DNA of 64,000 nucleotides, taken from contig NZ_JACZCQ010000002.1 in NCBI RefSeq assembly GCF_014904705.1, positions 186,001 through 250,000 on the forward strand, read 5' to 3'. How positions within the stretch are numbered: the stretch's first letter is position 1; the number at the start of each line of letters is the position of its first letter. The position numbers and the translations under genes are program-made. The notes beneath the pieces were generated by a model that was not told where the DNA came from, made no database searches, and worked only from the letters and a program-made list of their open reading frames with translations. Below, one piece after another: positions 1 through 64,000 of the stretch. Source of the DNA: Nisaea sediminum. Lineage in GTDB: Bacteria > Pseudomonadota > Alphaproteobacteria > Thalassobaculales > Thalassobaculaceae.

Positions 1-2
1 CC

Positions 3-1124
3 CTTGCTGCGACGGCACCCGGAGCCTTGCCGCCGGTCGATCCCGCCCTGCCCTGCGCCATGTTCGCCACCTCCGGAACGACACGCGCGCCGAAACTTGT
101 GATGCATTGCCAGCGGGCCATCGTGCAGCACGGCAAGGATTCAGGTTCGGCGCTCGGCTATACCGATGCGGATGCCGTCATGCTCGGCGCCCTTCCGCTC
201 TGCGGCGTCTTCGGATTCTCCCAACTCATGGGCGCGCTGGCGAACGGGCGGCCGACGATCCTGATGGATGCCTTCAATTCTTCCGACGCACTGGAGTTGA
301 TCGAGCGCCACAAGGCGACCCATTTCAACGCGACCGACGACATGATCGTCCGCATCCTCGACGAGGCGAAACCCGGGCAGCTCGCGTCCCTGCGCGAGGT
401 CGGTTTCGCCTCCTTCTCCGGAACCAATGCCGAAGCCCTTGTCGAACGTGCCGAGCGCGAGGCCGGCGTGATCCTGCGCGGCCTCTTCGGCATGAGCGAA
501 CTGCAGGCCCTCTTCGCCGCCCAGCCCGCCGGCCTGCCGCGCCTGGAGCGCGCCAAACCCGGTGGCCATCCGGTTTCTTCCGAAGGCCGGGCACGCGTCT
601 GCGATCCTGAAACGGGCGCAGAGCTTCCTGTCGGAGAAATGGGCGCCCTCCAATTCAGGGGACCGAGCCAGTTCGTCGGCTATTTCGAGGATCCGGACGC
701 GACGGCCGCCGCCGTCTCCGAAGACGGCTGGTTCTCCGCCGGCGATGCCGGCGTGATGGAGCCGGACGGCCGATTTCACTTCAAGGGCCGCATGGGCGAC
801 ACCATGCGCCTCGGCGGTTTCCTCGTCAGCCCGCGCGAGATCGAGGGCGTGCTCGAGGACCATGCGGATGTCGCGAGCGCCCAGGTCGTCGGCGTGCAGG
901 CGAGCGACGGCCCGGTCGCGGTCGCCTTCGTCATCGCGGCGACCGGCCGGACGGCAGATCCCGAGGCACTGCGCGCGCATTGCGTGGCGCAGCTCGCGAA
1001 ATACAAGGTGCCGCGGCTCGTCCTTCCGGTCACCGAATTCGCGACCGTGACCGGCCCGAACGGAACCAAGGTGCAAAAGCAGAAATTGCGGGAAATGGCG
1101 GAAGCGGCGCTCAAAGGCGCCTGA
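3..1124 (+). CDS. Acyl-CoA synthetase (AMP-binding enzyme), 5' partial
   Basis: The reading frame is open from the left edge, so the true start lies outside the window. The visible 374 codons begin just before the adenylate-forming phosphate-binding motif (TSGTTRAPK). They continue through the ANL-superfamily middle region (GMSE, then the hinge and Gly-rich FKGRMGDTMRLGGFLVSP segment) to a C-terminal lid with the expected late lysine region (NGTKVQKQKLRE). The enzyme should activate a carboxylic acid with ATP and transfer it to CoA. The substrate cannot be read from the sequence. The gene ends 15 bases before the tRNA-Arg gene on the other strand. The family is clear; medium-chain or aryl substrate choice is unknown. 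Confidence 0.85.
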   Translation, partial: LAATAPGALPPVDPALPCAMFATSGTTRAPKLVMHCQRAIVQHGKDSGSALGYTDADAVMLGALPLCGVFGFSQLMGALANGRPTILMDAFNSSDALELIERHKATHFNATDDMIVRILDEAKPGQLASLREVGFASFSGTNAEALVERAEREAGVILRGLFGMSELQALFAAQPAGLPRLERAKPGGHPVSSEGRARVCDPETGAELPVGEMGALQFRGPSQFVGYFEDPDATAAAVSEDGWFSAGDAGVMEPDGRFHFKGRMGDTMRLGGFLVSPREIEGVLEDHADVASAQVVGVQASDGPVAVAFVIAATGRTADPEALRAHCVAQLAKYKVPRLVLPVTEFATVTGPNGTKVQKQKLREMAEAALKGA

Positions 1125-1139
1125 CAGGCCGGATATTGG

Positions 1140-1213
1140 CGACCCCGGCAGGACTCGAACCTGCAACCGTCGGATTAGAAGTCCGGTGCTCTATCCAGTT
1201 GAGCTACGGGGCC
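1140..1213 (-). tRNA. tRNA-Arg (TCT)
   Basis: Read on the minus strand, the segment folds as a cloverleaf. The acceptor stem GGCCCCG pairs with CGGGGTC (one G-U). The D-arm has the usual GCTCAACTGGATAGAGC pattern. The seven-base anticodon loop TTCTAAT carries TCT, and the T-arm has GGTTCGAGTCC. The CCA end is not encoded. The anticodon reads AGA (and AGG by wobble) arginine codons. Confidence 0.95.
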
Positions 1214-1229
1214 GCGAAACTCTGAAAAA

Positions 1230-1544
1230 TCAGTGGGTCCAGGTGCCCCAGGTGGCGAAGCGGTCGGCGGCGAAATTGTCGGCATAGCCTTTCGGCTTCA
1301 GCTTGCGCTTGTGCTCGCCCTGGATGATGTAGTCGAGCCCGTGCTTCTTGGCGTAGGCGACCGCCTCTTCCTTGGTCTCGAAGGTCAGACGGATCTGGTT
1401 CTTGGTGTCGCCGCTGCTGACCCAGCCCATGAGGGGTTCCGGACGCCGCGCGGTCTCGAGTTCAGGCTCCAGCACCCAGCGCTTCGTCTTGGCCCGCCCC
1501 GACTGCATGGCGGTCTTGCTCGGCCGGTAAATCCGCACGGTCAT
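1230..1544 (-). CDS. ETC complex I NDUFS4-like accessory protein
   Basis: This is a 104-residue protein of the ETC complex I conserved-region (NDUFS4-like) family. That accessory subunit of NADH:ubiquinone oxidoreductase is found in alphaproteobacteria and mitochondria. The family signature is the central MGWVSSGDTKNQIRLTF segment followed by a lysine-rich stretch and the closing NFAADRFATWGTWTH. The length matches bacterial members. It is a stand-alone gene, with tRNA-Arg downstream and a lipoprotein gene upstream; the main nuo operon is not in the window. A GAGAGAG-like ribosome site precedes the ATG. Identification is firm. Confidence 0.92.
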   Translation of the reverse strand: MTVRIYRPSKTAMQSGRAKTKRWVLEPELETARRPEPLMGWVSSGDTKNQIRLTFETKEEAVAYAKKHGLDYIIQGEHKRKLKPKGYADNFAADRFATWGTWTH

Positions 1545-1655
1545 GGCATTCTCTCTCCTCGTCCCCGAGATGCCTCCGGACCTTCTCGGTGCCCGGAAGT
1601 CACAGCTTCGGTTCCGTATCGCTCAAAGGCAGGCGGAGGTCAATGCGGCTGACGT

Positions 1656-2195
1656 TCAGCCGGGCGTGCGGACGATCTTCGGTCCGAGATTCGAGATCAC
1701 GTCCCGTGCATCGTAAGCGTCCGTGCCCTCGGCTTTCAGCTCGGGACCGCCGATCACGATCTCCGCGACGGCCTCGTACCGGGTCACAGGTATGCTGTCC
1801 GACGGACCGGCGAACATGCTCTGACGGAAAAAGTATCCGCCATGATGGCCGTAATAGCCGAATGATCCGAAACCGAACGGATAGAAATCATGGTGAATAT
1901 AGCGCTCGTTCTTGTCGAGATCCCGCGCCACGACGACGAAATGGCTTCGTCCCTTTTCAAGGGTCAACTCGGCCGCACGGTATAGCAGATAGGTCTCGAC
2001 GGTTTCCCTGTCCGTCACCGAGTTGCCGCTGAAGCTGACCCGGTATCTGTCCTGCTCGATTACACTGTCTTTGAAGCCGAAGCGCTCGGATGCCGGAGCA
2101 TAAGGGGTCGGTGTCGAACAGGCCCCCAGCATCGCGGCGAGGACGAAGCCCCCGAGCAGTTGGGTCATTCGCCGTGCCGGCAGATCTGTTCTCAT
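1656..2195 (-). CDS. CC0125/CC1285-family lipoprotein
   Basis: This is a 179-residue protein with a short basic N-terminus, a hydrophobic stretch and a lipobox ending in LGAC, so it should be lipidated and envelope-anchored. The body has the pattern of the alphaproteobacterial CC0125/CC1285 lipoproteins: RYRVSFSGNSVT, then RETVETYLLYRAAELTL, then a tyrosine/glycine-rich loop and a C-terminal AEIVIG strand. The frame is open for 54 further codons upstream. I chose the ATG at 2195 because GGGAGG lies just before it and the signal sequence starts there. Function is unknown. It is monocistronic. Confidence 0.8.
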   Translation of the reverse strand: MRTDLPARRMTQLLGGFVLAAMLGACSTPTPYAPASERFGFKDSVIEQDRYRVSFSGNSVTDRETVETYLLYRAAELTLEKGRSHFVVVARDLDKNERYIHHDFYPFGFGSFGYYGHHGGYFFRQSMFAGPSDSIPVTRYEAVAEIVIGGPELKAEGTDAYDARDVISNLGPKIVRTPG

Positions 2196-2313
2196 GACAG
2201 GCACCTCCCGAATGCGGAGCTTTCCGGACAGAATAAGACGACAATAGGTCTCATTCTCAATTTCTGCCATCCACACGGGTCGCCGGAGCGCGAACAGCCT
2301 CACAAAGTGATGA

Positions 2314-2390
2314 TGGTCGGGGTGGACGGATTCGAACCGCCGACCCTCTGCTCCCAAAGCAGATGCGCTACCAGACTGCGCTACACCCCG
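2314..2390 (-). tRNA. tRNA-Pro (TGG)
   Basis: On the minus strand a 77-base cloverleaf runs from CGGGGTG to CACCCCG plus A and an encoded CCA. The D-arm is GCGCAGTCTGGTAGCGC, the anticodon stem CTGCT/AGCAG encloses the loop TTGGG with anticodon TGG, and the T-arm is GGCGGTTCGAATCCGTC. It decodes proline CCN codons. Confidence 0.95.
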
Positions 2391-2640
2391 ACATGGCTCA
2401 AAAGCGCGGAATTCCTAACTTCTCCGTCAATCCCGCGCAACAGTTCATTTCCGCGCTCCCGAAATTGTCCCCGAGACAACAACGTTCGGCGGCTGCGGAC
2501 GTGACAGAACGGCAAGCGGCCACTGTCAATTCGCCTCCGCTCATTCTAAAACCGTGCGGAGCCGGATGCAGGCGGAACGAGTTCAGGCCGCCCCTTACCG
2601 CCGCCCAAGCAATCGCCGACGTCCGTGACGGAGAACAAGC

Positions 2641-3513
2641 GTGTTCATCAACATCGTGAATATCGGGAACCGCTTCAATCTCTACCGCAACCTCTATCAG
2701 CTTCTCTATGCGAGCCTCACGGACCTCGGCCATCAGGTCCGGGTCTCGGACAACGCCATCGAGGCCGGCGCCCTCAATCTCATCGCGCCGCCGATGGCCT
2801 TCCGCCTGAAGGAACTGACGGACGCCATGATCAAGGGCGGCGTTCGCTATGCCGTGCTCGGTGTCGAGCTGTTCGACGGCTTTTCCCATCTGACGCAGCC
2901 GGGCCAGGATCAGACGGATGAGGAATTCAGGCGCTTTGTCGGCAATGCCGCCGCCGTCCTCTGTCTCTTTCGCCAGGACGTTCCTCTCTACGCACCATTG
3001 ACGGAGCGCGCCCATTATCTGCGTTACGGCTTTCATCCGGCTGTCTCGGAGATTCCCTCTCTGAAGGAGCGACCGATCGACGTCTTCTTCTTCGGCGACA
3101 CATCCGCCTATCCGGACCGGAAGCGGGTCCTCGAAACGCTTTCGGCACGGGGCCTCAAGGTCGTGACCACTGAAAACGCCGGTGCGTCCAATGCACCCGA
3201 CGACCTGGTCCGCAATTCCCGCGCCGCGCTGGCAAAGGTGAACCTGAACCTCGCGCATGGACGGCACGCGAGCCCGCAGCGCGTCGTCTATCTCGCCAAC
3301 AACGCCATCATGCCGCTGTCGGACGCGACGGAGGATCCCGACGGTTATCTGGAGGCTGCAAGAGTCTTCCCGGATCGCGACGCCCTGATCGAAGGCTGCC
3401 TCGAGGCATGCGGCGCCGGCAGATGGATCGAAGACGGCAGCGAAGCCTATGATATCGCGGCGCGCCATCCGATGACTGTGCTGCTGGCGGAGGCCCTCGA
3501 AAAGCTACACTGA
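2641..3513 (+). CDS. Glycosyltransferase-like protein (CgeB/GT1-like)
   Basis: This is a 290-residue soluble protein with no signal peptide. It resembles the CgeB/glycosyltransferase group-1 type fold: two Rossmann-like halves, a mid-protein RPIDVFFFGD strand that is typical before the second domain, and a closing NNAIMPLSDATEDPDGYLEAA stretch resembling the nucleotide-sugar end of such enzymes. The donor and acceptor are unknown. The start is GTG at 2641, with GGAG about eight bases upstream. It converges on the DUF192 gene with an 11-base gap. A putative sugar O-methyltransferase lies two genes on, on the opposite strand, which fits surface glycan work but does not prove it. Confidence 0.5.
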   Translation: MFINIVNIGNRFNLYRNLYQLLYASLTDLGHQVRVSDNAIEAGALNLIAPPMAFRLKELTDAMIKGGVRYAVLGVELFDGFSHLTQPGQDQTDEEFRRFVGNAAAVLCLFRQDVPLYAPLTERAHYLRYGFHPAVSEIPSLKERPIDVFFFGDTSAYPDRKRVLETLSARGLKVVTTENAGASNAPDDLVRNSRAALAKVNLNLAHGRHASPQRVVYLANNAIMPLSDATEDPDGYLEAARVFPDRDALIEGCLEACGAGRWIEDGSEAYDIAARHPMTVLLAEALEKLH

Positions 3514-3524
3514 TCGGGACCGGA

Positions 3525-4007
3525 TCAGCGCGCGGGCTCCAGCGTGGCGTGCTCGACGCGATCCCCTTCCCTCAGACCGAGCCGCGCCACGGTTCCGGCG
3601 ACGACTTCGAGAACCGCCTTCACCCGCAGCCGCGAGGATATGACGTCGGTCGAATGCGGAACGGCCCGCTCCGCAATATGAAGAATGGTTCCGTCACGGT
3701 CGAGGAACAGCATGTCGAGGCTGACATAGGTGTTCTTCATCCACATCGAAACCTTGGCCTTTCCGGGATAGATGAAGAGCATGCCGGCATCATCCGCCAG
3801 TTCCTTGCGGAACATCAGGCCGCGCGCCCGCGCCTCCGGCGTATCCGCGACCTCGACAGAAAAAACATGCTCCTGTCCGCCGCTCAGGATCACCAGTCGC
3901 GACGTGCCGTCCGTCGCGTTCGCCGGTCCCGCCGCTCCAAGCGCGATCAATCCGAGCAGGATGACGCGAAGAAACTTTCGGAAGCTGCTCGTGGGGTGCT
4001 GTTTCAT
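3525..4007 (-). CDS. DUF192 family secreted protein
   Basis: This is a 160-residue protein with an N-terminal signal peptide (hydrophobic core VILLGLIALGAAG, cleavage near ANA). The DUF192 domain has the family hallmarks: VEVADTPEARARGLMFR, then GMLFIYP, then VSMWMKNTYVSLDMLFLDRDG and a closing VLEVVAGT segment. The family folds as a small beta-barrel and is usually exported; no enzymatic role is established. It sits 30 bases downstream of the sugar O-methyltransferase gene on the same strand and may be co-transcribed with it. Confidence 0.9.
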   Translation of the reverse strand: MKQHPTSSFRKFLRVILLGLIALGAAGPANATDGTSRLVILSGGQEHVFSVEVADTPEARARGLMFRKELADDAGMLFIYPGKAKVSMWMKNTYVSLDMLFLDRDGTILHIAERAVPHSTDVISSRLRVKAVLEVVAGTVARLGLREGDRVEHATLEPAR

Positions 4008-4037
4008 CGTTTCGTCCAGATGTCAGGCAAGAAGTTT

Positions 4038-5129
4038 CTAGGCGGTCAGGGAAGCGAGCGCGGCACGGAAACCGTCGCCCGGCGGTCCGCGACGCAGCGA
4101 GAGCGCCACGATGTGGGTTTGCCAGGGCAGCGGCATCGGTGGAGAGACCATGGACCAGCTCTCATCGAAGGGATATTCCGCGAGCCGCACCACATCCCCC
4201 GATGTGCTCTTCTCCAGCGCATTCACGCAATAGAACTGCCCGTTCGATTTCGCCACCCGCTCCACGGTGCGGATATAGTCTGTAACGACGGATACCGGCA
4301 TCTCCATGAAACTGCGGATGTTCGCCGCCAGATCCACGTATCCCTCCGGCACCCGTTCCGCCAGCGCGGCCGGAAGCAGGAGATAATCCGCACGCTCGAG
4401 AGCTGCCGCCATATCGTCCCGGGCGCTCCCAGCGCCAAGTATCGCCGCCCCCGGCTCCGCCTGGCTGAGATAGTAGCGCTGCACCGCATTCACTTCCGGA
4501 AGATCCAGAAGGATGCATTGCAGATCCGGGATAAGCTTCCGCAGCTTCGCGGCGAGCGATCCGTACCCCGCGCCGATCTCAAGATAGACCGGGCGAGCCG
4601 CGCTGCCCCCCGTCCCGAAGTCGAAGAGTTTCTTCAATTGCACCGCGAAGAAGACCTGACTGATGTCGTTCCAGTCCGCCTTCATATCCCGGCCATCGAT
4701 CGGAACAGCCGGTGGGTTTCCGATGCTGCATTCCGACAGGAACGCGACCTCCTCCCAACTCAGAAGTCCCGTGACTTTCGCCATGAAATCGGCAATCCGG
4801 ATCTGCACCGCCCGTCCGTCGAAGCGCCAGGTCTTCGCCTCTTCGAGCACCGCGTAGGACGGCAGCATCTCCCGTTTCCCGCGTCCGTTCCCGGTATGGA
4901 AACTGTCGTCGAAACGGTAGCTCACGCCCATCTGCCGGAACCTCGGCCAGAGCGCCTCGGTCCGGATCAACCTGTCGAAATCCGGGCGGAAGATATCCCA
5001 GTGCGCGCCGCGCGCACTTCGTTCGCCGATCTGTTTCGCCGCTTCGAAATCCTTCAGCATTTCTCGAAGCACCGGCTGATCCGGGAGATGCGAGGTCGGA
5101 GCGATCAGGATGGTCTGGTCCGAATTCAT
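4038..5129 (-). CDS. Putative sugar O-methyltransferase
   Basis: This is a 363-residue protein whose core is an AdoMet-binding Rossmann motif (VYLEIGAGYGSLAAKL, near residue 180), followed by the acidic LLDLPEV turn that binds the ribose hydroxyls. The N-terminal 160 residues and overall length match the 'putative sugar O-methyltransferase' family found in glycan loci. It should methylate a sugar hydroxyl on a surface or secreted polysaccharide. That is known for relatives only by association. The DUF192 gene follows on the same strand, with a glycosyltransferase-like gene beyond it on the other. Confidence 0.75.
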   Translation of the reverse strand: MNSDQTILIAPTSHLPDQPVLREMLKDFEAAKQIGERSARGAHWDIFRPDFDRLIRTEALWPRFRQMGVSYRFDDSFHTGNGRGKREMLPSYAVLEEAKTWRFDGRAVQIRIADFMAKVTGLLSWEEVAFLSECSIGNPPAVPIDGRDMKADWNDISQVFFAVQLKKLFDFGTGGSAARPVYLEIGAGYGSLAAKLRKLIPDLQCILLDLPEVNAVQRYYLSQAEPGAAILGAGSARDDMAAALERADYLLLPAALAERVPEGYVDLAANIRSFMEMPVSVVTDYIRTVERVAKSNGQFYCVNALEKSTSGDVVRLAEYPFDESWSMVSPPMPLPWQTHIVALSLRRGPPGDGFRAALASLTA

Positions 5130-5209
5130 ACGTTCTTGCTCAATTCAGATCGGGGAACACAGGCGGACGCATGACCTTGCAGGCGGCCTTCCAGCTAGCG
5201 CAAGAACCA

Positions 5210-6385
5210 TCAGTCGGGATGCCTGACAAGACGCGCCAGGTCGATCACTTCGGAGCGGACGGCTCCTTCGTTCGGCCGGTCGGCCAGGGTCGCGAACCAA
5301 TGTTCCGGCGGGTTGCGGCCGCGGCTGTGGTTCCAGAACAGCTCCCGCAGAATACTCTCTCCCGCCGGACCGATTTCGATGTCCCGCGGATCATGGCCGT
5401 TGAGTGTCGCCCATATGCCGGTCCAGCAGCGCGCCACGGCCCAGGGATTGTAGCCCCCTCCTCCAACCACCAGAACCCGGGGTGCGAGCTTGGTGAGGCG
5501 GGAAACCGCTTCCCAGAGCGCGTTGTTCGACAGCTCCAGCTTGCTCTGCGGATCGTCCGCAAGCGCGTCGCATCCGCTCTGGATCACAACCGCCTCCGGA
5601 GCGAATGCCTCGACGACGGGAACCACGCCTTCCTCGATCAGATAGCGGAACTCGGTATCGTTCAGGCCTTTCAGCGCCGGGAAGTTCCGCGCCATGCCGC
5701 CGGCGCGGTCCACGGCAGAACCGGTACGCGGCCAGCGGTCGTCCTCGTGGATCGAGACGGTCAGCACCCGGTCCTCGTCATGGAAGGCATCCTGCACACC
5801 GTCGCCGTGATGGGCATCGAGGTCGATATAGGCGATGCGGCCGAGCCCGCCGTCGAGCATCGCCAGAATGCCGAGCACCGGATCGTTGAAGAAACAGAAG
5901 CCGAACGCCATGTCCCGGCGCCCGTGATGGGTCCCGCCGGCGAGAGAATGTATGGTCCCGCGTTCGACCGACGCGAGGGTCCGGCCGGCCAGCAGCGAGG
6001 CGCCGGCGGCCGTCGCCGGTCTGCTGAAGATCTCCGGAAAGACCGGGTTTCCGGCACGGCCGATATTGTACTTCTCCTTGACCTCGTCGCTGACCCGCCC
6101 GTCCCGCTCGGCCGCCATGATTGCGGCAATGTAATCGGGCGCATGGAAGCGTGAAAGTTCCTCCGGAGAGGCGACAGGGCTGTCGATGAAGAGATCGTCC
6201 GATAGCAGATCCAGTGCGCGCGCGAGATCCATGACCGGCGTCACGCGCTGGATGGATAGCGGATGCTTCACGCCGTAGCGCGAACGCCGGTAGATCTCGC
6301 TCCCGATCATGACCGGCCGCTGCGGAAACGCAGGCGGGATCAAGGCTCCGGGCTGAGGCCCTTTATCGGCGGTCAACAGGCTCAT
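5210..6385 (-). CDS. Histone deacetylase-family hydrolase (AcuC/acetylpolyamine type)
   Basis: This is a 391-residue zinc amidohydrolase. The HDAC-fold signatures are in order: GGTHHG (residues 150-155, the two charge-relay histidines), FFND, DLDAHHGDGVQ (zinc ligands D190 and H192), GCDAL (third zinc ligand D273) and GGGGYN with the transition-state tyrosine Y312. In bacteria such enzymes remove acetyl groups from polyamines, acetoin-pathway proteins or other small amides. The ATG overlaps the stop codon of the upstream flavin monooxygenase by four bases, so the two are translationally coupled. That suggests an amine or amide metabolite as substrate (inference). Confidence 0.88.
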   Translation of the reverse strand: MSLLTADKGPQPGALIPPAFPQRPVMIGSEIYRRSRYGVKHPLSIQRVTPVMDLARALDLLSDDLFIDSPVASPEELSRFHAPDYIAAIMAAERDGRVSDEVKEKYNIGRAGNPVFPEIFSRPATAAGASLLAGRTLASVERGTIHSLAGGTHHGRRDMAFGFCFFNDPVLGILAMLDGGLGRIAYIDLDAHHGDGVQDAFHDEDRVLTVSIHEDDRWPRTGSAVDRAGGMARNFPALKGLNDTEFRYLIEEGVVPVVEAFAPEAVVIQSGCDALADDPQSKLELSNNALWEAVSRLTKLAPRVLVVGGGGYNPWAVARCWTGIWATLNGHDPRDIEIGPAGESILRELFWNHSRGRNPPEHWFATLADRPNEGAVRSEVIDLARLVRHPD

Positions 6386-7863
6386 GCCATCCTGCCGATG
6401 ACCGGTTTCTGTGGTGCAGCCTGCCCATCCTCCCCGGGGAACAGGAATTCGGGCAGATCATATGCCTTCAGGCTGTCCCAGTGTTGCGCGACATCCTCCG
6501 TGAAGAGGTCGCGCACGATGCCGGAGACGAGTCGAGGCACCGCGAATTTCATCGCATTGATCGAGGAGCCCGACGGCCCGAAACTGAGCGTCGCGCCGAA
6601 GGTGAAGAGCCGCACATGCCGCAGCCATCCGGCAGTTCCAGGTTCGCGCTCCTGAAACGCATATGTGGGATCGAGATAGGGGTAGCGTCCCAGTCTCGGG
6701 TTCTCCTCCCCTGCCGGCGGCTGAAACCGGTCGCGCCAGAGGGCGGCATGCGCCGCTATGTCCGAGAATTCGGGAACGGCCGCAAGATCGATATCGAAAC
6801 CGGTCCCGACGATCAGGAAGTCAGCTTCAAGTTTCCGCTTCGGAGTGACGATTTCAACCCGTCCGTCCCGCACATCGCAGGAAAGCCAGGGCGCCCCCGT
6901 CAAGAGCTCGAACGCGTCGTGCCGCGCCGTGCGCTCCCAGGTCTCCTTCGGAAAGGCCTCGCGGAGGGTCAGCAGATGGTTCATGAATCGCCAACGCCAG
7001 GGGTCGTCGAGCTCGGCGAAATGGCCGAGAAATCCGGGGAACGACAGCCACTTGAACGGCTGAACCCTCTGCAGTTCCTCACGCCGGCAGCAGACCGTCA
7101 CGCGAGCCGCCCCAGCCTCCAACGCCGTCGCCGCATTGTCGAACGCGGACGCGCCGGCACCGAGCACCGCGACGCGCCGTCCTTTCAAGGACTCGAAATC
7201 GATGTCCTCAGAGGCATGCGCCCAGTATTTCCGGTCCAGCGCGGCAATCTCGGGCGGCGTCCACCATTTGCCGGGGCTTTCGATACCGGTCGCGATGACG
7301 ACCTTGCGCGCAAAGACGGTCTCGCGGGCCCCGGATCCGGTTTCGACAAGATCCACCGAGATCAGGTCTCCGGACACCAGCGGCGAGATCCGTTCCGCCG
7401 AAACGCCGTTTTCGATGCGGATCTCGAGCACGCGCCTGAGCCAGAGGAGATAGGCGGCCCAGTCCTCTTTCCAGATCTTGTTCAGTTCCACCCAACGCAC
7501 CTCTCCGTGCTGCGCCACGAACCACGCGCGAAAGGTCAGGGATGGAATATCGAGGTCCGGACCGTTGACCTGCTTCGGCGATCGCAGCGTCGGCATGCGG
7601 GCGTAGGTCATCCACGGCCCCTCGCGCCCCTCCGGCGCACGATCGACGATGCGCACGCGTTCGATCCGCGCCCGCTTCAGCGCGTGGGCAATGGCGAGGC
7701 CGCCCTGTCCGCCGCCGATGACAAGCACGTCGAGCGCCGTGTGCCCGTCGGGTCCGGTCCGCTCAGGGATCCAGTTCGCGTCGGGATAGGAAATGCACCC
7801 GAGATCGTCGCGGACCCGCGCTTCAAGCGCTTCAAGTCCGATGGGCGGTCCGGCGTCGCTCAC
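6382..7863 (-). CDS. Flavin-containing monooxygenase-like NAD(P)/FAD oxidoreductase
   Basis: This is a 493-residue protein with two dinucleotide-binding motifs: an N-terminal FAD site (VIGGGQGGLAIAHA, about residues 48-60) and an internal NADPH site (VLGAGASAFDNAAT, near residue 235), followed by an ATGIESPG-type loop (191-198) and an IVGTGFD segment near the C-terminus. This is the layout of class B flavin monooxygenases and related N- or S-oxygenating enzymes. A strict FMO fingerprint is not evident, so the reaction is uncertain. It is the first gene of a two-gene unit with the deacetylase. Its start lies about 115 bases from the TPP riboswitch on the other strand. Confidence 0.75.
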   Translation of the reverse strand: MSDAGPPIGLEALEARVRDDLGCISYPDANWIPERTGPDGHTALDVLVIGGGQGGLAIAHALKRARIERVRIVDRAPEGREGPWMTYARMPTLRSPKQVNGPDLDIPSLTFRAWFVAQHGEVRWVELNKIWKEDWAAYLLWLRRVLEIRIENGVSAERISPLVSGDLISVDLVETGSGARETVFARKVVIATGIESPGKWWTPPEIAALDRKYWAHASEDIDFESLKGRRVAVLGAGASAFDNAATALEAGAARVTVCCRREELQRVQPFKWLSFPGFLGHFAELDDPWRWRFMNHLLTLREAFPKETWERTARHDAFELLTGAPWLSCDVRDGRVEIVTPKRKLEADFLIVGTGFDIDLAAVPEFSDIAAHAALWRDRFQPPAGEENPRLGRYPYLDPTYAFQEREPGTAGWLRHVRLFTFGATLSFGPSGSSINAMKFAVPRLVSGIVRDLFTEDVAQHWDSLKAYDLPEFLFPGEDGQAAPQKPVIGRMA

Positions 7864-7978
7864 ATGATCCCCGCAGAAATATGTTTCCCGGCCTTCTAGG
7901 TAGCGCGCTTCGGCGCCGTCATCCAGAGGAGCGGTATCGTCCGCTTGCCTTCACCGCGAAGCTCGCCCATTATCTGCC

Positions 7979-8063
7979 GCGTTCAGGGGAGCCGCGTCGG
8001 CGGCTGAGAGGTTCCGGAGGGAACGACCCTTAACCTGATCCGGGTAATGCCGGCGGAGGGAGA
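7979..8063 (+). promoter_or_regulatory. TPP (thiamine pyrophosphate) riboswitch
   Basis: The conserved THI-element cores are all present on the plus strand: GGGGAGCC at 7987-7993, CTGAGA at 8004-8009, a variable GTTCCGGAGGGAAC hairpin, GACCCTTAACCTGATC, then CGGGTAATGCCGGCGGAGGGA ending near 8061. The RNA should bind thiamine pyrophosphate. The GGAGGGAG at its 3' edge can serve as a ribosome site, so control is probably translational (inference). The genes behind it are a thiamine-precursor transporter permease and binding protein, as expected. Confidence 0.93.
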
Positions 8064-8068
8064 GCCAG

Positions 8069-8137
8069 ATGATTGACGGCACACGGCCGCGCACTTCACC
8101 GACAAAACGTCCTGACATGTGCGCAGAGTGCCGATGA
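8069..8137 (+). CDS. Possible 22-codon leader ORF between riboswitch and permease
   Basis: An ATG at 8069 sits about eight bases after the riboswitch's GGAGGGAG and opens a 22-codon frame ending in TGA at 8135-8137. The stop overlaps an ATG of the permease frame (8134) in an ATGA arrangement, which would allow re-initiation. The predicted peptide is basic and ends MCAECR, with a CxxC pair. Whether it is translated is unknown. It could be a spurious frame created by the riboswitch ribosome site. Its spacing is better than that of the permease's GTG at 8119. Confidence 0.35.
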   Translation: MIDGTRPRTSPTKRPDMCAECR

Positions 8138-8898
8138 TGCGCACGCTCGTGATCTTCGCCGGATTGCTCGCGCTCTGGCAGAGCGTCGTCAGCCTCAGCG
8201 GCGCACCACCCTACATTCTGCCGGGGCCCGCGCCGGTCGCGGACGCGCTCTGGCAGCGCTCGGACCTCATTCTCGGGCATGCCGGGACGACCTTGGCAGA
8301 AATCCTTCTCGGCCTCGGTCTCGGTACGGTTTTCGGTGCGGCGGCGGCCCTGATGTTGAGCTGGTCGGCGCGCGTCAGACCCTGGTTGCTGCCGGTGCTC
8401 GTGATCAGCCAGGCCGTGCCGGTCTTCGCCCTGGCGCCGGTCCTCGTCCTCTGGCTTGGCTACGGCATGGCCTCGAAGGTCGCGATGGCGGCACTGATCA
8501 TCTTCTTTCCGGTGACAGCCGCCATGTTCGACGGGCTGCGGCGCACCGACCCGCTTTTCATCGACTGCGCCCGAACGCTCGGTGCCGGACGGCTTGATCT
8601 CCTGCTGCATGTCCGCCTGCCCGCCGCGCTGCCCGCCTTCGCGTCCGGATTGCGTGTGGCGACCGCCGTCGCGCCGATCGGCGCCATCGTCGGCGAATGG
8701 GTGGGCTCCAGTTCCGGGCTCGGCTACCTGATGCTGCATGCCAATGCCCGTCTGCAGATCGACCTGATGTTCGCCGCTCTCTTCACCCTCTCGATCCTGG
8801 CGGTCTCGCTCTATTACGGGATCGATTTCCTGCTCAGGGCCGCGATGCCCTGGCAAGCCGGCGAAGCCCGGCCCACTACCGCTACCGGAGGATTTTGA
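8134..8898 (+). CDS. thiX: ABC transporter permease, thiamine precursor (ThiX-like)
   Basis: This is an integral membrane permease of about 254 residues in the BPD_transp_1 family, with about six hydrophobic helices. It carries the EAA-type loop (SCARTLGAGRLDLLLHVRLPAALPAFASGLRV) that contacts the ATPase. The TPP riboswitch directly upstream and the NMT1/THI5-like binding protein directly downstream identify it as the ThiX-type permease for hydroxymethylpyrimidine or a derivative (inference from context). Starts are possible at GTG 8119, GTG 8128, ATG 8134 or ATG 8137; I prefer 8134 because it overlaps the leader ORF stop. No ThiZ-type ATPase gene is present in the window. Confidence 0.82.
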   Translation: MMRTLVIFAGLLALWQSVVSLSGAPPYILPGPAPVADALWQRSDLILGHAGTTLAEILLGLGLGTVFGAAAALMLSWSARVRPWLLPVLVISQAVPVFALAPVLVLWLGYGMASKVAMAALIIFFPVTAAMFDGLRRTDPLFIDCARTLGAGRLDLLLHVRLPAALPAFASGLRVATAVAPIGAIVGEWVGSSSGLGYLMLHANARLQIDLMFAALFTLSILAVSLYYGIDFLLRAAMPWQAGEARPTTATGGF

Positions 8899-9840
8899 AT
8901 GTTCATCCGCACCGCCGCCTTGCTGCTGGCTCTCGTCACGCTCGGCACAGGCCCGGCCAGTGCCGCCGAAAAGCTGACCGTCCTGCTCGACTGGTTCGTC
9001 AATCCGGACCACGGACCGCTGATCGTCGCCGAGAAAAAGGGTTTCTTTGCCGCAGAAGGTCTGGAGGTCGAACTGATCGCGCCAGCCGATCCGAACGATC
9101 CGCCGAAACTGGTTGCCGCGAAGAAGGCCGAGATTGCCGTCTCCTACCAGCCGCAGCTGCACATCCAGGCCGCGGAAGGCCTGCCACTGGTGCGCTTCGG
9201 AACCCTGGTCGCGACACCGCTCAACACGCTGGTCGCGCTCGAGAGCGGTCCGATCAAGTCGATCGCGGACCTGAAGGGCCGCAAGGTCGGCTTCTCCGTC
9301 GGTGGCTTCGAGGATGCGCTGCTCGGCGCCATGCTGAAGAAGCACGGCCTCGCGCTCTCCGATGTCGAGCTGATCAACGTGAACTTCTCGCTCTCGCCCT
9401 CGATCATCTCGGGCCAGGTCGACGCCGTGATCGGCGCCTTCCGGAATTTCGAGCTGAACCAGATGGATATCGTCGGGAAGCCCGGCCGGGCCTTCTTCGT
9501 CGAGGAGGAAGGCGTGCCGCCCTACGACGAGCTGATCTATATCGCCCACAGGGAAAATCTCGGCGATCCGCGGCTGAAGAAGTTCCTGTCCGCCGTCGAG
9601 CGGGCGACCCAGTATCTGGTCAACCATCCGAACGACGCCTGGACGGCCTTCATCGACGGACGCAAGGAGCTGGACGACGAGCTGAACAAGCGGGCCTGGC
9701 GCGATACCCTGCCCCGTTTCGCGCTCCGCCCGGCGGCGCTCGATACCGGCCGCTACGAGCGCTTCGCCGCCTTCATGCGCGAATCGGGATTGATCAGCAA
9801 GACACCCGACGTCGCGAGCTACGCGACGGAACTGAAGTGA
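8899..9840 (+). CDS. thiY: ABC substrate-binding protein, NMT1/THI5-like (ThiY)
   Basis: This is a 313-residue periplasmic binding protein with a signal peptide cleaved near PASA-AE. The family hallmark LDWFVNPDH lies just after the mature N-terminus. It corresponds to the pyrimidine-binding region of ThiY and yeast THI5. A long NMT1-like domain follows, with KGFFAAEGLEV and a glycine-rich VGFSVGGFEDAL segment. It should deliver a thiamine-pyrimidine precursor such as formyl-aminopyrimidine to the permease. The start codon is adjacent to the permease stop, in the same riboswitch-controlled transcript. Confidence 0.88.
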   Translation: MFIRTAALLLALVTLGTGPASAAEKLTVLLDWFVNPDHGPLIVAEKKGFFAAEGLEVELIAPADPNDPPKLVAAKKAEIAVSYQPQLHIQAAEGLPLVRFGTLVATPLNTLVALESGPIKSIADLKGRKVGFSVGGFEDALLGAMLKKHGLALSDVELINVNFSLSPSIISGQVDAVIGAFRNFELNQMDIVGKPGRAFFVEEEGVPPYDELIYIAHRENLGDPRLKKFLSAVERATQYLVNHPNDAWTAFIDGRKELDDELNKRAWRDTLPRFALRPAALDTGRYERFAAFMRESGLISKTPDVASYATELK

Positions 9841-9847
9841 CCTGCGT

Positions 9848-9881
9848 GCTCCCGCGCCCTGCCTGAGCAGGGCGCGGGAGC
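9848..9881. terminator. Strong hairpin between convergent thiY and aminotransferase genes
   Basis: A perfect 15-base-pair GC-rich stem (9848-9862 with 9867-9881) closes a CTGA tetraloop. It lies eight bases after thiY and just beyond the 3' end of the convergent aminotransferase gene. There is no T-tract on either side, so it may act as a bidirectional or Rho-assisted terminator or as an RNA 3'-end stabiliser. Confidence 0.7.
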
Positions 9882-9887
9882 AGGCCG

Positions 9888-10748
9888 TCATTCGGCAGCG
9901 GCCTGCGCTTGCCGTTCGCTGTCGACGAAATCCATATAGAGCTTGCGGGCACGCTCGAAGACCCGTCCCGGAGCCATCTCCTTCTCCTCGTACCGCGTGA
10001 CGGCCTGGATCTTCCCGAAATTTCCACAGACGATCATCTCGTCCGCATTCGCGAGATCCTCAGGAGAAAGGACCGCCTCCTCGACCGGGATGCCGTCCTT
10101 TTTCAGCAAGCCAATCAGGCGCTTGCGCGTAATGCCGGCAAGAAAGGTCCCATTCGCGGCAGGGGTCTTCGCCACCCCGTCCTTCACGATCCAGATATTC
10201 GCCGTGGAGAATTCCGCGACATTGCCGTCCGGATCGAGCATCACCGGCAAATCGAAGCCGCGCTCGCGCGCCTCCTTCAGGGCCCGCTGACCGTTTGGAT
10301 AGAGACAGCCTGCCTTGGCGTTTGTCGGCGCCTGATCGGTCGCGCAGCGCCGGAAACTGGAGAGGCAGGCACTGCCTGCGACCGGATCCGGAAGCGGTGC
10401 TTCGAAGACCGCAAGCACGAACTCGGTATCGTTGCCTTCCGGTGCCACGCCCTGACCCGTCGAGTAGAACATCGGCCGGATATAGTAATCGGTATCCGCC
10501 GGCAACCGGCTCGCCGCCTCGCGGCAAAGCCCCTCGATGGTCTTCGCATCAAGACCCGGGCTGAGCAGCATGGCCCTTGCCGAACTAACCACCCGCTCGG
10601 CATGGCGAGCTATGTCGGGAAGCGCCCCTCTGATGGCTCGGGCACCGTCGAAAACGGAACTTCCGGACCAGAAGGAAATCTGCAGCGGTCCGCTGACCAT
10701 CGGTTCGTTTGATAGCCATTCGCCATTGCGCCAGAATATTTGTTTCAT
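9888..10748 (-). CDS. Class IV aminotransferase (branched-chain/D-amino acid type)
   Basis: This is a 286-residue fold-type IV PLP enzyme. The catalytic lysine is K145 in TNAKAGCLYPNGQRAL. The glutamate that contacts the PLP ring nitrogen lies in the VAEFSTANIWIV segment, followed by GTFLAGITRKRLI, the phosphate-binding turn. Enzymes with this layout include branched-chain aminotransferase, D-amino acid aminotransferase and 4-amino-4-deoxychorismate lyase. The sequence looks most like the aminotransferase group, but the substrate is not determined. It is transcribed in the same direction as, and downstream of, the isocitrate lyase/PEP mutase-family gene, with about 110 bases between. Confidence 0.82.
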   Translation of the reverse strand: MKQIFWRNGEWLSNEPMVSGPLQISFWSGSSVFDGARAIRGALPDIARHAERVVSSARAMLLSPGLDAKTIEGLCREAASRLPADTDYYIRPMFYSTGQGVAPEGNDTEFVLAVFEAPLPDPVAGSACLSSFRRCATDQAPTNAKAGCLYPNGQRALKEARERGFDLPVMLDPDGNVAEFSTANIWIVKDGVAKTPAANGTFLAGITRKRLIGLLKKDGIPVEEAVLSPEDLANADEMIVCGNFGKIQAVTRYEEKEMAPGRVFERARKLYMDFVDSERQAQAAAE

Positions 10749-10861
10749 TTTACGGTCTCCACGAGCAACAAAACAGGACAGTATTTCTGACCTATATGCT
10801 GCGACCCCGCTATCGCAACTTTGTCATGGAGACAATTTTTCCGGCGGAAAACCGGTGTCAG

Positions 10862-11770
10862 TCACTCGGTATCGGGAACCACACTGGCCGCAATGCTCCC
10901 ATCCAGGGCTTCGTATTCACTGTAACCGATATGTTTGTAGATATCCTTGCGGCTCATCAGGCGGTCGAGGAAGCCCTCCTGGCTACCCTGATCGGCAAGA
11001 TGCGCATAGAGGTCCCGCACGATCCCGGCGGCAGCCCTGAGGGAGGTCACCGGCCAGATCACCATCTTGAAGCCCCAGGTCTCGAACTGTTCCGCCGTGT
11101 AGTATGGCGTCTTTCCGAACTCTGTCATGTTGGCAAGCAGCGGCACGTCAAGCGCCTCCGCGAATGCTCGGAAATGCGCTTCCTCGGTCAGCGCTTCAGG
11201 GAAAATCGCATCCGCGCCGGCCGCGACATAGGCTTGAGCGCGCGCGATCGCAGCATCCAGTCCCTCCGACGCCATCGCGTCGGTCCGCGCTATGATCCGG
11301 AGATGACGCCGCGCCTTGCTGGCCGCGGCGATCTTGGCGCACATCGAGTCCCGGTCGTTCAGCAGCTTGTCCGAAAGATGTCCGCACTTCTTCGGCAGCA
11401 CCTGATCCTCGAGCTGGACCGCGGCCGCCCCCGCCTCTTCGAGCTCCCGGCAAAGCCGCATCACATTCAGAGCCTCGCCGTACCCCGTGTCACCGTCGAC
11501 CACCAGCGGCAGTGCGGAAGCCCGGACGATGCTCCGCACCTGCCCGACGAGTTCCTCCATCGTCATCATGCCGAGATCCGGCAGAGCCAGACTTGCCGAG
11601 AGAGCACCGCCCGAGAGGTAAAGCGATTCGAACCCGGTATCGCGCGCGATAACCGCCGAGAGAGCGTCATGGGCACCAGGAATCCGGACAATTCCCGGGC
11701 GCTCCCAAAGAGCGGCCAAGCGGTCACCGGCAGCTGTACGATCAGCCTCGTCCTGCAAGAGCCAAGACAT
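10862..11770 (-). CDS. Isocitrate lyase/PEP mutase superfamily enzyme (PrpB-like)
   Basis: This is a 302-residue TIM-barrel enzyme. DGDTGYGEAL (residues 92-101) supplies the Mg2+-binding aspartates, and LEDQVLPKKCGH holds the catalytic cysteine C129 that marks lyases of this superfamily (isocitrate or methylisocitrate lyase) as opposed to PEP mutase. Length and sequence fit methylisocitrate lyase or a related 2,3-dimethylmalate or oxaloacetate lyase. No other methylcitrate cycle gene (prpC, prpD) is nearby, so the prpB name is not assigned. It is preceded by a 212-base gap shared with the divergent Mrp operon. Confidence 0.8.
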   Translation of the reverse strand: MSWLLQDEADRTAAGDRLAALWERPGIVRIPGAHDALSAVIARDTGFESLYLSGGALSASLALPDLGMMTMEELVGQVRSIVRASALPLVVDGDTGYGEALNVMRLCRELEEAGAAAVQLEDQVLPKKCGHLSDKLLNDRDSMCAKIAAASKARRHLRIIARTDAMASEGLDAAIARAQAYVAAGADAIFPEALTEEAHFRAFAEALDVPLLANMTEFGKTPYYTAEQFETWGFKMVIWPVTSLRAAAGIVRDLYAHLADQGSQEGFLDRLMSRKDIYKHIGYSEYEALDGSIAASVVPDTE

Positions 11771-11982
11771 GTTTATATTGCCTCCACGCGTTTTGCCGCT
11801 TCGTCGGAATGCGGAACAGGATATTTCCGCGACGGAGATTGCACTCCGATCCGCCCCTGTGTCATTGCATTGTCGTCATTCAGTTGACAATGCCGGCTTG
11901 CTGTCGGATTGGTTCTTGGTACACCAGACCGCCGCCCGCCGGGGTAAACGAGTCTGGTAGAGGAACGAGAGGGAACGGGTTG

Positions 11983-12471
11983 ATGGGGCACATCTTAAGT
12001 CTGGGGGCGAGTCTTGCCGCCTTCTGGATGCTGCTTTCAGGTTCAATCAGTCTCGACCATAAACTGGTCCTCGGCTTCGGCGTTGCGTCTCTGGTTCTCA
12101 GCGTCTGGCTCGCGGTCCGGATGGACCGGATCGACGGCAATCCCGTTTCCGTCAATCTGCGCCCCAGCCTCATCAAGTACTGGATCTGGCTGGCGAAGGA
12201 GATCGGCAAGGCGAATATCGACGTCGCCAAGATCGTCCTTTCTCCGAAAATGGAGATTTCGCCACGCATGATCCGCGTGAAGGCTACACAGAAGACAGAT
12301 GTCGGCATCACGACCTTCGCCAACTCGATCACCCTCACTCCCGGAACCGTCTCGGTCGATATCGACAATGACGAGATCCTGGTTCACGCGATCACCGACG
12401 AGATGGCGCAGGGGCTGCTGGAAAGCGACATGGATGCGCGCGTGACCGCCGTGGAGGCGAAAATCCGATGA
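11983..12471 (+). CDS. mrpE: Mrp-type cation/H+ antiporter subunit E
   Basis: This is a 162-residue membrane protein of the MnhE/MrpE family. It has two or three N-terminal hydrophobic segments, then the cytoplasmic signature VIRVKATQKTDVGITTFANSITLTPGTVSVDID, which is diagnostic for subunit E. The frame is open 58 codons further upstream; I chose the ATG at 11983 because the first helix starts there and GGGAACGGG precedes it. It is the first gene of a ten-gene operon whose early members overlap by ATGA junctions. In Mrp complexes subunit E is needed for assembly of the antiporter. Confidence 0.93.
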   Translation: MGHILSLGASLAAFWMLLSGSISLDHKLVLGFGVASLVLSVWLAVRMDRIDGNPVSVNLRPSLIKYWIWLAKEIGKANIDVAKIVLSPKMEISPRMIRVKATQKTDVGITTFANSITLTPGTVSVDIDNDEILVHAITDEMAQGLLESDMDARVTAVEAKIR

Positions 12472-12770
12472 TGTTCGCCGTGGCCGCGGCCGGCCTTATC
12501 ATTCCGATGCTGATGGCGCTCGCCCGGGGACTCATGGGGCCGACGCTCTATGACCGGGTGCTCGCGGGCAACAGCTTCGGCACCAAGACCGTCCTGCTGA
12601 TCGCCGTACTCGGCTTCATCGGCGGACGCCCGGACTTTCTCGATATCGCCCTGCTCTATGCGCTGATGAATTTCGTCGGCACCATCGCGATCCTCAAATT
12701 CTTCCGCTACCGCAACCTCGGTATCGCGGGCGACGCGGAAAACGGAAACGGCAATGGGGGAGTGAAGTGA
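12468..12770 (+). CDS. mrpF: Mrp-type antiporter subunit F
   Basis: This is a 100-residue small membrane protein with three hydrophobic helices and the MrpF pattern GPTLYDRVLAGN followed by DIALLYALMNFVGTIAILKFF. Its ATG overlaps the mrpE stop by four bases, and its own stop overlaps mrpG the same way. In solved Mrp complexes subunit F packs beside E and G at the distal end of the membrane arm. Confidence 0.92.
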   Translation: MMFAVAAAGLIIPMLMALARGLMGPTLYDRVLAGNSFGTKTVLLIAVLGFIGGRPDFLDIALLYALMNFVGTIAILKFFRYRNLGIAGDAENGNGNGGVK

Positions 12771-13111
12771 TGCAGCTCCTCATCGACACCCTCTCCTGGG
12801 GTTTCATCCTGGCCGGCGTGTTCTTTGTCTTCACCGGCACCCTCGGCATGCTGCGGCTGCCCGACTTCTATACGCGCCTGCATGGCGCCGGAATCACCGA
12901 TACGCTCGGCACGGAACTTCTGCTGATCGCCATGATGCTGCAGGCCGGCTGGTCCCTCGTCACCGTGAAGCTGGCGATGATCTCGCTCTTCATCTTCTTC
13001 ACCAGCCCGACCGCGACGCACGCGCTCGCCAATGCCGCCAACTCGGTGGGCCTCCGTCCGTTCGGCGTCCCGGCCAAGGACCTCGAGTCCGGCAACGGGG
13101 AGAAGCGCTGA
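12767..13111 (+). CDS. mrpG: Mrp-type antiporter subunit G
   Basis: This is a 114-residue protein with three helices and the MnhG/PhaG signature GTLGMLRLPDFYTRLHGAGITDTLG. The charged/aromatic DFYTRLH segment is invariant in the family. The C-terminus is unusually long and polar. It is translationally coupled on both sides. Confidence 0.92.
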   Translation: MMQLLIDTLSWGFILAGVFFVFTGTLGMLRLPDFYTRLHGAGITDTLGTELLLIAMMLQAGWSLVTVKLAMISLFIFFTSPTATHALANAANSVGLRPFGVPAKDLESGNGEKR

Positions 13112-13698
13112 TGGGCTCCGGACTCGTGAATGTCGCCGTCGATATTTCGCTGATGACGCTGCTGGCGGTGACCGCCATCGGAATAATCCGCTCCCGCAAC
13201 CTTTTCGCGACCGCCATGCTCTCGGGCATCTACAGCCTGATCTCGGCCGCGCTCTTCGTCACGCTCGACGCCGTCGACGTGGCCTTCACCGAGGCCGCGG
13301 TCGGCGCCGGCATCTCGACCGTCCTGATGCTGGGCGCCATGACCCTGACGCGGCGGAGCGAGAAGCATGCCGTCAAACTGCATATCGGCCCGGTTCTGGT
13401 CTGCCTCGCGGTCGGCGCGGCGCTGATCTACGGCACCGTCGACATGCCTCCGTTCGGCTCGACCGAGGCCGCCGGGTTCAAGCATATCGTGCCGGAATAC
13501 ATCGCCGGTTCGCGCGACGACATCCAGGTCCCGAACATCGTCACCTCGATCCTGGCCAGCTATCGCGGCTTCGACACGCTCGGCGAGACGGCGGTGATCT
13601 TCACCGCCGGGATCGGCGTCTGGTTCCTGATCGGACGCCGGCGGCGCGAGGACGAAGCCGACGAAGAAGCGCAGAAAACTTCGGGAGATGAGGCATGA
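13111..13698 (+). CDS. DUF4040/MbhD-E-like subunit (detached MrpA C-terminal region)
   Basis: This is a 195-residue membrane protein with about six hydrophobic segments. The first half carries the DUF4040 (MbhD-like) pattern RSRNLFATAMLSGIYSLI...VDVAFTEAAVGAGISTVLML, and the second half resembles the MbhE-like region. In canonical Mrp operons these form the C-terminal extension of MrpA; here they stand alone, as in archaeal Mbh/Mbs clusters (where they are mbhD and mbhE). This places the operon in the Mbh-like branch. It starts on the last base of mrpG. Confidence 0.85.
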   Translation: MGSGLVNVAVDISLMTLLAVTAIGIIRSRNLFATAMLSGIYSLISAALFVTLDAVDVAFTEAAVGAGISTVLMLGAMTLTRRSEKHAVKLHIGPVLVCLAVGAALIYGTVDMPPFGSTEAAGFKHIVPEYIAGSRDDIQVPNIVTSILASYRGFDTLGETAVIFTAGIGVWFLIGRRRREDEADEEAQKTSGDEA

Positions 13699-14132
13699 GG
13701 CATCATCTTATCCTCCGCGTGGTCTCGAAGCTGCTGATCCCCTTCATCCTGCTCTATGCGCTCTATGTGCAGTTCCACGGCGATTTCGGACCGGGCGGCG
13801 GGTTCCAGGCGGGCGTCATATTCGCGGCCGCCTTCGTGCTCTATGCCCTGATCTACGGCGTCGAGACCGCGCGCAAGGCCTTCCCGGCGCGCTGGCTCGC
13901 CATCCTGGTTCCGCTCGGTGTGCTGATTTATGGCGGGACCGGGATCGCCTCCCTGCTGCTCGGCGGCACCTATCTCGACTACGACGTGCTCGCCGCGACG
14001 CCGACCGGCGGCCAGCATCTCGGCATCCTGGTCGTGGAATTCGGCGTGGGTGTGACCGTGACCGCGGTGATGATCGCGATATTCTTCGCCTATGCCGGCC
14101 GCACCGACGACATTCAGGACGACGACTGGTAA
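13695..14132 (+). CDS. mrpB: Mrp-type antiporter subunit B
   Basis: This is a 145-residue protein with four hydrophobic helices and the MnhB/MbhF signature: ALYVQFHGDFGPGGGFQAGVI in the N-terminal part, then GGQHLGILVVEFGVGVTVTAVM near the end, with the conserved glutamate in the latter. The start overlaps the preceding stop by four bases. The stop lies three bases before mrpC. Confidence 0.93.
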   Translation: MRHHLILRVVSKLLIPFILLYALYVQFHGDFGPGGGFQAGVIFAAAFVLYALIYGVETARKAFPARWLAILVPLGVLIYGGTGIASLLLGGTYLDYDVLAATPTGGQHLGILVVEFGVGVTVTAVMIAIFFAYAGRTDDIQDDDW

Positions 14133-14135
14133 GCC

Positions 14136-14543
14136 ATGCTTGAGCTCCTCCTCGACAAATACAATTACTGGATCGTCGTCGCCCTGATGCTGTTCGGGCT
14201 GTACATCGTCATATCCCGCGGCAATCTGGTGAAGAAGCTGGTCGGCCTGAACGTCTTCCAGACGTCGGTCTTCCTCTTCTACATTACCCTCGGCAAGGCC
14301 GAGGGCGGCACCGCGCCGATCCTGACGGGCAAGCCGGAACTGTTCTCCAACCCGCTGCCGCATGTGCTGATCCTGACCGCCATCGTCGTCGGCATCGCGA
14401 CGACAGCGCTCGGGCTGGCGCTCGTCGTACGCATCCAGGAGAACTACAGCACGATCGAGGAAGACGAGCTGGAAGACCTCAACGTGGCCGTGATGAAAGG
14501 CGAACAGGTCCGCGTTAAGGGTTCGGAAGGAGACGCGCGATGA
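14136..14543 (+). CDS. mrpC: Mrp-type antiporter subunit C (NuoK-like)
   Basis: This is a 135-residue NuoK-related subunit with three helices: VALMLFGLYIVISRGNLVKKLVGLNVFQTSVFLF, then the DPLPHVLILTAIVVGIATTALGLALVV-like segment (here NPLPHVLILTAIVVG). The C-terminal 25 residues are acidic and cytoplasmic. It pairs with the D subunit that follows with an ATGA overlap. Confidence 0.93.
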   Translation: MLELLLDKYNYWIVVALMLFGLYIVISRGNLVKKLVGLNVFQTSVFLFYITLGKAEGGTAPILTGKPELFSNPLPHVLILTAIVVGIATTALGLALVVRIQENYSTIEEDELEDLNVAVMKGEQVRVKGSEGDAR

Positions 14544-16027
14544 TCGCCGCCGAACATCTTCCGGTCCTGCAGGTCGTCGGCCCGCTGCTGGCGGCACCGA
14601 TCTGCTCGGTGCTGCGGATCCGCAACCTCGCCTGGTTCTTCACCCTGATCGTCAGCCTCGGCGCGTTCCTATGTTCCGTCTACCTGCTGCAGACGGTGAT
14701 GGAGAACGGCCCGATCAGTTACGAGATCGGCGGCTGGATGGCACCGCTGGGGATCGAGTACAGGGTCGACGCGAGCAACGGGATCGTGCTGCTGATCATC
14801 TCGGGCATTTCCTCGGTGGTGCTGCCCTTCGCGAAGCGAAGCTTCGAAGCTGAGGTCCCGGAGAAGCTGCACAGCTTGCTCTACACCGCCTACATCCTCT
14901 GCCTGACCGGCCTGCTCGGGATCACCGCGACGGCCGACGCCTTCAACGTCTTCGTCTTCCTCGAGGTCTCGTCGCTTTCGACCTATGTTCTGGTCGCGGC
15001 CGGTGCCACGAACGACCGGCGCGCCCTCACCGCCGCCTATAACTACCTGATCCTCGGCACCGTCGGCGCGACCTTCTTCGTGATCGGCATCGGGCTGCTC
15101 TATATGGCGACGGGCAGCCTCAATATGGCGGACATCGCCAACCGGCTCGGCACCATCGCGGAAACGCGTACCGTCGATGTCGCCTTCGCTTTCGTCGTGG
15201 TCGGGCTGGCGCTGAAACTCGCCCTCTTCCCGCTCCACACCTGGCTACCGAACGCATACACGCATGCTCCAAGCGCGGTGACCGCCTTCCTCGCCGCGAC
15301 CGCGACCAAGGCCGCCGTCTATCTCCTGCTGCGGTTCTCCTTCACGGTGTTCGGCACCGGCTCCGGCCTGCTCGCGCCGATGGCTGCGACAGTAGGGATC
15401 CCGCTTGCTGTCCTCGGGATGTTCGCGGGCTCCATTGCCGCGATCTACCAATACAATCTGAAGCGCATGCTGGCTTATTCCAGCGTCGCGCAGATCGGCT
15501 ACATGGTGCTCGGCTTCGGACTGCTCAGCGTCACCGGCGTGATGGCGACGACGCTGCATCTCTTCAATCACGCTCTGATGAAGGGCGCGCTCTTCATGGC
15601 GCTCGGCTGCGTCTTCATGCGCGTCCGTTCGGTCCATATCGCCGACCTCGCCGGCATCGGCCGGCAGATGCCCTGGACCATGGCCGCCTTCGTGATCGGT
15701 GGTCTCAGCCTGATCGGCGTTCCGATGACCGTCGGCTTCATCAGCAAGTGGTACCTGATTTCCGCCGCCCTCGAGCAGGAAGCCTGGTGGCTCGTGCTGC
15801 TGATCGTCGCCAGCTCGCTGCTCGCGGTGATCTATATCTGGCGGGTGGTGGAAGCCGCCTATCTGAAGGACCCGGTTCCGGGCCGGACGGTGACCGAGGC
15901 GCCGCTCTCCATGCTGATCCCGACCTGGGTTCTGGTCGCTGCGAATGTCTATTTCGGCGTTAATGCGGACTTTACGGTCTCCGTCGCGCGCGCCGCAGCC
16001 GAAGGGCTGGTGGGAGTGATGCAATGA
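14540..16027 (+). CDS. mrpD: Mrp antiporter subunit D (NuoL/M/N-like proton pump 1)
   Basis: This is a 495-residue protein with about 14 transmembrane helices of the proton-conducting NuoL/M/N family. The pumping residues are visible: a glutamate in the helix VFVFLEVSSLSTYVL (TM5) and a lysine in ALKLALFPLHTWLPNAY (TM7), followed by the PSAVTAFLAATATKAAVY helix. The family MLAYSSVAQIGYMVLG helix and the HLFNHALMKGALFM helix with its buried histidine and lysine are intact. In Mrp it exchanges Na+ or K+ for H+. It is coupled to both neighbours by ATGA overlaps. Confidence 0.93.
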   Translation: MIAAEHLPVLQVVGPLLAAPICSVLRIRNLAWFFTLIVSLGAFLCSVYLLQTVMENGPISYEIGGWMAPLGIEYRVDASNGIVLLIISGISSVVLPFAKRSFEAEVPEKLHSLLYTAYILCLTGLLGITATADAFNVFVFLEVSSLSTYVLVAAGATNDRRALTAAYNYLILGTVGATFFVIGIGLLYMATGSLNMADIANRLGTIAETRTVDVAFAFVVVGLALKLALFPLHTWLPNAYTHAPSAVTAFLAATATKAAVYLLLRFSFTVFGTGSGLLAPMAATVGIPLAVLGMFAGSIAAIYQYNLKRMLAYSSVAQIGYMVLGFGLLSVTGVMATTLHLFNHALMKGALFMALGCVFMRVRSVHIADLAGIGRQMPWTMAAFVIGGLSLIGVPMTVGFISKWYLISAALEQEAWWLVLLIVASSLLAVIYIWRVVEAAYLKDPVPGRTVTEAPLSMLIPTWVLVAANVYFGVNADFTVSVARAAAEGLVGVMQ

Positions 16028-17514
16028 GCGCCGAAACCGCCCTTCTCGCGACCCTGCTCCTGCCGCTCGCCGGCACGGTTCTGATCTGGCTAACCGGCAA
16101 GTCGCCCAACCTGCGCGAAGCGGTGACGCTGATCACGTCGGTCCTACTCTTCGCCATCGTCCTGTCGCTGCTGAGCGATGTGCTCGACGGCGCGCGGCCA
16201 AGCGTCGATCTGCTGGAAGTGATGCCGGGGCTCTCGCTCGCCTTCGAGATCGAGCCGCTGGGCATGCTGTTCGCCTGCATCGCCTCCGGGCTCTGGATCG
16301 TGAATTCGCTCTATTCCATCGGCTACATGCGCGGAAACGACGAGAAGAAGCAGACCCGCTTCTACATGTGCTTCACGATCGCGATCTCCAGCGCCATGGG
16401 CATCGCCTTCGCCGGCAACATGTTCACGCTCTTCGTCTTTTACGAGATCCTGACGCTCTCGACCTACCCGCTCGTCGCACACAAGGAGACCGAGGAGGCA
16501 AAGCGGGGCGCGCGGATTTATCTCGGCATCCTGATCGGGACCTCGATCGGCTTGCAGCTGGCCGCCATCATCTGGACCTGGATTGCCGCCGGAACGCTCG
16601 ATTTCACCGCCGGCGGCATTCTCTCCGGCAAGGTCGACCCGGTGCTGCTGCCGGTACTTCTCGCGCTCTACATGTTCGGCATCGGCAAGGCGGCGCTGAT
16701 GCCGTTCCATCGCTGGCTGCCCTCGGCCATGGTCGCGCCGACGCCTGTCAGCGCCCTGCTGCACGCCGTTGCCGTCGTGAAGGCCGGCGTCTTCACCGTC
16801 CTCAAGGTCGTGGTCTATATCTTCGGGATCGATTTCCTGGCCGGAACCGGGGCTGCCAACTGGCTGATCTGGGTCGCGTCCTTCACCCTGCTGACCGCCT
16901 CTCTCGTTGCCATGAGCAAGGACAACCTGAAGGCCCGGCTGGCCTATTCGACGATCAGCCAGCTCGCCTATATCGTCCTCGGCGCCGCGCTGGCGAACCA
17001 TTACGCGATCCTCGGCGGGGCACTGCATATCGCGACTCACGCCTTCGGCAAGATCACCCTTTTCATGTGCGCGGGCGCGATCTACGTCGCGACCCACAAG
17101 ACCGAGATCAGCGACATGCAGGGCCTCGGGCGCAAGATGCCCTTCACCTTCGCGGCTTTCTGCATCGGCGCCTTCTCGATCATCGGGCTGCCGCCGCTCG
17201 CGGGGACCTGGAGCAAATGGTACCTGGTGCTCGGCGCGGCCGAGAGCGGCATGCTAGTCGTCGTCGCGATCTACATGATCAGCTCTCTGCTCAACATCGC
17301 CTATCTGATGCCGATCGTCGCGCGAGGATTCTTCCGCCCGGCACCGGAGCTCGCGACCGCTTCCGCCGGAGCCGCGGTCGCGCCGTCCAAGAGCGGCATC
17401 CAGGAAGCGCCGTTGCTCTGCGTGCTGCCGCCATGCCTGACGGCACTCGGCTGTTTCGTACTCTTCTTCTACGCCGACGCGATCATCGCGTTGCTGCGCC
17501 CAATCGTAGAGTGA
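16024..17514 (+). CDS. NuoL/MrpA-N-like proton-conducting subunit (pump 2)
   Basis: This is a 496-residue, roughly 14-helix antiporter-like subunit. The TM5 glutamate (FTLFVFYEILTLSTY) and TM7 lysine (FGIGKAALMPFHRWLPSAM) are present. The helix APTPVSALLHAVAVVKAGVF is closer to NuoL/MrpA than to MrpD. It lacks the C-terminal MrpA extension, which is encoded separately upstream as the DUF4040 gene. The central part ends with a polar linker and two final helices. I infer it replaces the N-terminal half of MrpA. Confidence 0.85.
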   Translation: MSAETALLATLLLPLAGTVLIWLTGKSPNLREAVTLITSVLLFAIVLSLLSDVLDGARPSVDLLEVMPGLSLAFEIEPLGMLFACIASGLWIVNSLYSIGYMRGNDEKKQTRFYMCFTIAISSAMGIAFAGNMFTLFVFYEILTLSTYPLVAHKETEEAKRGARIYLGILIGTSIGLQLAAIIWTWIAAGTLDFTAGGILSGKVDPVLLPVLLALYMFGIGKAALMPFHRWLPSAMVAPTPVSALLHAVAVVKAGVFTVLKVVVYIFGIDFLAGTGAANWLIWVASFTLLTASLVAMSKDNLKARLAYSTISQLAYIVLGAALANHYAILGGALHIATHAFGKITLFMCAGAIYVATHKTEISDMQGLGRKMPFTFAAFCIGAFSIIGLPPLAGTWSKWYLVLGAAESGMLVVVAIYMISSLLNIAYLMPIVARGFFRPAPELATASAGAAVAPSKSGIQEAPLLCVLPPCLTALGCFVLFFYADAIIALLRPIVE

Positions 17515-17524
17515 GGCTGGCTGC

Positions 17525-17815
17525 ATGAGCGATCACAGCGAAAACCATCACCACGGCGCGCCCGCAGGGGAAGCTCCCCGCTGGCTCGACGACAAGCGAA
17601 ACGTGAAGAAGATCATCTATGCGCTCTTCGCCGTCTGCGCCGCGCTGTTCGCCGCCGATGCCTTCTATCACAAGCATCCCTATTTCGAGGCTGAGTCCTG
17701 GTTCGGATTCTATGCCGTCTACGGCTTCGTGATGTGCGTCGGGCTGGTGCTCGCCGCCAAGGGCATGCGGGTCTTCCTGATGCGGGACGAGGATTACTAT
17801 GACCGCGATCGCTGA
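17525..17815 (+). CDS. Small two-helix membrane protein of the antiporter operon
   Basis: This is a 96-residue protein of unknown family. A histidine-rich N-terminus (SDHSENHHHG) is followed by a basic segment (DDKRNVKKI), a helix (IYALFAVCAALFAADAFY), a short outer loop (HKHPYFEAESWFG) and a second helix (YAVYGFVMCVGLVLAAKGM). It ends in a charged MRDEDYYDRDR tail. Its 3' end overlaps the next antiporter gene by 17 bases, so it belongs to the operon. It may be an accessory or assembly subunit; nothing in the sequence assigns a reaction. Confidence 0.75.
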   Translation: MSDHSENHHHGAPAGEAPRWLDDKRNVKKIIYALFAVCAALFAADAFYHKHPYFEAESWFGFYAVYGFVMCVGLVLAAKGMRVFLMRDEDYYDRDR

Positions 17816-19514
17816 TCTCCTCCTCCCGATGAGCCCCGGCATCCTGCTGGCGCTCGGCGGCCTTCTGGTTCCGTTCCTCAGCGCCCGGATCTCGCGCATC
17901 TACGTGCTTGCCCTTCCGGCGGTGCTGCTCGCCTACATTTTCGCGCTGCCCGACGGTTCCCACGCCGCCGTGAGCTTCCTCGGTTACGAGCTGGAGCTGC
18001 TGCGGATCGACAATCTCTCCCGCATCTTCGCCACGATCTTCATGATCGCGGCGATCCTCGGAAACCTCTATGCCTGGCACGAGGCCGATCCGGTCCAACG
18101 CACGGCGGCGCAGGTCTATGCCGGCAGCGCGATCGCCGCCGCGCTCGCGGGCGACCTGATTTCCCTCTTCGTGTTCTGGGAACTGACCGCGATCTCCTCC
18201 GTCTTCCTGATCTGGGCCAGCGGCACCGAAAGCGCGTTCCGCTCCGGCATGCGCTACCTGATCATCCAGGTCGGCTCCGGCGTGATCCTGCTCGCCGGCC
18301 TGATCGTGCATGTGAACGCGACCGGATCGATCGCGTTCGAGCATTTCGGTCTGGACGCGCCCGGTGCGCCGCTGATCCTGCTCGCTTTCGGCATCAAATG
18401 CGCCTTCCCGCTGCTGCATAACTGGCTGCAGGACGCTTATGCCGAAGCCACGGTGACCGGCACCGTCGTGCTCTCCGCCTTCACCACCAAGCTGGCCGTC
18501 TACACGCTGGCCCGCGGCTTCGCCGGAACCGAGATGCTGATCTGGATCGGCGCCGCGATGACCGCGTTCCCGATCTTCTATGCGGTGATCGAGAACGACC
18601 TGCGCCGCGTTCTGGCCTACAGCCTGAACAACCAGCTCGGCTTCATGGTCGTGGGGGTCGGGATCGGCAGCGAGCTGGCACTGAACGGCACCGCGGCGCA
18701 CGCCTTCTGCCACATCCTCTATAAAGCACTGCTTTTCATGTCGATGGGCGCGGTCCTGTTCCGCACCGGAACCTGCAAAGGCTCGGAACTCGGCGGGCTC
18801 TACAAAACCATGCCGCTGACGATGATTTTTTGCGTCGTCGGCGCCGCCTCGATCTCAGCCTTTCCGCTCTTCTCCGGATTCGTCTCCAAGTCCCTGATCA
18901 TGTCGGCGAGCGGCAAGGAGGGATACTGGTTCGTCTGGGGCGTGCTGCTCTTCGCCTCCGCCGGCGTGTTCCACCATTCCGGCATCAAGATCCCCTACTT
19001 CGCCTTCTTCGCCCACGACAGCGGACGGCGGCCGAAGGAAGCACCGCTCAACATGCTGCTGGCGATGGGGATCGCAGCCGCGTTCTGCATCGGTATCGGT
19101 ATCTGGCCGGAGCCGCTCTATGCGCTGCTGCCCTACGATGTCGATTACGTGCCCTACACAACCTCCCACGTCATCACGCAATTGCAGCTGCTGATGTTCT
19201 CGGCTCTGGCCTTTACCGTGCTGATGCTCTACCGGATCTATCCACCGGAACTGAAATCGACCAATCTCGATTTCGACTGGGTCTACAGGCGCCTGCTGCC
19301 GCGTGGACTTGTCGCAATCGGACGGGCGATCGATACCGGCTACAAGCACGTGACGGACGATGCCAAGACCGTCATCCGCTCGGCAATGTCCCTGTCGGCC
19401 TCGGTCTTTGCGCCTGGCGGCCTCTACGGGCGGACTTTCGGCGTCGGAAATGCGGTGGCGATCATCGCCTTCCTTCTCCTCGTCGCACTGATGGTGAGCT
19501 ACTCGGCGGTATAA
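17799..19514 (+). CDS. NuoL/M/N-like antiporter subunit (pump 3), extended C-terminus
   Basis: This is a 571-residue antiporter-like subunit with about 14 helices plus a C-terminal extension. The TM5 glutamate lies in SLFVFWELTAISSVF and the TM7 lysine in FGIKCAFPLLHNWLQDAYAEATVTGTVVLSAFTTKLAVY. The EATVTGTVVLSAFTTK stretch deviates from the usual PSPVS motif, marking a distinct clade. About 100 residues after helix 14 contain an amphipathic segment (PPELKSTNLDFDWVYRRLLPRG) and a last hydrophobic helix, like the lateral-helix anchor of NuoL. It closes the operon, with coxG 114 bases downstream. Confidence 0.85.
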   Translation: MTAIADLLLPMSPGILLALGGLLVPFLSARISRIYVLALPAVLLAYIFALPDGSHAAVSFLGYELELLRIDNLSRIFATIFMIAAILGNLYAWHEADPVQRTAAQVYAGSAIAAALAGDLISLFVFWELTAISSVFLIWASGTESAFRSGMRYLIIQVGSGVILLAGLIVHVNATGSIAFEHFGLDAPGAPLILLAFGIKCAFPLLHNWLQDAYAEATVTGTVVLSAFTTKLAVYTLARGFAGTEMLIWIGAAMTAFPIFYAVIENDLRRVLAYSLNNQLGFMVVGVGIGSELALNGTAAHAFCHILYKALLFMSMGAVLFRTGTCKGSELGGLYKTMPLTMIFCVVGAASISAFPLFSGFVSKSLIMSASGKEGYWFVWGVLLFASAGVFHHSGIKIPYFAFFAHDSGRRPKEAPLNMLLAMGIAAAFCIGIGIWPEPLYALLPYDVDYVPYTTSHVITQLQLLMFSALAFTVLMLYRIYPPELKSTNLDFDWVYRRLLPRGLVAIGRAIDTGYKHVTDDAKTVIRSAMSLSASVFAPGGLYGRTFGVGNAVAIIAFLLLVALMVSYSAV

Positions 19515-19628
19515 TCTCCGCGGTCACATATGGTAACGGGCAGCAAGCCGTCCCATCTGGAACGGGTCTGGAAAAAATGATAAGTCGACCCTTCCGGGTT
19601 TCCTCCTGATAGAGAAAGGTTCATCGCT

Positions 19629-20258
19629 ATGGACATGAGCGGCGAGTACCTCGTCCCCGCGCCCCGGCAGAAAGTCTGGGAGGCGCTGAACGATCCCGAG
19701 ATCCTCAAGCAGTGCATTCCCGGATGCGAGGAAGTCAACCGCACTGGGGACAATGCGTTCGACGCCAAGGTGTCGGCGAAGGTAGGGCCGGTGAAGGCGA
19801 AATTCACCGGGGCGGTGACCCTGTCCGATATCGATCCGCCGAACGGCTATACGATCAGCGGCGAAGGCAAGGGCGGTGCGGCGGGTTTCGCAAAGGGCGG
19901 CGCCAAGGTCGCGCTTTCGGATGCCGAAGGCGGAACCCTGCTCAAATACGACGTCAATGCCCAGGTCGGCGGCAAGCTCGCACAGATCGGTGCGCGGCTG
20001 ATCGACTCCACGGCTAAGAAAATGGCGAACGATTTCTTCAAGACCTTCAGCGAGGTCGTTGGAGAAGGCGGTGAAGCACCGGCGGCGGCAACGGCGCCGG
20101 CTCCGGCAACAGCAGACGAAGGAAAGGACAAAGCAATGAGCAAAGACGGCGTTCCGGCGGAAAACGTATATCACGGTCTGCACTGGACCGCGGTCCTGAC
20201 GACCGGCGTGGCGATCGCCAGCCTGGTCTGGTTCGCGATGACGGCGCTCAGCTTCTGA
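19629..20258 (+). CDS. coxG: CoxG-like SRPBCC protein with C-terminal membrane anchor
   Basis: This is a 209-residue CoxG (carbon monoxide dehydrogenase subunit G) family protein. Residues 1-145 form the SRPBCC fold, with MSGEYLVPAPRQKVWEALNDPE, LKQCIPGCEE and KVGPVKAKFTGAV. An Ala/Pro-rich linker (PAAATAPAPATADEG) follows, then a single C-terminal helix (VLTTGVAIASLVWFAMTAL). In Oligotropha-type systems CoxG anchors the molybdenum hydroxylase to the membrane. It lies between the antiporter operon and coxSLM, but a strong terminator separates it from coxS. Confidence 0.85.
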   Translation: MDMSGEYLVPAPRQKVWEALNDPEILKQCIPGCEEVNRTGDNAFDAKVSAKVGPVKAKFTGAVTLSDIDPPNGYTISGEGKGGAAGFAKGGAKVALSDAEGGTLLKYDVNAQVGGKLAQIGARLIDSTAKKMANDFFKTFSEVVGEGGEAPAAATAPAPATADEGKDKAMSKDGVPAENVYHGLHWTAVLTTGVAIASLVWFAMTALSF

Positions 20259-20294
20259 TCCGTTGAAAAACTCCGGCCTATCATGGCCGGCACG

Positions 20295-20328
20295 AAACGG
20301 CGCGGCACACTCGTTCCGCGCCGTTTTT
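20295..20328 (+). terminator. Rho-independent terminator after coxG
   Basis: An 11-base-pair stem (20295-20305 with 20316-20326) is followed directly by a T-run ending at 20328. A smaller CCGGCC/GGCCGG hairpin lies just upstream. It should end the coxG transcript, so coxSLM likely has its own promoter in the 190 bases that follow. Confidence 0.88.
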
Positions 20329-20516
20329 CTATGCCTTCCGCTCCCTTCGATCACGAATTCGCGGCGTCTTCTATCCGTCGCTTGACCTTGACCGCGATTG
20401 GCTGTGAGACTGAGCGCCAAGGTCGGAAGGAGCGAACTTTTCGGCATATTCAGGATCTTGGGATCCGAGGGCGGCCGCCACGACGGCGCCCTGGGGAGAT
20501 TGCAGGGAGAGAAGAT

Positions 20517-20975
<459 letters not shown>

Positions 20976-21026
20976 ACACCTGAACAAAGACAGCGGACCA
21001 ACCGCTTCAGGATCTGGGAGGATAAA

Positions 21027-23390
21027 ATGCCGGACGGAACCACGGGTACGGGCATAGGCGCCGCCGTAAAGCGCGTCGAGGATTTCCGCTTTCTGACAGG
21101 ACGGGGCAACTATACGGACGACATCAATCGCCCCGGTCAAACATACGCCTATATTCTGCGCAGCCCGCACGCACATGCGAAGATCAAGTCGATCGACAGC
21201 ACCGCGGCGAAAGCTGCGAAGGGCGTTCTCGCCGTCTTCACCGGCGAGGACATGCAGGTCGGCTCCCTGCCGTGCGGCTGGCAGATCCATTCGAAAGATG
21301 GATCGCCGATGCATGAGCCGGAGCACCCGCCGCTCGCCAAGGGCAAGGTTCGGTATGTGGGCGATCAGGTTGCCGTCGTGATCGCGGAAACCTACGCCGA
21401 AGCGAAGGACGCGGCGGAGCAGATCTCCGTCGATTACGAGGTTCTGCCGGCCGCAGCCACCATGGCCGCGGCGTTGTCCGATAAAGTCGTCCTGCATGAA
21501 GATGTCGGAACAAATCTTTGTTTTGATTGGGAAATCGGAGACGAGGCTGCGGTCGATGCGGCGATCGCCGGCGCAGCTCATGTGACCAAGATCGATCTGG
21601 TCAACAACCGGTTGGTTCCGAACGCGATGGAGCCGCGGGCTGCCATCGGCGAGTTCGACGCCGCGAGCGGCGAGTACACTCTCTACACAACAAGCCAGAA
21701 CCCGCATGTGATCCGCCTGCTCATGGGGGCATTCGTGCTTTCCATTCCGGAGCACAAGCTCCGGGTTGTCGCGCCGGATGTCGGCGGCGGCTTCGGCTCC
21801 AAGATCTACCATTATGCAGAGGAAGCGATCGTCACCTGGGCGGCGCCTAAGGTGGGCCGCCCAATCAAATGGGTCGCGGAACGGAGCGAGAGCTTCATCT
21901 CGGACGCCCATGGACGCGACCAGATCAACCACGCCGAACTTGCGTTGGACAAGGACGGAAAATTCCTGGCGCTGAAGGTTCAGACCCAGGCGAACATGGG
22001 GGCCTATCTTTCGACCTTCGCGCCCTGCGTTCCGACCTATCTCTCGGCCACGCTGCTTGCAGGCACCTACACCACGCCGGTGATCCACGCCAATGTGAAG
22101 GCGATCTTCACGAACACCGTGCCGGTCGACGCCTATCGCGGCGCCGGACGGCCGGAGGCAACCTACCTGCTGGAGCGTATCGTCGATCAGGCGGCGCGCG
22201 AGACCGGGATCGACAAGGTGGAAATCCGCCGCCGGAACTTCATTCCGGCCGATGCCTTTCCTTACCAGACGCCGGTAGCCCTGCAGTATGACAGCGGCGA
22301 TTACGAGGCCACCCTCGCCTCCGCGACAAAACTCGCCGACGTCGCCGGGTTTGCCGCCCGCAAGGCCGAAGCGGCAAGCCGCGGCAAGCTCCGGGGCATG
22401 GGCTTCTCGACCTACCTCGAGGCCTGCGGTATCGCACCGTCGGCCGTCGTCGGTTCCCTCGGCGCTCGTGCCGGACTCTACGAGTCCGCAGAGGTCCGGG
22501 TGCATCCGACCGGTTCCGTGACCGTGTTTACAGGAACCCACAGCCACGGCCAGGGTCACGAGACGACCTTCGCCCAGCTGGTGTCCGAGCGGCTTGGCCT
22601 TCCGATGGAAAACATCGAGATCAGCCATGGCGACACCAATAAGGTGCAATTCGGCATGGGAACCTACGGCTCGCGCTCTCTCGCCGTCGGCGGCGAGGCC
22701 CTGATCCGCGCCGTGGACAAGATCATCGACAAGGCGAAGAAAATCGCGGCCCATGTGCTCGAAGCCTCGGCCGAGGATATCGAGTTCAAGGACGGCAACT
22801 TCACCGTCGCCGGTACCGACCGCTCGATGGCTTTCGGCGAGGTCGCCCTCACCGCCTATGTCCCGCACAACTTCCCGCACGACGAGTTGGAACCGGGACT
22901 GGACGAGAAGGCCTTCTACGATCCAGCCAACTTCACCTATCCGGGCGGATGCCATATCTGCGAGGTCGAAATCGATCCGGATACCGGCACTACCACAGTC
23001 GTGAATTTCACCGCCGTCGACGATGTCGGACGCGTGGTCAATCCCATGATCGTCGAAGGCCAGGTGCATGGCGGGGTCGCCCAGGGGATCGGCCAGGCGC
23101 TGCTCGAATATGCGGCCTACGATGAGAACGGACAGCTCGTGACCGGGTCCTATATGGACTACACGATGCCGCGTGCCGATAACCTGCCGAGCTTCAATGT
23201 GGCCACGCAGAGCACGCTCTGCACCCACAACACCCTCGGCGTGAAAGGCGTCGGCGAGGTCGGGGCCATCGGCTCCCCGCCGGCGGTGATCAACGCCGTC
23301 ATCGACGCGCTCTGGGACAAAGGCGTGCGCGATATGAGCATGCCGGCCACGCCGGAGAAGATCTGGTCCGCCCTGCAGGCGGCCGAGTAA
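21027..23390 (+). CDS. coxL: Form II CO dehydrogenase-like large subunit, Mo-binding (CoxL)
   Basis: This is a 787-residue molybdopterin-binding subunit. The Moco-binding GGGFGSK lies at residues 253-259, and the active-site loop is AYRGAGR (369-375). The late [15 protein letters not shown] supplies the catalytic glutamate. True CO dehydrogenases (form I) carry AYXCSFR with the copper-binding cysteine; AYRGAGR marks form II, whose members mostly hydroxylate other substrates or are of unknown function. The gene order S-L-M is also the form II order. It should not be read as proof of CO oxidation. Confidence 0.92.
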
Positions 23391-23416
23391 GAGAAAGCCA
23401 GGAAGGAACCCTGACG

Positions 23417-24214
23417 ATGTATGAGTTCGAGCATCACAAACCGGCCAGCGTCGCCGATGCGGTCAGCGCCCTGAAAGGCGCCGACGATGGCAAGCTGCTC
23501 GCCGGCGGTCAGACCATGATCCCGACCCTGAAGCAGCGGCTGGCGAGCCCGTCGGACCTGATCGATCTGTCCGGCGTCGGCGAGCTGAAAGGCATCACCG
23601 CCGGCGGTGGGACGGTCACCATCGGGGCGATGACGAAGCATGCCGAAGTCGCGGCCTCCGCGGACGTGAAGTCGGCGGTCCCGGCGCTGGCCGAACTCGC
23701 CGACAATATCGGCGATGCACAGGTCCGCAACATGGGCACGATCGGCGGTTCGGTGGCGAACAACGATCCGGCGGCGGATTATCCGTCGGCCTGCCTCGCC
23801 CTCGGCGCGACCATCCACACCAGCAAGCGCGAGATCGCCGCGGACGACTTCTTCACCGGCCTGTTCGAGACGGCGCTGGACGAGGACGAGATCATCACCA
23901 AGATCTCCTTCCCTGTGCCGAAGAAGGCCGCCTACGAGAAGTTCCCGAACCCGGCGTCGCGCTATGCCCTGGTCGGCGTCTTCGTCGCCGAGACCGGCAG
24001 CGGCGTCCGTGTCGCGGTGACCGGCGCGGGTCAGAACGGTGTCTTCCGGGTGCCGGAGATGGAAAGCGCGCTCGGCGGGAATTTCTCCGCCGACGCGGTG
24101 TCCGGCATCAAGGTCTCCGAGAGCGATCTCAATGCGGACATCCACGCCAGCGCCGCCTATCGCGCGCACCTGATCACGGTGATGGCAAAGCGGGCGGTCG
24201 CGAAAGCCGGCTGA
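23417..24214 (+). CDS. coxM: CO dehydrogenase-like FAD subunit (CoxM)
   Basis: This is a 265-residue FAD-binding subunit of the vanillyl alcohol oxidase type. The first FAD motif is LLAGGQTMIPTLKQR, near residue 32. The second is NMGTIGGSVANNDPAADYPSACLALGA, near residue 105. A C-terminal CODH flavoprotein domain (RYALVGVFVAE...AVTGAGQNGVFR) completes it. Length is usual for form II. It completes the coxSLM operon. Confidence 0.92.
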   Translation: MYEFEHHKPASVADAVSALKGADDGKLLAGGQTMIPTLKQRLASPSDLIDLSGVGELKGITAGGGTVTIGAMTKHAEVAASADVKSAVPALAELADNIGDAQVRNMGTIGGSVANNDPAADYPSACLALGATIHTSKREIAADDFFTGLFETALDEDEIITKISFPVPKKAAYEKFPNPASRYALVGVFVAETGSGVRVAVTGAGQNGVFRVPEMESALGGNFSADAVSGIKVSESDLNADIHASAAYRAHLITVMAKRAVAKAG

Positions 24215-24236
24215 TCTCCGCAACATTTCGGTTCCG

Positions 24237-24268
24237 AGCCCCCGGTGCTTTCTCCGGGGGCTTTTTTT
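24237..24268 (+). terminator. Rho-independent terminator after coxM
   Basis: A nine-base-pair GC stem (24237-24245 with 24254-24262) with an eight-base loop is followed by seven T residues. It ends the coxSLM transcript. Confidence 0.93.
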
Positions 24269-24349
24269 GTCGACGCAATGGATGCGCGGGGAGATAGACT
24301 GACACCGCAATCCGAAACGGGATCGCGTCATCTTTTCCGGAGTAGCGAT

Positions 24350-25003
24350 ATGGAATTTCTTCCGAGCCTCCTCGCCCTCGCCGGCATGCATTTTCTCATG
24401 GCGATGATCCCGGGATCCAACACCATCGTGGTCAGCTGGCTTTCCGCCACGCGCTCCCGTCGGGACGGCCTGAAAGCAGTGGCCGGCGTTGTCCTCGCAT
24501 CCCTGATCTGGGTTGGCTGCGCCCTCTTCGGCGTCGGCGCCCTGCTGCTCGATACCGGCTGGTTATACAAGCTGCTGCGGCTCGCCGGCGCCGCCTATCT
24601 CATCTATGTCGGCATACGGATGCTCGGGGCCGGTTTCTCGCGCCGCTCCGTCAGCACCGGTAGCGCAAATCGATTTGCTGCGCGGAGCCCCTTCGTGACC
24701 GGCCTCCTGACGACACTGAGCAATCCGAAATCAGCGGTCTTCTGGACCAGCGCGTTCCTGGTTGCCGTACCCGCCCATGCGCCGGGCTGGGTCTATCTGG
24801 CGATCCTTGTCATCATCGCCGTTCAGTCCGCTCTTTGGTACGGCGCCCTCGCCCTGTTTCTCTCGACGGGCTATGCGCGGGCATTCTATTTCCGCCTCAC
24901 GCGTTATCTGGACCTGGTTGCCGGAGGTGTGATGCTCGCGCTCGGGCTGAAGCTCGCCAACGAGGTAAGGCTTGAGTTATCGACCTCGGATGTCTCGCCC
25001 TGA
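24350..25003 (+). CDS. LysE/RhtB-family amino acid exporter
   Basis: This is a 217-residue membrane protein of the LysE superfamily with six helices. It has the family pattern MIPGSNTIVVSWLSATRSRRDGLKAVAGV in the first loop, LRLAGAAYLIYVGIRML in helix 3 and FVTGLLTTLSNPKSAVFW around helix 4. It should export an amino acid or derivative. I chose the ATG at 24350, which begins the first helix, over upstream codons in the frame. The substrate is unknown. It is monocistronic. Confidence 0.85.
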   Translation: MEFLPSLLALAGMHFLMAMIPGSNTIVVSWLSATRSRRDGLKAVAGVVLASLIWVGCALFGVGALLLDTGWLYKLLRLAGAAYLIYVGIRMLGAGFSRRSVSTGSANRFAARSPFVTGLLTTLSNPKSAVFWTSAFLVAVPAHAPGWVYLAILVIIAVQSALWYGALALFLSTGYARAFYFRLTRYLDLVAGGVMLALGLKLANEVRLELSTSDVSP

Positions 25004-25018
25004 CGAGATGCGCCGGGT

Positions 25019-25990
25019 CTATTTTCCGGTGAACCGGCTCTTGCGATCGTTGTAGCTGGAAATGGCGCCGGCAATCTGATCCACCAGATCGCCTGTGCTC
25101 TCGGAGGGATAGAACGCTTCCAGGATTGCACGGGAGAGAGGTTTCAGCAGTTCGACATCGTCCGGCGAAGACTGTGCAGGGTCGGCGGCAATGCGTTGTG
25201 CCAGCTTGTGCAGCGAACGGCAAAGCTGCGAGATGCCGGCGTATTTCGTGTCTTCCAGCCTCTGCACCGCCTCGCCGCTCATCCGCGCAAGCCGTTCCAG
25301 ATGCTCGACCGTCTCCTCGTTGAATTCGCCGATGCCGAATTTCGGCAGCACGAGATCGACAAGGAAAGAAATCTGGAAGCCGATCCGGCGCAGTTTCTCC
25401 TCCTTGATCTGCATGTTGCTTTCGGCAATCCGCTCCTTCAGGGAGACCGTATCGACCTTCTCGCCTTCCTGGCGCATGCGCAGCGTGTTCGGCGGCTCGA
25501 AGGTCGGAATATTGCTTTCACGGCTCGGATCCCGCCGGCGCTCCGGACCGACATAGTCACTGGTCGCGATGAAGGGTTTGCGGTCCGTGATCATCTTCTG
25601 GATCCGCTCCAGAAGCTGCCCCGTCGAGTAGGGTGCGACAATCAGGTCGTCGACCCCGCTGTTGATCGCGGCGCGGACATTCTCGGGGTCGTTTGCCCAG
25701 GTCGTCATTATGACGACGGCAAACGGATTCTCTCCGAGATCGCCATTGCGGATTTCCCGGACCGTCCTGATTGCCGCGCCCTCGTCGAGCTGGTGATCGG
25801 CAACGATAAGATCTGGAATACCGGTCTGGATCCAGCGGCGGAGCTCCTCATCGGACCGAATCCATTCGGTCCCCTGATAGCCGATGCTCATGAGTTCCGA
25901 GCGCACCGGAAGGAGAACCTGCCTGTTCAAACCACAAAGGGCGATGCGGATCTGTGCCAGATCCACCTTGGATGCCTCTTTGTTCATCAA
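25019..25990 (-). CDS. Degenerate receiver-domain protein with helical effector
   Basis: This is a 323-residue protein. Residues 14-135 form a CheY-like receiver with the phosphoacceptor-position aspartate D65 (IVADHQL) and T96 (VIMTTWAN). The N-terminal acidic pair is replaced by C19-G20, and the invariant lysine by A119 (LIVAPYS). A linker with the alphaproteobacterial YVGPERRR motif (147-153) leads to a helical C-terminal region of about 170 residues without a recognisable DNA-binding or enzymatic domain. It may act without phosphorylation. No histidine kinase is adjacent. Confidence 0.75.
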   Translation of the reverse strand: MMNKEASKVDLAQIRIALCGLNRQVLLPVRSELMSIGYQGTEWIRSDEELRRWIQTGIPDLIVADHQLDEGAAIRTVREIRNGDLGENPFAVVIMTTWANDPENVRAAINSGVDDLIVAPYSTGQLLERIQKMITDRKPFIATSDYVGPERRRDPSRESNIPTFEPPNTLRMRQEGEKVDTVSLKERIAESNMQIKEEKLRRIGFQISFLVDLVLPKFGIGEFNEETVEHLERLARMSGEAVQRLEDTKYAGISQLCRSLHKLAQRIAADPAQSSPDDVELLKPLSRAILEAFYPSESTGDLVDQIAGAISSYNDRKSRFTGK

Positions 25991-26114
25991 CTTCCCAATC
26001 GCATTCCGGGCCAGTGCTCTCCCCTGTATCAGGAAACATAAGTTAGCGCCGGATGGCCAGAAATCAGATCACATTCAATGACTTCTGTGTACGATATGGT
26101 GCCATTTCGTCACA

Positions 26115-26924
26115 CTACCCGCCTAAACAGCCGAGAAATTCACCGATAAGTGTAATCTGATGGTCCAGCATGTGCCGGCCGTAGTGGACCTTGCATCCTT
26201 TTTCTAGCGCGCGCTCCAGCAACCTCGTCCGCTCGGGAATCATGATGATCTCGGAAATCAGGAGATCGGAGGTCAAGAGACCCTCTTCGATCGGAAGCGG
26301 GTCGGTGTCGTGAAGACCCGCCGACGTCGTATTGACCACGATTTCGCAGCCGTCCGGTGCGGCTTCGCCGACGGCGACCGGTATCTTTGGATAAGCTGCC
26401 GAAACGGCGGCTGCCAGTTCCTCCGCCTTTGACCGGGTCCGGTTGTGGATCACCAGCCTGCCGACGCCTGCGTCGGCGAGCGCGAAGGCAATCGCCCGTC
26501 CAGCGCCGCCGGCCCCAAGCTGCAGCACAGCGCGGCCGTTAACTTCATGACCCTCCGCCCGCATTCCGGCAACGAAGCCGGCGCCGTCGAAATTGTCTCC
26601 GATCATCCGCCGCTCTGCATCGAACTTGACGGCGTTCACGGCACCGACGAGCCGGCCCTGCCTGCCGACTTCGTCGCAGAGTGCCATCAGGCGGAGCTTG
26701 TGCGGCACGGTGACCGCCATGCCGCCGAAATTGCGCTGCGCTTTCAGCCCGGCGACCGCCGCTTCGAGCCGGTCCGGCGGGACATGCACCGGAACCATAA
26801 CGGCATCGATGCCGCGTGACTCGAAGATCGGGTTGAAGACCATGGGAGCCCGCACATGATCGATCGGATCGGCGATGCATCCGAAGACGCGGGTCTTCCC
26901 GGTGATGTCGAGTGTGGCTCCCAT
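26115..26924 (-). CDS. Shikimate dehydrogenase-like NAD(P) oxidoreductase
   Basis: This is a 269-residue AroE-fold enzyme. The catalytic lysine K76 (VTVPHK), N97 (GAVNAV) and D113 (DNFDGAGF) match the AroE catalytic and substrate-contact set, and the nucleotide motif LGAGGAGRA starts at residue 136. The two serines that bind the shikimate carboxylate in AroE (HSxSP) are V24 and A26 here (DHVRAP), so shikimate may not be the substrate. It lies four bases downstream of a beta-keto acid cleavage enzyme on the same strand, which suggests oxidation of a beta-hydroxy acid to feed it (inference). Confidence 0.8.
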   Translation of the reverse strand: MGATLDITGKTRVFGCIADPIDHVRAPMVFNPIFESRGIDAVMVPVHVPPDRLEAAVAGLKAQRNFGGMAVTVPHKLRLMALCDEVGRQGRLVGAVNAVKFDAERRMIGDNFDGAGFVAGMRAEGHEVNGRAVLQLGAGGAGRAIAFALADAGVGRLVIHNRTRSKAEELAAAVSAAYPKIPVAVGEAAPDGCEIVVNTTSAGLHDTDPLPIEEGLLTSDLLISEIIMIPERTRLLERALEKGCKVHYGRHMLDHQITLIGEFLGCLGG

Positions 26925-26928
26925 GGGA

Positions 26929-27867
26929 TCAGAACTTCACCTGGTCGCCGCCCTTGAGCGCGAGCATTTCGCGGGCTTCCTTCGGTGTCGCGACTTCGAG
27001 GGAAAGATCCTCGACGATGCGCTTGATCTTCGCGACCTGGTCCGCATTGCTCTCGGCAAGCTTGCCCTTGGAGATGAACAGACTGTCTTCGAGGCCGACA
27101 CGGACATTGCCGCCCAGCATCGCCGCCATGGTGCAGAAATTCATCTGGTGGCGTCCGGCAGCCAGAACCGACCATTGGTAATCGTCGCCGAACAGCTTGT
27201 TGGCGATCCGGCGCATATGCATGAGGTTCTCCTCATCCGCACCGATACCGCCCAGAATGCCGAAAATCGTCTGCACGAAGAACGGCGGCTTCACCAGCCC
27301 GCGGTCGGCGAAATGCGCCAGCGTGTAGAGGTGGCCGACATCGTAGCATTCGAATTCGAAACGAACACCGTGCCCCTCGCCCAGCTCCTTCAGGATGTAT
27401 TCGATGTCCTTGAAGGTGTTGCGGAAAATGAAGTCACGGGAGTTCTCGAGGAACTGCGGCTCCCACGGGTGCTGGAACTCCTTCATCTTGTCGAGGATCG
27501 GGAACAGGCCGAAATTCATCGAGCCCATGTTCAGCGAGGTCATTTCCGGGCTGGCCCGGAACGCGGCCGCGAGGCGCTCTTCCAGGCTCATGCCGTGACC
27601 GCCGCCCGTGGTGATGTTCACGACCGCGTCGCAGGATTGTTTGATGCGCGGCAGGAACCGCATGAACATGTCGGGATCCGGCGTCGGGCTGCCGTCCTCG
27701 GGATTGCGGGCATGAAGGTGGAGGATGGACGCGCCGGCCTCGGCGGCCGCGATCGCGTCCGTCGCGATTTCGTCCGGCGTAATCGGCAGATGGGGGCTCA
27801 TCGTCGGGGTGTGAATGGACCCCGTCACCGCACAGGTAATGATAACTTTCTTGCTCGCCGCGGCCAT
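26929..27867 (-). CDS. Beta-keto acid cleavage enzyme (BKACE)
   Basis: This is a 312-residue TIM-barrel BKACE (formerly DUF849) protein. The metal-binding histidines H50 and H52 sit in LHLHARNPEDG, and the conserved catalytic glutamate E260 is in VRVGLEDSLF. The family condenses a beta-keto acid with acetyl-CoA to give acetoacetate plus a CoA ester. The best-known member acts on 3-keto-5-aminohexanoate in lysine degradation, and others act on dehydrocarnitine or beta-keto acids of various lengths. The coupled AroE-like dehydrogenase gives a clue to the substrate. It is the first gene of the pair. Confidence 0.92.
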   Translation of the reverse strand: MAAASKKVIITCAVTGSIHTPTMSPHLPITPDEIATDAIAAAEAGASILHLHARNPEDGSPTPDPDMFMRFLPRIKQSCDAVVNITTGGGHGMSLEERLAAAFRASPEMTSLNMGSMNFGLFPILDKMKEFQHPWEPQFLENSRDFIFRNTFKDIEYILKELGEGHGVRFEFECYDVGHLYTLAHFADRGLVKPPFFVQTIFGILGGIGADEENLMHMRRIANKLFGDDYQWSVLAAGRHQMNFCTMAAMLGGNVRVGLEDSLFISKGKLAESNADQVAKIKRIVEDLSLEVATPKEAREMLALKGGDQVKF

Positions 27868-28054
27868 CGCTTCCTCCCAAATTTTTCCAAGCCGTTGAAC
27901 TGGTTGCAGGCTACTCCGGGGACACGCGGTTTAAAAGCACCGCGTCGTCGCGGGAGGATTTTTCACGCAGCCGCGACGGATTTCCCGAGCCCCATCGTTT
28001 GAACAGGTAACCCGCTCGATTGGAACGGGATCACGCAACAAGGGATCTATTCAG

Positions 28055-28561
28055 ATGAAGAAGATTTTTGCCGCTGCGCTGCTTGGCACCGTCATTCTGA
28101 CGCCGGCCATTGCCGAAGCTCAGGGAATGCAGGGTGGCCCGCGTGCAGCCGAACATAAAGCCATGATGCTGGAGCGCTTCAAGGAAGCCGACGCAGATGG
28201 CGATCAGAAGCTGACGAAGGCCGAGATGTATCAGGCCCGCGGCAAGCGCGCGTCGGAGATCGATACCAACAACGACGGTACCATCGACGCGGCGGAAATG
28301 GATGCGGCCCGCAAGGATCAGCGCCTGAAGCGGATGGGACGCTTTCTTGCCATGCTCGACACCGACGGCGACGGCGTCGTGACGACCGAGGAATATGCCC
28401 GCGCCGGTGCCCATCGCATGCAGCGCATGGACAGCGACCGGGACGGCGTGGTGACGCTCGAAGAAGTGACCGAGATGCGCGGCCCGCGTGGCGGCCCTCA
28501 TGGCGGCCCTCATGGCGGTAAGTATGGCGGCTCTTGCGAGGGTCGGGGTTACCGGCGCTAA
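28055..28561 (+). CDS. Secreted four-EF-hand calcium-binding protein
   Basis: This is a 168-residue protein with a signal peptide (hydrophobic core FAAALLGTVIL, cleavage near AEA-QG). It has four canonical 12-residue EF-hand loops at residues 46-57, 70-81, 102-113 and 126-137, each with acidic or Asn residues at positions 1, 3 and 5 and Glu at 12. The tail is Gly/His-rich (GGPHGGPHGGKYGG) and could bind metals. It should be a periplasmic Ca2+ buffer or sensor. It sits 36 bases ahead of an ECF sigma factor operon on the same strand. Confidence 0.9.
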   Translation: MKKIFAAALLGTVILTPAIAEAQGMQGGPRAAEHKAMMLERFKEADADGDQKLTKAEMYQARGKRASEIDTNNDGTIDAAEMDAARKDQRLKRMGRFLAMLDTDGDGVVTTEEYARAGAHRMQRMDSDRDGVVTLEEVTEMRGPRGGPHGGPHGGKYGGSCEGRGYRR

Positions 28562-28596
28562 TAACTGCTCCCCTCGACGGAGATGCGGAAACGCGT

Positions 28597-29169
28597 ATGG
28601 CGGAGTCCGATAACGACTTGCTCGGCCTGGTCGCCAATGGCGACCGGGCTGCCTTCGACAGACTCGTACTGCGCCATCGCGGGCCGCTGTCCGCATTTGC
28701 CTATCGCCTTCTTGGCAACCGGAGCGACGCGGAGGAAATCGTGCAGGAATGCCTCGCCCGGGTGTGGAGCCATGCGCCACGCTGGGATCCGGAAGGCAGT
28801 GCCAAGGCCTGGATCTACCGGATCGCCCACAATCTCAGTGTCGACCGGTTGCGCGGCCGACGCCCGACCGTGGATATCGAGAGCCGCGAGTTCGAGGACG
28901 GCAATCCGACCCCGGAGCAGGCTCTGTCGAACAAGAGGGCGAAAGTCAGCGTCCGCGATGCCGTCGCGGCGCTGCCGGAGCGCCAGAGAATCGCAATTTC
29001 CCTCTTTCACCTCAAGGACATGACGGCCGACGAGGTGGCGAATACGATGGAGATAAGTGTGGACGCCTTGGAATCTCTGCTGCGGCGCGCACGGGCGAAA
29101 CTGAAAGAGATTGTCCGGCAAGAACAGCCGGAAGCCTATGCCAGAACGGCGGCAGGAGAGCGCAGATGA
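28597..29169 (+). CDS. ECF-type RNA polymerase sigma factor
   Basis: This is a 190-residue sigma-70-family protein of the ECF type. Region 2 (FDRLVLRHRGPLSAFAYRLLGN...DAEEIVQECLARVW, then WIYRIAHNLSVDRLR) recognises the -10 element and core polymerase. Region 4 (VAALPERQRIAISLFHLKDMTADEVANTMEISVDALESLLRRARAKL) is a helix-turn-helix. I chose the ATG at 28597 over upstream codons because the domain starts there. Its stop overlaps the next gene's ATG. Function is probably envelope or metal stress, from its neighbours. Confidence 0.9.
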   Translation: MAESDNDLLGLVANGDRAAFDRLVLRHRGPLSAFAYRLLGNRSDAEEIVQECLARVWSHAPRWDPEGSAKAWIYRIAHNLSVDRLRGRRPTVDIESREFEDGNPTPEQALSNKRAKVSVRDAVAALPERQRIAISLFHLKDMTADEVANTMEISVDALESLLRRARAKLKEIVRQEQPEAYARTAAGERR

Positions 29170-29597
29170 CACACATGAGCGAAACACGTTTCACGGAACT
29201 GGCGGAGGCCTTCGGCAGCGATCTCGCGAAATGGCCCGCGCCGGAACGCGATGCCGCACGCTCTCTGCTCTCGGAACAGCCCGGCCTTGAAGCGGTCCTG
29301 AACGAATGGGCCAATCTGGATGCCGCCCTCGCCGGCTTCCTCAACGAGGCGGAACTGCCTTCTGTTCCAGTCGCCAAACCGAGCATCGCATTCGATCTTC
29401 GCGGGTTGTTCAGCGCGCTCTGGCCGTTCGGAGGGCTCTGGCAGCCTGCGGCCGGGCTGGTCGCGGCCAGTGCGGCGGGATTCATCGTCGGGATCAGCCT
29501 GACCGATCTGCCGGCAGACACGGCAACTGTCTTTGACGATCAACTGACGATCGTGGAACGCGCGCTCGGCGCGGAGACACTGGAGATCAACCAATGA
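29166..29597 (+). CDS. Probable membrane-bound anti-sigma factor
   Basis: This is a 143-residue protein with a cytoplasmic N-terminal half (FTELAEAFGSDLAKWPAPERDAARSLL). It then has one hydrophobic helix (WQPAAGLVAASAAGFIVGISL) and a short outer tail. The size, single helix and ATGA coupling to the ECF sigma gene are typical of anti-sigma factors, but no zinc-binding HxxxCxxC motif is visible. The identification rests on context. Confidence 0.7.
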   Translation: MTHMSETRFTELAEAFGSDLAKWPAPERDAARSLLSEQPGLEAVLNEWANLDAALAGFLNEAELPSVPVAKPSIAFDLRGLFSALWPFGGLWQPAAGLVAASAAGFIVGISLTDLPADTATVFDDQLTIVERALGAETLEINQ

Positions 29598-30052
29598 CCT
29601 GGACCCGGACCCGCACTCTGGCACTGCTGCTGTTTCTGTCCGTCGCCCTCAACCTGTTCGTCGCCGGAATGGTCGTCGGCCGCTGGGACCGCTGGGATGG
29701 TTTCAGAGGTCATGGTGGACCGCGGCATGGCAAGTCGATGTCCGCGGTGATCGAATACGCGCTCGGCGACAGTCTGACGCCGGCCTTGCGCGACCGCTTG
29801 GCACAGCACGACGGAGCCATGCGCGAGAACTTCGAGGAAACGCGGGAAAGCCGGCGTGCGATCCGCGCGGCCCTGGTTCGCGAGCCGTTCGACAAGGATG
29901 CCTATCTCGAGGCCCTCGACCGAATGAACGCGGTCCACGACCGCATGCGGGCGGAGACACATTCCTTCATGATCGAGATCATGGATCAATTGACGCCCGA
30001 ACAGCGCCGCAAACTGGTCGAGAAACTCGACCGCAAACGGAAATACGACTGA
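29594..30052 (+). CDS. Periplasmic heavy metal sensor-like protein (CnrX/Metal_resist type)
   Basis: This is a 152-residue protein with an N-terminal membrane anchor (LALLLFLSVALNLFVAGMVVG) and a periplasmic helical hairpin domain. The His/Met-containing GHGGPRHGKSM segment is followed by long amphipathic helices ending FMIEIMDQLTPEQRRKLVEKLDR, the LTPEQR motif of Spy/CpxP/CnrX-like proteins. It is coupled to the anti-sigma gene by an ATGA overlap. It may sense metal or envelope stress and signal through the anti-sigma factor, as CnrX does for CnrY-CnrH (inference). Confidence 0.8.
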   Translation: MTWTRTRTLALLLFLSVALNLFVAGMVVGRWDRWDGFRGHGGPRHGKSMSAVIEYALGDSLTPALRDRLAQHDGAMRENFEETRESRRAIRAALVREPFDKDAYLEALDRMNAVHDRMRAETHSFMIEIMDQLTPEQRRKLVEKLDRKRKYD

Positions 30053-30076
30053 GGCGCGGACCCCGCGTTCATCCGA

Positions 30077-30223
30077 TCAGCGAACGACGTTCCGCCTGAC
30101 CCGCAGCGCCTCGAGGATGACCGCCTCGACCTGATTGGCCGGACGAAACCAGTAGAATATCCAGGGCGGGATCTGCTGATTGTCCCGCTCCAGCTCCCAC
30201 AATAACCATCTCCGCATGCGCAT
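30077..30223 (-). CDS. Small 48-residue Trp/Arg-rich protein
   Basis: An ATG at 30223 preceded by GGAGGAGAC at ideal spacing opens a 48-codon frame ending in TGA at 30077. The peptide is basic and aromatic (RMRRWLLWELERDNQQIPPW, then IFYWFRPANQVEAVILEALR) with no clear transmembrane helix. It lies about 90 bases downstream of the acetolactate-synthase-like gene on the same strand, past a hairpin, so it probably has its own promoter. Family unknown. The ribosome site is the main support. Confidence 0.5.
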   Translation of the reverse strand: MRMRRWLLWELERDNQQIPPWIFYWFRPANQVEAVILEALRVRRNVVR

Positions 30224-30269
30224 GACCGTCTCCTCCGAGGTCCGACGATTGCGGGCGGCACCGGAAGGG

Positions 30270-30309
30270 ATGCCGCTCCATTCGCTTAGACGCGAGACGG
30301 GAGCGGCAT
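30270..30309 (-). terminator. Hairpin downstream of the TPP-dependent enzyme gene
   Basis: A perfect 10-base-pair stem (30270-30279 with 30300-30309) encloses a 20-base loop that itself contains a TCGC/GCGA inner stem. It lies six bases after the stop of the TPP-enzyme gene (minus strand) and has no clear T-tract. It is a likely terminator or 3'-end structure. Confidence 0.5.
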
Positions 30310-30315
30310 GTGAAA

Positions 30316-32016
30316 TCAGCCGGCCTTTTCCATAGCGGCGGCACGGATCGCGGAGAGCGTGGTTTTCGGCGTGATCGCCTCCGGATCGATCTTCACCTCG
30401 ATCAGGGTCGGCTTGTCCGCCGCCAGCGCACGCTCGAAGGCCGGCGCGAACGCGGCGGTCTCCAGCACCGTCTCGCCGTTCGCACCATAGGCACGCGCCA
30501 GCGCGGCGAAATCCGGGTTCTGCAATTCGGTATGCTTCACCCGGCCAGGGAACTCGCGTTCCTGATGCATGCGGATGGTGCCGTACATGCCGTTATTGAT
30601 CACGATGATGATAAGCTTGGCCCCGTGCTGCATGGCCGTTGCCAGTTCCTGGCCGTGCATCATGAAACACCCGTCGCCGTTCATCGAGACGACGACCCGT
30701 TCCGGATGGACCAGCGCCGCCGCGACCGCGGCCGGCAGCCCGTAGCCCATGGACCCGCTGGTCGGCGCAAGCTGGGTGCGGAAACCGCGATACTGGTAGA
30801 AGCGATGCATCCAGGTGGCGTAATTGCCAGCCCCGTTGGTGATGATGGCGTCTTCCGGCAGCGTCTTGTTCAGCCAGGCGGCAATATCGCCCATCTGCAC
30901 CGCCCCCGGAACCGGCAGCGGCTCCAGCGTGGCGAGATAATCGGCATGGCCCTTCGCGATATCCTTCTTCCGCTTGGCCCCGTCGACCGGCTTCATCGCG
31001 GCCAGCGCGGACGCGAAGGCGCGCGGGGATGCGTTGATCAGCAGGTCCCCCTGATAGACCCGGCCCAATTCCTCGGCACTGCCGTGGATATGCACCAGCC
31101 CCTGTTTCGGGCGCGGAATGTCGAACATCGTGTAGCCGCCCGTGGTCATCTCCCCCAGCCTCGTCCCGAGGGCGATCACCATGTCGCTCTCCTTGATGCG
31201 GGCGGCAAGCGAGGGATCGATGCCGATGCCGACATGGCCGACATAGTGCGGGTGGCGATTGTCGAAATAATCCTGGCAGCGGAAGGAGGCGCCGACCGGA
31301 ATGCCGTTGGCGACCGCGAACCGTTCGATCTTCTCACAGGCGTCGCGGTCCCAGCCACCGCCGCCGACGATCATCATCGGCCGCTCGGCCTTCTCCAGCA
31401 TGGCGCGGAATTCGGCCATCTGCTGCTGGCCCGGATGCGGCTCGACCGGAACATAGGGTGCAATCTGAGGCGCCTCGGCATAGTCCATCAGCATGTCTTC
31501 CGGCAGCGCCAGGACGACCGGCCCCGGACGGCCTGACACCGCCGTATGGAAGGCCCGGCTGATATATTCCGGAATGCGTGCCGCATCGTCGATCTGCGCC
31601 ACCCATTTGGCCATCTGGCCGAACATGCGGCGATAGTCGATTTCCTGGAACGCCTCGCGCTCGACCATCCAGCGGGCGACCTGACCGACCAGCAGCACCA
31701 TCGGGGTCGAATCCTGGAAAGCGACATGCACGCCGGCGCTGGCGTTGGTCGCGCCCGGTCCGCGGGTCACCATGCAGACACCCGGACGGCCGGTGAGCTT
31801 TCCATAGGCATCCGCCATCATCGCGGCGCCGCCTTCCTGGCGGCACATCACGGTGCGGATCCCGTTGGTCTCCTGCAGCCCGTCGATTACCGCGAGATAG
31901 CTCTCGCCCGGCACGCCGAAGACAAGATCCACCCCTTCGGTCACCAGTGCATCGACAAGAATGTGGCCGCCGAGGCGACCGGCACCGGAACCGTTACTTG
32001 AGGGAGAGGAGCTCAT
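30316..32016 (-). CDS. Thiamine pyrophosphate enzyme, acetolactate synthase-like
   Basis: This is a 566-residue three-domain TPP enzyme. The PYR domain carries the catalytic glutamate E61 (CRQEGGAAMMADAYG) and the TRGPGATNAS loop. The middle domain contains IVGGGGWDRDACEKIE. The PP domain has the Mg-TPP motif VVSMNGDGCF...VINNGMYGT. This matches the AHAS large-subunit, glyoxylate carboligase and sulfoacetaldehyde acetyltransferase group, but no regulatory subunit gene is nearby, so a catabolic acyl-transfer or decarboxylation role is as likely. The start overlaps the upstream cupin-like gene by 23 bases. Confidence 0.85.
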   Translation of the reverse strand: MSSSPSSNGSGAGRLGGHILVDALVTEGVDLVFGVPGESYLAVIDGLQETNGIRTVMCRQEGGAAMMADAYGKLTGRPGVCMVTRGPGATNASAGVHVAFQDSTPMVLLVGQVARWMVEREAFQEIDYRRMFGQMAKWVAQIDDAARIPEYISRAFHTAVSGRPGPVVLALPEDMLMDYAEAPQIAPYVPVEPHPGQQQMAEFRAMLEKAERPMMIVGGGGWDRDACEKIERFAVANGIPVGASFRCQDYFDNRHPHYVGHVGIGIDPSLAARIKESDMVIALGTRLGEMTTGGYTMFDIPRPKQGLVHIHGSAEELGRVYQGDLLINASPRAFASALAAMKPVDGAKRKKDIAKGHADYLATLEPLPVPGAVQMGDIAAWLNKTLPEDAIITNGAGNYATWMHRFYQYRGFRTQLAPTSGSMGYGLPAAVAAALVHPERVVVSMNGDGCFMMHGQELATAMQHGAKLIIIVINNGMYGTIRMHQEREFPGRVKHTELQNPDFAALARAYGANGETVLETAAFAPAFERALAADKPTLIEVKIDPEAITPKTTLSAIRAAAMEKAG

Positions 32017-32710
32017 CTACATAACTCTTATAGCGTTGGGATTTGGGTTTCTGACGGTCCGCCTCGTTCAGATAGCGGATCGAACTCTTGCCCTTGAGGT
32101 CCTTGGGCAGAAGGAGAACGCGGATAAAGCGCGTGCATTCGTCGGTGCAGGCATTGGCCCAGACGGCCTGACCGCCCGGTTCGAACCAGGCGTCACCGGG
32201 ATGGTAATCCTGCGATTTCGTATCGCTCGAAAGGGTCAGCTTGCCGTTGCGCATACAGCGGATACCCGGGCCCATATGAGTGTGTGGCACGGCAGCGCCG
32301 CCTGTCGGAAAAAGCACGCTGTCGCAACGGATCAGCCAATCTTCCAGCTTCTCGACGCTCGGGACCGCATTGCTGACAATGAGCTCGCTGTGAATTCCCT
32401 CGCCGAGATCGAGATCGGGTTTCGCTTTCGCGTCGCCGATTTCCCAGCGCCAGAGTTCTCCGCCTTCGGTCCCCGCCCGCAGGGCGTAACCGGTCCGCAT
32501 ATACCGCGCCTCGTCAGGCTGCAGAACATTGCCGCCCTCGAACGCCAGATCTCCCGTGTTGCAATACAGAATCCGGAAGGCGTCAGGCAGGTTCTTCGAA
32601 ACGGCATGCGGAGAGAAAACGTCTTTGACGAGACGCAAAACGTAGGTGGATGTCACCATCAAACCATCAGGCAGGATCTTCGCCTGCCTCCCTTGTTCGT
32701 CCCGCTTCAC
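31994..32710 (-). CDS. Cupin-like protein coupled to TPP enzyme
   Basis: This is a 238-residue protein without signal peptide. The second half holds a cupin-like metal site (TGGAAVPHTHMGPGIRC) and a later DYHPGDAWFEPGGQAVWANA strand. The N-terminal half has a similar beta-rich composition, so it may be a bicupin. It is upstream of, and overlapping with, the TPP-enzyme gene (same strand), implying co-translation and a shared pathway. Enzyme versus sensor role cannot be told. No exact family name is assigned. Confidence 0.6.
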   Translation of the reverse strand: MKRDEQGRQAKILPDGLMVTSTYVLRLVKDVFSPHAVSKNLPDAFRILYCNTGDLAFEGGNVLQPDEARYMRTGYALRAGTEGGELWRWEIGDAKAKPDLDLGEGIHSELIVSNAVPSVEKLEDWLIRCDSVLFPTGGAAVPHTHMGPGIRCMRNGKLTLSSDTKSQDYHPGDAWFEPGGQAVWANACTDECTRFIRVLLLPKDLKGKSSIRYLNEADRQKPKSQRYKSYVDELLSLK

Positions 32711-32822
32711 GCGGGTTGAAGTTCTCGTATTACCTCGCCTGAGGCGTCCCCAAGGTCAAGGATCGCTTTGCGATCAGTTTCTTTCGAATCCGAGACGAAC
32801 AATCGTTCCAGGAAGGATCCGC

Positions 32823-33542
32823 TCAGCTTTCGAACACCAGTTGGAAGCGATCCGCGGCATAGCGGGCAATGCCGTACTCAATAGGTTTGCCGTCGGGCGT
32901 CACATTTATCGACTCGACGACCAGCACAGGACGGCTGCGCGGCTGCTGCAGCAGATCCGCGTCGGCAGCGTCCGGCATCCGGGCCGTCACGCGCGTGACC
33001 TTTCGGGTATATTCGCCATGGCCGAGCCGCGTCAGAACCTTGGTGATCGAATCCAGTTCCCTATGCAGATCCGCGAAGCCGGGCACGCGGACCGAGGGGA
33101 AATAGTGGCTGCCGACCGAGATCGGCCTGCCGTCTACCTCCCCGACTCGGTCGAGGCGCGTCAGCTTGCTCGATCTGGTGAGGCCGAGCTGCTTTAGGAT
33201 AGCGGGGTCTCCCTCTTCCTCCTGCAGCAGCAGAGTACGGCCACCCGGCGTGCGTTTCTGGCTCAAGACGTTGTCGGAGAAGCGGGTCTTCTTCGCGACG
33301 AGATAATCGAGCACATGCTCCTGGACGAAACTACCGCGCCCCTGCTCGACCCGGATCACGCCGTCTTCCGCCAGTTCGGAAACGGCCCGGCGTAACGTAT
33401 GCCGGTTGACCCCGTAAAGCTGCGAGAGCTCCGCCTCGGTCGGCAGCTTGCTGCCCGGTGCGTAGTGTCCGGAACGGATCGCGTCGGAGATATCGGTCGC
33501 GATCTGCCGCCAAATGGCCTGTCCGCTGTTGCGTTCGATCAA
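32823..33542 (-). CDS. phnF: GntR/HutC-family regulator of phosphonate metabolism (PhnF)
   Basis: This is a 239-residue transcription regulator. The N-terminal winged helix (IWRQIATDISDAIRSGHYAPGSKLPTEAELSQLYGVNRHTLRRAV) has the GntR fold, and a UTRA effector domain follows from about residue 95. It is divergent from phnG and shares a 128-base regulatory gap with it, as PhnF does in C-P lyase loci. It should repress the phn operon and respond to a phosphonate-pathway metabolite or phosphate state (inference). Confidence 0.9.
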   Translation of the reverse strand: MIERNSGQAIWRQIATDISDAIRSGHYAPGSKLPTEAELSQLYGVNRHTLRRAVSELAEDGVIRVEQGRGSFVQEHVLDYLVAKKTRFSDNVLSQKRTPGGRTLLLQEEEGDPAILKQLGLTRSSKLTRLDRVGEVDGRPISVGSHYFPSVRVPGFADLHRELDSITKVLTRLGHGEYTRKVTRVTARMPDAADADLLQQPRSRPVLVVESINVTPDGKPIEYGIARYAADRFQLVFES

Positions 33543-33621
33543 GGCGCCTCTCCAACAGTCATCAAAGTTTCATCCAGCCCCCATTGCGTGGAGCGTCGGG
33601 CGGGTCTATAACACATAAAGA

Positions 33622-33652
33622 TATAGACATCTAGACAAATTATGAATTTGTC
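33622..33652. promoter_or_regulatory. Probable PhnF operator region
   Basis: In the phnF-phnG gap two TAGAC half-sites (ATAGAC and CTAGAC) lie side by side, resembling HutC-subfamily GntR operators. They overlap a perfect 8-base inverted repeat GACAAATT-ATG-AATTTGTC (33634-33652). The region is AT-rich and sits 19 bases before the phnG start codon, a good place for repressor binding. No binding data; the call is by motif and position. Confidence 0.6.
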
Positions 33653-33670
33653 GAACAAAAGGACAAGCCG

Positions 33671-34132
33671 ATGGAACCGCAAGCCTCGCCGCCACACTCG
33701 AAAGAGCGCAAGCGCTGGATGTCCATTCTTGCGAAGGCGTCCTACGAAGATCTGAACAGCCTCTGGCAGAACCTCCCGGACAAACCTCAATGGAACCGGA
33801 TCCGCGCACCGGAAATCGGCATGGTGATGGTCCGCGGACGCATGGGCGGCACCGGAAATCGCTTCAATCTGGGCGAAATGACGGTCACGCGCTGCACGGT
33901 GGGACTGTCCTGCGGCCTCGTCGGACACGGCTATGTCTCCGGGCGCAATAAGGATCACGCAGAAGTCGCAGCCGTCATCGACGCGCTGATGCAGCGCAGG
34001 GAGCGCTCCGAGACCATCGAACATTCGATCATCAAGCCGCTCGAACTGCGGCATCTCGACCGGCGTAAGCAGGCCAGCCGCAAGGCGGCGGCGACCAAGG
34101 TCGAATTCTTCACCGTGGCACGGGAGAACTGA
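33671..34132 (+). CDS. phnG: C-P lyase complex subunit PhnG
   Basis: This is a 153-residue PhnG protein with the family pattern RWMSILAKASYEDL...VMVRGRMGGTGNRFNLGEMTVTRCTV, ending in a basic region. PhnG joins PhnH, PhnI and PhnJ in the carbon-phosphorus lyase core that converts methylphosphonate or other alkylphosphonates attached to ribose triphosphate. It is the first gene of the operon; phnH follows after four bases. Confidence 0.95.
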   Translation: MEPQASPPHSKERKRWMSILAKASYEDLNSLWQNLPDKPQWNRIRAPEIGMVMVRGRMGGTGNRFNLGEMTVTRCTVGLSCGLVGHGYVSGRNKDHAEVAAVIDALMQRRERSETIEHSIIKPLELRHLDRRKQASRKAAATKVEFFTVAREN

Positions 34133-34136
34133 GCCG

Positions 34137-34757
34137 ATGTCCGCCGACAATCTGGCCCACGCGCCGCATCTCACGCCCGGTTTCGCCGATACGGTGACGG
34201 AGTCCCAGCAGGTGTTCCGGCATCTTCTTGAAGCCATGGCCCGCCCCGGAACGGTGCAGACCATAGACATCGACCTTGAGGGTCCGAGCACGCTCGACCG
34301 AGCGGCAACGGCCATCGCCCTCGCCCTGGTCGATTTCGAGACGCCGCTCTATGTCTCCCCCGCCCTTTCGACGAATGCGGCGGAGACCTACCTGAAGTTC
34401 CACTGCGGCACGCGGATCACCGACGACCCGATGGAAGCCGCCTTCGCGATCCTCGATAAAGCGCCGGAGAGCCTTTCCGGCTTCAATTCGGGAACCGACG
34501 AGTATCCGGAGAACGGAGCGACCCTGCTGATCCAGGTCGATACCGTAGAAGCCGGCGGTCCGCTGGTTCTCAGCGGCCCCGGCATCAAGGACACGACGCG
34601 TCTCGACCTGCCGGACGTTCCCGCCGGCTTCTGGACCGTGCGCGCCGCGCAGCAGCGCTACTTCCCCCGCGGCATCGATCTGGTCTTCGTCTCGGGCGCC
34701 TCGATGGTGGCGATCCCCCGGACGACGACGGTCTCGCTCACGGCAGGAAAGGAATAG
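34137..34757 (+). CDS. phnH: C-P lyase complex subunit PhnH
   Basis: This is a 206-residue PhnH. The family markers are LTPGFADTVTESQQVFRHLLEAMARPG at the start and LSGPGIKDTTRLD in the middle, followed by FPRGIDLVFVSGASMVAIPRTT. PhnH is a structural subunit of the C-P lyase core with a PLP-transferase-like fold but no known catalysis. The gap to phnI is four bases. Confidence 0.95.
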   Translation: MSADNLAHAPHLTPGFADTVTESQQVFRHLLEAMARPGTVQTIDIDLEGPSTLDRAATAIALALVDFETPLYVSPALSTNAAETYLKFHCGTRITDDPMEAAFAILDKAPESLSGFNSGTDEYPENGATLLIQVDTVEAGGPLVLSGPGIKDTTRLDLPDVPAGFWTVRAAQQRYFPRGIDLVFVSGASMVAIPRTTTVSLTAGKE

Positions 34758-34761
34758 CGCT

Positions 34762-35880
34762 ATGTATGTAGCAGTCAAAGGCGGCGACAAGGCGATCGAG
34801 AACTCGCTGCGCTACCTCGCCGATATCCGCCGGGGCGACCGCAGGGTTCCGGAACTCTCCATCGCGCAGATCCGCGAACAACTTCCGCTCGCCGTCGACC
34901 GGGTGATGACCGAAGGTTCGCTCCACGACCCGGATCTGGCCGCACTCGCGATCAAGCAGGCGAATGGCGACATCCAGGAAGCCGTCTTCCTGCTCCGGGC
35001 CTACCGCACCACCCTGCCCCGGTTCGGCGCCTCGCTGCCGATCGATACCGCGAAGATGCAGATCCGCCGGCGGATATCCGCCACCTACAAGGATCTCCCC
35101 GGCGGCCAGATCCTCGGCCCGAGCTTCGACTATACGCACCGCTTGCTCGATTTCACGCTGGCGGCGAACGGCGAGACCAGGGAAGCGCCGAAATCGGACG
35201 AGCCGGTTCCGGAAGGCATGCCGCGGGTTGCCGACATCCTCGATCATGAGGGCCTGATCGAGCTCGAAATTCCCGACGACGAGGATGGAACGGTGCCGGA
35301 TCTCACCCGGGAGTCGATGAGCTTCCCGGCCGACCGGGCGACGCGCCTACAGAACCTGGCGCGCGGCGACGAGGGCTTCCTGCTCGCGCTCGGCTATTCG
35401 ACCCAGCGCGGCTTCGGCAATGCCCACCCCTTTGCCGGTGAGATCCGCATGGGAGAACTGCCCGTGTCTTTCGTGCCAGAGGAACTCGGATTCGAGATCG
35501 AGATCGGCGAGATCACCGTCACCGAATGCCAGATGGTCAACCAGTTCAAGGGCTCCTCGAAGGTGCCGCCGCAATTCACCCGCGGCTACGGCCTGACCTT
35601 CGGCCATTGCGAGCGCAAGGCGATGTCCATGGCGCTGGTCGACCGGGCGCTTCGGGCGCGGGAGTTCGGAGAGGAGATCGAGGCCCCGGCGCAGGACGAG
35701 GAATTCGTCCTCTACCATTCCGACAATGTCGAGGCCTCCGGCTTCGTCCAGCACCTCAAGCTTCCGCACTATGTCGATTTCCAGGGCGAACTCGTGACCG
35801 TGCGCGAGCTCCGCGCCGAGATCGAAGCGCGCGAGAAAGAGAACCGAACCGATGACGACGAACTGGCCGCGGCCGAGTAG
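34762..35880 (+). CDS. phnI: C-P lyase subunit PhnI
   Basis: This is a 372-residue PhnI with the usual start (MYVAVKGGDKAIENSLRYLADIRRGD) and the GYSTQRGFGNAHPFAGEIRMGELPV region. PhnI with PhnG, PhnH and PhnL replaces the adenine of ATP (or of another nucleoside triphosphate) by the phosphonate, giving alkyl-phosphonate ribose 5-triphosphate. Length is normal. It is encoded nine bases ahead of phnJ. Confidence 0.95.
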   Translation: MYVAVKGGDKAIENSLRYLADIRRGDRRVPELSIAQIREQLPLAVDRVMTEGSLHDPDLAALAIKQANGDIQEAVFLLRAYRTTLPRFGASLPIDTAKMQIRRRISATYKDLPGGQILGPSFDYTHRLLDFTLAANGETREAPKSDEPVPEGMPRVADILDHEGLIELEIPDDEDGTVPDLTRESMSFPADRATRLQNLARGDEGFLLALGYSTQRGFGNAHPFAGEIRMGELPVSFVPEELGFEIEIGEITVTECQMVNQFKGSSKVPPQFTRGYGLTFGHCERKAMSMALVDRALRAREFGEEIEAPAQDEEFVLYHSDNVEASGFVQHLKLPHYVDFQGELVTVRELRAEIEAREKENRTDDDELAAAE

Positions 35881-35889
35881 GACGAGAGC

Positions 35890-36837
35890 ATGAGCACCAA
35901 TCAAAGCCCCCAGCCCTGGCAGGCCCCGGAACACGACCAACCGGTCGCCCAGGTCGAGGGATACAACTTCGCCTATCTCGACGAGCAGACGAAGAGGATG
36001 ATCCGCCGCGCGATCCTGAAGGGCGTCGCGATCCCGGGCTACCAGGTCCCCTTCGGCAGCCGGGAAATGCCGCTGCCCTACGGCTGGGGTACCGGAGGGA
36101 TGCAGGTCACGGCCGCGGTGATCGGCCGCGACGACACGCTGAAAGTGATCGACCAGGGCGCGGACGACACGACGAACGCCGTGAACATCCGCCGCTTCTT
36201 CGCCAAGACGGCAGGCGTCGCGACCACCGAGAAGACCGCGGAGGCCACGGTCATCCAGACCCGGCACCGGATACCCGAGAAGCCGCTGACCGAGGAGCAG
36301 ATCCTCGTCTACCAGGTGCCTATCCCCGAGCCGCTGCGCTGGGTCGAGCCGCGCGAGACCGAGACGCGCAAGATGCATGCGCTCGAGGAATACGGCGTCA
36401 TGCATGTCAGCCTCTACGAGAGCATCGCGCGCTTCGGCCGCATCACCACCTCCTACAACTACCCGGTCCAGGTGAACGGCCGCTATATCATGGCGCCGAG
36501 CCCAATCCCGAAATTCGACAATCCGAAAATGCACCAGATGGCCGCGCTGCAGCTGTTCGGCGCCGGGCGCGAGAAGCGGATCTACGCCGTGCCGCCCTAT
36601 ACCGACGTGAAGAGCCTCGATTTCGAGGACCATCCCTTCACCATCCAGTCCTGGGAAGACACATGCGCGCTCTGCGGCGCCGATGACAGCTATCTCGACG
36701 AGGTCATCACCGACGATGCAGGCGGCAAGATGTATGTCTGCTCGGACAGCGACTATTGCGCGGAGCGCCGCGAGGCAGGCCATGTCGGCCACCTGGGCGT
36801 TCCGGCAGGCACCGAAACGAAGGGAGATGCCCAATGA
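35890..36837 (+). CDS. phnJ: C-P lyase catalytic subunit PhnJ (radical SAM)
   Basis: This is a 315-residue PhnJ, the radical AdoMet enzyme that breaks the carbon-phosphorus bond. The four key cysteines C259, C262, C284 and C290 have the same spacing as in the E. coli enzyme (CxxC, then C and C six apart), serving the [4Fe-4S] cluster and the active-site thiyl. The N-terminus also has the conserved GYNFAYLDEQTKRMIRRAILKG. The stop overlaps the phnK start. Confidence 0.95.
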   Translation: MSTNQSPQPWQAPEHDQPVAQVEGYNFAYLDEQTKRMIRRAILKGVAIPGYQVPFGSREMPLPYGWGTGGMQVTAAVIGRDDTLKVIDQGADDTTNAVNIRRFFAKTAGVATTEKTAEATVIQTRHRIPEKPLTEEQILVYQVPIPEPLRWVEPRETETRKMHALEEYGVMHVSLYESIARFGRITTSYNYPVQVNGRYIMAPSPIPKFDNPKMHQMAALQLFGAGREKRIYAVPPYTDVKSLDFEDHPFTIQSWEDTCALCGADDSYLDEVITDDAGGKMYVCSDSDYCAERREAGHVGHLGVPAGTETKGDAQ

Positions 36838-37622
36838 CGGCACGGCGCGAGGACGGTCCCCTGCTCCAGGTCGAGGGCGTCACCCAGAAATACGGCCAGA
36901 ATATAGGCTGCCAGGACGTCAGCTTCTCCCTTTATCCGGGCGAGGTGCTGGGCATCGTCGGCGAGTCCGGTTCTGGCAAGTCGACCCTGCTGCGCTGCGC
37001 CTCCGGGCTGATGCAGCCGACCGAGGGAATCGTGCGGTTCAACACCCGCGTCGACGGCTTGCAGGACATCTACGCCCTTTCGGAGGCCGAGCGGCGCATG
37101 CTGATGCGGACCGACTGGGGGATCATCTACCAGAACGCCCGCGACGGGTTGCGGATGAACGTCTCCGCCGGCGCCAATGTCGGCGAGCGGCTGATGGCGG
37201 TCGGCGAACGGCATTACGAGACCATTCGCGAGACCTCTTCGGAATGGCTTGAGAAGGTCGAGATGGATCTCGGCCGCATGGACGATCTGCCGCGCACCTT
37301 CTCCGGCGGCATGCAGCAACGCCTGCAGATCGCCCGCAACCTCGTGACCAAGCCGCGCCTCGTCTTCATGGACGAGCCGACCAGCGGGCTCGACGTCTCG
37401 GTCCAGGCCCGCCTGCTGGACCTCGTCCGCGGTCTCGTGCGCCAGCTCGGCATCGCCTGCATCATCGTGACCCACGATCTCGGCGTCGTCCGCCTGCTCT
37501 CCGACCGGTTGATGGTGATGCGCCGCGGCAAGGTCGTCGAACAGGGCCTGACAGACCAGGTGCTCGACGATCCGCAGCACGCCTATACCCAGCTTCTCGT
37601 CTCCTCGATCCTGCCGGTGTGA
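36834..37622 (+). CDS. phnK: C-P lyase ATP-binding protein PhnK
   Basis: This is a 262-residue ABC-type ATPase. It has Walker [10 protein letters not shown], signature [15 protein letters not shown], Walker [14 protein letters not shown] and the H-loop THD. It resembles oligopeptide-type ATPases but binds the C-P lyase core instead of a permease. The ATG at 36834 overlaps the phnJ stop (ATGA); an in-frame upstream extension of 26 codons lies inside phnJ and is rejected. Confidence 0.94.
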
Positions 37623-37626
37623 TCCG

Positions 37627-38337
37627 ATGACCGAAAATCCGAACGAAATGATCCGCGTCGAAAGCCTGGTGAAGCGTTTCACCCTGCACAATCAGGGCGG
37701 CGTCACGCTGACGGTGCTGGAGAACGTCTCGCTCTCCGTCGAGAAGGGCGAATGCGTGATCCTCGCGGGGCCCTCGGGCGCCGGGAAATCGACGCTGCTG
37801 CGCTCTCTCTACGCCAACTACCTGCCGCAGCAGGGCAGCGTCTCGATCCGCCATGACGGAGAGATGGTCGATCTGGTGACCGCCCCGCCGCATGTCGTGC
37901 TCGATATCCGCGCGCGCACGCTCGGCTATGTCAGCCAGTTCCTGCGCGTCATCCCCCGGGTCACGACGCTCGATCTCGTGATGGAGCCCCTGCTCTCCCG
38001 CGGGATGAACGAGATTGCCGCGCGCGAGAAGGCTGCCACGCTGCTGGCCCGCCTGCGCATTCCGGAGAGCCTCTGGTCCCTGCCACCCGCGACCTTTTCC
38101 GGCGGGGAACAGCAGCGGGTGAATATCGCCATGACCATGGTGCAAGATTATCCTGTATTGCTGCTCGACGAGCCGACGGCCTCCCTAGATGCGGAGAACC
38201 GTCAGACCGTGGTCGACCTGATCAACGAGGCGCGCGAGGCCGGCTCGGCCATCGTCGGGATCTTCCATGACGAGCAGGTTCGCGAGGCCGTCGGGACCCG
38301 CACCTATACCCTTGAAGAAGCGAGGAAAGCAGCGTGA
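37627..38337 (+). CDS. phnL: C-P lyase ATP-binding protein PhnL
   Basis: This is a 236-residue ABC-type ATPase of the PhnL group with Walker [10 protein letters not shown], signature [13 protein letters not shown], Walker [13 protein letters not shown] and HD. With PhnK it forms the ATPase pair of the C-P lyase complex. The stop overlaps the phnM start by four bases. Confidence 0.94.
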
Positions 38338-39491
38338 GCAAGACCGAAACGCCGGATGCCGTGCTGACCAACGCGAGGATCATCCTCGCAGATGGAGAAC
38401 TTCATGGCACCGTGACCGTCCGGGGCGACCGGATCGAGGACGTCTCGGAAGGAACGGTCTCGATGCCGGGCGCGATCGATTACGAGGGAGACTTCCTGAT
38501 TGCCGGGCTCGTCGAACTGCACACGGACAATCTCGAAAAGCACCTGATCCCGCGCCCCAAGGTGCACTGGCCCGTCGTCTCCGCCCTGATGGCCCACGAC
38601 GCCCAAGTCGCGGCGGCCGGCATCACCACGGTGCTGGACGCGGTCGCGGTCGGCGGCACGGTGAAGGACGATGCGCGCGACGAGATCCTGACGGAATCCG
38701 CGAACTCGATCCACGAGGCGAACGAGAGCGGCATGCTGCGCGCCGACCATTTCCTGCATATGCGCTGCGAGGTCGGCAATCCGCGCGCGGTCGAGCTGTT
38801 CGAGCCGTTCAAGGACGACCCGCTGGTACGGCTGGTTTCCCTGATGGACCATACGCCGGGCCAGCGCCAGTTTGTCGATATCGAAAAACTGAAGATCTAC
38901 TACACCGGCAAGCACGCCATGAGCGACGCCGAGTTCGACGCCATGGTCGAGGACCGCAAGAAGAACCAGGTGCTCTATTGCGACAAGCACCGAAGGATCA
39001 TCGCCGCCGCCTGCGCCGAACGCGGCATCATCACCGCGAGCCACGACGATGCGACAGCGGAGCATGTTGACGAGGCGCACGAACTCGGCCTCACCATCAG
39101 CGAATTCCCGACCTCGCTCGAAGCGGCAATCCATGCCCGCAAGAAGGGCTTGGCCAATATCATGGGCGGACCGAACGTGGTGCGCGGAGGCTCCCATTCC
39201 GGAAACGTGTCGGCCGGAGAACTGGCGGAGGCCGGCGTGCTCGACGCGCTTTCCTCCGATTACGTGCCGGCAAGCCTGTTGCACGGCGCCTTCCTGCTGC
39301 ACGAGTGGCACGGCCTGCCCTTGCCCGAAGCGCTGGCAACGGTCACGCGCAATCCAGCCCGGATGGTCGGGCTCGACGACCGCGGCGAGATCGCACCGGG
39401 CAAACGCGCCGATCTGATCCGCGTCCGCCGGGCGAAGGACGGCACGCCGATCATCCGCAAGGTCATGCGCTCCGGCATCCGGGTCGCCTAA
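38334..39491 (+). CDS. phnM: Phosphonate metabolism diphosphatase PhnM
   Basis: This is a 385-residue amidohydrolase-fold PhnM, alpha-D-ribose 1-methylphosphonate 5-triphosphate diphosphatase. Metal-binding features include [13 protein letters not shown] near the N-terminus, ITASHDDAT in the middle and the [26 protein letters not shown]-terminal strand. It removes pyrophosphate before PhnJ acts. It is the last of the seven core genes; a hexapeptide transferase gene follows after 28 bases. Confidence 0.94.
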
Positions 39492-39519
39492 ATAAGTCTT
39501 TCAGAAGCGAGTAAGTGAG

Positions 39520-40134
39520 ATGGGACAGAAGAAGCTCTCCCCGATGCCGAGCGTGCACGAAACCGCAGAGGTGCGGGACTCGGAGCTCGGCTCCTGGACC
39601 GAAATTGGCGCCCGCACCTCCTTCATCGAGAGCGAGCTCGGGGATTACTCCTATGTCGTCAATGACAGCGACGTCATCTACACGACAATAGGAAAATTCT
39701 GCTCGATCGCCTCGCATACTCGGATCAATCCCGGCAACCATCCGAGCTGGCGCGCCTCGCAGCATCATTTCCTCTACCGCAGCGCCGCCTATGACATGGG
39801 GCCGGACGATGTCGCGTTCTTCGACTGGCGACGCCAGCATCATTGCACGATCGGACACGATGTCTGGATCGGTCACGGCGCGACTGTGCTCGCGGGCGTG
39901 AATGTCGGCACAGGCGCGGTGATTGCGGCTGGCGCCGTCGTCAGCAAGGACGTTGCCCCCTATACGATCGTCGGCGGCGTCCCGTCGAAGGAGATCAAGC
40001 GGCGGGTCGACGAAGCCACCGCCGAAGGCCTCATGGAACTCGCCTGGTGGGATTGGCCGCACGAATTGCTGGCCGAACGCATGGGTGACTTCCGTGCTCT
40101 CTCCGCCGCGGAGTTCCTCGCCAAATATCGTTAA
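39520..40134 (+). CDS. Phosphonate-locus hexapeptide-repeat acetyltransferase
   Basis: This is a 204-residue left-handed beta-helix transferase with hexapeptide repeats ([36 protein letters not shown], then [45 protein letters not shown]). It belongs to the transferase family regularly found at the end of phn operons, possibly in the role PhnO plays elsewhere (acetylation of aminoalkylphosphonates). The exact substrate is not shown by the sequence. Confidence 0.88.
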
Positions 40135-40170
40135 AAAACGATTCTTTCGTCGGAATTTACCGACCGCCTC

Positions 40171-40722
40171 TTATCGCGTGAAAAGCGCCGCAAAAGCCTC
40201 GATCGATTCAGCGAGCGGCCGGTCGTTGCGGAATTTCACCACACCGGGGCCTTCGAGCGCGAATGCCTCGGCGCGCTCCAGCCGTTTCTGAATATCTTCC
40301 TCGCTCTCCCGCCCGCGATTTCTGAGCCGCGCTTCGAGAATTGTCCGGGGTACCTTGATGTCGATCACACGGACATCGTCATACCGCGCACGCGCCTCCT
40401 CGATCACCGAGCGCGAGACATTCACGATGACATGCGCGCCCCGGGCCAGGTCATCCTCCAACGCGACCGGAATGCCATAGAAAAGCCCGTGCGCGCCCCA
40501 GCTCAGGGCATAGGCGCCGGCAGACCTCCGCGCCTCGAAATCCTCGACGGAAACCGGGATGTGGTCCTCTCCTCCGGCCTCTGCCGGACGGGTGATCTCT
40601 CTTCGCACGAAGACATGGGCCTGGCTATCTATCAGGCGCTCCTTGGCGCCTTCCAGCAGGCTGTCCTTGCCGGCGCCGGACGGGCCGACGACCAGCCAGA
40701 GGATTCCGGTCTCGTTCTTCAT
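40171..40722 (-). CDS. phnN: Ribose 1,5-bisphosphokinase PhnN
   Basis: This is a 183-residue P-loop kinase (Walker A VVGPSGAGKDSL, near residue 11) of the guanylate kinase-like PhnN family. It makes phosphoribosyl pyrophosphate from ribose 1,5-bisphosphate, the last step of the C-P lyase pathway. It is convergent with the phn operon's acetyltransferase gene, so it is transcribed separately. Confidence 0.92.
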   Translation of the reverse strand: MKNETGILWLVVGPSGAGKDSLLEGAKERLIDSQAHVFVRREITRPAEAGGEDHIPVSVEDFEARRSAGAYALSWGAHGLFYGIPVALEDDLARGAHVIVNVSRSVIEEARARYDDVRVIDIKVPRTILEARLRNRGRESEEDIQKRLERAEAFALEGPGVVKFRNDRPLAESIEAFAALFTR

Positions 40723-40931
40723 CGGGATTGCTCACGCGGTAGGATACACCCCTCCTCTAGTAGCCGGTCCAAAGGGCGGAGGCGAGCCCCTGCGGCGGTT
40801 TCTTCCGTCTTTTCATCTAGCTGTCACATGTGCCTGCGGACGCATGCTGCGCGCACCCCGACGAATTCGGCGGCGAAATCGTGCGCATTCGGCACTTTCG
40901 GATATTTCAGACCCAAACTAATCTCCGGACC

Positions 40932-41960
40932 ATGACAGAAGCACTCGATTATGTGATGGGCGACCGCCGCCCCGAAGACGGCAAGCTCCTCCAGGTGGCG
41001 CCGGGCATCCACTGGCTGCGGCTGCCACTGCCCTTTTCGCTCGACCATGTGAATCTCTACCTGCTGGAAGACGATGCTGGGTGGGTCATTGTCGATTGCG
41101 GCCTGAACTCCGAGAACTGCCGGACCGCCTGGACACGGATCCTCGAGGACGTGATCGGCAACGACCCGGTGCAGGCCATCGTCGGCACCCATTTTCATCC
41201 CGACCATGTCGGCCTCGCGGGCTGGCTCCAGGACCGGACCGGCGCCCCGCTCTGGATGAGCCGGACGGAATGGCTCAACGCAAGGGCCTATTACCTCGAT
41301 ACCTCGGATGATTTCGTCGACCAGATGGTCGGTTTCTATGGCCGGCTCGGCCTCGGCGAGGCCAGCGGCGAGATGCGGAAAATCGGCAATGAGTACCGCA
41401 AGCTCGTTTCCCCCATCCCGCCCTCGTTCAACCGGATCGGCCCGGACACATTGCTGAAAATCGGTGGACGGGTCTGGAAGCCTTATTTCGGCGCCGGCCA
41501 CTCGCCGGACCATGTCTGCCTCTATTCCCAGACGGACAACATCATGCTCGGCGGCGATCTCCTGCTGCCCCGGATCACGCCGATCATCGCCGTCTGGTGG
41601 ACCGAACCGGATGCGAACCCGCTGCAGGACTTCCTGAATTTCCTTGCCCGCATGGAAGGCAGCGCTGACGAGATGCTGGTCCTGCCCGGCCATGACGGCC
41701 CTTACCGGGGCATCAATTTCCGGATCGGCGCCCTGAGAAGCCATCACGATCAGCGGCTGGAAGAAGCCGCGGCCGCCTGCGCCCGCCCCGGCTCGGCGGC
41801 GGAGATCATGCGCGCGCTCTTCACCCGCGAACTGGATCTGCACCAGACCCGCTTCGCCATCGGCGAGACCCTGGCACATCTCCATCTGCTGATGCAGGAC
41901 GGCGAGGTCCGGCGGGAGCTCGGCGACGACGGGACCTATCGTTTCGAACGCGCCGCCTAG
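40932..41960 (+). CDS. MBL-fold metallo-hydrolase
   Basis: This is a 342-residue metallo-beta-lactamase-fold hydrolase. The dinuclear zinc motif HFHPDH has H87, H89, D91 and H92, and AGHSPDHVCLY and VLPGHDGPYRG supply the later ligands. A C-terminal helical domain (LEEAAAACARPGSAAEIMRALF...HLHLLMQDGEV) resembles the dinitrophenyl/hydroxyacylglutathione hydrolase-like group with a winged-helix-type tail. The start at 40932 is chosen because the domain begins there. It converges on pxpC with a four-base overlap. The substrate is unknown. Confidence 0.85.
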   Translation: MTEALDYVMGDRRPEDGKLLQVAPGIHWLRLPLPFSLDHVNLYLLEDDAGWVIVDCGLNSENCRTAWTRILEDVIGNDPVQAIVGTHFHPDHVGLAGWLQDRTGAPLWMSRTEWLNARAYYLDTSDDFVDQMVGFYGRLGLGEASGEMRKIGNEYRKLVSPIPPSFNRIGPDTLLKIGGRVWKPYFGAGHSPDHVCLYSQTDNIMLGGDLLLPRITPIIAVWWTEPDANPLQDFLNFLARMEGSADEMLVLPGHDGPYRGINFRIGALRSHHDQRLEEAAAACARPGSAAEIMRALFTRELDLHQTRFAIGETLAHLHLLMQDGEVRRELGDDGTYRFERAA

Positions 41961-42988
41961 AGCGCGTCGCTGTCCTGGACGACGCCGCTGATCAGGTTTT
42001 CGCGATAGAGTGCGGCCTCGTCGAGCCAGGCCGCCGCCGGCGTCAGTGACGCGAGCAGTTTCTGGATCGCCTTCTCCTGCTCACGCCGCGCGCCCTCCGC
42101 GCCTTCCACATCGATTTCCCTGAAAGAGAGCCTGTCGCCCGGCTTCATCCGTCCGAGACGCGGAATGTCAGCGGAAATCACCGTGCCGATCTTCGGATAA
42201 CCGCCGGTCGTCTGATGGTCGGCAAGCAGGATGATCGGCATGCCGTTGCCCGGCACCTGGACCGCCCCCGTCACGATCCCGTCTGAGGTGATGTTGTAGC
42301 CGCGCGCATGCTCCAGCGCCGGACCTTCCAGCCGCATCCCCATCCGGTCGGCCTCGCGGCTTATTTTATATTCCGTCTCGAAAAACGCCGCCGTGCTCGC
42401 CTCGCTGAAATAGTCCCGCTGCGGGCCGAGGACGACGCGGACCGGACCGGTCTCCTCGAGATAGGCCGGGCGCTCCAGCCGGAGTTCGCCACGCTCCTCG
42501 GCCTCCGAGAGCCGGAGCGGCAGCTCGTCCCCATCCTTCAGCGCCCGGCCATGAAAACCGCCGATACGCGAGCGCCCGTAGGTCGAAAGACTGTCGAACA
42601 CGGCGGGCAGGTCAAACCCGCCCTCAACGCAAAGATAGGCGACGCCGCTGTCGGAAACCGGCGCGACCGAGAGACGCTGTCCGCGACGGAGCGTGACGCT
42701 CTGATAGGATGGAAGCGTCACCCGTTCGCTGGCTTCGACGATGAGTTCGGCCCGGGTCCCAGTCAATGCCACGCGCACGCTCTCGACCGTCACTTCCAGC
42801 GTCGGACCGACCAGCCGGAATTCGATCGCCGCCATCCCGCCATCGTTGCCGACCAACGCGTTGCCGATACGAAGCGACACCGGATCGAGCGCGCCGGATA
42901 CGGGCACGCCGCGATTCTGGAATGCAGGACGGCCGAAATCCTGCAATGTCGGTGCGAAACCGGCTTGGATAACCCTGAAACCGTTCAT
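41957..42988 (-). CDS. pxpC: 5-oxoprolinase subunit C (biotin-dependent carboxyltransferase-like)
   Basis: This is a 343-residue carboxyltransferase-domain protein of the PxpC/KipA type. The start FRVIQAGFAPTLQDFGRPAFQNRGVPVSGALDP and the GMRLEGPALEH...VTGAVQVPGNGMPIILLADHQTTGGYPKIGTV region are diagnostic. Together with PxpA and PxpB it hydrolyses ATP and opens 5-oxoproline to glutamate. Its start overlaps pxpB by four bases. Confidence 0.92.
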   Translation of the reverse strand: MNGFRVIQAGFAPTLQDFGRPAFQNRGVPVSGALDPVSLRIGNALVGNDGGMAAIEFRLVGPTLEVTVESVRVALTGTRAELIVEASERVTLPSYQSVTLRRGQRLSVAPVSDSGVAYLCVEGGFDLPAVFDSLSTYGRSRIGGFHGRALKDGDELPLRLSEAEERGELRLERPAYLEETGPVRVVLGPQRDYFSEASTAAFFETEYKISREADRMGMRLEGPALEHARGYNITSDGIVTGAVQVPGNGMPIILLADHQTTGGYPKIGTVISADIPRLGRMKPGDRLSFREIDVEGAEGARREQEKAIQKLLASLTPAAAWLDEAALYRENLISGVVQDSDAL

Positions 42989-43710
42989 GGCACGATTTCC
43001 TCGGAGGCCGGTTTGTAATCGTCCGCCTCGACCGCTTTTCGAATGCTCTCATATTCCCGAAGGGGCACCGGTTCGAAACGGATCCGGTCGCCGGCGGCCA
43101 CGAGGATCGGTTCCGACCTCTCGGGCTCGAAGAACTCGACCGGCGTCTGCCCAATGAGATGCCATCCGCCCGGACATTCGACCGTATAGACCGTCGTCTG
43201 GCGCACGGCGACGGAGATCGAGCGCGCCGGAACCTTCACACGCGGCTCAAAGAGGCGCGGAATGTCGAATTCTTCCGGCAGCAGCCCCAGATACGGAAAT
43301 CCGGGCAGGAACCCCATCATGAAGACCTCGAGCGGTTCGGCCGCATGACGGCGCACCACCTCGCCGGTATCGAGCTTCATCTCCCGAGCGACGTTTTCGA
43401 GGTCCGGCGCGCAACGCCCCTCGTAGCAGACCGGAATCGTCCAGAGCCGGTAGGCATCCTCCTCGTCATGCTCATGATGCAACAGTTCCGAAATAGCGGC
43501 GCGAAGCGCAGCCGAACCGGTCTCCAGCGGATCGTAATGCACCATCAGCGAGCGAATCGTCGGAACGATGTCCACAATCCCTTTCGCTCCGGACTCGCGC
43601 AGTTTTGCGGCAAGATGACGGACACGGCGGTTGACGGCGGCATCGACCGCTTCACCGAACTGCACCACGAGCGCCGTGTCACCGGCGGGAAGAAAAACAG
43701 GTTCCGACAT
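42985..43710 (-). CDS. pxpB: 5-oxoprolinase subunit B
   Basis: This is a 241-residue PxpB/KipI-type protein. The family segments VRHLAAKLRESGAKGIVDIVPTIRSLMVHYDP, then FMMGFLPGFPYLGLLPEEFDIPRLFEPRVKVPARSISVAVRQTTVYTVECPGGWHLIGQTP, are intact. It is the first gene of the pxpBC pair and is divergent from pxpA across a 121-base promoter region. Confidence 0.93.
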   Translation of the reverse strand: MSEPVFLPAGDTALVVQFGEAVDAAVNRRVRHLAAKLRESGAKGIVDIVPTIRSLMVHYDPLETGSAALRAAISELLHHEHDEEDAYRLWTIPVCYEGRCAPDLENVAREMKLDTGEVVRRHAAEPLEVFMMGFLPGFPYLGLLPEEFDIPRLFEPRVKVPARSISVAVRQTTVYTVECPGGWHLIGQTPVEFFEPERSEPILVAAGDRIRFEPVPLREYESIRKAVEADDYKPASEEIVP

Positions 43711-43831
43711 GACAATGGTTCTGTTCAGGACATGGACCGGGCGAAGGAAATGGCGCTAGTCTCGGACACTCATCGAGTTCCGTTCGGGAGGGTGCCAGCG
43801 CACTTCCCGACAATAGCCACGTGAGCGACCC

Positions 43832-44605
43832 ATGACCAAAGTTAATCTGAACGCCGATATGGCGGAAGGATTCGGCGCCTACGACATCGGCGACGATGCC
43901 GCGATGCTGAAGATCGTGCGCTCCGCCAACGTCGCCTGCGGCTTTCACGGCGGCGATGCGAATGTCATGGACCGGGTCTGCGCCGCTGCGAAGGCCGAGG
44001 GCGTCTCGATCGGCGCACATCCGGGCTTCAACGACCTCTGGGGCTTCGGACGGCGGCGCATCTCCATGGCCCTGCGCGAGGTCGAGGCGATGATCGCCTA
44101 CCAGGTCGGCGCACTGCAGGCGATGGCGGCGATGCACGGTCTCAGGGTCACGCACATGAAGCCGCACGGAGCTCTCAACAACATGGCCTCCGAGGACAAG
44201 GGCCTCGCCGAGGCGATCGTGCGGGCGACGAAGGCGGTCGATCCGGCGATCATTCTGCTGGCGACGACCGGCTCCGAGCTGCTGAAGGCGGGCGAGACGC
44301 TGGACGTACCGACCGCCTCCGAGGTCTTCGCCGACCGGACATATGACGCGCAGGGAAACCTGACCAGCCGCAAGCGCGACGACGCCATGATCCGCGACCC
44401 CGGGCAAGCGGTTGAGCATGTCCTGCGGATGGTCGAGACCGGAAAGGTCCGCTCGACCGACGGCGTCGAGGTTCCGGTCAGAGTCCATTCCATCTGCGTC
44501 CATGGCGACGAGCCGACCGGCCCCGCCGTCGCAAACGCAGTCCGCAAGGCGCTCGAGGCAAAGGGGATCGAGGTCGTTCCCCTGCCGGACGTGCCGCTGA
44601 ACTGA
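43832..44605 (+). CDS. pxpA: 5-oxoprolinase subunit A (LamB/YcsF)
   Basis: This is a 257-residue LamB/YcsF protein. NLNADMAEGFGAYDIGDDAAMLKIVRSANVACGFHGGDANVMDR is the N-terminal signature, followed by SIGAHPGFNDLWGFGRR and VTHMKPHGALNNM. Metal-binding residues of the fold are in these loops. It pairs with PxpB and PxpC encoded divergently. The M20 peptidase follows 36 bases downstream, so it may be in one transcript with the M20 and M81 genes. Confidence 0.93.
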   Translation: MTKVNLNADMAEGFGAYDIGDDAAMLKIVRSANVACGFHGGDANVMDRVCAAAKAEGVSIGAHPGFNDLWGFGRRRISMALREVEAMIAYQVGALQAMAAMHGLRVTHMKPHGALNNMASEDKGLAEAIVRATKAVDPAIILLATTGSELLKAGETLDVPTASEVFADRTYDAQGNLTSRKRDDAMIRDPGQAVEHVLRMVETGKVRSTDGVEVPVRVHSICVHGDEPTGPAVANAVRKALEAKGIEVVPLPDVPLN

Positions 44606-44641
44606 TTTTCCTACAAAGCCCGAAACCCGAGGAGCTACCCC

Positions 44642-46036
44642 GTGAGCCGCGAACAAGCCATCTCCGCCGCCGCAGACTATTTCGACAGCGGTGAATTCGT
44701 GAAGGATCTGACCCGCCGCGTGGCGATCCGCACCGAGAGCCAGCTCTACGAAGAGCGAAAGCCCGAGATGGAGGCCTACATGGCCGAGATGCGCGCGTCG
44801 CTGGAGCCGATGGGCTATGTCTGCGAGCAGTTTGAAAACCCGTCACCCAAGGGCGGTCCGTTCCTGATCGCGACCCGGCACGAGGGAGACAATCTGCCGA
44901 CCGTACTGACCTACGGACATGGCGACGTGGTGCGCGGCATGGAGGGCCAGTGGGCCGAGGGGCGCGATCCCTGGACGCTGACCGAAGTCGGGGACCGGCT
45001 CTACGGCCGCGGGATCGTCGATAACAAAGGCCAGCATTCCATCAATATCGCCGGCATCAACGCGGTCCTGAAGACCCGCGGCAAGCTCGGCTTCAATTCG
45101 AAGATCCTGATCGAGAGCGGCGAGGAGTCCGGCTCCCCGGGATTAGCGGAGTTCGCGAAGCAGCAGAAGGCGAAGCTGAAGGCCGACTTCCTGATCGCCT
45201 CCGACGGCCCGCGCATCAGCGCCGATCATCCGACCGTCTTCATGGGCTCGCGCGGCGCCTATCCGATGGACATCACCTGCGACCTTCGCGAAGGCGCACA
45301 CCATTCCGGCAACTGGGGCGGCCTGCTCGCCAACCCGGCGGTGATCCTCGCCCACGCGCTCGCCAGCATCGTCGACCGGCGCGGCCAGATCCGCGTGCCG
45401 GAATGGCGCCCGACCACCCTGACCCCGGCGATCCGCGCCGCGCTCGCCGAATGCGAGCTCGAGGCCGAGGCGAACGGACCGCAGATCGATCCGAACTGGG
45501 GCGAGGAGTCCCTCACCCCGATCGAGCGGGTCATCGGCTGGAACAGCTTCGAGATCCTGGCCTACACGGCCGGCCTGCCCGACAAGCCGGTGAACGCGAT
45601 CCCCGGAAGGGCGACCTGCCGCGGCCAGCTGCGATTTGTCGTCGGCACCGATCCGGAAGACATCATTCCCGCCCTGCGCCGCCATCTCGACCGCGAGGGC
45701 TTCCCGATGGTCACCGTCTCGGACGCCGACCGTGGCTACATGAAGGCGACCCGGCTGGAACCGGACCACCCGCTGGTGCAATGGGCGGCGAATTCGATCC
45801 AGCGCTCGACCAACAAGAAGACCGCGATCCTGCCGAACCTCGGCGGTTCCCTGCCGAACGACGTCTTCAGCGAAACCCTCGGTCTCCCCACGATCTGGGT
45901 TCCGCATTCCTATGCCTCATGCTCCCAACACGCACCGAACGAGCATGCCCTGAAACCGATCCTGCGCGAGGGTCTGCAGCTGACCGCCGGCCTGTTCTGG
46001 GACATCGGCGACGGCACCCTGCCGAAGAGCTGGTGA
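44642..46036 (+). CDS. M20-family metallopeptidase/amidohydrolase
   Basis: This is a 464-residue co-catalytic zinc hydrolase. H93 (YGHGDVV) and D127 (GIVDNKGQ) bind metal, and the EE pair E161-E162 (ESGEESGS) supplies the base and a ligand. A dimerisation domain is inserted after it and the C-terminal SCSQHAPNEHA histidine completes the site. It is likely a dipeptidase or N-acyl-amino acid hydrolase. The start codon is GTG, with GAGGAG just upstream. The gene runs from pxpA into the M81 gene with a four-base gap. Confidence 0.88.
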   Translation: MSREQAISAAADYFDSGEFVKDLTRRVAIRTESQLYEERKPEMEAYMAEMRASLEPMGYVCEQFENPSPKGGPFLIATRHEGDNLPTVLTYGHGDVVRGMEGQWAEGRDPWTLTEVGDRLYGRGIVDNKGQHSINIAGINAVLKTRGKLGFNSKILIESGEESGSPGLAEFAKQQKAKLKADFLIASDGPRISADHPTVFMGSRGAYPMDITCDLREGAHHSGNWGGLLANPAVILAHALASIVDRRGQIRVPEWRPTTLTPAIRAALAECELEAEANGPQIDPNWGEESLTPIERVIGWNSFEILAYTAGLPDKPVNAIPGRATCRGQLRFVVGTDPEDIIPALRRHLDREGFPMVTVSDADRGYMKATRLEPDHPLVQWAANSIQRSTNKKTAILPNLGGSLPNDVFSETLGLPTIWVPHSYASCSQHAPNEHALKPILREGLQLTAGLFWDIGDGTLPKSW

Positions 46037-46040
46037 CATC

Positions 46041-47534
46041 ATGACGAAGCGCCGCGTCCTCTCCGCCGAGATCAGTCACGAAACCAATACTTTCAGTGTC
46101 TTGCGGACCAATCTTGATGCATATCTCCGCCGCCAGTGCTATTTCGGCGACGATATCGCGAAGCACATGTCCGGGACGGCGACGGAGATCGCCGCCCATA
46201 TCGACGCCGCGAAGAAATACGGTTGGGACCTGATCCCGACCGTTGCCGCGCATGCGACGCCGAGCGGCATGACCACGGCGGAGACATGGGAAAAGCTTTG
46301 CAACACTGTCCTTGCCGGCCTCGATAGCGGTCCGGTCGACGGCGTCATCCTGGCGCTGCACGGCGCCATGGTGACGGAGAGCAGTCTCGACGCCGAAGGC
46401 GACCTGCTTGCCCGGCTGCGCAAACGGCTCGGCAAGGACGTTCCGATCGCGGTGACGCTCGATCTTCACGCCAATGTCACCGACGAGATGGGGGAACTCG
46501 CCGATTTCATCGTGCCCTACCGGACCTATCCGCATATCGACCAGTATGAGGTCTCGATCGAGGCGGCCGCGCTGCTGCAACAAGCGATGGACGGCAAGCT
46601 CCGCCCGGTGACCGTTGTCGCCCGGGCAGCAACGCTCGACGGTCTCAATCACGGCCGGACCCAAGAGGGCCCGATGGTCGCGGCGCTGGCGCGGGCAAAG
46701 GAAATCAAGGACACCGATCCCTCCGTACTGGAAATCGGTCTCTGCGCCGGTTTCGCTTGGTCCGATCTCGCTGAGGCCGGCCCCTCCGTGACGGTGACGA
46801 CGGATGGCGACGCCGATAAGGCAAAGGCGATCGCGGCGGAGTTCGTGGCGTTCATCTGGGAAACGCGGGATCAGAATACGGTTCCCTTGCTTTCCCTCGC
46901 GGAGATCGAGGTGAAGATCCGCTCCGGCCCGACGGGCAAGGGTCCGCTCGTCATCGGAGACACCACGGACAATCCCGGCGGCGGGGGCTACGGCGACGGC
47001 GTGCGGCTGCTCGAAACGATCATCGCCTCCGGGAACGGCAACGCCGTTCTGGCAGCCATTTGCGACCCGGCAGCGGCCGACCAGGCCCACGCGGCCGGGA
47101 CCGGCGCGACAATTTCCGTCAGTCTCGGCGCCAAGGTCGACCCAGATCACTACGGCCCCTCGCTCAATGTAGATGCGCGCGTGCTCGCACTCAGCGAGAC
47201 GGGCGCCTTCGTCTGCGACGGGCCGATGTGGGCCAATATGGGGGTCCGGCTCGGAAAATCGGCTCTGGTCGAGATCGCCGGAGTGAAAGTCGTGGTCGCC
47301 AGCAGCAATCTGCAGGTCACGGACCAGCAGGCATTGAAGCTCTTCGGCCTCGATCCCGCCTCTTTCGACGTCATCGGCGTCAAGTCCTCGCACCATTTCC
47401 GGGCCGCCTACCAGCCCGTCGCGCGCGAGGTCGTGCTGGTGGACAGCGGCGGACTGGTCTCGCAGGACTACAAGAGCTTCACCTACAAGCACCTGCGCCG
47501 GCCGATCTGGCCGATCGACGATATCCAGGACTGA
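46041..47534 (+). CDS. M81-family metallopeptidase (MlrC-like)
   Basis: This is a 497-residue protein of the M81/MlrC family, the name coming from microcystin degradation. Two domains (MlrC N-terminal DUF1485 and C-terminal) are visible: AEISHETNTFSVLRT at the start, LALHGAMVTES, TLDLHANVTDEM and PYRTYPHIDQYE, then GDTTDNPGGGGYGDGV and VGVKSSHHFRAAY-like (here VIGVKSSHHFRAAYQP) near the end. In bacteria without microcystins these genes sit in peptide or amide catabolic loci, as here next to M20 and 5-oxoprolinase. The substrate is unknown. Confidence 0.88.
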   Translation: MTKRRVLSAEISHETNTFSVLRTNLDAYLRRQCYFGDDIAKHMSGTATEIAAHIDAAKKYGWDLIPTVAAHATPSGMTTAETWEKLCNTVLAGLDSGPVDGVILALHGAMVTESSLDAEGDLLARLRKRLGKDVPIAVTLDLHANVTDEMGELADFIVPYRTYPHIDQYEVSIEAAALLQQAMDGKLRPVTVVARAATLDGLNHGRTQEGPMVAALARAKEIKDTDPSVLEIGLCAGFAWSDLAEAGPSVTVTTDGDADKAKAIAAEFVAFIWETRDQNTVPLLSLAEIEVKIRSGPTGKGPLVIGDTTDNPGGGGYGDGVRLLETIIASGNGNAVLAAICDPAAADQAHAAGTGATISVSLGAKVDPDHYGPSLNVDARVLALSETGAFVCDGPMWANMGVRLGKSALVEIAGVKVVVASSNLQVTDQQALKLFGLDPASFDVIGVKSSHHFRAAYQPVAREVVLVDSGGLVSQDYKSFTYKHLRRPIWPIDDIQD

Positions 47535-47543
47535 AGACCGGGG

Positions 47544-48683
47544 TCAGTGGCGCGGAGCGACACTCCGCTCCACCAGCGCCATGAACCGGCGTGTCGGTCC
47601 GTCGTGGTACGGTGTCAGGACACCGCCGTCGAACGCGCTCGAGGCACGCCCTTTCTGCATCCGCTCGACCACGTCGATGTCTTCCATAAAAACCTCAACC
47701 CATCCTTCGAGGAGCTGGTCGCGGATCTCCGCATAGTCCGTTTCGAGGGCGGTCTCGTCCGCGAAATAGATATGCAGGTCCTCGACAGTCCGGCCCTGCC
47801 CGTCCGGGCGCACGATGATCCCGAACAGATGGTCGCGCTGCACGCCGAGCATCAGGTTCGGGTAGACGACCGGGTACTCGCCGCAACGGTCGGACGTCTC
47901 GTCGAGATCGGGAAAGGCCGGAAGCTGGCGTCCGCCGATCCCGCCAGGACGGTAATTCGCCGTCACCTGTCCGAAGATGTAAGGCGCGACATCGATCTGG
48001 CCGTGGATGTCGAGAGGCGAGACGCGGTTCAGCTCCGGATGCACCCAAGGCAGATGATAGCTCTCCAGATAGTTCTCCATGGCGAGCTTCCAGTTCGCCC
48101 GCAGCGAGAAGCTCTTCCCGAATCCATATGAGAGGCGGGAGAAATCGTATTTCGACCAGCGCGCCGTCAGAGGCGCCATGACCTCCTCAAGCGCCTCCGC
48201 CACTCCCGAGAGGTCGACAAAGACGAAATCGAGCCACTTTGCCGTACGCACCGGCCGGAGCCCGAGCTTCGACTTGTCTATTGCCGGACACTCATGCCGG
48301 TCGGGTCCGCCGACAAAGGGGGTGCGCAGGAGCTTTCCGTCGTGACCATAGGTCCAGGAATGGTAGGGGCAGCGCAATCCGGCCTGACGCTTCATCGGTT
48401 CGGTCACGAGAAGAACGCCGCGGTGGCTGCAGACATTGTGAAATCCGCTGATTTCACCGGCCTTGTCCCGCACCAGGACCAGCGGCTGCCCGCCGACATC
48501 GACCGGCAAGACATCGCCCGGGTCCGGAACCTGTGCGCCGACAGCCACACAGACCCAGTTTCTTCCGAAAATGCCGTCGGCTTCTTTAATATGCGCGGTT
48601 AATTCCGAGTAATACCTGTTGCCGAGTCCCCGCCCCGCAGGCGCGTTCGGACTGAATACTTCCGGCAGATCCTGTTCGGACAT
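47544..48683 (-). CDS. Rieske-type aromatic ring-hydroxylating oxygenase alpha subunit
   Basis: This is a 379-residue Rieske non-heme iron oxygenase alpha subunit. The [2Fe-2S] ligands are C85, H87 (CSHRG) and C105, H108 (CPYHSW), and the mononuclear iron site follows in ENYLESYHLPWVH. A GTG four codons upstream is possible; I prefer the ATG at 48683, with GGGGG upstream. No ferredoxin or reductase gene lies nearby, so electron partners are elsewhere. The substrate (for example an aromatic acid or a quaternary amine such as carnitine or stachydrine) is undetermined. Confidence 0.87.
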   Translation of the reverse strand: MSEQDLPEVFSPNAPAGRGLGNRYYSELTAHIKEADGIFGRNWVCVAVGAQVPDPGDVLPVDVGGQPLVLVRDKAGEISGFHNVCSHRGVLLVTEPMKRQAGLRCPYHSWTYGHDGKLLRTPFVGGPDRHECPAIDKSKLGLRPVRTAKWLDFVFVDLSGVAEALEEVMAPLTARWSKYDFSRLSYGFGKSFSLRANWKLAMENYLESYHLPWVHPELNRVSPLDIHGQIDVAPYIFGQVTANYRPGGIGGRQLPAFPDLDETSDRCGEYPVVYPNLMLGVQRDHLFGIIVRPDGQGRTVEDLHIYFADETALETDYAEIRDQLLEGWVEVFMEDIDVVERMQKGRASSAFDGGVLTPYHDGPTRRFMALVERSVAPRH

Positions 48684-48953
48684 GCAGACCCCCACATCGT
48701 TATTTTGCGAACACTCTATTACGCCGGCCCTGTGACAGTCTGTCGCGGAGACGACCGATCACCCCAAGAAAACCGTCAACTTCTGAATAAAACAGTCAGG
48801 TCTCCACCCTGGGCGAAAAAACAAATTAAATGCAGTGTTTAAGTATCTTTTAAATCTTGTGCGCGAAAACCGCCTTCGGAAAACACCGGACCAAAACTTA
48901 ACAAGGTCCGACGTATTCAAGACCGAATGAAACAGAACCCGAAGGAAACAAAC
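48684..48953. promoter_or_regulatory. AT-rich divergent promoter region
   Basis: This 270-base gap between the Rieske oxygenase (minus) and the Cache-domain protein (plus) is much richer in A and T than the coding DNA around it, especially at 48815-48905. It must hold promoters for both genes. I see no clear operator, riboswitch or small gene in it. Confidence 0.4.
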
Positions 48954-49400
48954 ATGCTCAGGAATCTTGTTCTCGCCGTCGCCATGCTCTTCACCGTTGC
49001 GACCGCCGCCAATGCCGCCGAATTCGCCACACAGGACGAAGCCAAGGCCATGGCAGAAAAAGCCGCCGCGCACATCAAGGCCGCCGGCATGGAAACCGCG
49101 ATTAAAGACTTCATGACCCCGGGCGGCCAGTGGCACGATCGCGACCTCTATGTCTTCGTCTTCGACGCGAAAGGCACGACGATCGCCCACGGCGCGAAGG
49201 CTTCTCTAGTCGGCCGCGACCTGACCGGCCTGCGCGACGTCGACGGCAAGCAGTTCATCAAGGAATTCCTGACCGTCTCCGACGCCGGCTGGATCGACTA
49301 CAAGTGGCAGAACCCGACCACCAACGCGGTCGAGCCGAAGTCGTCCTATATCATCAAGGTCGGCACCGACCTCGTTGGCGTGGGCGCCTACAAGCGCTAA
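48954..49400 (+). CDS. Periplasmic single-Cache-domain protein
   Basis: This is a 148-residue protein with a signal peptide ([20 protein letters not shown]) and then one Cache-type sensor domain: a helix ([18 protein letters not shown]), then [23 protein letters not shown], then [24 protein letters not shown]. It lacks any output domain, so it should be free in the periplasm. The chemoreceptor gene 80 bases downstream lacks a Cache domain, so the two might act together (inference). The ATG at 48954 has AAGGA ahead of it; an ATG nine codons upstream is less likely. Confidence 0.85.
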
Positions 49401-49419
49401 TCGGTCCGTTACCTGCTAT

Positions 49420-49444
49420 CCGGGGGCGGCGTGACCGCCCCCGG
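49420..49444 (+). terminator. GC hairpin between Cache protein and chemoreceptor
   Basis: A perfect 10-base-pair GC stem (49420-49429 with 49435-49444) closes a CGTGA loop, with no T-run after it. It may reduce, but not abolish, read-through from the Cache gene to the chemoreceptor gene, or stabilise the first mRNA. Confidence 0.6.
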
Positions 49445-49480
49445 GAGTTCAAAAAATCTCAAGGGCCAGGAATCAATAAA

Positions 49481-51163
49481 ATGCTCAAGAACCTGCCGAT
49501 CATCCAGAAAACGCTCATTGCTCCTGGAATTGCCTGCCTGATGATTCTCGTTATCGCGGCAGTGTTCTTCATTTCGTCGAGGCAGACGGCGAACCTGCAG
49601 AACCAGGCCGACATGGCACAGAGCTTGGTGCTGAAGACCAAGGATCTGCAGGGCACAGTCAATGCCGGACATGCGACCCTCTTCCGCGCCCTGAGTTGGC
49701 AGCAATCCGGCGTTGCCGCTGATGATGTCGCCAAGGCGATGAACGAGGCACGCGAAATCTTCGCCGATGTCGATCTCCAGTTCGACGAGATCGCTTCCAT
49801 CTCAAGCGAAGACAATGCCGAAGCCATCAAGGAAATCCGCGCCGCCTTCGGCGAATACCGCAAGGTCGCGATCGAGACCCTGGAAACGGTTTCCATCGAC
49901 GCCTTTCTCGCATCGATGCTCATGACCGACGCCCATATCCGCCTGCTCGATGTTTCGGGCAAGATCGGCGCGCTCTCGGGCTCGATCATCATCAACGCCA
50001 ACAAGATCCGGCAGGAAGCCGAGGCCGCCGGAAAATTCGCGGAGATCGAAGTACTCGCGGTCGTCGTCGCCGCTTTCGTGCTCGCACTCGCTGTTGGCGT
50101 CTACGCCGGCCGGGCCATCACCAATCCGGTGCGCCGGATCACGGCCGTGATCAAGGAGATCGCCGACGGTAACAGCGACACCGATATCACCGATCAGGAT
50201 CGCCGCGACGAGGTTGGTTCCATTGCCGAGGCGCTGGGCGTCATGAAGCAGGGCCTGATCGAGCGCGAGGAAATGCGCGCCCGCCAGCAGGCCGAGGAGC
50301 GGGAACGTGCTGCCCGCGCGCAGAAAATCGAACAGTCGATCAAGCGGTTCGAAGGCATGATCGGCCAATCGATGGCCGAACTGAACGAAATGGCGTCCAA
50401 CCTGAACACGACCGCCACGGAGATGACCGAGGCGGCCGGCCAGACCAATCGCCAATCCGATCAGGTCGCCTCTGCCGCGACCCTTGCTTCGACCAACGTC
50501 AACACCGTCGCCGCCGCGACCGAGGAGCTGTCGGCATCGATCGGGGAGATCACCCGCAAGGTCTCCGATGCGTCCAACATCAGCCATTCGGCTGTTGAGG
50601 AAAGCCAGCAGACGAACGCGCAGATGCAGGCGCTGGCCCAGTCCGCGGACAAGATCGGCCAGATTGTCACGCTGATCCGGGATATCGCCGAGCAGACCAA
50701 TCTGCTCGCCCTCAACGCCACGATCGAAGCCGCGCGGGCGGGCGATGCGGGCAAAGGCTTCGCGGTGGTCGCCTCCGAGGTGAAGAGCCTCGCGAACCAG
50801 TCCGCCCAGGCGACCGAAGAGATCTCGACCCAGGTTCAGGAAATCCAGCAATCCAGCGCCGCCGCGGTCGAGGCGATCAACCGGGTGACGGAACTGATCT
50901 CCAACCTGTCGGAATCCTCGACCATGATCGCAGGCGCCGTAGAGGAACAGTCCGCCGCGACCTCGGAAATTTCCCGCAACGTCCAGGATGCAGCATCCGG
51001 CACCGAGGAAGTGACCAGCAGCATCGCCCATGTGAACGAGGCGACCTCGCGAACCAGCGCCGCCGCGGAGAACGTCACCGGGACTGCGTCTCGCATGAAC
51101 CACTCGGTGAGCACCCTGCGGAGCCAGGTCGACGCTTTCCTCGCCGAGGTGCGCGCGGTCTGA
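49481..51163 (+). CDS. Methyl-accepting chemotaxis protein
   Basis: This is a 560-residue chemoreceptor. TM1 is near residues 12-31. A helical periplasmic domain (32-187) of the four-helix-bundle type follows, then TM2 (188-210), HAMP (211-263) and the cytoplasmic signalling hairpin with [37 protein letters not shown]. The C-terminus ends AFLAEVRAV. It relays ligand or partner binding to CheA/CheW, which are not in this window. An ATG at 49481 with AAGGGCC upstream is the start; the longer open frame upstream overlaps the Cache gene and is rejected. Confidence 0.93.
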
Positions 51164-51184
51164 TCCATGCTTCACTTTTGTCGG

Positions 51185-51218
51185 ATGCGGCCGGATTTCG
51201 ATCCGGCCGCATTCTTTT
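51185..51218 (+). terminator. Rho-independent terminator after chemoreceptor
   Basis: A 12-base-pair stem (51185-51196 with 51201-51212) with a TTCG tetraloop is followed by TTCTTTT. It should end the chemoreceptor transcript and isolate the radical SAM gene that follows. Confidence 0.92.
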
Positions 51219-51413
51219 GCACGCCGGCTTCACGCAACCATAAGATTGCGTCGCATCCATTTATGCATTCTATTTTAAGGTGTAATCGAGCGCCTTTGAG
51301 AGTTTGCTTTAATTCCCTATTTTGAGCCAATTTTTTGCGGTTTTCATTCGTTAACTAAGTAATCAAAAGAGACAAATCGTGTGATACACTTCAATTTTTC
51401 GGGGAGTATCGCC

Positions 51414-52790
51414 ATGCATGTACAAGAAATTCCCACGTCCTTCTACCGCTCCATCTACCAAACCTCGGAGAACGTCTACCTCTCCCGGTCCGCAGAAGCG
51501 GGATCAGGCGAGGAACTGACTGGACGCATCGATGACATCCTGGACAGGCGCCTCGCGACGACAGGGGGATTGTCGTTGAGCGATGCCGCAGAGCTTTTGC
51601 TGCTGGTACGCGAACACCCGCTTCCGGAAGCGCGCAAGGCGGTGAAGGACGCCGCCCGGGCCCTCCGGCACCGGACCTTCGGCCACGGCGTCGCCACCAT
51701 GGTGCCGATCGAGGTCACCTCCTTCTGCTCCAGCACCTGCCGGTTCTGCGGCTGGCGCGCGGATAACAAGGCAATGGCGCGCATGGCGATCACCGGCGCG
51801 GCGATCCGTGAACAGGCAAAGGTTCTCGCCGCCAAGGGCTTCTCCCATTTCGAGATCGCCGGTGGAGACGACCTGAAATTCCTGAAAGACAATCTCGCCG
51901 AGTTGATCCGCGGCCTGAAACAGGAGACCAGCGCGGTCAATCCCGACGCCCGGGTCTCGCTCTGCCTCGTGCCGATGCACCAGGAACATTACGAGGCGCT
52001 GCGCGATGACGGTCTCGACTGCGTGCTGACCTGGCAGGAGACCTACAAGGAAGACCTCTATAATCACCATATCCCGGCCGGACCGAAGGCCTGGGGGATC
52101 GATCACGATCTCCGGCTGCAGAAGAAGAACGACAACAGTGTCGGCTGGCTGCACCGGATGCAGTCACAGGAACTGGCGATCCGAGCCGGGTTGCAGGCCG
52201 GTCTCGGCACCATGATCGGACTGGCCGAGATCGCCGAGGCGGACATCCTCTCGGTGATCATGCACGGCCAGAAGCTGATCGAGCATTATGCCGATACGAT
52301 TCAGCCGCTGATCATCGGCATGCCGGCGTGGAACGCAATCCCGACAGAGGAGACCGACCGCCGCGCGACCGAGCGTCCGCCCTTCGAGGTTGAGCAGAAT
52401 TTCGAGCTGCTCTCGGCGATCTACCTGCTGGCCTTCCCGGACAATCACGCCTGGGTCTTTGCCAACGGGCGGGTGAATCCGACGGTGCAGACCGACTGCG
52501 TCGAGACCGCCTCCTTCTTCACCTCGACGCTGGTCCAGATCGCGCCCGGCGCCTATCTCGGCCTCGACGGCAACAAGGTGCCGCGCGATATGTTCGACCG
52601 GGTGCGCGGACTTCCCGACGGCGCTCTCTCGCGGGACGAGATCCTATCCGGTGAGCAGTTCGTGCATTACCTCGACAGCCACGAGAATTTCGTCGCCGGC
52701 TTCGAGGCGCGCGGCATGAACGTCATCCCGGACCGGGCGAAGCTGCTCCACGCCGATCCGCCGCACCCGGCCGTCGTGGCGGCGGAATAG
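51414..52790 (+). CDS. ThiH/HydG-like radical SAM enzyme of unknown substrate
   Basis: This is a 458-residue radical AdoMet protein. The cluster cysteines are C105, C109 and C112 (SFCSSTCRFCGW). WQETY (207-211) and HHIPAGPK (218-225) are the landmarks of the ThiH/HydG/NosL aromatic-amino-acid lyase branch and not of BioB. The C-terminal auxiliary [4Fe-4S] motif of HydG (CTACYR type) is not seen. No thiamine, hydrogenase or thiopeptide gene adjoins, so the substrate is open. The ATG at 51414 has GGGGAG seven bases upstream; an in-frame GTG 11 codons earlier is less likely. Its partner gene follows after 23 bases. Confidence 0.8.
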   Translation: MHVQEIPTSFYRSIYQTSENVYLSRSAEAGSGEELTGRIDDILDRRLATTGGLSLSDAAELLLLVREHPLPEARKAVKDAARALRHRTFGHGVATMVPIEVTSFCSSTCRFCGWRADNKAMARMAITGAAIREQAKVLAAKGFSHFEIAGGDDLKFLKDNLAELIRGLKQETSAVNPDARVSLCLVPMHQEHYEALRDDGLDCVLTWQETYKEDLYNHHIPAGPKAWGIDHDLRLQKKNDNSVGWLHRMQSQELAIRAGLQAGLGTMIGLAEIAEADILSVIMHGQKLIEHYADTIQPLIIGMPAWNAIPTEETDRRATERPPFEVEQNFELLSAIYLLAFPDNHAWVFANGRVNPTVQTDCVETASFFTSTLVQIAPGAYLGLDGNKVPRDMFDRVRGLPDGALSRDEILSGEQFVHYLDSHENFVAGFEARGMNVIPDRAKLLHADPPHPAVVAAE

Positions 52791-52813
52791 CACCCCGCCG
52801 AGGCCTTCCGCCC

Positions 52814-53758
52814 ATGCTGAAACCGCTCTTCCGGCAGACGACCTGCGACCGTCTGCCAGGTCCCGAAGCGGGGCGCGTCGACGCCCGCGCCACCTGGACC
52901 AGGCTGGCGCCAACCCATGCATATGCGGGAGCGGATGCCCCCGACACGCATGCGCTCGATCTGGTCACCTGTGTCAAATCCGGCGAGCCGGGGCTGGTGC
53001 ACAATCACGGCCATGCCTGGATTCGTCTGGTCTGGCCGGACGGACGCTATTGCAGCCTCGGCTTCTTTCCGGACGAAAGTACCGGCGTCGAGCCGGATGA
53101 GTATCCAGGCCTCACCATGCCGGGCATGCTGCTCAGCCCGGACAAGTACGACCGCGTTGGATGGAGCGACCGGGTGACGCGAATCCCGCTCACCCCTGCC
53201 GGGTTCGCAGACATCGTCTCCTGGCTAGAGGCCCTGCAGGCTGGCCGGACCGGCGGCAGTCTCGCCTTCGACCTCGTGGACAGGAGCTGCGTCGGCTTCG
53301 TCGTCCGCGCCGCCGCCCGGGCCGGTACGGACGTGACAGCGGACATGTCGCCAAGCCGCTTTCTGCTCGACCACCCGGTCCTGCGCCCTTTCAGACATCT
53401 TCCGCCCCCGCCCCGGCGGCTCCGGCAGGCGGGCTACAATCTCGTGCTCGCCTGTCTCGGCGGCCGCCTGAGACTCGAAAGACAATGGGTCCGGCGGGCG
53501 GACGGCGAAGTCGCAATAGAGAACATCCGGGGCTTTCGTCCGGTTTTTGCGAGTTGGCACGAGGTCCTCACCCGCCCGCTGCCCTTCTATCATGTCCGCG
53601 GCATGAGAGACTGGCAGGAACGGTCGGACGGCCTTCTCTCAGGCCTTTCCCTCCGACCGCTTCCAGATCAGGAACGCGATGCAGAGCCACCAGAGCGGAC
53701 CGACGCCCACGCCGCCCGCGCCGGCGGCGATCTTGACCAGACCCTGATCGCCCGATAG
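52814..53758 (+). CDS. Putative permuted papain-like (NlpC/LRAT-fold) protein
   Basis: This is a 314-residue protein without a signal peptide. A histidine in NHGHAWIRLVW (H67) and a cysteine in DRSCVGFVVRAA (C159) are in the His-before-Cys order of permuted NlpC/P60-type thiol hydrolases. The region between (SLGFFPDES...YPGLTMPGMLLSPDKYD) is beta-rich. The last 40 codons run antisense through the 3' end of the next gene. That Pro/Asp-rich tail looks non-conserved, so the ancestral stop may have lain earlier. The short gap to the radical SAM gene implies an operon. The fold call is by motif only. Confidence 0.55.
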   Translation: MLKPLFRQTTCDRLPGPEAGRVDARATWTRLAPTHAYAGADAPDTHALDLVTCVKSGEPGLVHNHGHAWIRLVWPDGRYCSLGFFPDESTGVEPDEYPGLTMPGMLLSPDKYDRVGWSDRVTRIPLTPAGFADIVSWLEALQAGRTGGSLAFDLVDRSCVGFVVRAAARAGTDVTADMSPSRFLLDHPVLRPFRHLPPPPRRLRQAGYNLVLACLGGRLRLERQWVRRADGEVAIENIRGFRPVFASWHEVLTRPLPFYHVRGMRDWQERSDGLLSGLSLRPLPDQERDAEPPERTDAHAARAGGDLDQTLIAR

Positions 53759-54304
53759 CAGCCCCCCGAAGGCGACCAGATAGAGCAGAGCCGCGACGAG
53801 ACCGAGCAGGCCGACGGCGCGCGGCAGAAGACCGCGCACCAGCCCGGCACCGTTGACGAGCGCGAGGAAAAGCCCGACGCAGCCGAAGATCAGCCATCCC
53901 TGCGTGTCCAGGCTGATCGAGAAGGACAGGATCGCATCCCGAACGTCCTGGCTGCCGGCGGCGACCGCGGCGGCGCGCCGCCCTTCCCCGCCGAGAAGGC
54001 GGAAGTAAGTGATCGCGGTCACCGCGTAGCCAAGCAGACCGAGCAGGCAGCCCCACTGCACCGGATCGCCCGTCCGTGCGCCCGCCATGCGGCCGAGTGC
54101 GGGGATTACCCCGATGGCGAAAAGCGCCGCGAGGCCGAAACAGGCAAGAAAGCCGGATCGCTCGACGGGCTGCGCGGCGAGCGCCTGCCAGTAAGCGTCC
54201 GATCCCGCCGGATGGGCCGAGGACGGATCCACGAGAAAGAAGATCCCGGTTCCGAGATAGGCCAGCGCACAGGCGGCGGCGAGAAAGGCGGCGAAACGGC
54301 TCAT
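53639..54304 (-). CDS. Multi-helix membrane protein of unknown function
   Basis: This is a 221-residue protein with about six hydrophobic helices. It starts with MSRFAAFLAAACALAYLGTGIFFLVDP and ends with a WLCIAFLIWKRSEGKA tail. It resembles small uncharacterised integral membrane proteins, with no recognisable catalytic motif. Its start overlaps the stop of the LysE-type gene upstream, so the two are coupled. Its 3' end overlaps the opposite-strand gene by 120 bases. Confidence 0.6.
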   Translation of the reverse strand: MSRFAAFLAAACALAYLGTGIFFLVDPSSAHPAGSDAYWQALAAQPVERSGFLACFGLAALFAIGVIPALGRMAGARTGDPVQWGCLLGLLGYAVTAITYFRLLGGEGRRAAAVAAGSQDVRDAILSFSISLDTQGWLIFGCVGLFLALVNGAGLVRGLLPRAVGLLGLVAALLYLVAFGGLLSGDQGLVKIAAGAGGVGVGPLWWLCIAFLIWKRSEGKA

Positions 54305-54921
54305 GATCCGATAACTCCCATGATCGCGAGTGACAGTGCGACACCGACCAGCAGCAGCGCGTAGACCAGGTTCTGGATCCTGACCGCTTTCGGAGAGTTG
54401 AACCGGGTTGCGAGCCAGGCGCCCCCGGTCAGCCAGGAGAAATGCGAGGCGAGGCTGAAGATCGTCAGCGCGGCGGCGATCTCAAGCGCAACGCGCCAGG
54501 AGGGGCGGCCGGGATCGGCGAACTGGGAGAAGATGACCAGCAGCAATGCCAGCCCCTTGCCGTTCAGCAATTGTACCATCGCCCCCTCGAACAGGCCCGG
54601 TGCCGCGCCCTGCAGCCTCTGGTCCTCGGCCGCTTCAGAGGAGCGGAGGATCTTCCAGGCGAGGAACAGGATGAAGAGCGCCCCCGCGATCTGGATGTAG
54701 TGAAAGGCATCCGGCACCCTTTTCAGCACGCTGGAGAAGCCTGTCCCGACCAGGAAGGCCGGAACAAAGACCATGACGTCCATGCCAATGACGAAGGGGA
54801 TCGAGCGGGCGACACCGAACCTGCCACCCGCGGCCGCGCAGAGCAGGTTGCTCGGCCCCGGACTGAACATCAGCGGGAAAACCATCAGGAACAGCAGCAG
54901 CAAATCCGTCGGCGTGGACAT
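54301..54921 (-). CDS. LysE-family exporter
   Basis: This is a 206-residue LysE/RhtB-type protein with about six helices, N-terminal FPLMFSPGPSNLLCAAAGGRFGVARSIPFVIGMD and FEGAMVQLLNGKGLALLLVIFSQF. The GPSN variant of the family's GP-x-N motif is present. It should export an amino acid or a related solute. It is the first gene of a two-gene unit with the membrane protein above and is divergent from the FAD monooxygenase. Confidence 0.83.
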   Translation of the reverse strand: MSTPTDLLLLFLMVFPLMFSPGPSNLLCAAAGGRFGVARSIPFVIGMDVMVFVPAFLVGTGFSSVLKRVPDAFHYIQIAGALFILFLAWKILRSSEAAEDQRLQGAAPGLFEGAMVQLLNGKGLALLLVIFSQFADPGRPSWRVALEIAAALTIFSLASHFSWLTGGAWLATRFNSPKAVRIQNLVYALLLVGVALSLAIMGVIGS

Positions 54922-55019
54922 CGGTTCTCCGCAGACAGCACCAGATGCTATGTATTATTGGTGGAAGCGACGGTATTGTCATGCAGTGATTGGTGGAGGA
55001 GCGCTGCGGGGGACCCGGC

Positions 55020-56162
55020 ATGTCGGCAGATGGCACGGCACTCATCATCGGCAGCGGCGTCGGCGGCCTCTCCGCCGCGATCGCCCTGTCCCGCATCGGC
55101 GTCGCGTGCGAGATCTTCGAGCGCGGCACCGAGATCGGTCGTGGCGGTACCGGACTCACGCTCTGGCCGAACGCCCTCCGTGCGCTCGAGAAGCTCGGGA
55201 TCACCCGGAATGTGACGCGCCATGCGGATCCGCTCCAGCGCGGCGAGATCTTCACCTCGAAGGGCCTGCCCCTGACCAGCGTCGATCTTAGCGAGATCAG
55301 CCGCCGTTCCGGCATGCCGCTGATCTGCCTGCGGCGCTCGGATCTCTACGGCGCTCTGCTCGACGCCCTCCCCGACGTTCCGATCCATACCGGCAAGCGC
55401 TGCGTGTCCTGGCGCGAACATGCAGACGGAATCACCGCCCAATTCGAAGATGGCAGTACCGCCACGGGAGACTTTCTCGTCGCGGCGGACGGTATCCGCT
55501 CCCGGCTCCGCCACATCATGCTTGGCGAGGACCCTTTGCGCTATGTCGGCTGGATGACCTGGCGCGGCGTCGCGGACCTGCCACCCGGCACCTTTCCCTC
55601 CGGGCTTTACCGTGAGTTCTTCGGGCGCGGCAGCCGTTTCGGGATCTTCGCGATCCGCGCCGACCGGGTCTACTGGTACGGCACGCTCAGCACCGAGGCC
55701 GATGAACGCGCGCCGGTCGATCCCTCGCACCGCCCGGAGGCACTGGCCCATTTTCGCGACTGGCCGGAACCCGCGGCGACCGTGATCGCCTCGACCGAGG
55801 ACGCAAACTTGGTCCGGACCGGGGTCTATGACACGGAACCGCTGCCGCGCTGGGCCAAAGGGCGGATGGCTGTGCTGGGCGACGCCGCCCACCCGATGAC
55901 GCCGGATCTCGGCCAGGGCGCCTGCCAGGCGATCGAAGACGCGCTCGCCCTCGCCGACTCTGTCGTGGAGGGCGGGGCCGTTCCGGACATTTTGCAGCGA
56001 TACGAGGCGAGAGGTCTCGCGCGCACGCAAGGGCTGGTCGCGCGCTCGCGTCGGGTCGGCAAGATGCGCCAGTGGCGTCATCCCCTGCTGACCGCTCTCC
56101 GCGCCGCGACCATGCGTGCGATCCCGCCGAAGCTGCTGCTGAAGATGTTCGAGACGGACTGA
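55020..56162 (+). CDS. FAD-dependent aromatic monooxygenase (salicylate hydroxylase-like)
   Basis: This is a 380-residue class A flavoprotein hydroxylase. The FAD Rossmann motif IIGSGVGGLSAAIALSRIGV is at the N-terminus, with an ARG-type GLTLWPNALRALEKLG segment. The DG motif follows (FLVAADGIRSRLR), then GD (VLGDAAHPMTPDLGQGACQAIEDA). It should hydroxylate an aromatic acid with NAD(P)H and O2. Upstream codons in frame exist; the ATG at 55020 is preferred. The substrate is not given by neighbours. Confidence 0.88.
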   Translation: MSADGTALIIGSGVGGLSAAIALSRIGVACEIFERGTEIGRGGTGLTLWPNALRALEKLGITRNVTRHADPLQRGEIFTSKGLPLTSVDLSEISRRSGMPLICLRRSDLYGALLDALPDVPIHTGKRCVSWREHADGITAQFEDGSTATGDFLVAADGIRSRLRHIMLGEDPLRYVGWMTWRGVADLPPGTFPSGLYREFFGRGSRFGIFAIRADRVYWYGTLSTEADERAPVDPSHRPEALAHFRDWPEPAATVIASTEDANLVRTGVYDTEPLPRWAKGRMAVLGDAAHPMTPDLGQGACQAIEDALALADSVVEGGAVPDILQRYEARGLARTQGLVARSRRVGKMRQWRHPLLTALRAATMRAIPPKLLLKMFETD

Positions 56163-56178
56163 AGCCCGGGCGCGTGCC

Positions 56179-56580
56179 CTACTCGTCCTTCTTCTCGACC
56201 GGCCCTTCCGCCTCGATCCAGGCACCGAGACCGCCCTCGAGATGAGCGACGTTCTCGAGGCCCATATCCTGCGCCGTCTTGGCCGAAAGCGCGGAGCGCC
56301 AGCTCGCGGCACAATAGAAGACGAAGGTCTTGTCCTCGCCGAAGAAGTCCTTGAAGTAGGGGCTCGCCGGGTCGATCCAGAATTCGAGCATGCCGCGCGG
56401 CACGTGGCGCGCGCCGGGGATGCGGCCGGTCTTGGCGAGCTCGCGCACGTCGCGCACGTCGATGAAGGTCACATCGTCGCGTCCGACCCAGGATTTCGCT
56501 TCCTCGACGCCGAGAATGCGTACCTGCTCGTTGGCTTCCGCCACCATGGATTCGACGGTCTTGATCTGTTTGGCGCCCAT
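56179..56580 (-). CDS. Rhodanese-domain protein
   Basis: This is a 133-residue single rhodanese domain with the active-site cysteine in FYCAASWRSAL, the usual Asp/Arg positions in FIDVRDVRELAKTG, and HLEGGLGAW near the end. It may transfer sulfur. The ATG at 56580, with GGGAGAG upstream, is chosen; the frame is open 46 codons further but in a Pro/Arg-rich stretch. It is monocistronic. Confidence 0.88.
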   Translation of the reverse strand: MGAKQIKTVESMVAEANEQVRILGVEEAKSWVGRDDVTFIDVRDVRELAKTGRIPGARHVPRGMLEFWIDPASPYFKDFFGEDKTFVFYCAASWRSALSAKTAQDMGLENVAHLEGGLGAWIEAEGPVEKKDE

Positions 56581-56689
56581 CGGGCTCTCCCTCGGATTGA
56601 TTGTTCCGGGAGAGCCTAGGACGGGCGCCGGCGAGATGGAATTGCCTTTCGGGAAAGGGAGCTTTAGCGCCCCTCGCCCATTCCGATGA

Positions 56690-58516
56690 TCAGCCCTCGG
56701 CGGCGACCTTCTTCGCATGCTTCTTGCGCTCGTGGATGTCGAGATAGCGCTTGCGCATGCGGATGTTGTTCGGCGTCACCTCGACCAGCTCGTCGTCGTC
56801 GATATAAGAGATCGCCTTTTCCAGCGTCATCCGGATCGGCGGCGTGAGCACGATCGCGTCGTCCTTGCCGGCGGCGCGGAAGTTGGTGAGCTGCTTCGAC
56901 TTCAGGGGGTTGACGTCGAGATCGTTGCCGCGGCTATTCTCGCCGATCACCATGCCCGGATAGATATCCTCGCCGCCGCCGATCATCAGCGGACCGCGCT
57001 CCTCGAGATTGAAGAGCGCATAGGACGAGGCCTTGCCCTTCTCGAGGCTGATCAGCACGCCGTTGCGGCGCGCCGGGATCGGGCCCTTGTAGGGGCCGTA
57101 GCTGTCGAACACCCGGTTCATGATGCCGGTACCGCGGGTATCGGTCATGAACTCGCCGTGATAGCCGATCAGGCCGCGCGACGGGCAGCGGAAGGTGACA
57201 CGCTGCTTGCCGCCGCCGGACGGACGCATGTCCATCAGCTCGGCCTTGCGCTGCTGCAGCTTCTCGACGACGGCGCCGGAATATTCCTCGTCGACGTCGA
57301 TCACCACTTCCTCGATCGGCTCCAGGCGCTGGCCGGTCTGCGGATCCGACTGGAAGAGCACGCGTGGGCGGCTGATGGAAAGCTCGAAGCCCTCGCGGCG
57401 CATCTGCTCGATCAGCACGGCGAGCTGCAGTTCGCCGCGGCCGGAAACCTCGAAGGCATCCTTGTCGGCGGTTTCCTTCACCCGGATGGCGACGTTGCCC
57501 TCCGCTTCCTTCTGCAGGCGGTCCCAGATCACCCGGCTGGTGACCTTGTCGCCGTCGAGGCCGGCGAGCGGGCTGTCATTGACCGAGAAAGTGACCGCGA
57601 TGGTCGAGGGATCGATCGGCTGGGCCTCGATCGGCTCGGTCACCGACGGCACGCAGATCGTATCGGCGACGGTGGTCTTGGCGAGACCTGCCAGCGCAAC
57701 GATGTCGCCGGCCTCCGCCTCGTCCAGCGGCACCCGCTCCAGACCGCGATAGGCAAGGATCTTGGTGATCCGGCCCTGCTCCAGCAGCTTGCCGTTTCGG
57801 GAAAGGGACTTCACCGTCAGATTCGGCGTGACCCGGCCCGACTCGATGCGGCCGGTCAGCAGGCGGCCAAGATAGGGATCGGCTTCGACCGTGGTCGCCA
57901 GCATGCGGAACGGCGCATCGACATCGACCTTCGGCGCCGGGACATGGCGGCAGATCAGCTCGAAGAGCGGGCTCATGTCGGTGCCCTTCTCCTCTGGCGT
58001 CTCGCTCGCCCAGCCGGCCTTGCCGGAGGCGAAAAGCGTCGGGAAGTCGAGCTGCTCGTCGGTCGCCTCGAGCGCGGAGAAGAGATCGAACATCTCGTCC
58101 TGCACCTCGTAGGCGCGCTGCTCCGGCTTGTCGACCTTGTTGACGACGACCATCGGGCGCAGGCCAAGTTTCAACGCCTTGCCGAGCACGAACTTGGTTT
58201 GCGGCATCGGGCCCTCGGCCGCATCCACCAGAACGACGACGCCATCGACCATGGAGAGGATGCGCTCAACCTCGCCGCCGAAATCGGCGTGACCGGGCGT
58301 ATCGACGATATTGATGCGGGTGCCCTTCCACTCGACCGAGGTGCATTTCGCAAGGATAGTGATCCCGCGCTCGCGCTCGATGTCGTTGCTGTCCATGGCC
58401 CGTTCCTGAACCTGCTGGTTCTCGCGGAAGGTACCGGTCTGTTTCAGCAGCACGTCGCACAGCGTAGTCTTGCCGTGGTCGACGTGCGCGATGATGGCGA
58501 TGTTTCTGAGGTTCAT
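56690..58516 (-). CDS. typA: Ribosome-associated GTPase TypA/BipA
   Basis: This is a 608-residue translational GTPase. It has G1 AHVDHGKTT near residue 10, G2 [12 protein letters not shown]3 [12 protein letters not shown] and G4 NKVDK, then domain II and EF-G-like domains III and V, plus the BipA-specific C-terminal domain ([17 protein letters not shown], then [15 protein letters not shown]). It aids ribosome assembly and stress adaptation. The ATG at 58516 matches the family start [15 protein letters not shown]. The upstream in-frame extension is rejected. Confidence 0.97.
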
Positions 58517-58769
58517 GAAACGGCTCCAAACGGGACCGCCGCGCGCCGCTTTCCGGCGCGGTGCCAGCGTCCAAAACTGCGATGAATTCCCGCGGGCGTC
58601 TCCTGCCCGGACATAGGTCAAACTGGGTCGCCGCTAAAATACGGATATTGCAGCGCAAAACAAGCGCAGCTTTGCATGGCTGCCATCCAACGATGACGTG
58701 ATCACCCGGGGGCTTTAATACGCGCGGAAATTATGTGAACATAACAGGAACATGTTGGAGGTCTGGCGA

Positions 58770-59129
58770 ATGAGCGTCTCACGCGAACTTGTTGAATATC
58801 TTACTGACACGCTGTCGCCTCTCGGCGACATCTCCGCACGGCGAATGTTCAGCGGCTACGGCATAAAATGCGGTGAGGTGAATTTCGCCCTACTGCTTGG
58901 ATCCGGAGCCTACTTGCGCGTCGACGATTCGAACCGTGCGACGTTCGAAGCGGAAGGCAGCGAGCCCTTCCGCTATATGAAGAAGGATAAGGAAGTCACC
59001 GTCGGAACCTATTGGGAGATTCCAGGCGACGTTCTCGATGATCCGGATCGTTTGCTGGACTGGGGGCGGGCCGCCCTTGATGCTGCGCGTCGCTCTTGGA
59101 AACCTAAGAAAAAACGAAAATCACGATAA
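58770..59129 (+). CDS. TfoX N-terminal-domain protein
   Basis: This is a 119-residue protein with the TfoX/Sxy N-terminal fold (LSPLGDISARRMFSGYGIKCGEVNFALLLG, then PFRYMKKDKEVTVGTYWEIPGDVLDD) and a basic tail (KPKKKRKSR). The family relates to the competence regulator Sxy, but single-domain members are common and of unknown function. GGAGG precedes the ATG at 58770. Confidence 0.87.
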   Translation: MSVSRELVEYLTDTLSPLGDISARRMFSGYGIKCGEVNFALLLGSGAYLRVDDSNRATFEAEGSEPFRYMKKDKEVTVGTYWEIPGDVLDDPDRLLDWGRAALDAARRSWKPKKKRKSR

Positions 59130-59244
59130 ATTCACGCAGCATTGCATATATTACACTCCATCCATCGCGACTTGGAGTCGGCGGACGAATCTCACTGGCC
59201 CAAGCTCCGCCTTTTGCTTTTATCCACAAATACCTAGAGATCAG

Positions 59245-59700
59245 ATGGTTCCGGATTCCCAACGCGTTCCTTTCGACAAAGGCGAAACCGTCTGCATGCG
59301 CGGCGACCCGTCGGAGTACGTCATGTACGTCCTGAGCGGCGAACTCGCCGTGGAACACAGCCCCGGGCTCTATCTCGAACACGGCGGCAAGGTCATCACC
59401 TTCAAGCGCGGCAGTCTGATCGGGGAGAGCTCGGCGATTCTGAAGCGTCCCTGCATGGCGACCTTCGTCGGTTTCACCGAGGGTGCGATCGCCCGGGTTC
59501 CGGCGGACCGGATCCGCTCCGAGGTCCGCCGGGCCGGCAAGCTGGCTCAGATGATCATGAAAACCCAGGCGGAAAAGCTGGACACGACCTTCCGTCTGGT
59601 CATGCAGAACTACAAGACCGCCTCGAAAAGTCAGATCGACGAAATCTTGCAGCCCGACCGGGACTTCGGCGGCTTCTTCGAGGAAAGCGTCAGCCGCTAG
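59245..59700 (+). CDS. Cyclic-nucleotide-binding-domain protein without HTH
   Basis: This is a 151-residue protein carrying a CRP-like cNMP-binding beta-roll (VPFDKGETVCMRGDPSEYVMYVLSGELAV, then ITFKRGSLIGESSAILKRP). It then has helices, but no room for a winged-helix DNA-binding domain. Phosphate-cassette arginine placement is not canonical, so cAMP binding is uncertain. It may be a partner-binding regulator. The start ATG at 59245 is chosen by domain start; the ribosome site is weak. Confidence 0.75.
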   Translation: MVPDSQRVPFDKGETVCMRGDPSEYVMYVLSGELAVEHSPGLYLEHGGKVITFKRGSLIGESSAILKRPCMATFVGFTEGAIARVPADRIRSEVRRAGKLAQMIMKTQAEKLDTTFRLVMQNYKTASKSQIDEILQPDRDFGGFFEESVSR

Positions 59701-59710
59701 GACGGACGCG

Positions 59711-60724
59711 TTATCCCACCAGCGTCACCCTCCCCTCCAGCGGATAGGCCGGATCGTTGTAACCCGGCGTCGAGGGATGGCCTTCCGGCACCAGCTCGTC
59801 GATCAATGCCTCGTCCTCGGCCGTAAACTCGTAGTGATAGGCTTTCGCATAGGCCTTCCACTGCTCCATCGTGCGCGGCCCGACGATGGAACCGGTGACG
59901 AGCGCGTTGTTCAGCACCCAGCCGACCGCGAGGTCGATAATCGTCGCGCCCTTTGCCTCCGCATGCGCCTTGATCTTCTCTGCGATCACCAGGCTCTCCT
60001 CGCGCCATTCGGTCTGCATCATCCGCTTGTCGGCGCGCGCGGCACGGCTGCCGGCTTCCGGTTCGGCACCCGGCTTGTATTTTCCGGAGAGCACGCCGCG
60101 GGCGAGCGGGCTGTAGGGGAAAACGCCGAGCCCGTAATAATCGCAGGCCGGAAGGTGCTCGGTCTCCGGCATGCGGTTCATGGCGTTGTAGTAGGGCTGG
60201 CTGACGACCGGACGGTCGATGCCGGCCGCATCGCAGAGATTGCAGATCTCGGCGACACGCCAGGAGCGATGGTTGGAAACACCGAAATAGCGCACCTTGC
60301 CGGCGCGGATCAGATCGGCCATCGCGCCGACGGTCTCTTCCAGAGGCGTCGAATGGTCTTCCTTATGCAGGTAGTAGACGTCGATATAGTCGGTATCGAG
60401 CCGCGCCAGCGAATCCTCGCAGGCCTGCAGGACCCATTTGCGGGAGAGTCCGCGCGCGTTCGGATCCTTGTCGTCCATCGGGTTGGCGAGCTTGGTCGCG
60501 AGTACCCAGTACTCCCGCTCCGCCGAGATGGCCCGGCCGACCACACGCTCCGACTCGCCGCCGTTATAGGCGTCGGCGGTATCGATGAAATTCAGTCCGA
60601 AGTCGCGCGCCTCGGAAATGATTTCCCGGCTCACATCCTCGTCCGTCGGACCGCCAAACATCATCGCGCCGAGACAGAATTTCGACACCTTGAGGCCCGA
60701 GCGGCCAAGATTGCGGTATTCCAT
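59711..60724 (-). CDS. Aldo/keto reductase
   Basis: This is a 337-residue (alpha/beta)8 oxidoreductase. The N-terminus MEYRNLGRSGLKVSKFCLGAMMFGG is followed by a catalytic Asp/Tyr segment (DTADAYNGGESE), a lysine in WVLATKLANP and a histidine in DYIDVYYLHKED. The family reduces aldehydes and ketones with NADPH. It matches YajO/YghZ-like members, with SPLARGVLSGKY in the middle. The ATG at 60724 has GGGGAG before it; the open frame upstream is spurious. Confidence 0.92.
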   Translation of the reverse strand: MEYRNLGRSGLKVSKFCLGAMMFGGPTDEDVSREIISEARDFGLNFIDTADAYNGGESERVVGRAISAEREYWVLATKLANPMDDKDPNARGLSRKWVLQACEDSLARLDTDYIDVYYLHKEDHSTPLEETVGAMADLIRAGKVRYFGVSNHRSWRVAEICNLCDAAGIDRPVVSQPYYNAMNRMPETEHLPACDYYGLGVFPYSPLARGVLSGKYKPGAEPEAGSRAARADKRMMQTEWREESLVIAEKIKAHAEAKGATIIDLAVGWVLNNALVTGSIVGPRTMEQWKAYAKAYHYEFTAEDEALIDELVPEGHPSTPGYNDPAYPLEGRVTLVG

Positions 60725-60897
60725 GTGGTCACTCCCCTGAAACATCCGGTCACATCGCGATCCGGCCCGTGCTGTTATGGCCCGTCCTATTATGGAACGA
60801 CAGCATAACCGGCTCCCGCGCGCACCGCACTTGAGGATCGGCTTTTCTCCTGCTCTGATGCGGCACGAATGATTTCCGGCACTGGGGAGGAACCGAA

Positions 60898-61620
60898 ATG
60901 CCCGAACTGAGCGATAGCGCGCGCAAGAAGCTGGCAACCGTCAGCTCTGCAACCCTGACGACCCTGCTGATGAAGCGCGGGCTCCGGAACCAGTGCATGC
61001 AGGGTGTGAGCCGCCTGACGACGCATGACCGCAACATGGTCGGCGAGGCCTTCACCCTGCGCAATATCCCCGCGCGCGAGGATATCGACGTGATCGCCGC
61101 CTATGACGATTACGACCATCCGCAGCGCAAGGCGATCGAGACCGTCCCGCCGGGCAAGATCCTCGTGATCGACGCACGTCAGGATCCGACCGCCGCGACC
61201 GCCGGGAACATCCTGATGACCCGTCTCGAGGTGCGCGGTGTGGCCGGGTTCGTCTCCGACGGCGGCGTCCGCGATTCCAGCGAGATCGCCGAGTACGACA
61301 TTCCCTGCTACGTCTCCGGCCCCTCCGCCCCGACCAGCCTGATCAAGCATCACGCCGTCGCGGAGCTGAACACGCCGATCGGCTGCGGCGGCGTCGCGGT
61401 CTATCCGGACGACGTGCTCGTCGGCGATGACGAAGGCGTCGTGGTGATTCCGGCGCACCTTGCCGAGGAACTCGCCGACCTGGCCTTCGAGCAAGAGAAG
61501 ATGGAAGCCTTCATCTCCCAGGAGGTCCGCAGCGGCCGTCCGCTGCGCGGCACCTACCCGCCGGACGCGGACACCAAGGCCCGCTATGAGGAGTGGCGCA
61601 AGAAGCAGGAAAACTCGTGA
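60898..61620 (+). CDS. RraA-family protein
   Basis: This is a 240-residue RraA-fold protein. Family landmarks are VSSATLTTLLMKRGLRNQ near the start and VRGVAGFVSDGGVRDSSEI in the middle (the GG-x2-RD metal and ligand loop), then IGCGGVAVYPDDVLVGDDEGVVVIPA near the end. RraA-like proteins are either RNase E regulators or 4-hydroxy-4-methyl-2-oxoglutarate/oxaloacetate-type lyases; the conserved R and D favour the lyase-type site. The stop overlaps the next gene's GTG. Confidence 0.85.
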   Translation: MPELSDSARKKLATVSSATLTTLLMKRGLRNQCMQGVSRLTTHDRNMVGEAFTLRNIPAREDIDVIAAYDDYDHPQRKAIETVPPGKILVIDARQDPTAATAGNILMTRLEVRGVAGFVSDGGVRDSSEIAEYDIPCYVSGPSAPTSLIKHHAVAELNTPIGCGGVAVYPDDVLVGDDEGVVVIPAHLAEELADLAFEQEKMEAFISQEVRSGRPLRGTYPPDADTKARYEEWRKKQENS

Positions 61621-62252
61621 GCGGCGACGGCCGCGACATTGACGCCGCGATCGCCGTGTATGATCAGCATGCACGGCGGCTCGCGGAGCAATGGTCGGCC
61701 TATGCCAATGAGTTCGAGGAGTTTCTCGATTTTCACCGGCCGTTTCTGCCGGCAAAAGGTGGCACCGCCCTCGATATCGGGGCCGGTTACGGCACGCACG
61801 CGAACGGTCTCGAAGGATTTGGTCTCGACGTGGTCGCGGCAGAGCCGTCCGAGGGCATGCGGGCCGAGGGGCTGAGGCGCTTTCCGGACAGCGAGATACT
61901 CTGGCTGGACGACCGGCTGCCGTGGCTGGACAAGGTCGCTGCGCTCGGCCGCCGTTTCGATTTCATGCTGATGAACTCGGTCTGGATGCATCTGCCGCCG
62001 GAGTTCCGCGAGGATGGCATGGCAATGCTGGCGAGCCTGCTCGCACCTGGCGGCCATTTCTCCGTCCTGCTACGGCACGGGCCGGCGCCGGAAGACCGTC
62101 CGATGCATGAATCCGAGGCGGCTCCCTTCCTTTCTCTTGCCGAGCGGCATGGCTTCGTCTGCCTCGAACGGGTCGCCAGACCCGACGAGATGAACCGCCC
62201 CGGCGTTTCTTTCACCCGGCTCATCCTGAGCAATACCGGACAAACCCGATGA
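61617..62252 (+). CDS. Class I SAM-dependent methyltransferase
   Basis: This is a 211-residue methyltransferase with motif I LDIGAGYGTHANGL (near residue 52), an acidic AEPSEGMR turn and the LLAPGGHFSVLLRHG motif. Start GTG 61617 overlaps the rraA-family stop codon (GTGA); the frame is open eight codons further upstream. Its stop overlaps the enoyl-CoA hydratase start. The substrate is unknown. Confidence 0.85.
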   Translation: MSGDGRDIDAAIAVYDQHARRLAEQWSAYANEFEEFLDFHRPFLPAKGGTALDIGAGYGTHANGLEGFGLDVVAAEPSEGMRAEGLRRFPDSEILWLDDRLPWLDKVAALGRRFDFMLMNSVWMHLPPEFREDGMAMLASLLAPGGHFSVLLRHGPAPEDRPMHESEAAPFLSLAERHGFVCLERVARPDEMNRPGVSFTRLILSNTGQTR

Positions 62253-63040
62253 CCTACGAAACCCTGCTCTTCTCGGTCGACAATTCGATCGCGCGCATCA
62301 CCCTCAACCGGCCGGAGCGCATCAACGCGATCACGGCGGTCATGCACGAGGAACTGCGCAACGTCATATCCAAGCTGGAGAAGCCCGGCAGCGCGCGCTG
62401 CGTGATCATGACCGGCGCGGGGCGCGGTTTCTGCTCCGGGCAGGACCTGGCCGACCGCAAAGCTGTCGATCCGAGCGAACGGCGCGATCTCAGTCAGTCG
62501 ATCCAGCAGAACTACAATCCGCTGGTGAAACGCATGGCGGCGCTGCCGATCCCGATCGTCACCGCCGTGAACGGTGTCGCTGCCGGTGCGGGCGCTAGCC
62601 TCGCGCTCGCCGCCGACATCGTGCTCGCGGGCCACAACACCAAGTTCGTGCAGGCCTTCGTCAATATCGGCCTCGTCCCGGATGCCGGCGGCACCTATGT
62701 CCTGCCGCGCCGAGTCGGGCTCGCCAAGGCGCTCGGGATGGCCCTCACCGGCGCGCCGATCACCGGCAGGCAGGCCGCCGACTGGGGCCTGATCTGGAAT
62801 TCCGTCGAGGATGACAGCCTCGCGGCCGAAGCCGAGGCGCTGGCGAAGACGCTCGCTGCCAAACCTCCTATCGCGCTCGCCTCGATCAAGAAGATCATGC
62901 GCGCGTCATTGGAAAACAGCTTTGCGGAGCAGCTCGATCTCGAAGCCGAGTTCCAGCGCCACTGCGGCTACACCGACGACTACCAGGAAGGCATCGCCTC
63001 CTTCCTCGAGAAGCGCGCCCCGGACTTCAAAGGCAAGTAG
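62249..63040 (+). CDS. Enoyl-CoA hydratase/isomerase family protein (PaaG-like)
   Basis: This is a 263-residue crotonase-fold enzyme. It has the first oxyanion-hole region RGFCSGQDLADRKAV and the second GVAAGAGASLALAADIVLA. FCSGQDL with an aspartate in that loop is typical of PaaG-type 1,2-epoxyphenylacetyl-CoA isomerases and similar enzymes, and less of classical hydratase, which has two glutamates. No other paa gene is nearby. It is coupled to the methyltransferase upstream. Confidence 0.88.
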   Translation: MTYETLLFSVDNSIARITLNRPERINAITAVMHEELRNVISKLEKPGSARCVIMTGAGRGFCSGQDLADRKAVDPSERRDLSQSIQQNYNPLVKRMAALPIPIVTAVNGVAAGAGASLALAADIVLAGHNTKFVQAFVNIGLVPDAGGTYVLPRRVGLAKALGMALTGAPITGRQAADWGLIWNSVEDDSLAAEAEALAKTLAAKPPIALASIKKIMRASLENSFAEQLDLEAEFQRHCGYTDDYQEGIASFLEKRAPDFKGK

Positions 63041-63050
63041 GAGCGGAACG

Positions 63051-63398
63051 ATGAGTGTCGTGATTTATCACAATCCCCGCTGTTCGAAGTCGCGTCAGAC
63101 GCTGGAGCTGCTGCGCTCGAGAGGGATCGAGCCGGAGATTCGGGAGTACCTGAAAAATCCGCCGAGCATTGCCGAGCTGAAGCAACTACTGACGCAACTC
63201 GGACTCGAGCCCCGCGCATTGATGCGGACGAAAGAGGCCGCCTACAAGGAGTTCGATTTAGGCAACAAAGACTCGGACCCTGACGCTTTGGTCCGGGCCA
63301 TGCACGAGAACCCGGTCCTCATCGAGCGGCCGATCGTCGTTTCCGGAAGCAAAGCAGCGCTCGGCCGGCCGCCGGAGGCGGTGCTGGAGATCCTTTAG
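63051..63398 (+). CDS. arsC: Arsenate reductase-like protein (ArsC, glutaredoxin type)
   Basis: This is a 115-residue ArsC/Spx-fold protein. The catalytic cysteine C11 lies in NPRCSKSR. The late region has RPIVVSGSKAALGRPPEAVL, with the arginine contacts of the family. It should reduce arsenate with glutathione and glutaredoxin. It follows the enoyl-CoA hydratase after 10 bases on the same strand, though no ars regulator or pump is close. Start ATG 63051 with GGAGCGG upstream. Confidence 0.9.
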   Translation: MSVVIYHNPRCSKSRQTLELLRSRGIEPEIREYLKNPPSIAELKQLLTQLGLEPRALMRTKEAAYKEFDLGNKDSDPDALVRAMHENPVLIERPIVVSGSKAALGRPPEAVLEIL

Positions 63399-63399
63399 C

Positions 63400-64000
63400 T
63401 CAGGAACGCGCAACCCAGGCCGGGTTGCGCTCTTCCGCGGTCAGTTCCCTCAGATGCGCCACCATGCAGGGCCGGGTGCCGCCGCAGGGCGGCTCGTCAT
63501 GGACATGCACGCAGGGCGAACAGGGCAGCTCGCTGTAGTGAACCGCTTCGTCCGTTCCCGGAAGGTCCTGCAGCAGCGTGTGTGGAGCGGTCGGCCCCCA
63601 GAAAGAGGTCGTCGGCACGCCGATCTGCCGCGCAATGTGGAGCAGGCCCGTATCGATGCTCCAGAAGCGGTCCATCTTCGCGATCTCGGCGGCCGTTTCT
63701 TTCAGCGGCCAGCGGCCGCAGGCATTCTCGACCGTCACACCCGGCAGGGCCGTGCGGATCGAGGCCGCCATCTCCTCCCCCGCCTCCCGGTCCCCCGGTC
63801 CACCGAACAGGGTGATTGAGATATCGCGGCCTTTCATCTCCCGCGCCAGCAAGTCTCCCCATTCGCTGGCGCTGAACATGCGCTCAAGTGCGAGATCGGA
63901 ACAGAAACAGGCAAGCCCGATCCTCTCGGGCCCGTCGCTCTTCGGGTTTCGAAGTGCAATGGCGTTGGCTGCGAGGAACGCCGACCGACACTTGTCTGCA
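63400..64000 (-). CDS. Glycosyltransferase family 9 (heptosyltransferase-like), 5' partial
   Basis: The frame is open to the right edge, so the N-terminus lies beyond the window. About 200 C-terminal residues are visible. They include ERIGLACFCSDL, then TLFGGPGDREAGEEMAASI and a donor-site motif WSIDTGLLHIARQIGVPTTSFWGPT (D, T, H as in heptosyltransferases), with PCSPCVHVHD cysteines near the end. It should add a heptose or related sugar to LPS or a glycan. It converges on arsC with a one-base gap. Confidence 0.85.
   Translation of the reverse strand, partial: ADKCRSAFLAANAIALRNPKSDGPERIGLACFCSDLALERMFSASEWGDLLAREMKGRDISITLFGGPGDREAGEEMAASIRTALPGVTVENACGRWPLKETAAEIAKMDRFWSIDTGLLHIARQIGVPTTSFWGPTAPHTLLQDLPGTDEAVHYSELPCSPCVHVHDEPPCGGTRPCMVAHLRELTAEERNPAWVARS

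Follow-up and report, generated by a model that had tools for sequence, protein, structure and literature searches.

Our sequence and comparative data indicated that a radical SAM enzyme and its adjoining Cys/His partner protein in Nisaea sediminum lie, with a probability of roughly two in three, at the heart of a set of five genes for biosynthesis and export that was acquired laterally and has an amino-acid-derived product. A new clade of ThiH/HydG-type radical SAM enzymes and a recurring small biosynthetic-export cluster very probably exist, and the likely output of the cluster is an exported small molecule derived from an (aromatic) amino acid. The pair is regarded as a fragment of a recurring cluster because the same gene families recur beside orthologous enzymes; at the sequence level, the radical SAM enzyme and the Cys/His partner form a co-occurring unit with a LysE exporter, a flavin monooxygenase, and a DUF4386-like protein. 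The sequence-only reading of this DNA had seen no known pathway context; this view was incomplete, as the genes for the exporter, the flavin monooxygenase, and the DUF4386-like protein accompany the pair in this five-gene set. No description of the clade or the cluster was found in NCBIfam, Pfam (beyond Radical_SAM), or open-access papers; no published biochemistry on any clade member was found either.

The N. sediminum genome comprises 5.0 Mb, and the window analyzed here, a stretch of 64,000 nucleotides, corresponds to positions 186001-250000 of contig NZ_JACZCQ010000002.1. The five genes occupy a species-specific insert (Table 1). Genome alignment revealed that the receptor and rhodanese genes flanking the insert are adjacent in all four congeners (G001-G004), in which the whole of 51165-56184 is absent, and in the closest one (G004) the two alignments were separated by only 66 bp. 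The five-gene set is thus a recent gain of N. sediminum. No exact direct repeat of at least 9 bases was found at the two ends of the insert, and the base composition of its genes resembles the rest of the window, whereas the 250 bp upstream have a GC content of 43%. The coordinates of the enzyme and partner genes, including the 23 bases between them, were confirmed, and the enzyme start at 51414 was consistent with homologues. The partner gene and the DUF4386-like gene overlap convergently by approximately 120 bp. No Rfam family was found in the part of the window searched or in the Evansella locus (L107) described below. A second small species-specific insert, carrying a Rieske-type oxygenase gene (47544-48695), lies near the first; the gene is absent from the corresponding site of the closest congener, which spans 227 bp versus approximately 1290 bp.

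Table 1. Positions of the insert, its genes, and selected codons and motifs, numbered within the window
Feature	Position	Strand	Remarks
Species-specific insert, ~5 kb, five genes	51165..56184	.	between chemotaxis-receptor gene (upstream) and rhodanese gene (downstream)
Radical SAM enzyme, 'WQETY' clade, sister to ThiH/HydG	51414..52790	+	458 aa
CX3CX2C [4Fe-4S]/SAM motif, CSSTCRFC, residues 105-112	51726..51749	+	
WQETYx4Yx2HxPAGPK motif, served as search pattern	52032..52088	+	
Codon of Arg353, aligned with ThiH substrate-binding Arg300	52470..52472	+	
Partner, putative thiol acyltransferase/amidase, permuted papain-like (H-then-NC)	52814..53758	+	314 aa
Codon of invariant His67 (GHAW)	53012..53014	+	
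Codon of invariant Cys159 (RSCVGF), predicted nucleophile	53288..53290	+	
DUF4386-like membrane protein, cluster-conserved	53639..54304	-	homologues 42-56% identical adjoin enzyme in L098, L099, L100, L102
LysE-type amino-acid exporter	54301..54921	-	Pfam PF01810, 2.5e-20
Flavin-dependent aromatic hydroxylase-type monooxygenase	54990..56162	+	PF01494, 1.2e-29

To trace relatives, a hand-made DNA pattern (WQE-x-Y-x4-(F/Y)-x6-G-x-K) was used, which yielded 34 contigs or loci, mostly true relatives; the pattern demands Trp before QETY, so that W-bearing members alone were sampled. Enzyme orthologues with 59-69% identity were found in Roseibium suaedae and Roseibium litorale (69%), Labrys sp. KNU-23 (61%), and the gammaproteobacterium IMCC1989 and a Comamonadaceae MAG (59-60%). 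Across the six type I loci, which are few and all belong to one clade, the partner and the LysE exporter lay beside the enzyme in every case; five of the loci have the DUF4386-like membrane protein, and five have an oxygenase (a flavin enzyme in four and a P450 in one). In the two Roseibium loci, the genes for the radical SAM enzyme, the monooxygenase, the partner, LysE, and the DUF4386-like protein all point the same way, and Labrys and the window share these five genes in a rearranged order; the Comamonadaceae locus reads P450, DUF4386-like, radical SAM, partner, and LysE, and the IMCC1989 locus has a divergent LysE gene, then the radical SAM gene, the partner gene, and a gene for an MMPL-type transporter. 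The linkage of the pair in other genomes, which the sequence-only reading had named as a check, was borne out wherever the partner was found: a single partner copy adjoined the enzyme in each of the five further core genomes, and none was found in the other 16 genomes holding an enzyme relative. A search with the partner model across 385 genomes of the class returned the window and two very weak matches (E-values, 3e-4 and 5e-4). The sporadic distribution of the cluster (one of five genomes in the genus of the window; 2 of 45 in Roseibium) would fit a chance gathering of unrelated cargo genes in one insertion hotspot. This reading was already unlikely and retains a very slight probability, as the same families, variously ordered, adjoin the orthologous enzymes of Roseibium, Labrys, IMCC1989, and Comamonadaceae, and no strong partner HMM match lacking the enzyme was present in the 384 other genomes of the class.

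Besides the window, enzyme searches of 60 related genomes, 385 genomes of the class, and 398 of the phylum gave only ThiH-, HydG-, and HydE/PylB-type or weaker matches. Plasmids and phages contained no close relative of the radical SAM enzyme, and no partner was found on plasmids. Single-protein scans of genome and viral contigs, conducted with 8-residue patterns that are not conserved, gave no match, nor did searches of viral contigs with trial alignments, which served pattern choice and whose rows beyond the first were artificial.

The enzyme had been called ThiH/HydG-like, and this assignment was upheld. The CSSTCRFC, WQETY (from residue 207), and HIPAGPK (from residue 219) segments are present. 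The WQETY...PAGPK stretch was not matched by chance in any of 100 shuffles. Membership of the Radical SAM superfamily (PF04055) is evident from the CX3CX2C motif and the predicted fold, with a PF04055 score of 29.0 against a cut-off of 29.5 that was exceeded in the genome search. The AF2 model (pLDDT, 91) matched structures of HydG, ThiH, NosL, and PylB in Foldseek, and a PDB profile search ranked HydG first (179 bits), followed by ThiH (129), HydE, PylB, and NosL (61). Cysteines occur only at residues 105, 109, 112, 184, 203, and 362, and hence the enzyme has no second cluster motif of the HydG or HydE type, as the sequence-only reading had noted; with Cys362 as the single cysteine beyond residue 203, it lacks the cysteines of the C-terminal auxiliary cluster of HydG.

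A divergent ThiH or HydG serving thiamine or hydrogenase cofactor assembly would share this fold, and all 24 aligned members indeed score on both the ThiH and HydG models (best ThiH E-value of any clade member, 1.5e-49). The scores of the window enzyme, however, lie far under the curated cut-offs of NCBIfam (ThiH, TIGR02351: 98.2 versus 380 bits; HydG, TIGR03955: 62.5 versus 312), and its score on the NosL model (TIGR04158) was 21 bits versus 400. In a tree of 51 proteins, with long branches flagged, the WQETY clade (n=20) formed one branch with support of 100/98, apart from the ThiH, HydG, and HydE/PylB samples. The tree comparison proposed in the sequence-only reading was covered for ThiH and HydG, with HydE/PylB in addition, whereas NosL, for which no sequence was at hand, CofH, and BioB lay outside the tree. 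Membership of the ThiH or HydG family is refuted for the samples in the tree. The replacement of the Arg306 that binds the tyrosine phenolate in ThiH, the lack of the HydG C-terminal cluster, and the absence of thiamine or hydrogenase genes among the neighbors examined, which agrees with what had been read from the sequence, further reduce a cofactor-assembly role to a very improbable one. Relative to ThiH (2-iminoacetate synthase, a tyrosine lyase), the enzyme of the new clade shares the fold (PDB 7pd2; TM-score by target length, 0.85), CX3CX2C, QETY, and GxK, but it has an insert of approximately 15 residues after GPK and a C-terminal GEQFxHY region. With HydG, the tyrosine lyase of [FeFe]-hydrogenase maturation, it shares the QETY...GPK motif, but not the auxiliary [4Fe-4S] motif. 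NosL, a tryptophan lyase (3-methyl-2-indolic acid synthase), has the same fold (4r33; E-value, 5e-17), a substrate-binding Arg, and likewise no Arg306 equivalent, although its sequence match is weak and no peptide-antibiotic genes accompany the window enzyme.

The substrate pocket was compared with that of L-Tyr-bound ThiH, in which Arg306 and a one-residue insertion have been named as tyrosine markers, Arg306 being absent from NosL (PMC9046217). In the alignment, Arg353 is the near-invariant equivalent of the amino-acid-binding Arg300 of ThiH, and Arg306 is replaced by Gln359. Of the tyrosine pocket residues Thr299, Ser318, Ser321, and Arg306, Ser318 (Ser371 in the window enzyme) alone is retained, with Thr299 and Ser321 changed to Gly352 and Val374, respectively, and Glu158 to Cys184. 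Retention of the Arg300 equivalent together with the replacement of Arg306 suggests that the substrate is likely a free amino acid, the side chain of which is probably not that of tyrosine. Tryptophan is the leading candidate, short of being the probable one, because Arg306 is absent, as in NosL, and because trpBA genes occur in the Evansella row, a hint from one genome. Position 352 carries Gly in each of the six enzymes with a partner and Cys in all 14 partner-less clade members covering it, a difference that amounts to a single change on the tree.

The partner protein has no Pfam match. H67 (GHA) and C159 are invariant among the six partner homologues, with His preceding Cys, so that this part of the permuted papain-like proposal stood; the fold match itself was weak, the AF2 model having moderate confidence (pLDDT, 70) and its best Foldseek hit, TseH, a probability of 0.97 with an E-value of 0.02 (TM-score by target length, 0.42), followed by Aichivirus 2A. 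A distant relative of the partner gave below-cut-off scores on the LRAT, Lnb_N, PPPDE, and TseH models. A permuted papain-like fold of the partner is thus weakly supported by modeling. The protein resembles TseH and LRAT-type (H-NC) proteins in its GHAW and NC motifs, but it differs from them in matching no Pfam family, in its own PDESTG and PGMLLxPDKYDR blocks, and in adjoining a radical SAM enzyme. A radical SAM enzyme, a cysteine-peptidase-like partner, and an exporter constitute a common RiPP layout, and the three present here could accordingly be read as a system in which the enzyme modifies a peptide and the partner is its protease. We consider this improbable: the closest structures are free-amino-acid lyases rather than SPASM enzymes, the Arg responsible for free-amino-acid binding is retained, and LysE family members export amino acids. 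Moreover, no conserved small ORF that could encode a precursor peptide was found upstream of the enzyme in the type I loci compared, except for similarity between two close Roseibium species, and the peptide processing suggested earlier was likewise left without support.

The DUF4386-like homologue of Roseibium exceeds the DUF4386 cut-off, and the window protein has no Pfam match. The flavin monooxygenase, orthologues of which (58-59%) adjoin the enzyme in L098, L099, and L100, reached 263 bits on an HpxO-like model (cut-off, 500) and also resembles 3-hydroxybenzoate 6-hydroxylase. Both families are catabolic, which could point to a cluster degrading an aromatic amino acid or a related compound; the exporter in every type I locus, the absence of a ring-cleavage or CoA gene from the insert, and the ligases (ATP-grasp, GCS2) carried by relatives leave such a catabolic role with only an outside chance.

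The clade extends to Pseudomonadota, Cyanobacteriota, Bacillota, Bdellovibrionota, Myxococcota, and Sumerlaeota. The enzyme of Plectonema radiosum shows approximately 60% identity over part of its length in the first locus and 55% over the full length; two proteobacterial/deltaproteobacterial MAGs and a Bdellovibrionaceae MAG follow with 41-45%, and Evansella, Sinorhizobium terangae, Bradyrhizobium, Azorhizobium, a Chromatiales MAG, another Deltaproteobacteria MAG, and Sumerlaeota with approximately 33-38%. An amide-type ligase and/or an exporter lies beside clade relatives. The Bdellovibrionaceae MAG and an uncultured-proteobacterium MAG carry tightly packed radical SAM, ATP-grasp, EamA exporter, periplasmic binding protein, and histidine kinase genes; the row is found without its EamA gene in a Deltaproteobacteria MAG (L110) and in L126, another Bdellovibrionales genome, and a further MAG (L104) has the ATP-grasp gene with a kinase gene approximately 6 kb away. 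The four rows with binding protein and kinase were located at L105:5639-12205, L106:8577-14591, L110:2-4893, and L126:5986-10770, with EamA in L105 and L106. The row looks like a synthesis-and-sensing unit. In LuxP/LuxQ-type sensing, a periplasmic binding protein acts with a histidine kinase, and the ATP-grasp relatives alone show, by analogy, a comparable succession of binding protein and kinase, but their binding protein belongs to the Peripla_BP_6 family and the genes stand in one row with synthesis enzymes. In Plectonema, the neighbors of the enzyme are a GCS2-type ligase and a MATE exporter. Among the approximately ten genes of the Evansella row are those for a class III aminotransferase, a glutamine amidotransferase, and a PLP gamma-type enzyme, and the row ends with trpB (595 bits; cut-off, 392) and trpA (194; cut-off, 102). 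The row contains no trpEDCF genes, and a search for a further trpBA copy through approximately 0.2 of the 4.6 Mb of the Evansella sp. AB-P1 genome gave just one distant PLP-enzyme match with 27% identity. The same row (L107:4384-17678) also contains an Ldh_2/PEP-mutase-like/methyltransferase domain fusion and two similar proteins of 364 and 378 aa.

Taken together with the cluster reading, a route can be proposed in which the radical SAM enzyme would cleave SAM to a 5'-deoxyadenosyl radical, Arg353 would bind a free amino acid by its amino/carboxyl end, and hydrogen abstraction would lead to cleavage or rearrangement of that amino acid, as by ThiH, HydG, and NosL. Such lyase or mutase chemistry appears reasonably probable. 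The partner might then use Cys159 and His67 to form or cleave an acyl or amide linkage on the product, where relatives seem to rely on an ATP-grasp or GCS2 ligase; hydroxylation of the aromatic part would fall to the monooxygenase (or the P450), and export of the product to the LysE protein. Acyl or amide chemistry of the partner is proposed tentatively because, in the tree, the branch of the window sits inside a group of relatives that carry an ATP-grasp or GCS2 ligase; this role is the weakest link of the explanation, the ligase substitution being an analogy. More speculatively, and rather doubtfully at present, the WQETY clade could produce secreted signals of a new class, derived from an amino acid and possibly from tryptophan. 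The ATP-grasp branch would then be self-sensing (synthesis, periplasmic receptor, and sensor kinase in one row; EamA in two of four), and in the branch of the window the same product line would have been rebuilt, with the ATP-dependent ligase giving way to a papain-like acyl-transfer enzyme and with a Cys-to-Gly pocket change next to the substrate Arg. To our knowledge, each known ThiH, HydG, or NosL branch cleaves an aromatic amino acid by a radical reaction of its own, and a further well-supported branch, spread over six phyla and unnamed in NCBIfam, would offer both new radical chemistry and a new small molecule. The size of the five-gene cluster permits its expression as a whole, and a signaling role can be tested directly in those relatives that have a binding protein and kinase.

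Several further loci were encountered. The Sumerlaeota copies sit amid housekeeping genes, and the rhizobial copies have no common neighbor, with some being broken; two Bradyrhizobium copies (L065:2813-4116 and L075:6978-8000) are split or truncated, as if decaying. The Pseudomonas pbo cluster, which combines radical SAM and ATP-grasp proteins, was set aside as a different system because its radical SAM protein is lysine-aminomutase-like. Three Patescibacteria ThiH-like proteins with CPWR instead of CGWR (L088:4153-6027, L082:148-2073, and L074:2267-4146) formed a group separate from the WQETY clade in the tree, each beside a similar protein of approximately 250 aa. In Sinorhizobium terangae (L108:6303-8617), a HemN-like radical SAM gene directly followed by a methyltransferase gene lies beside the enzyme homologue, a pairing that has been described for the cyclopropanase C10P/C10Q (PMC6050322).
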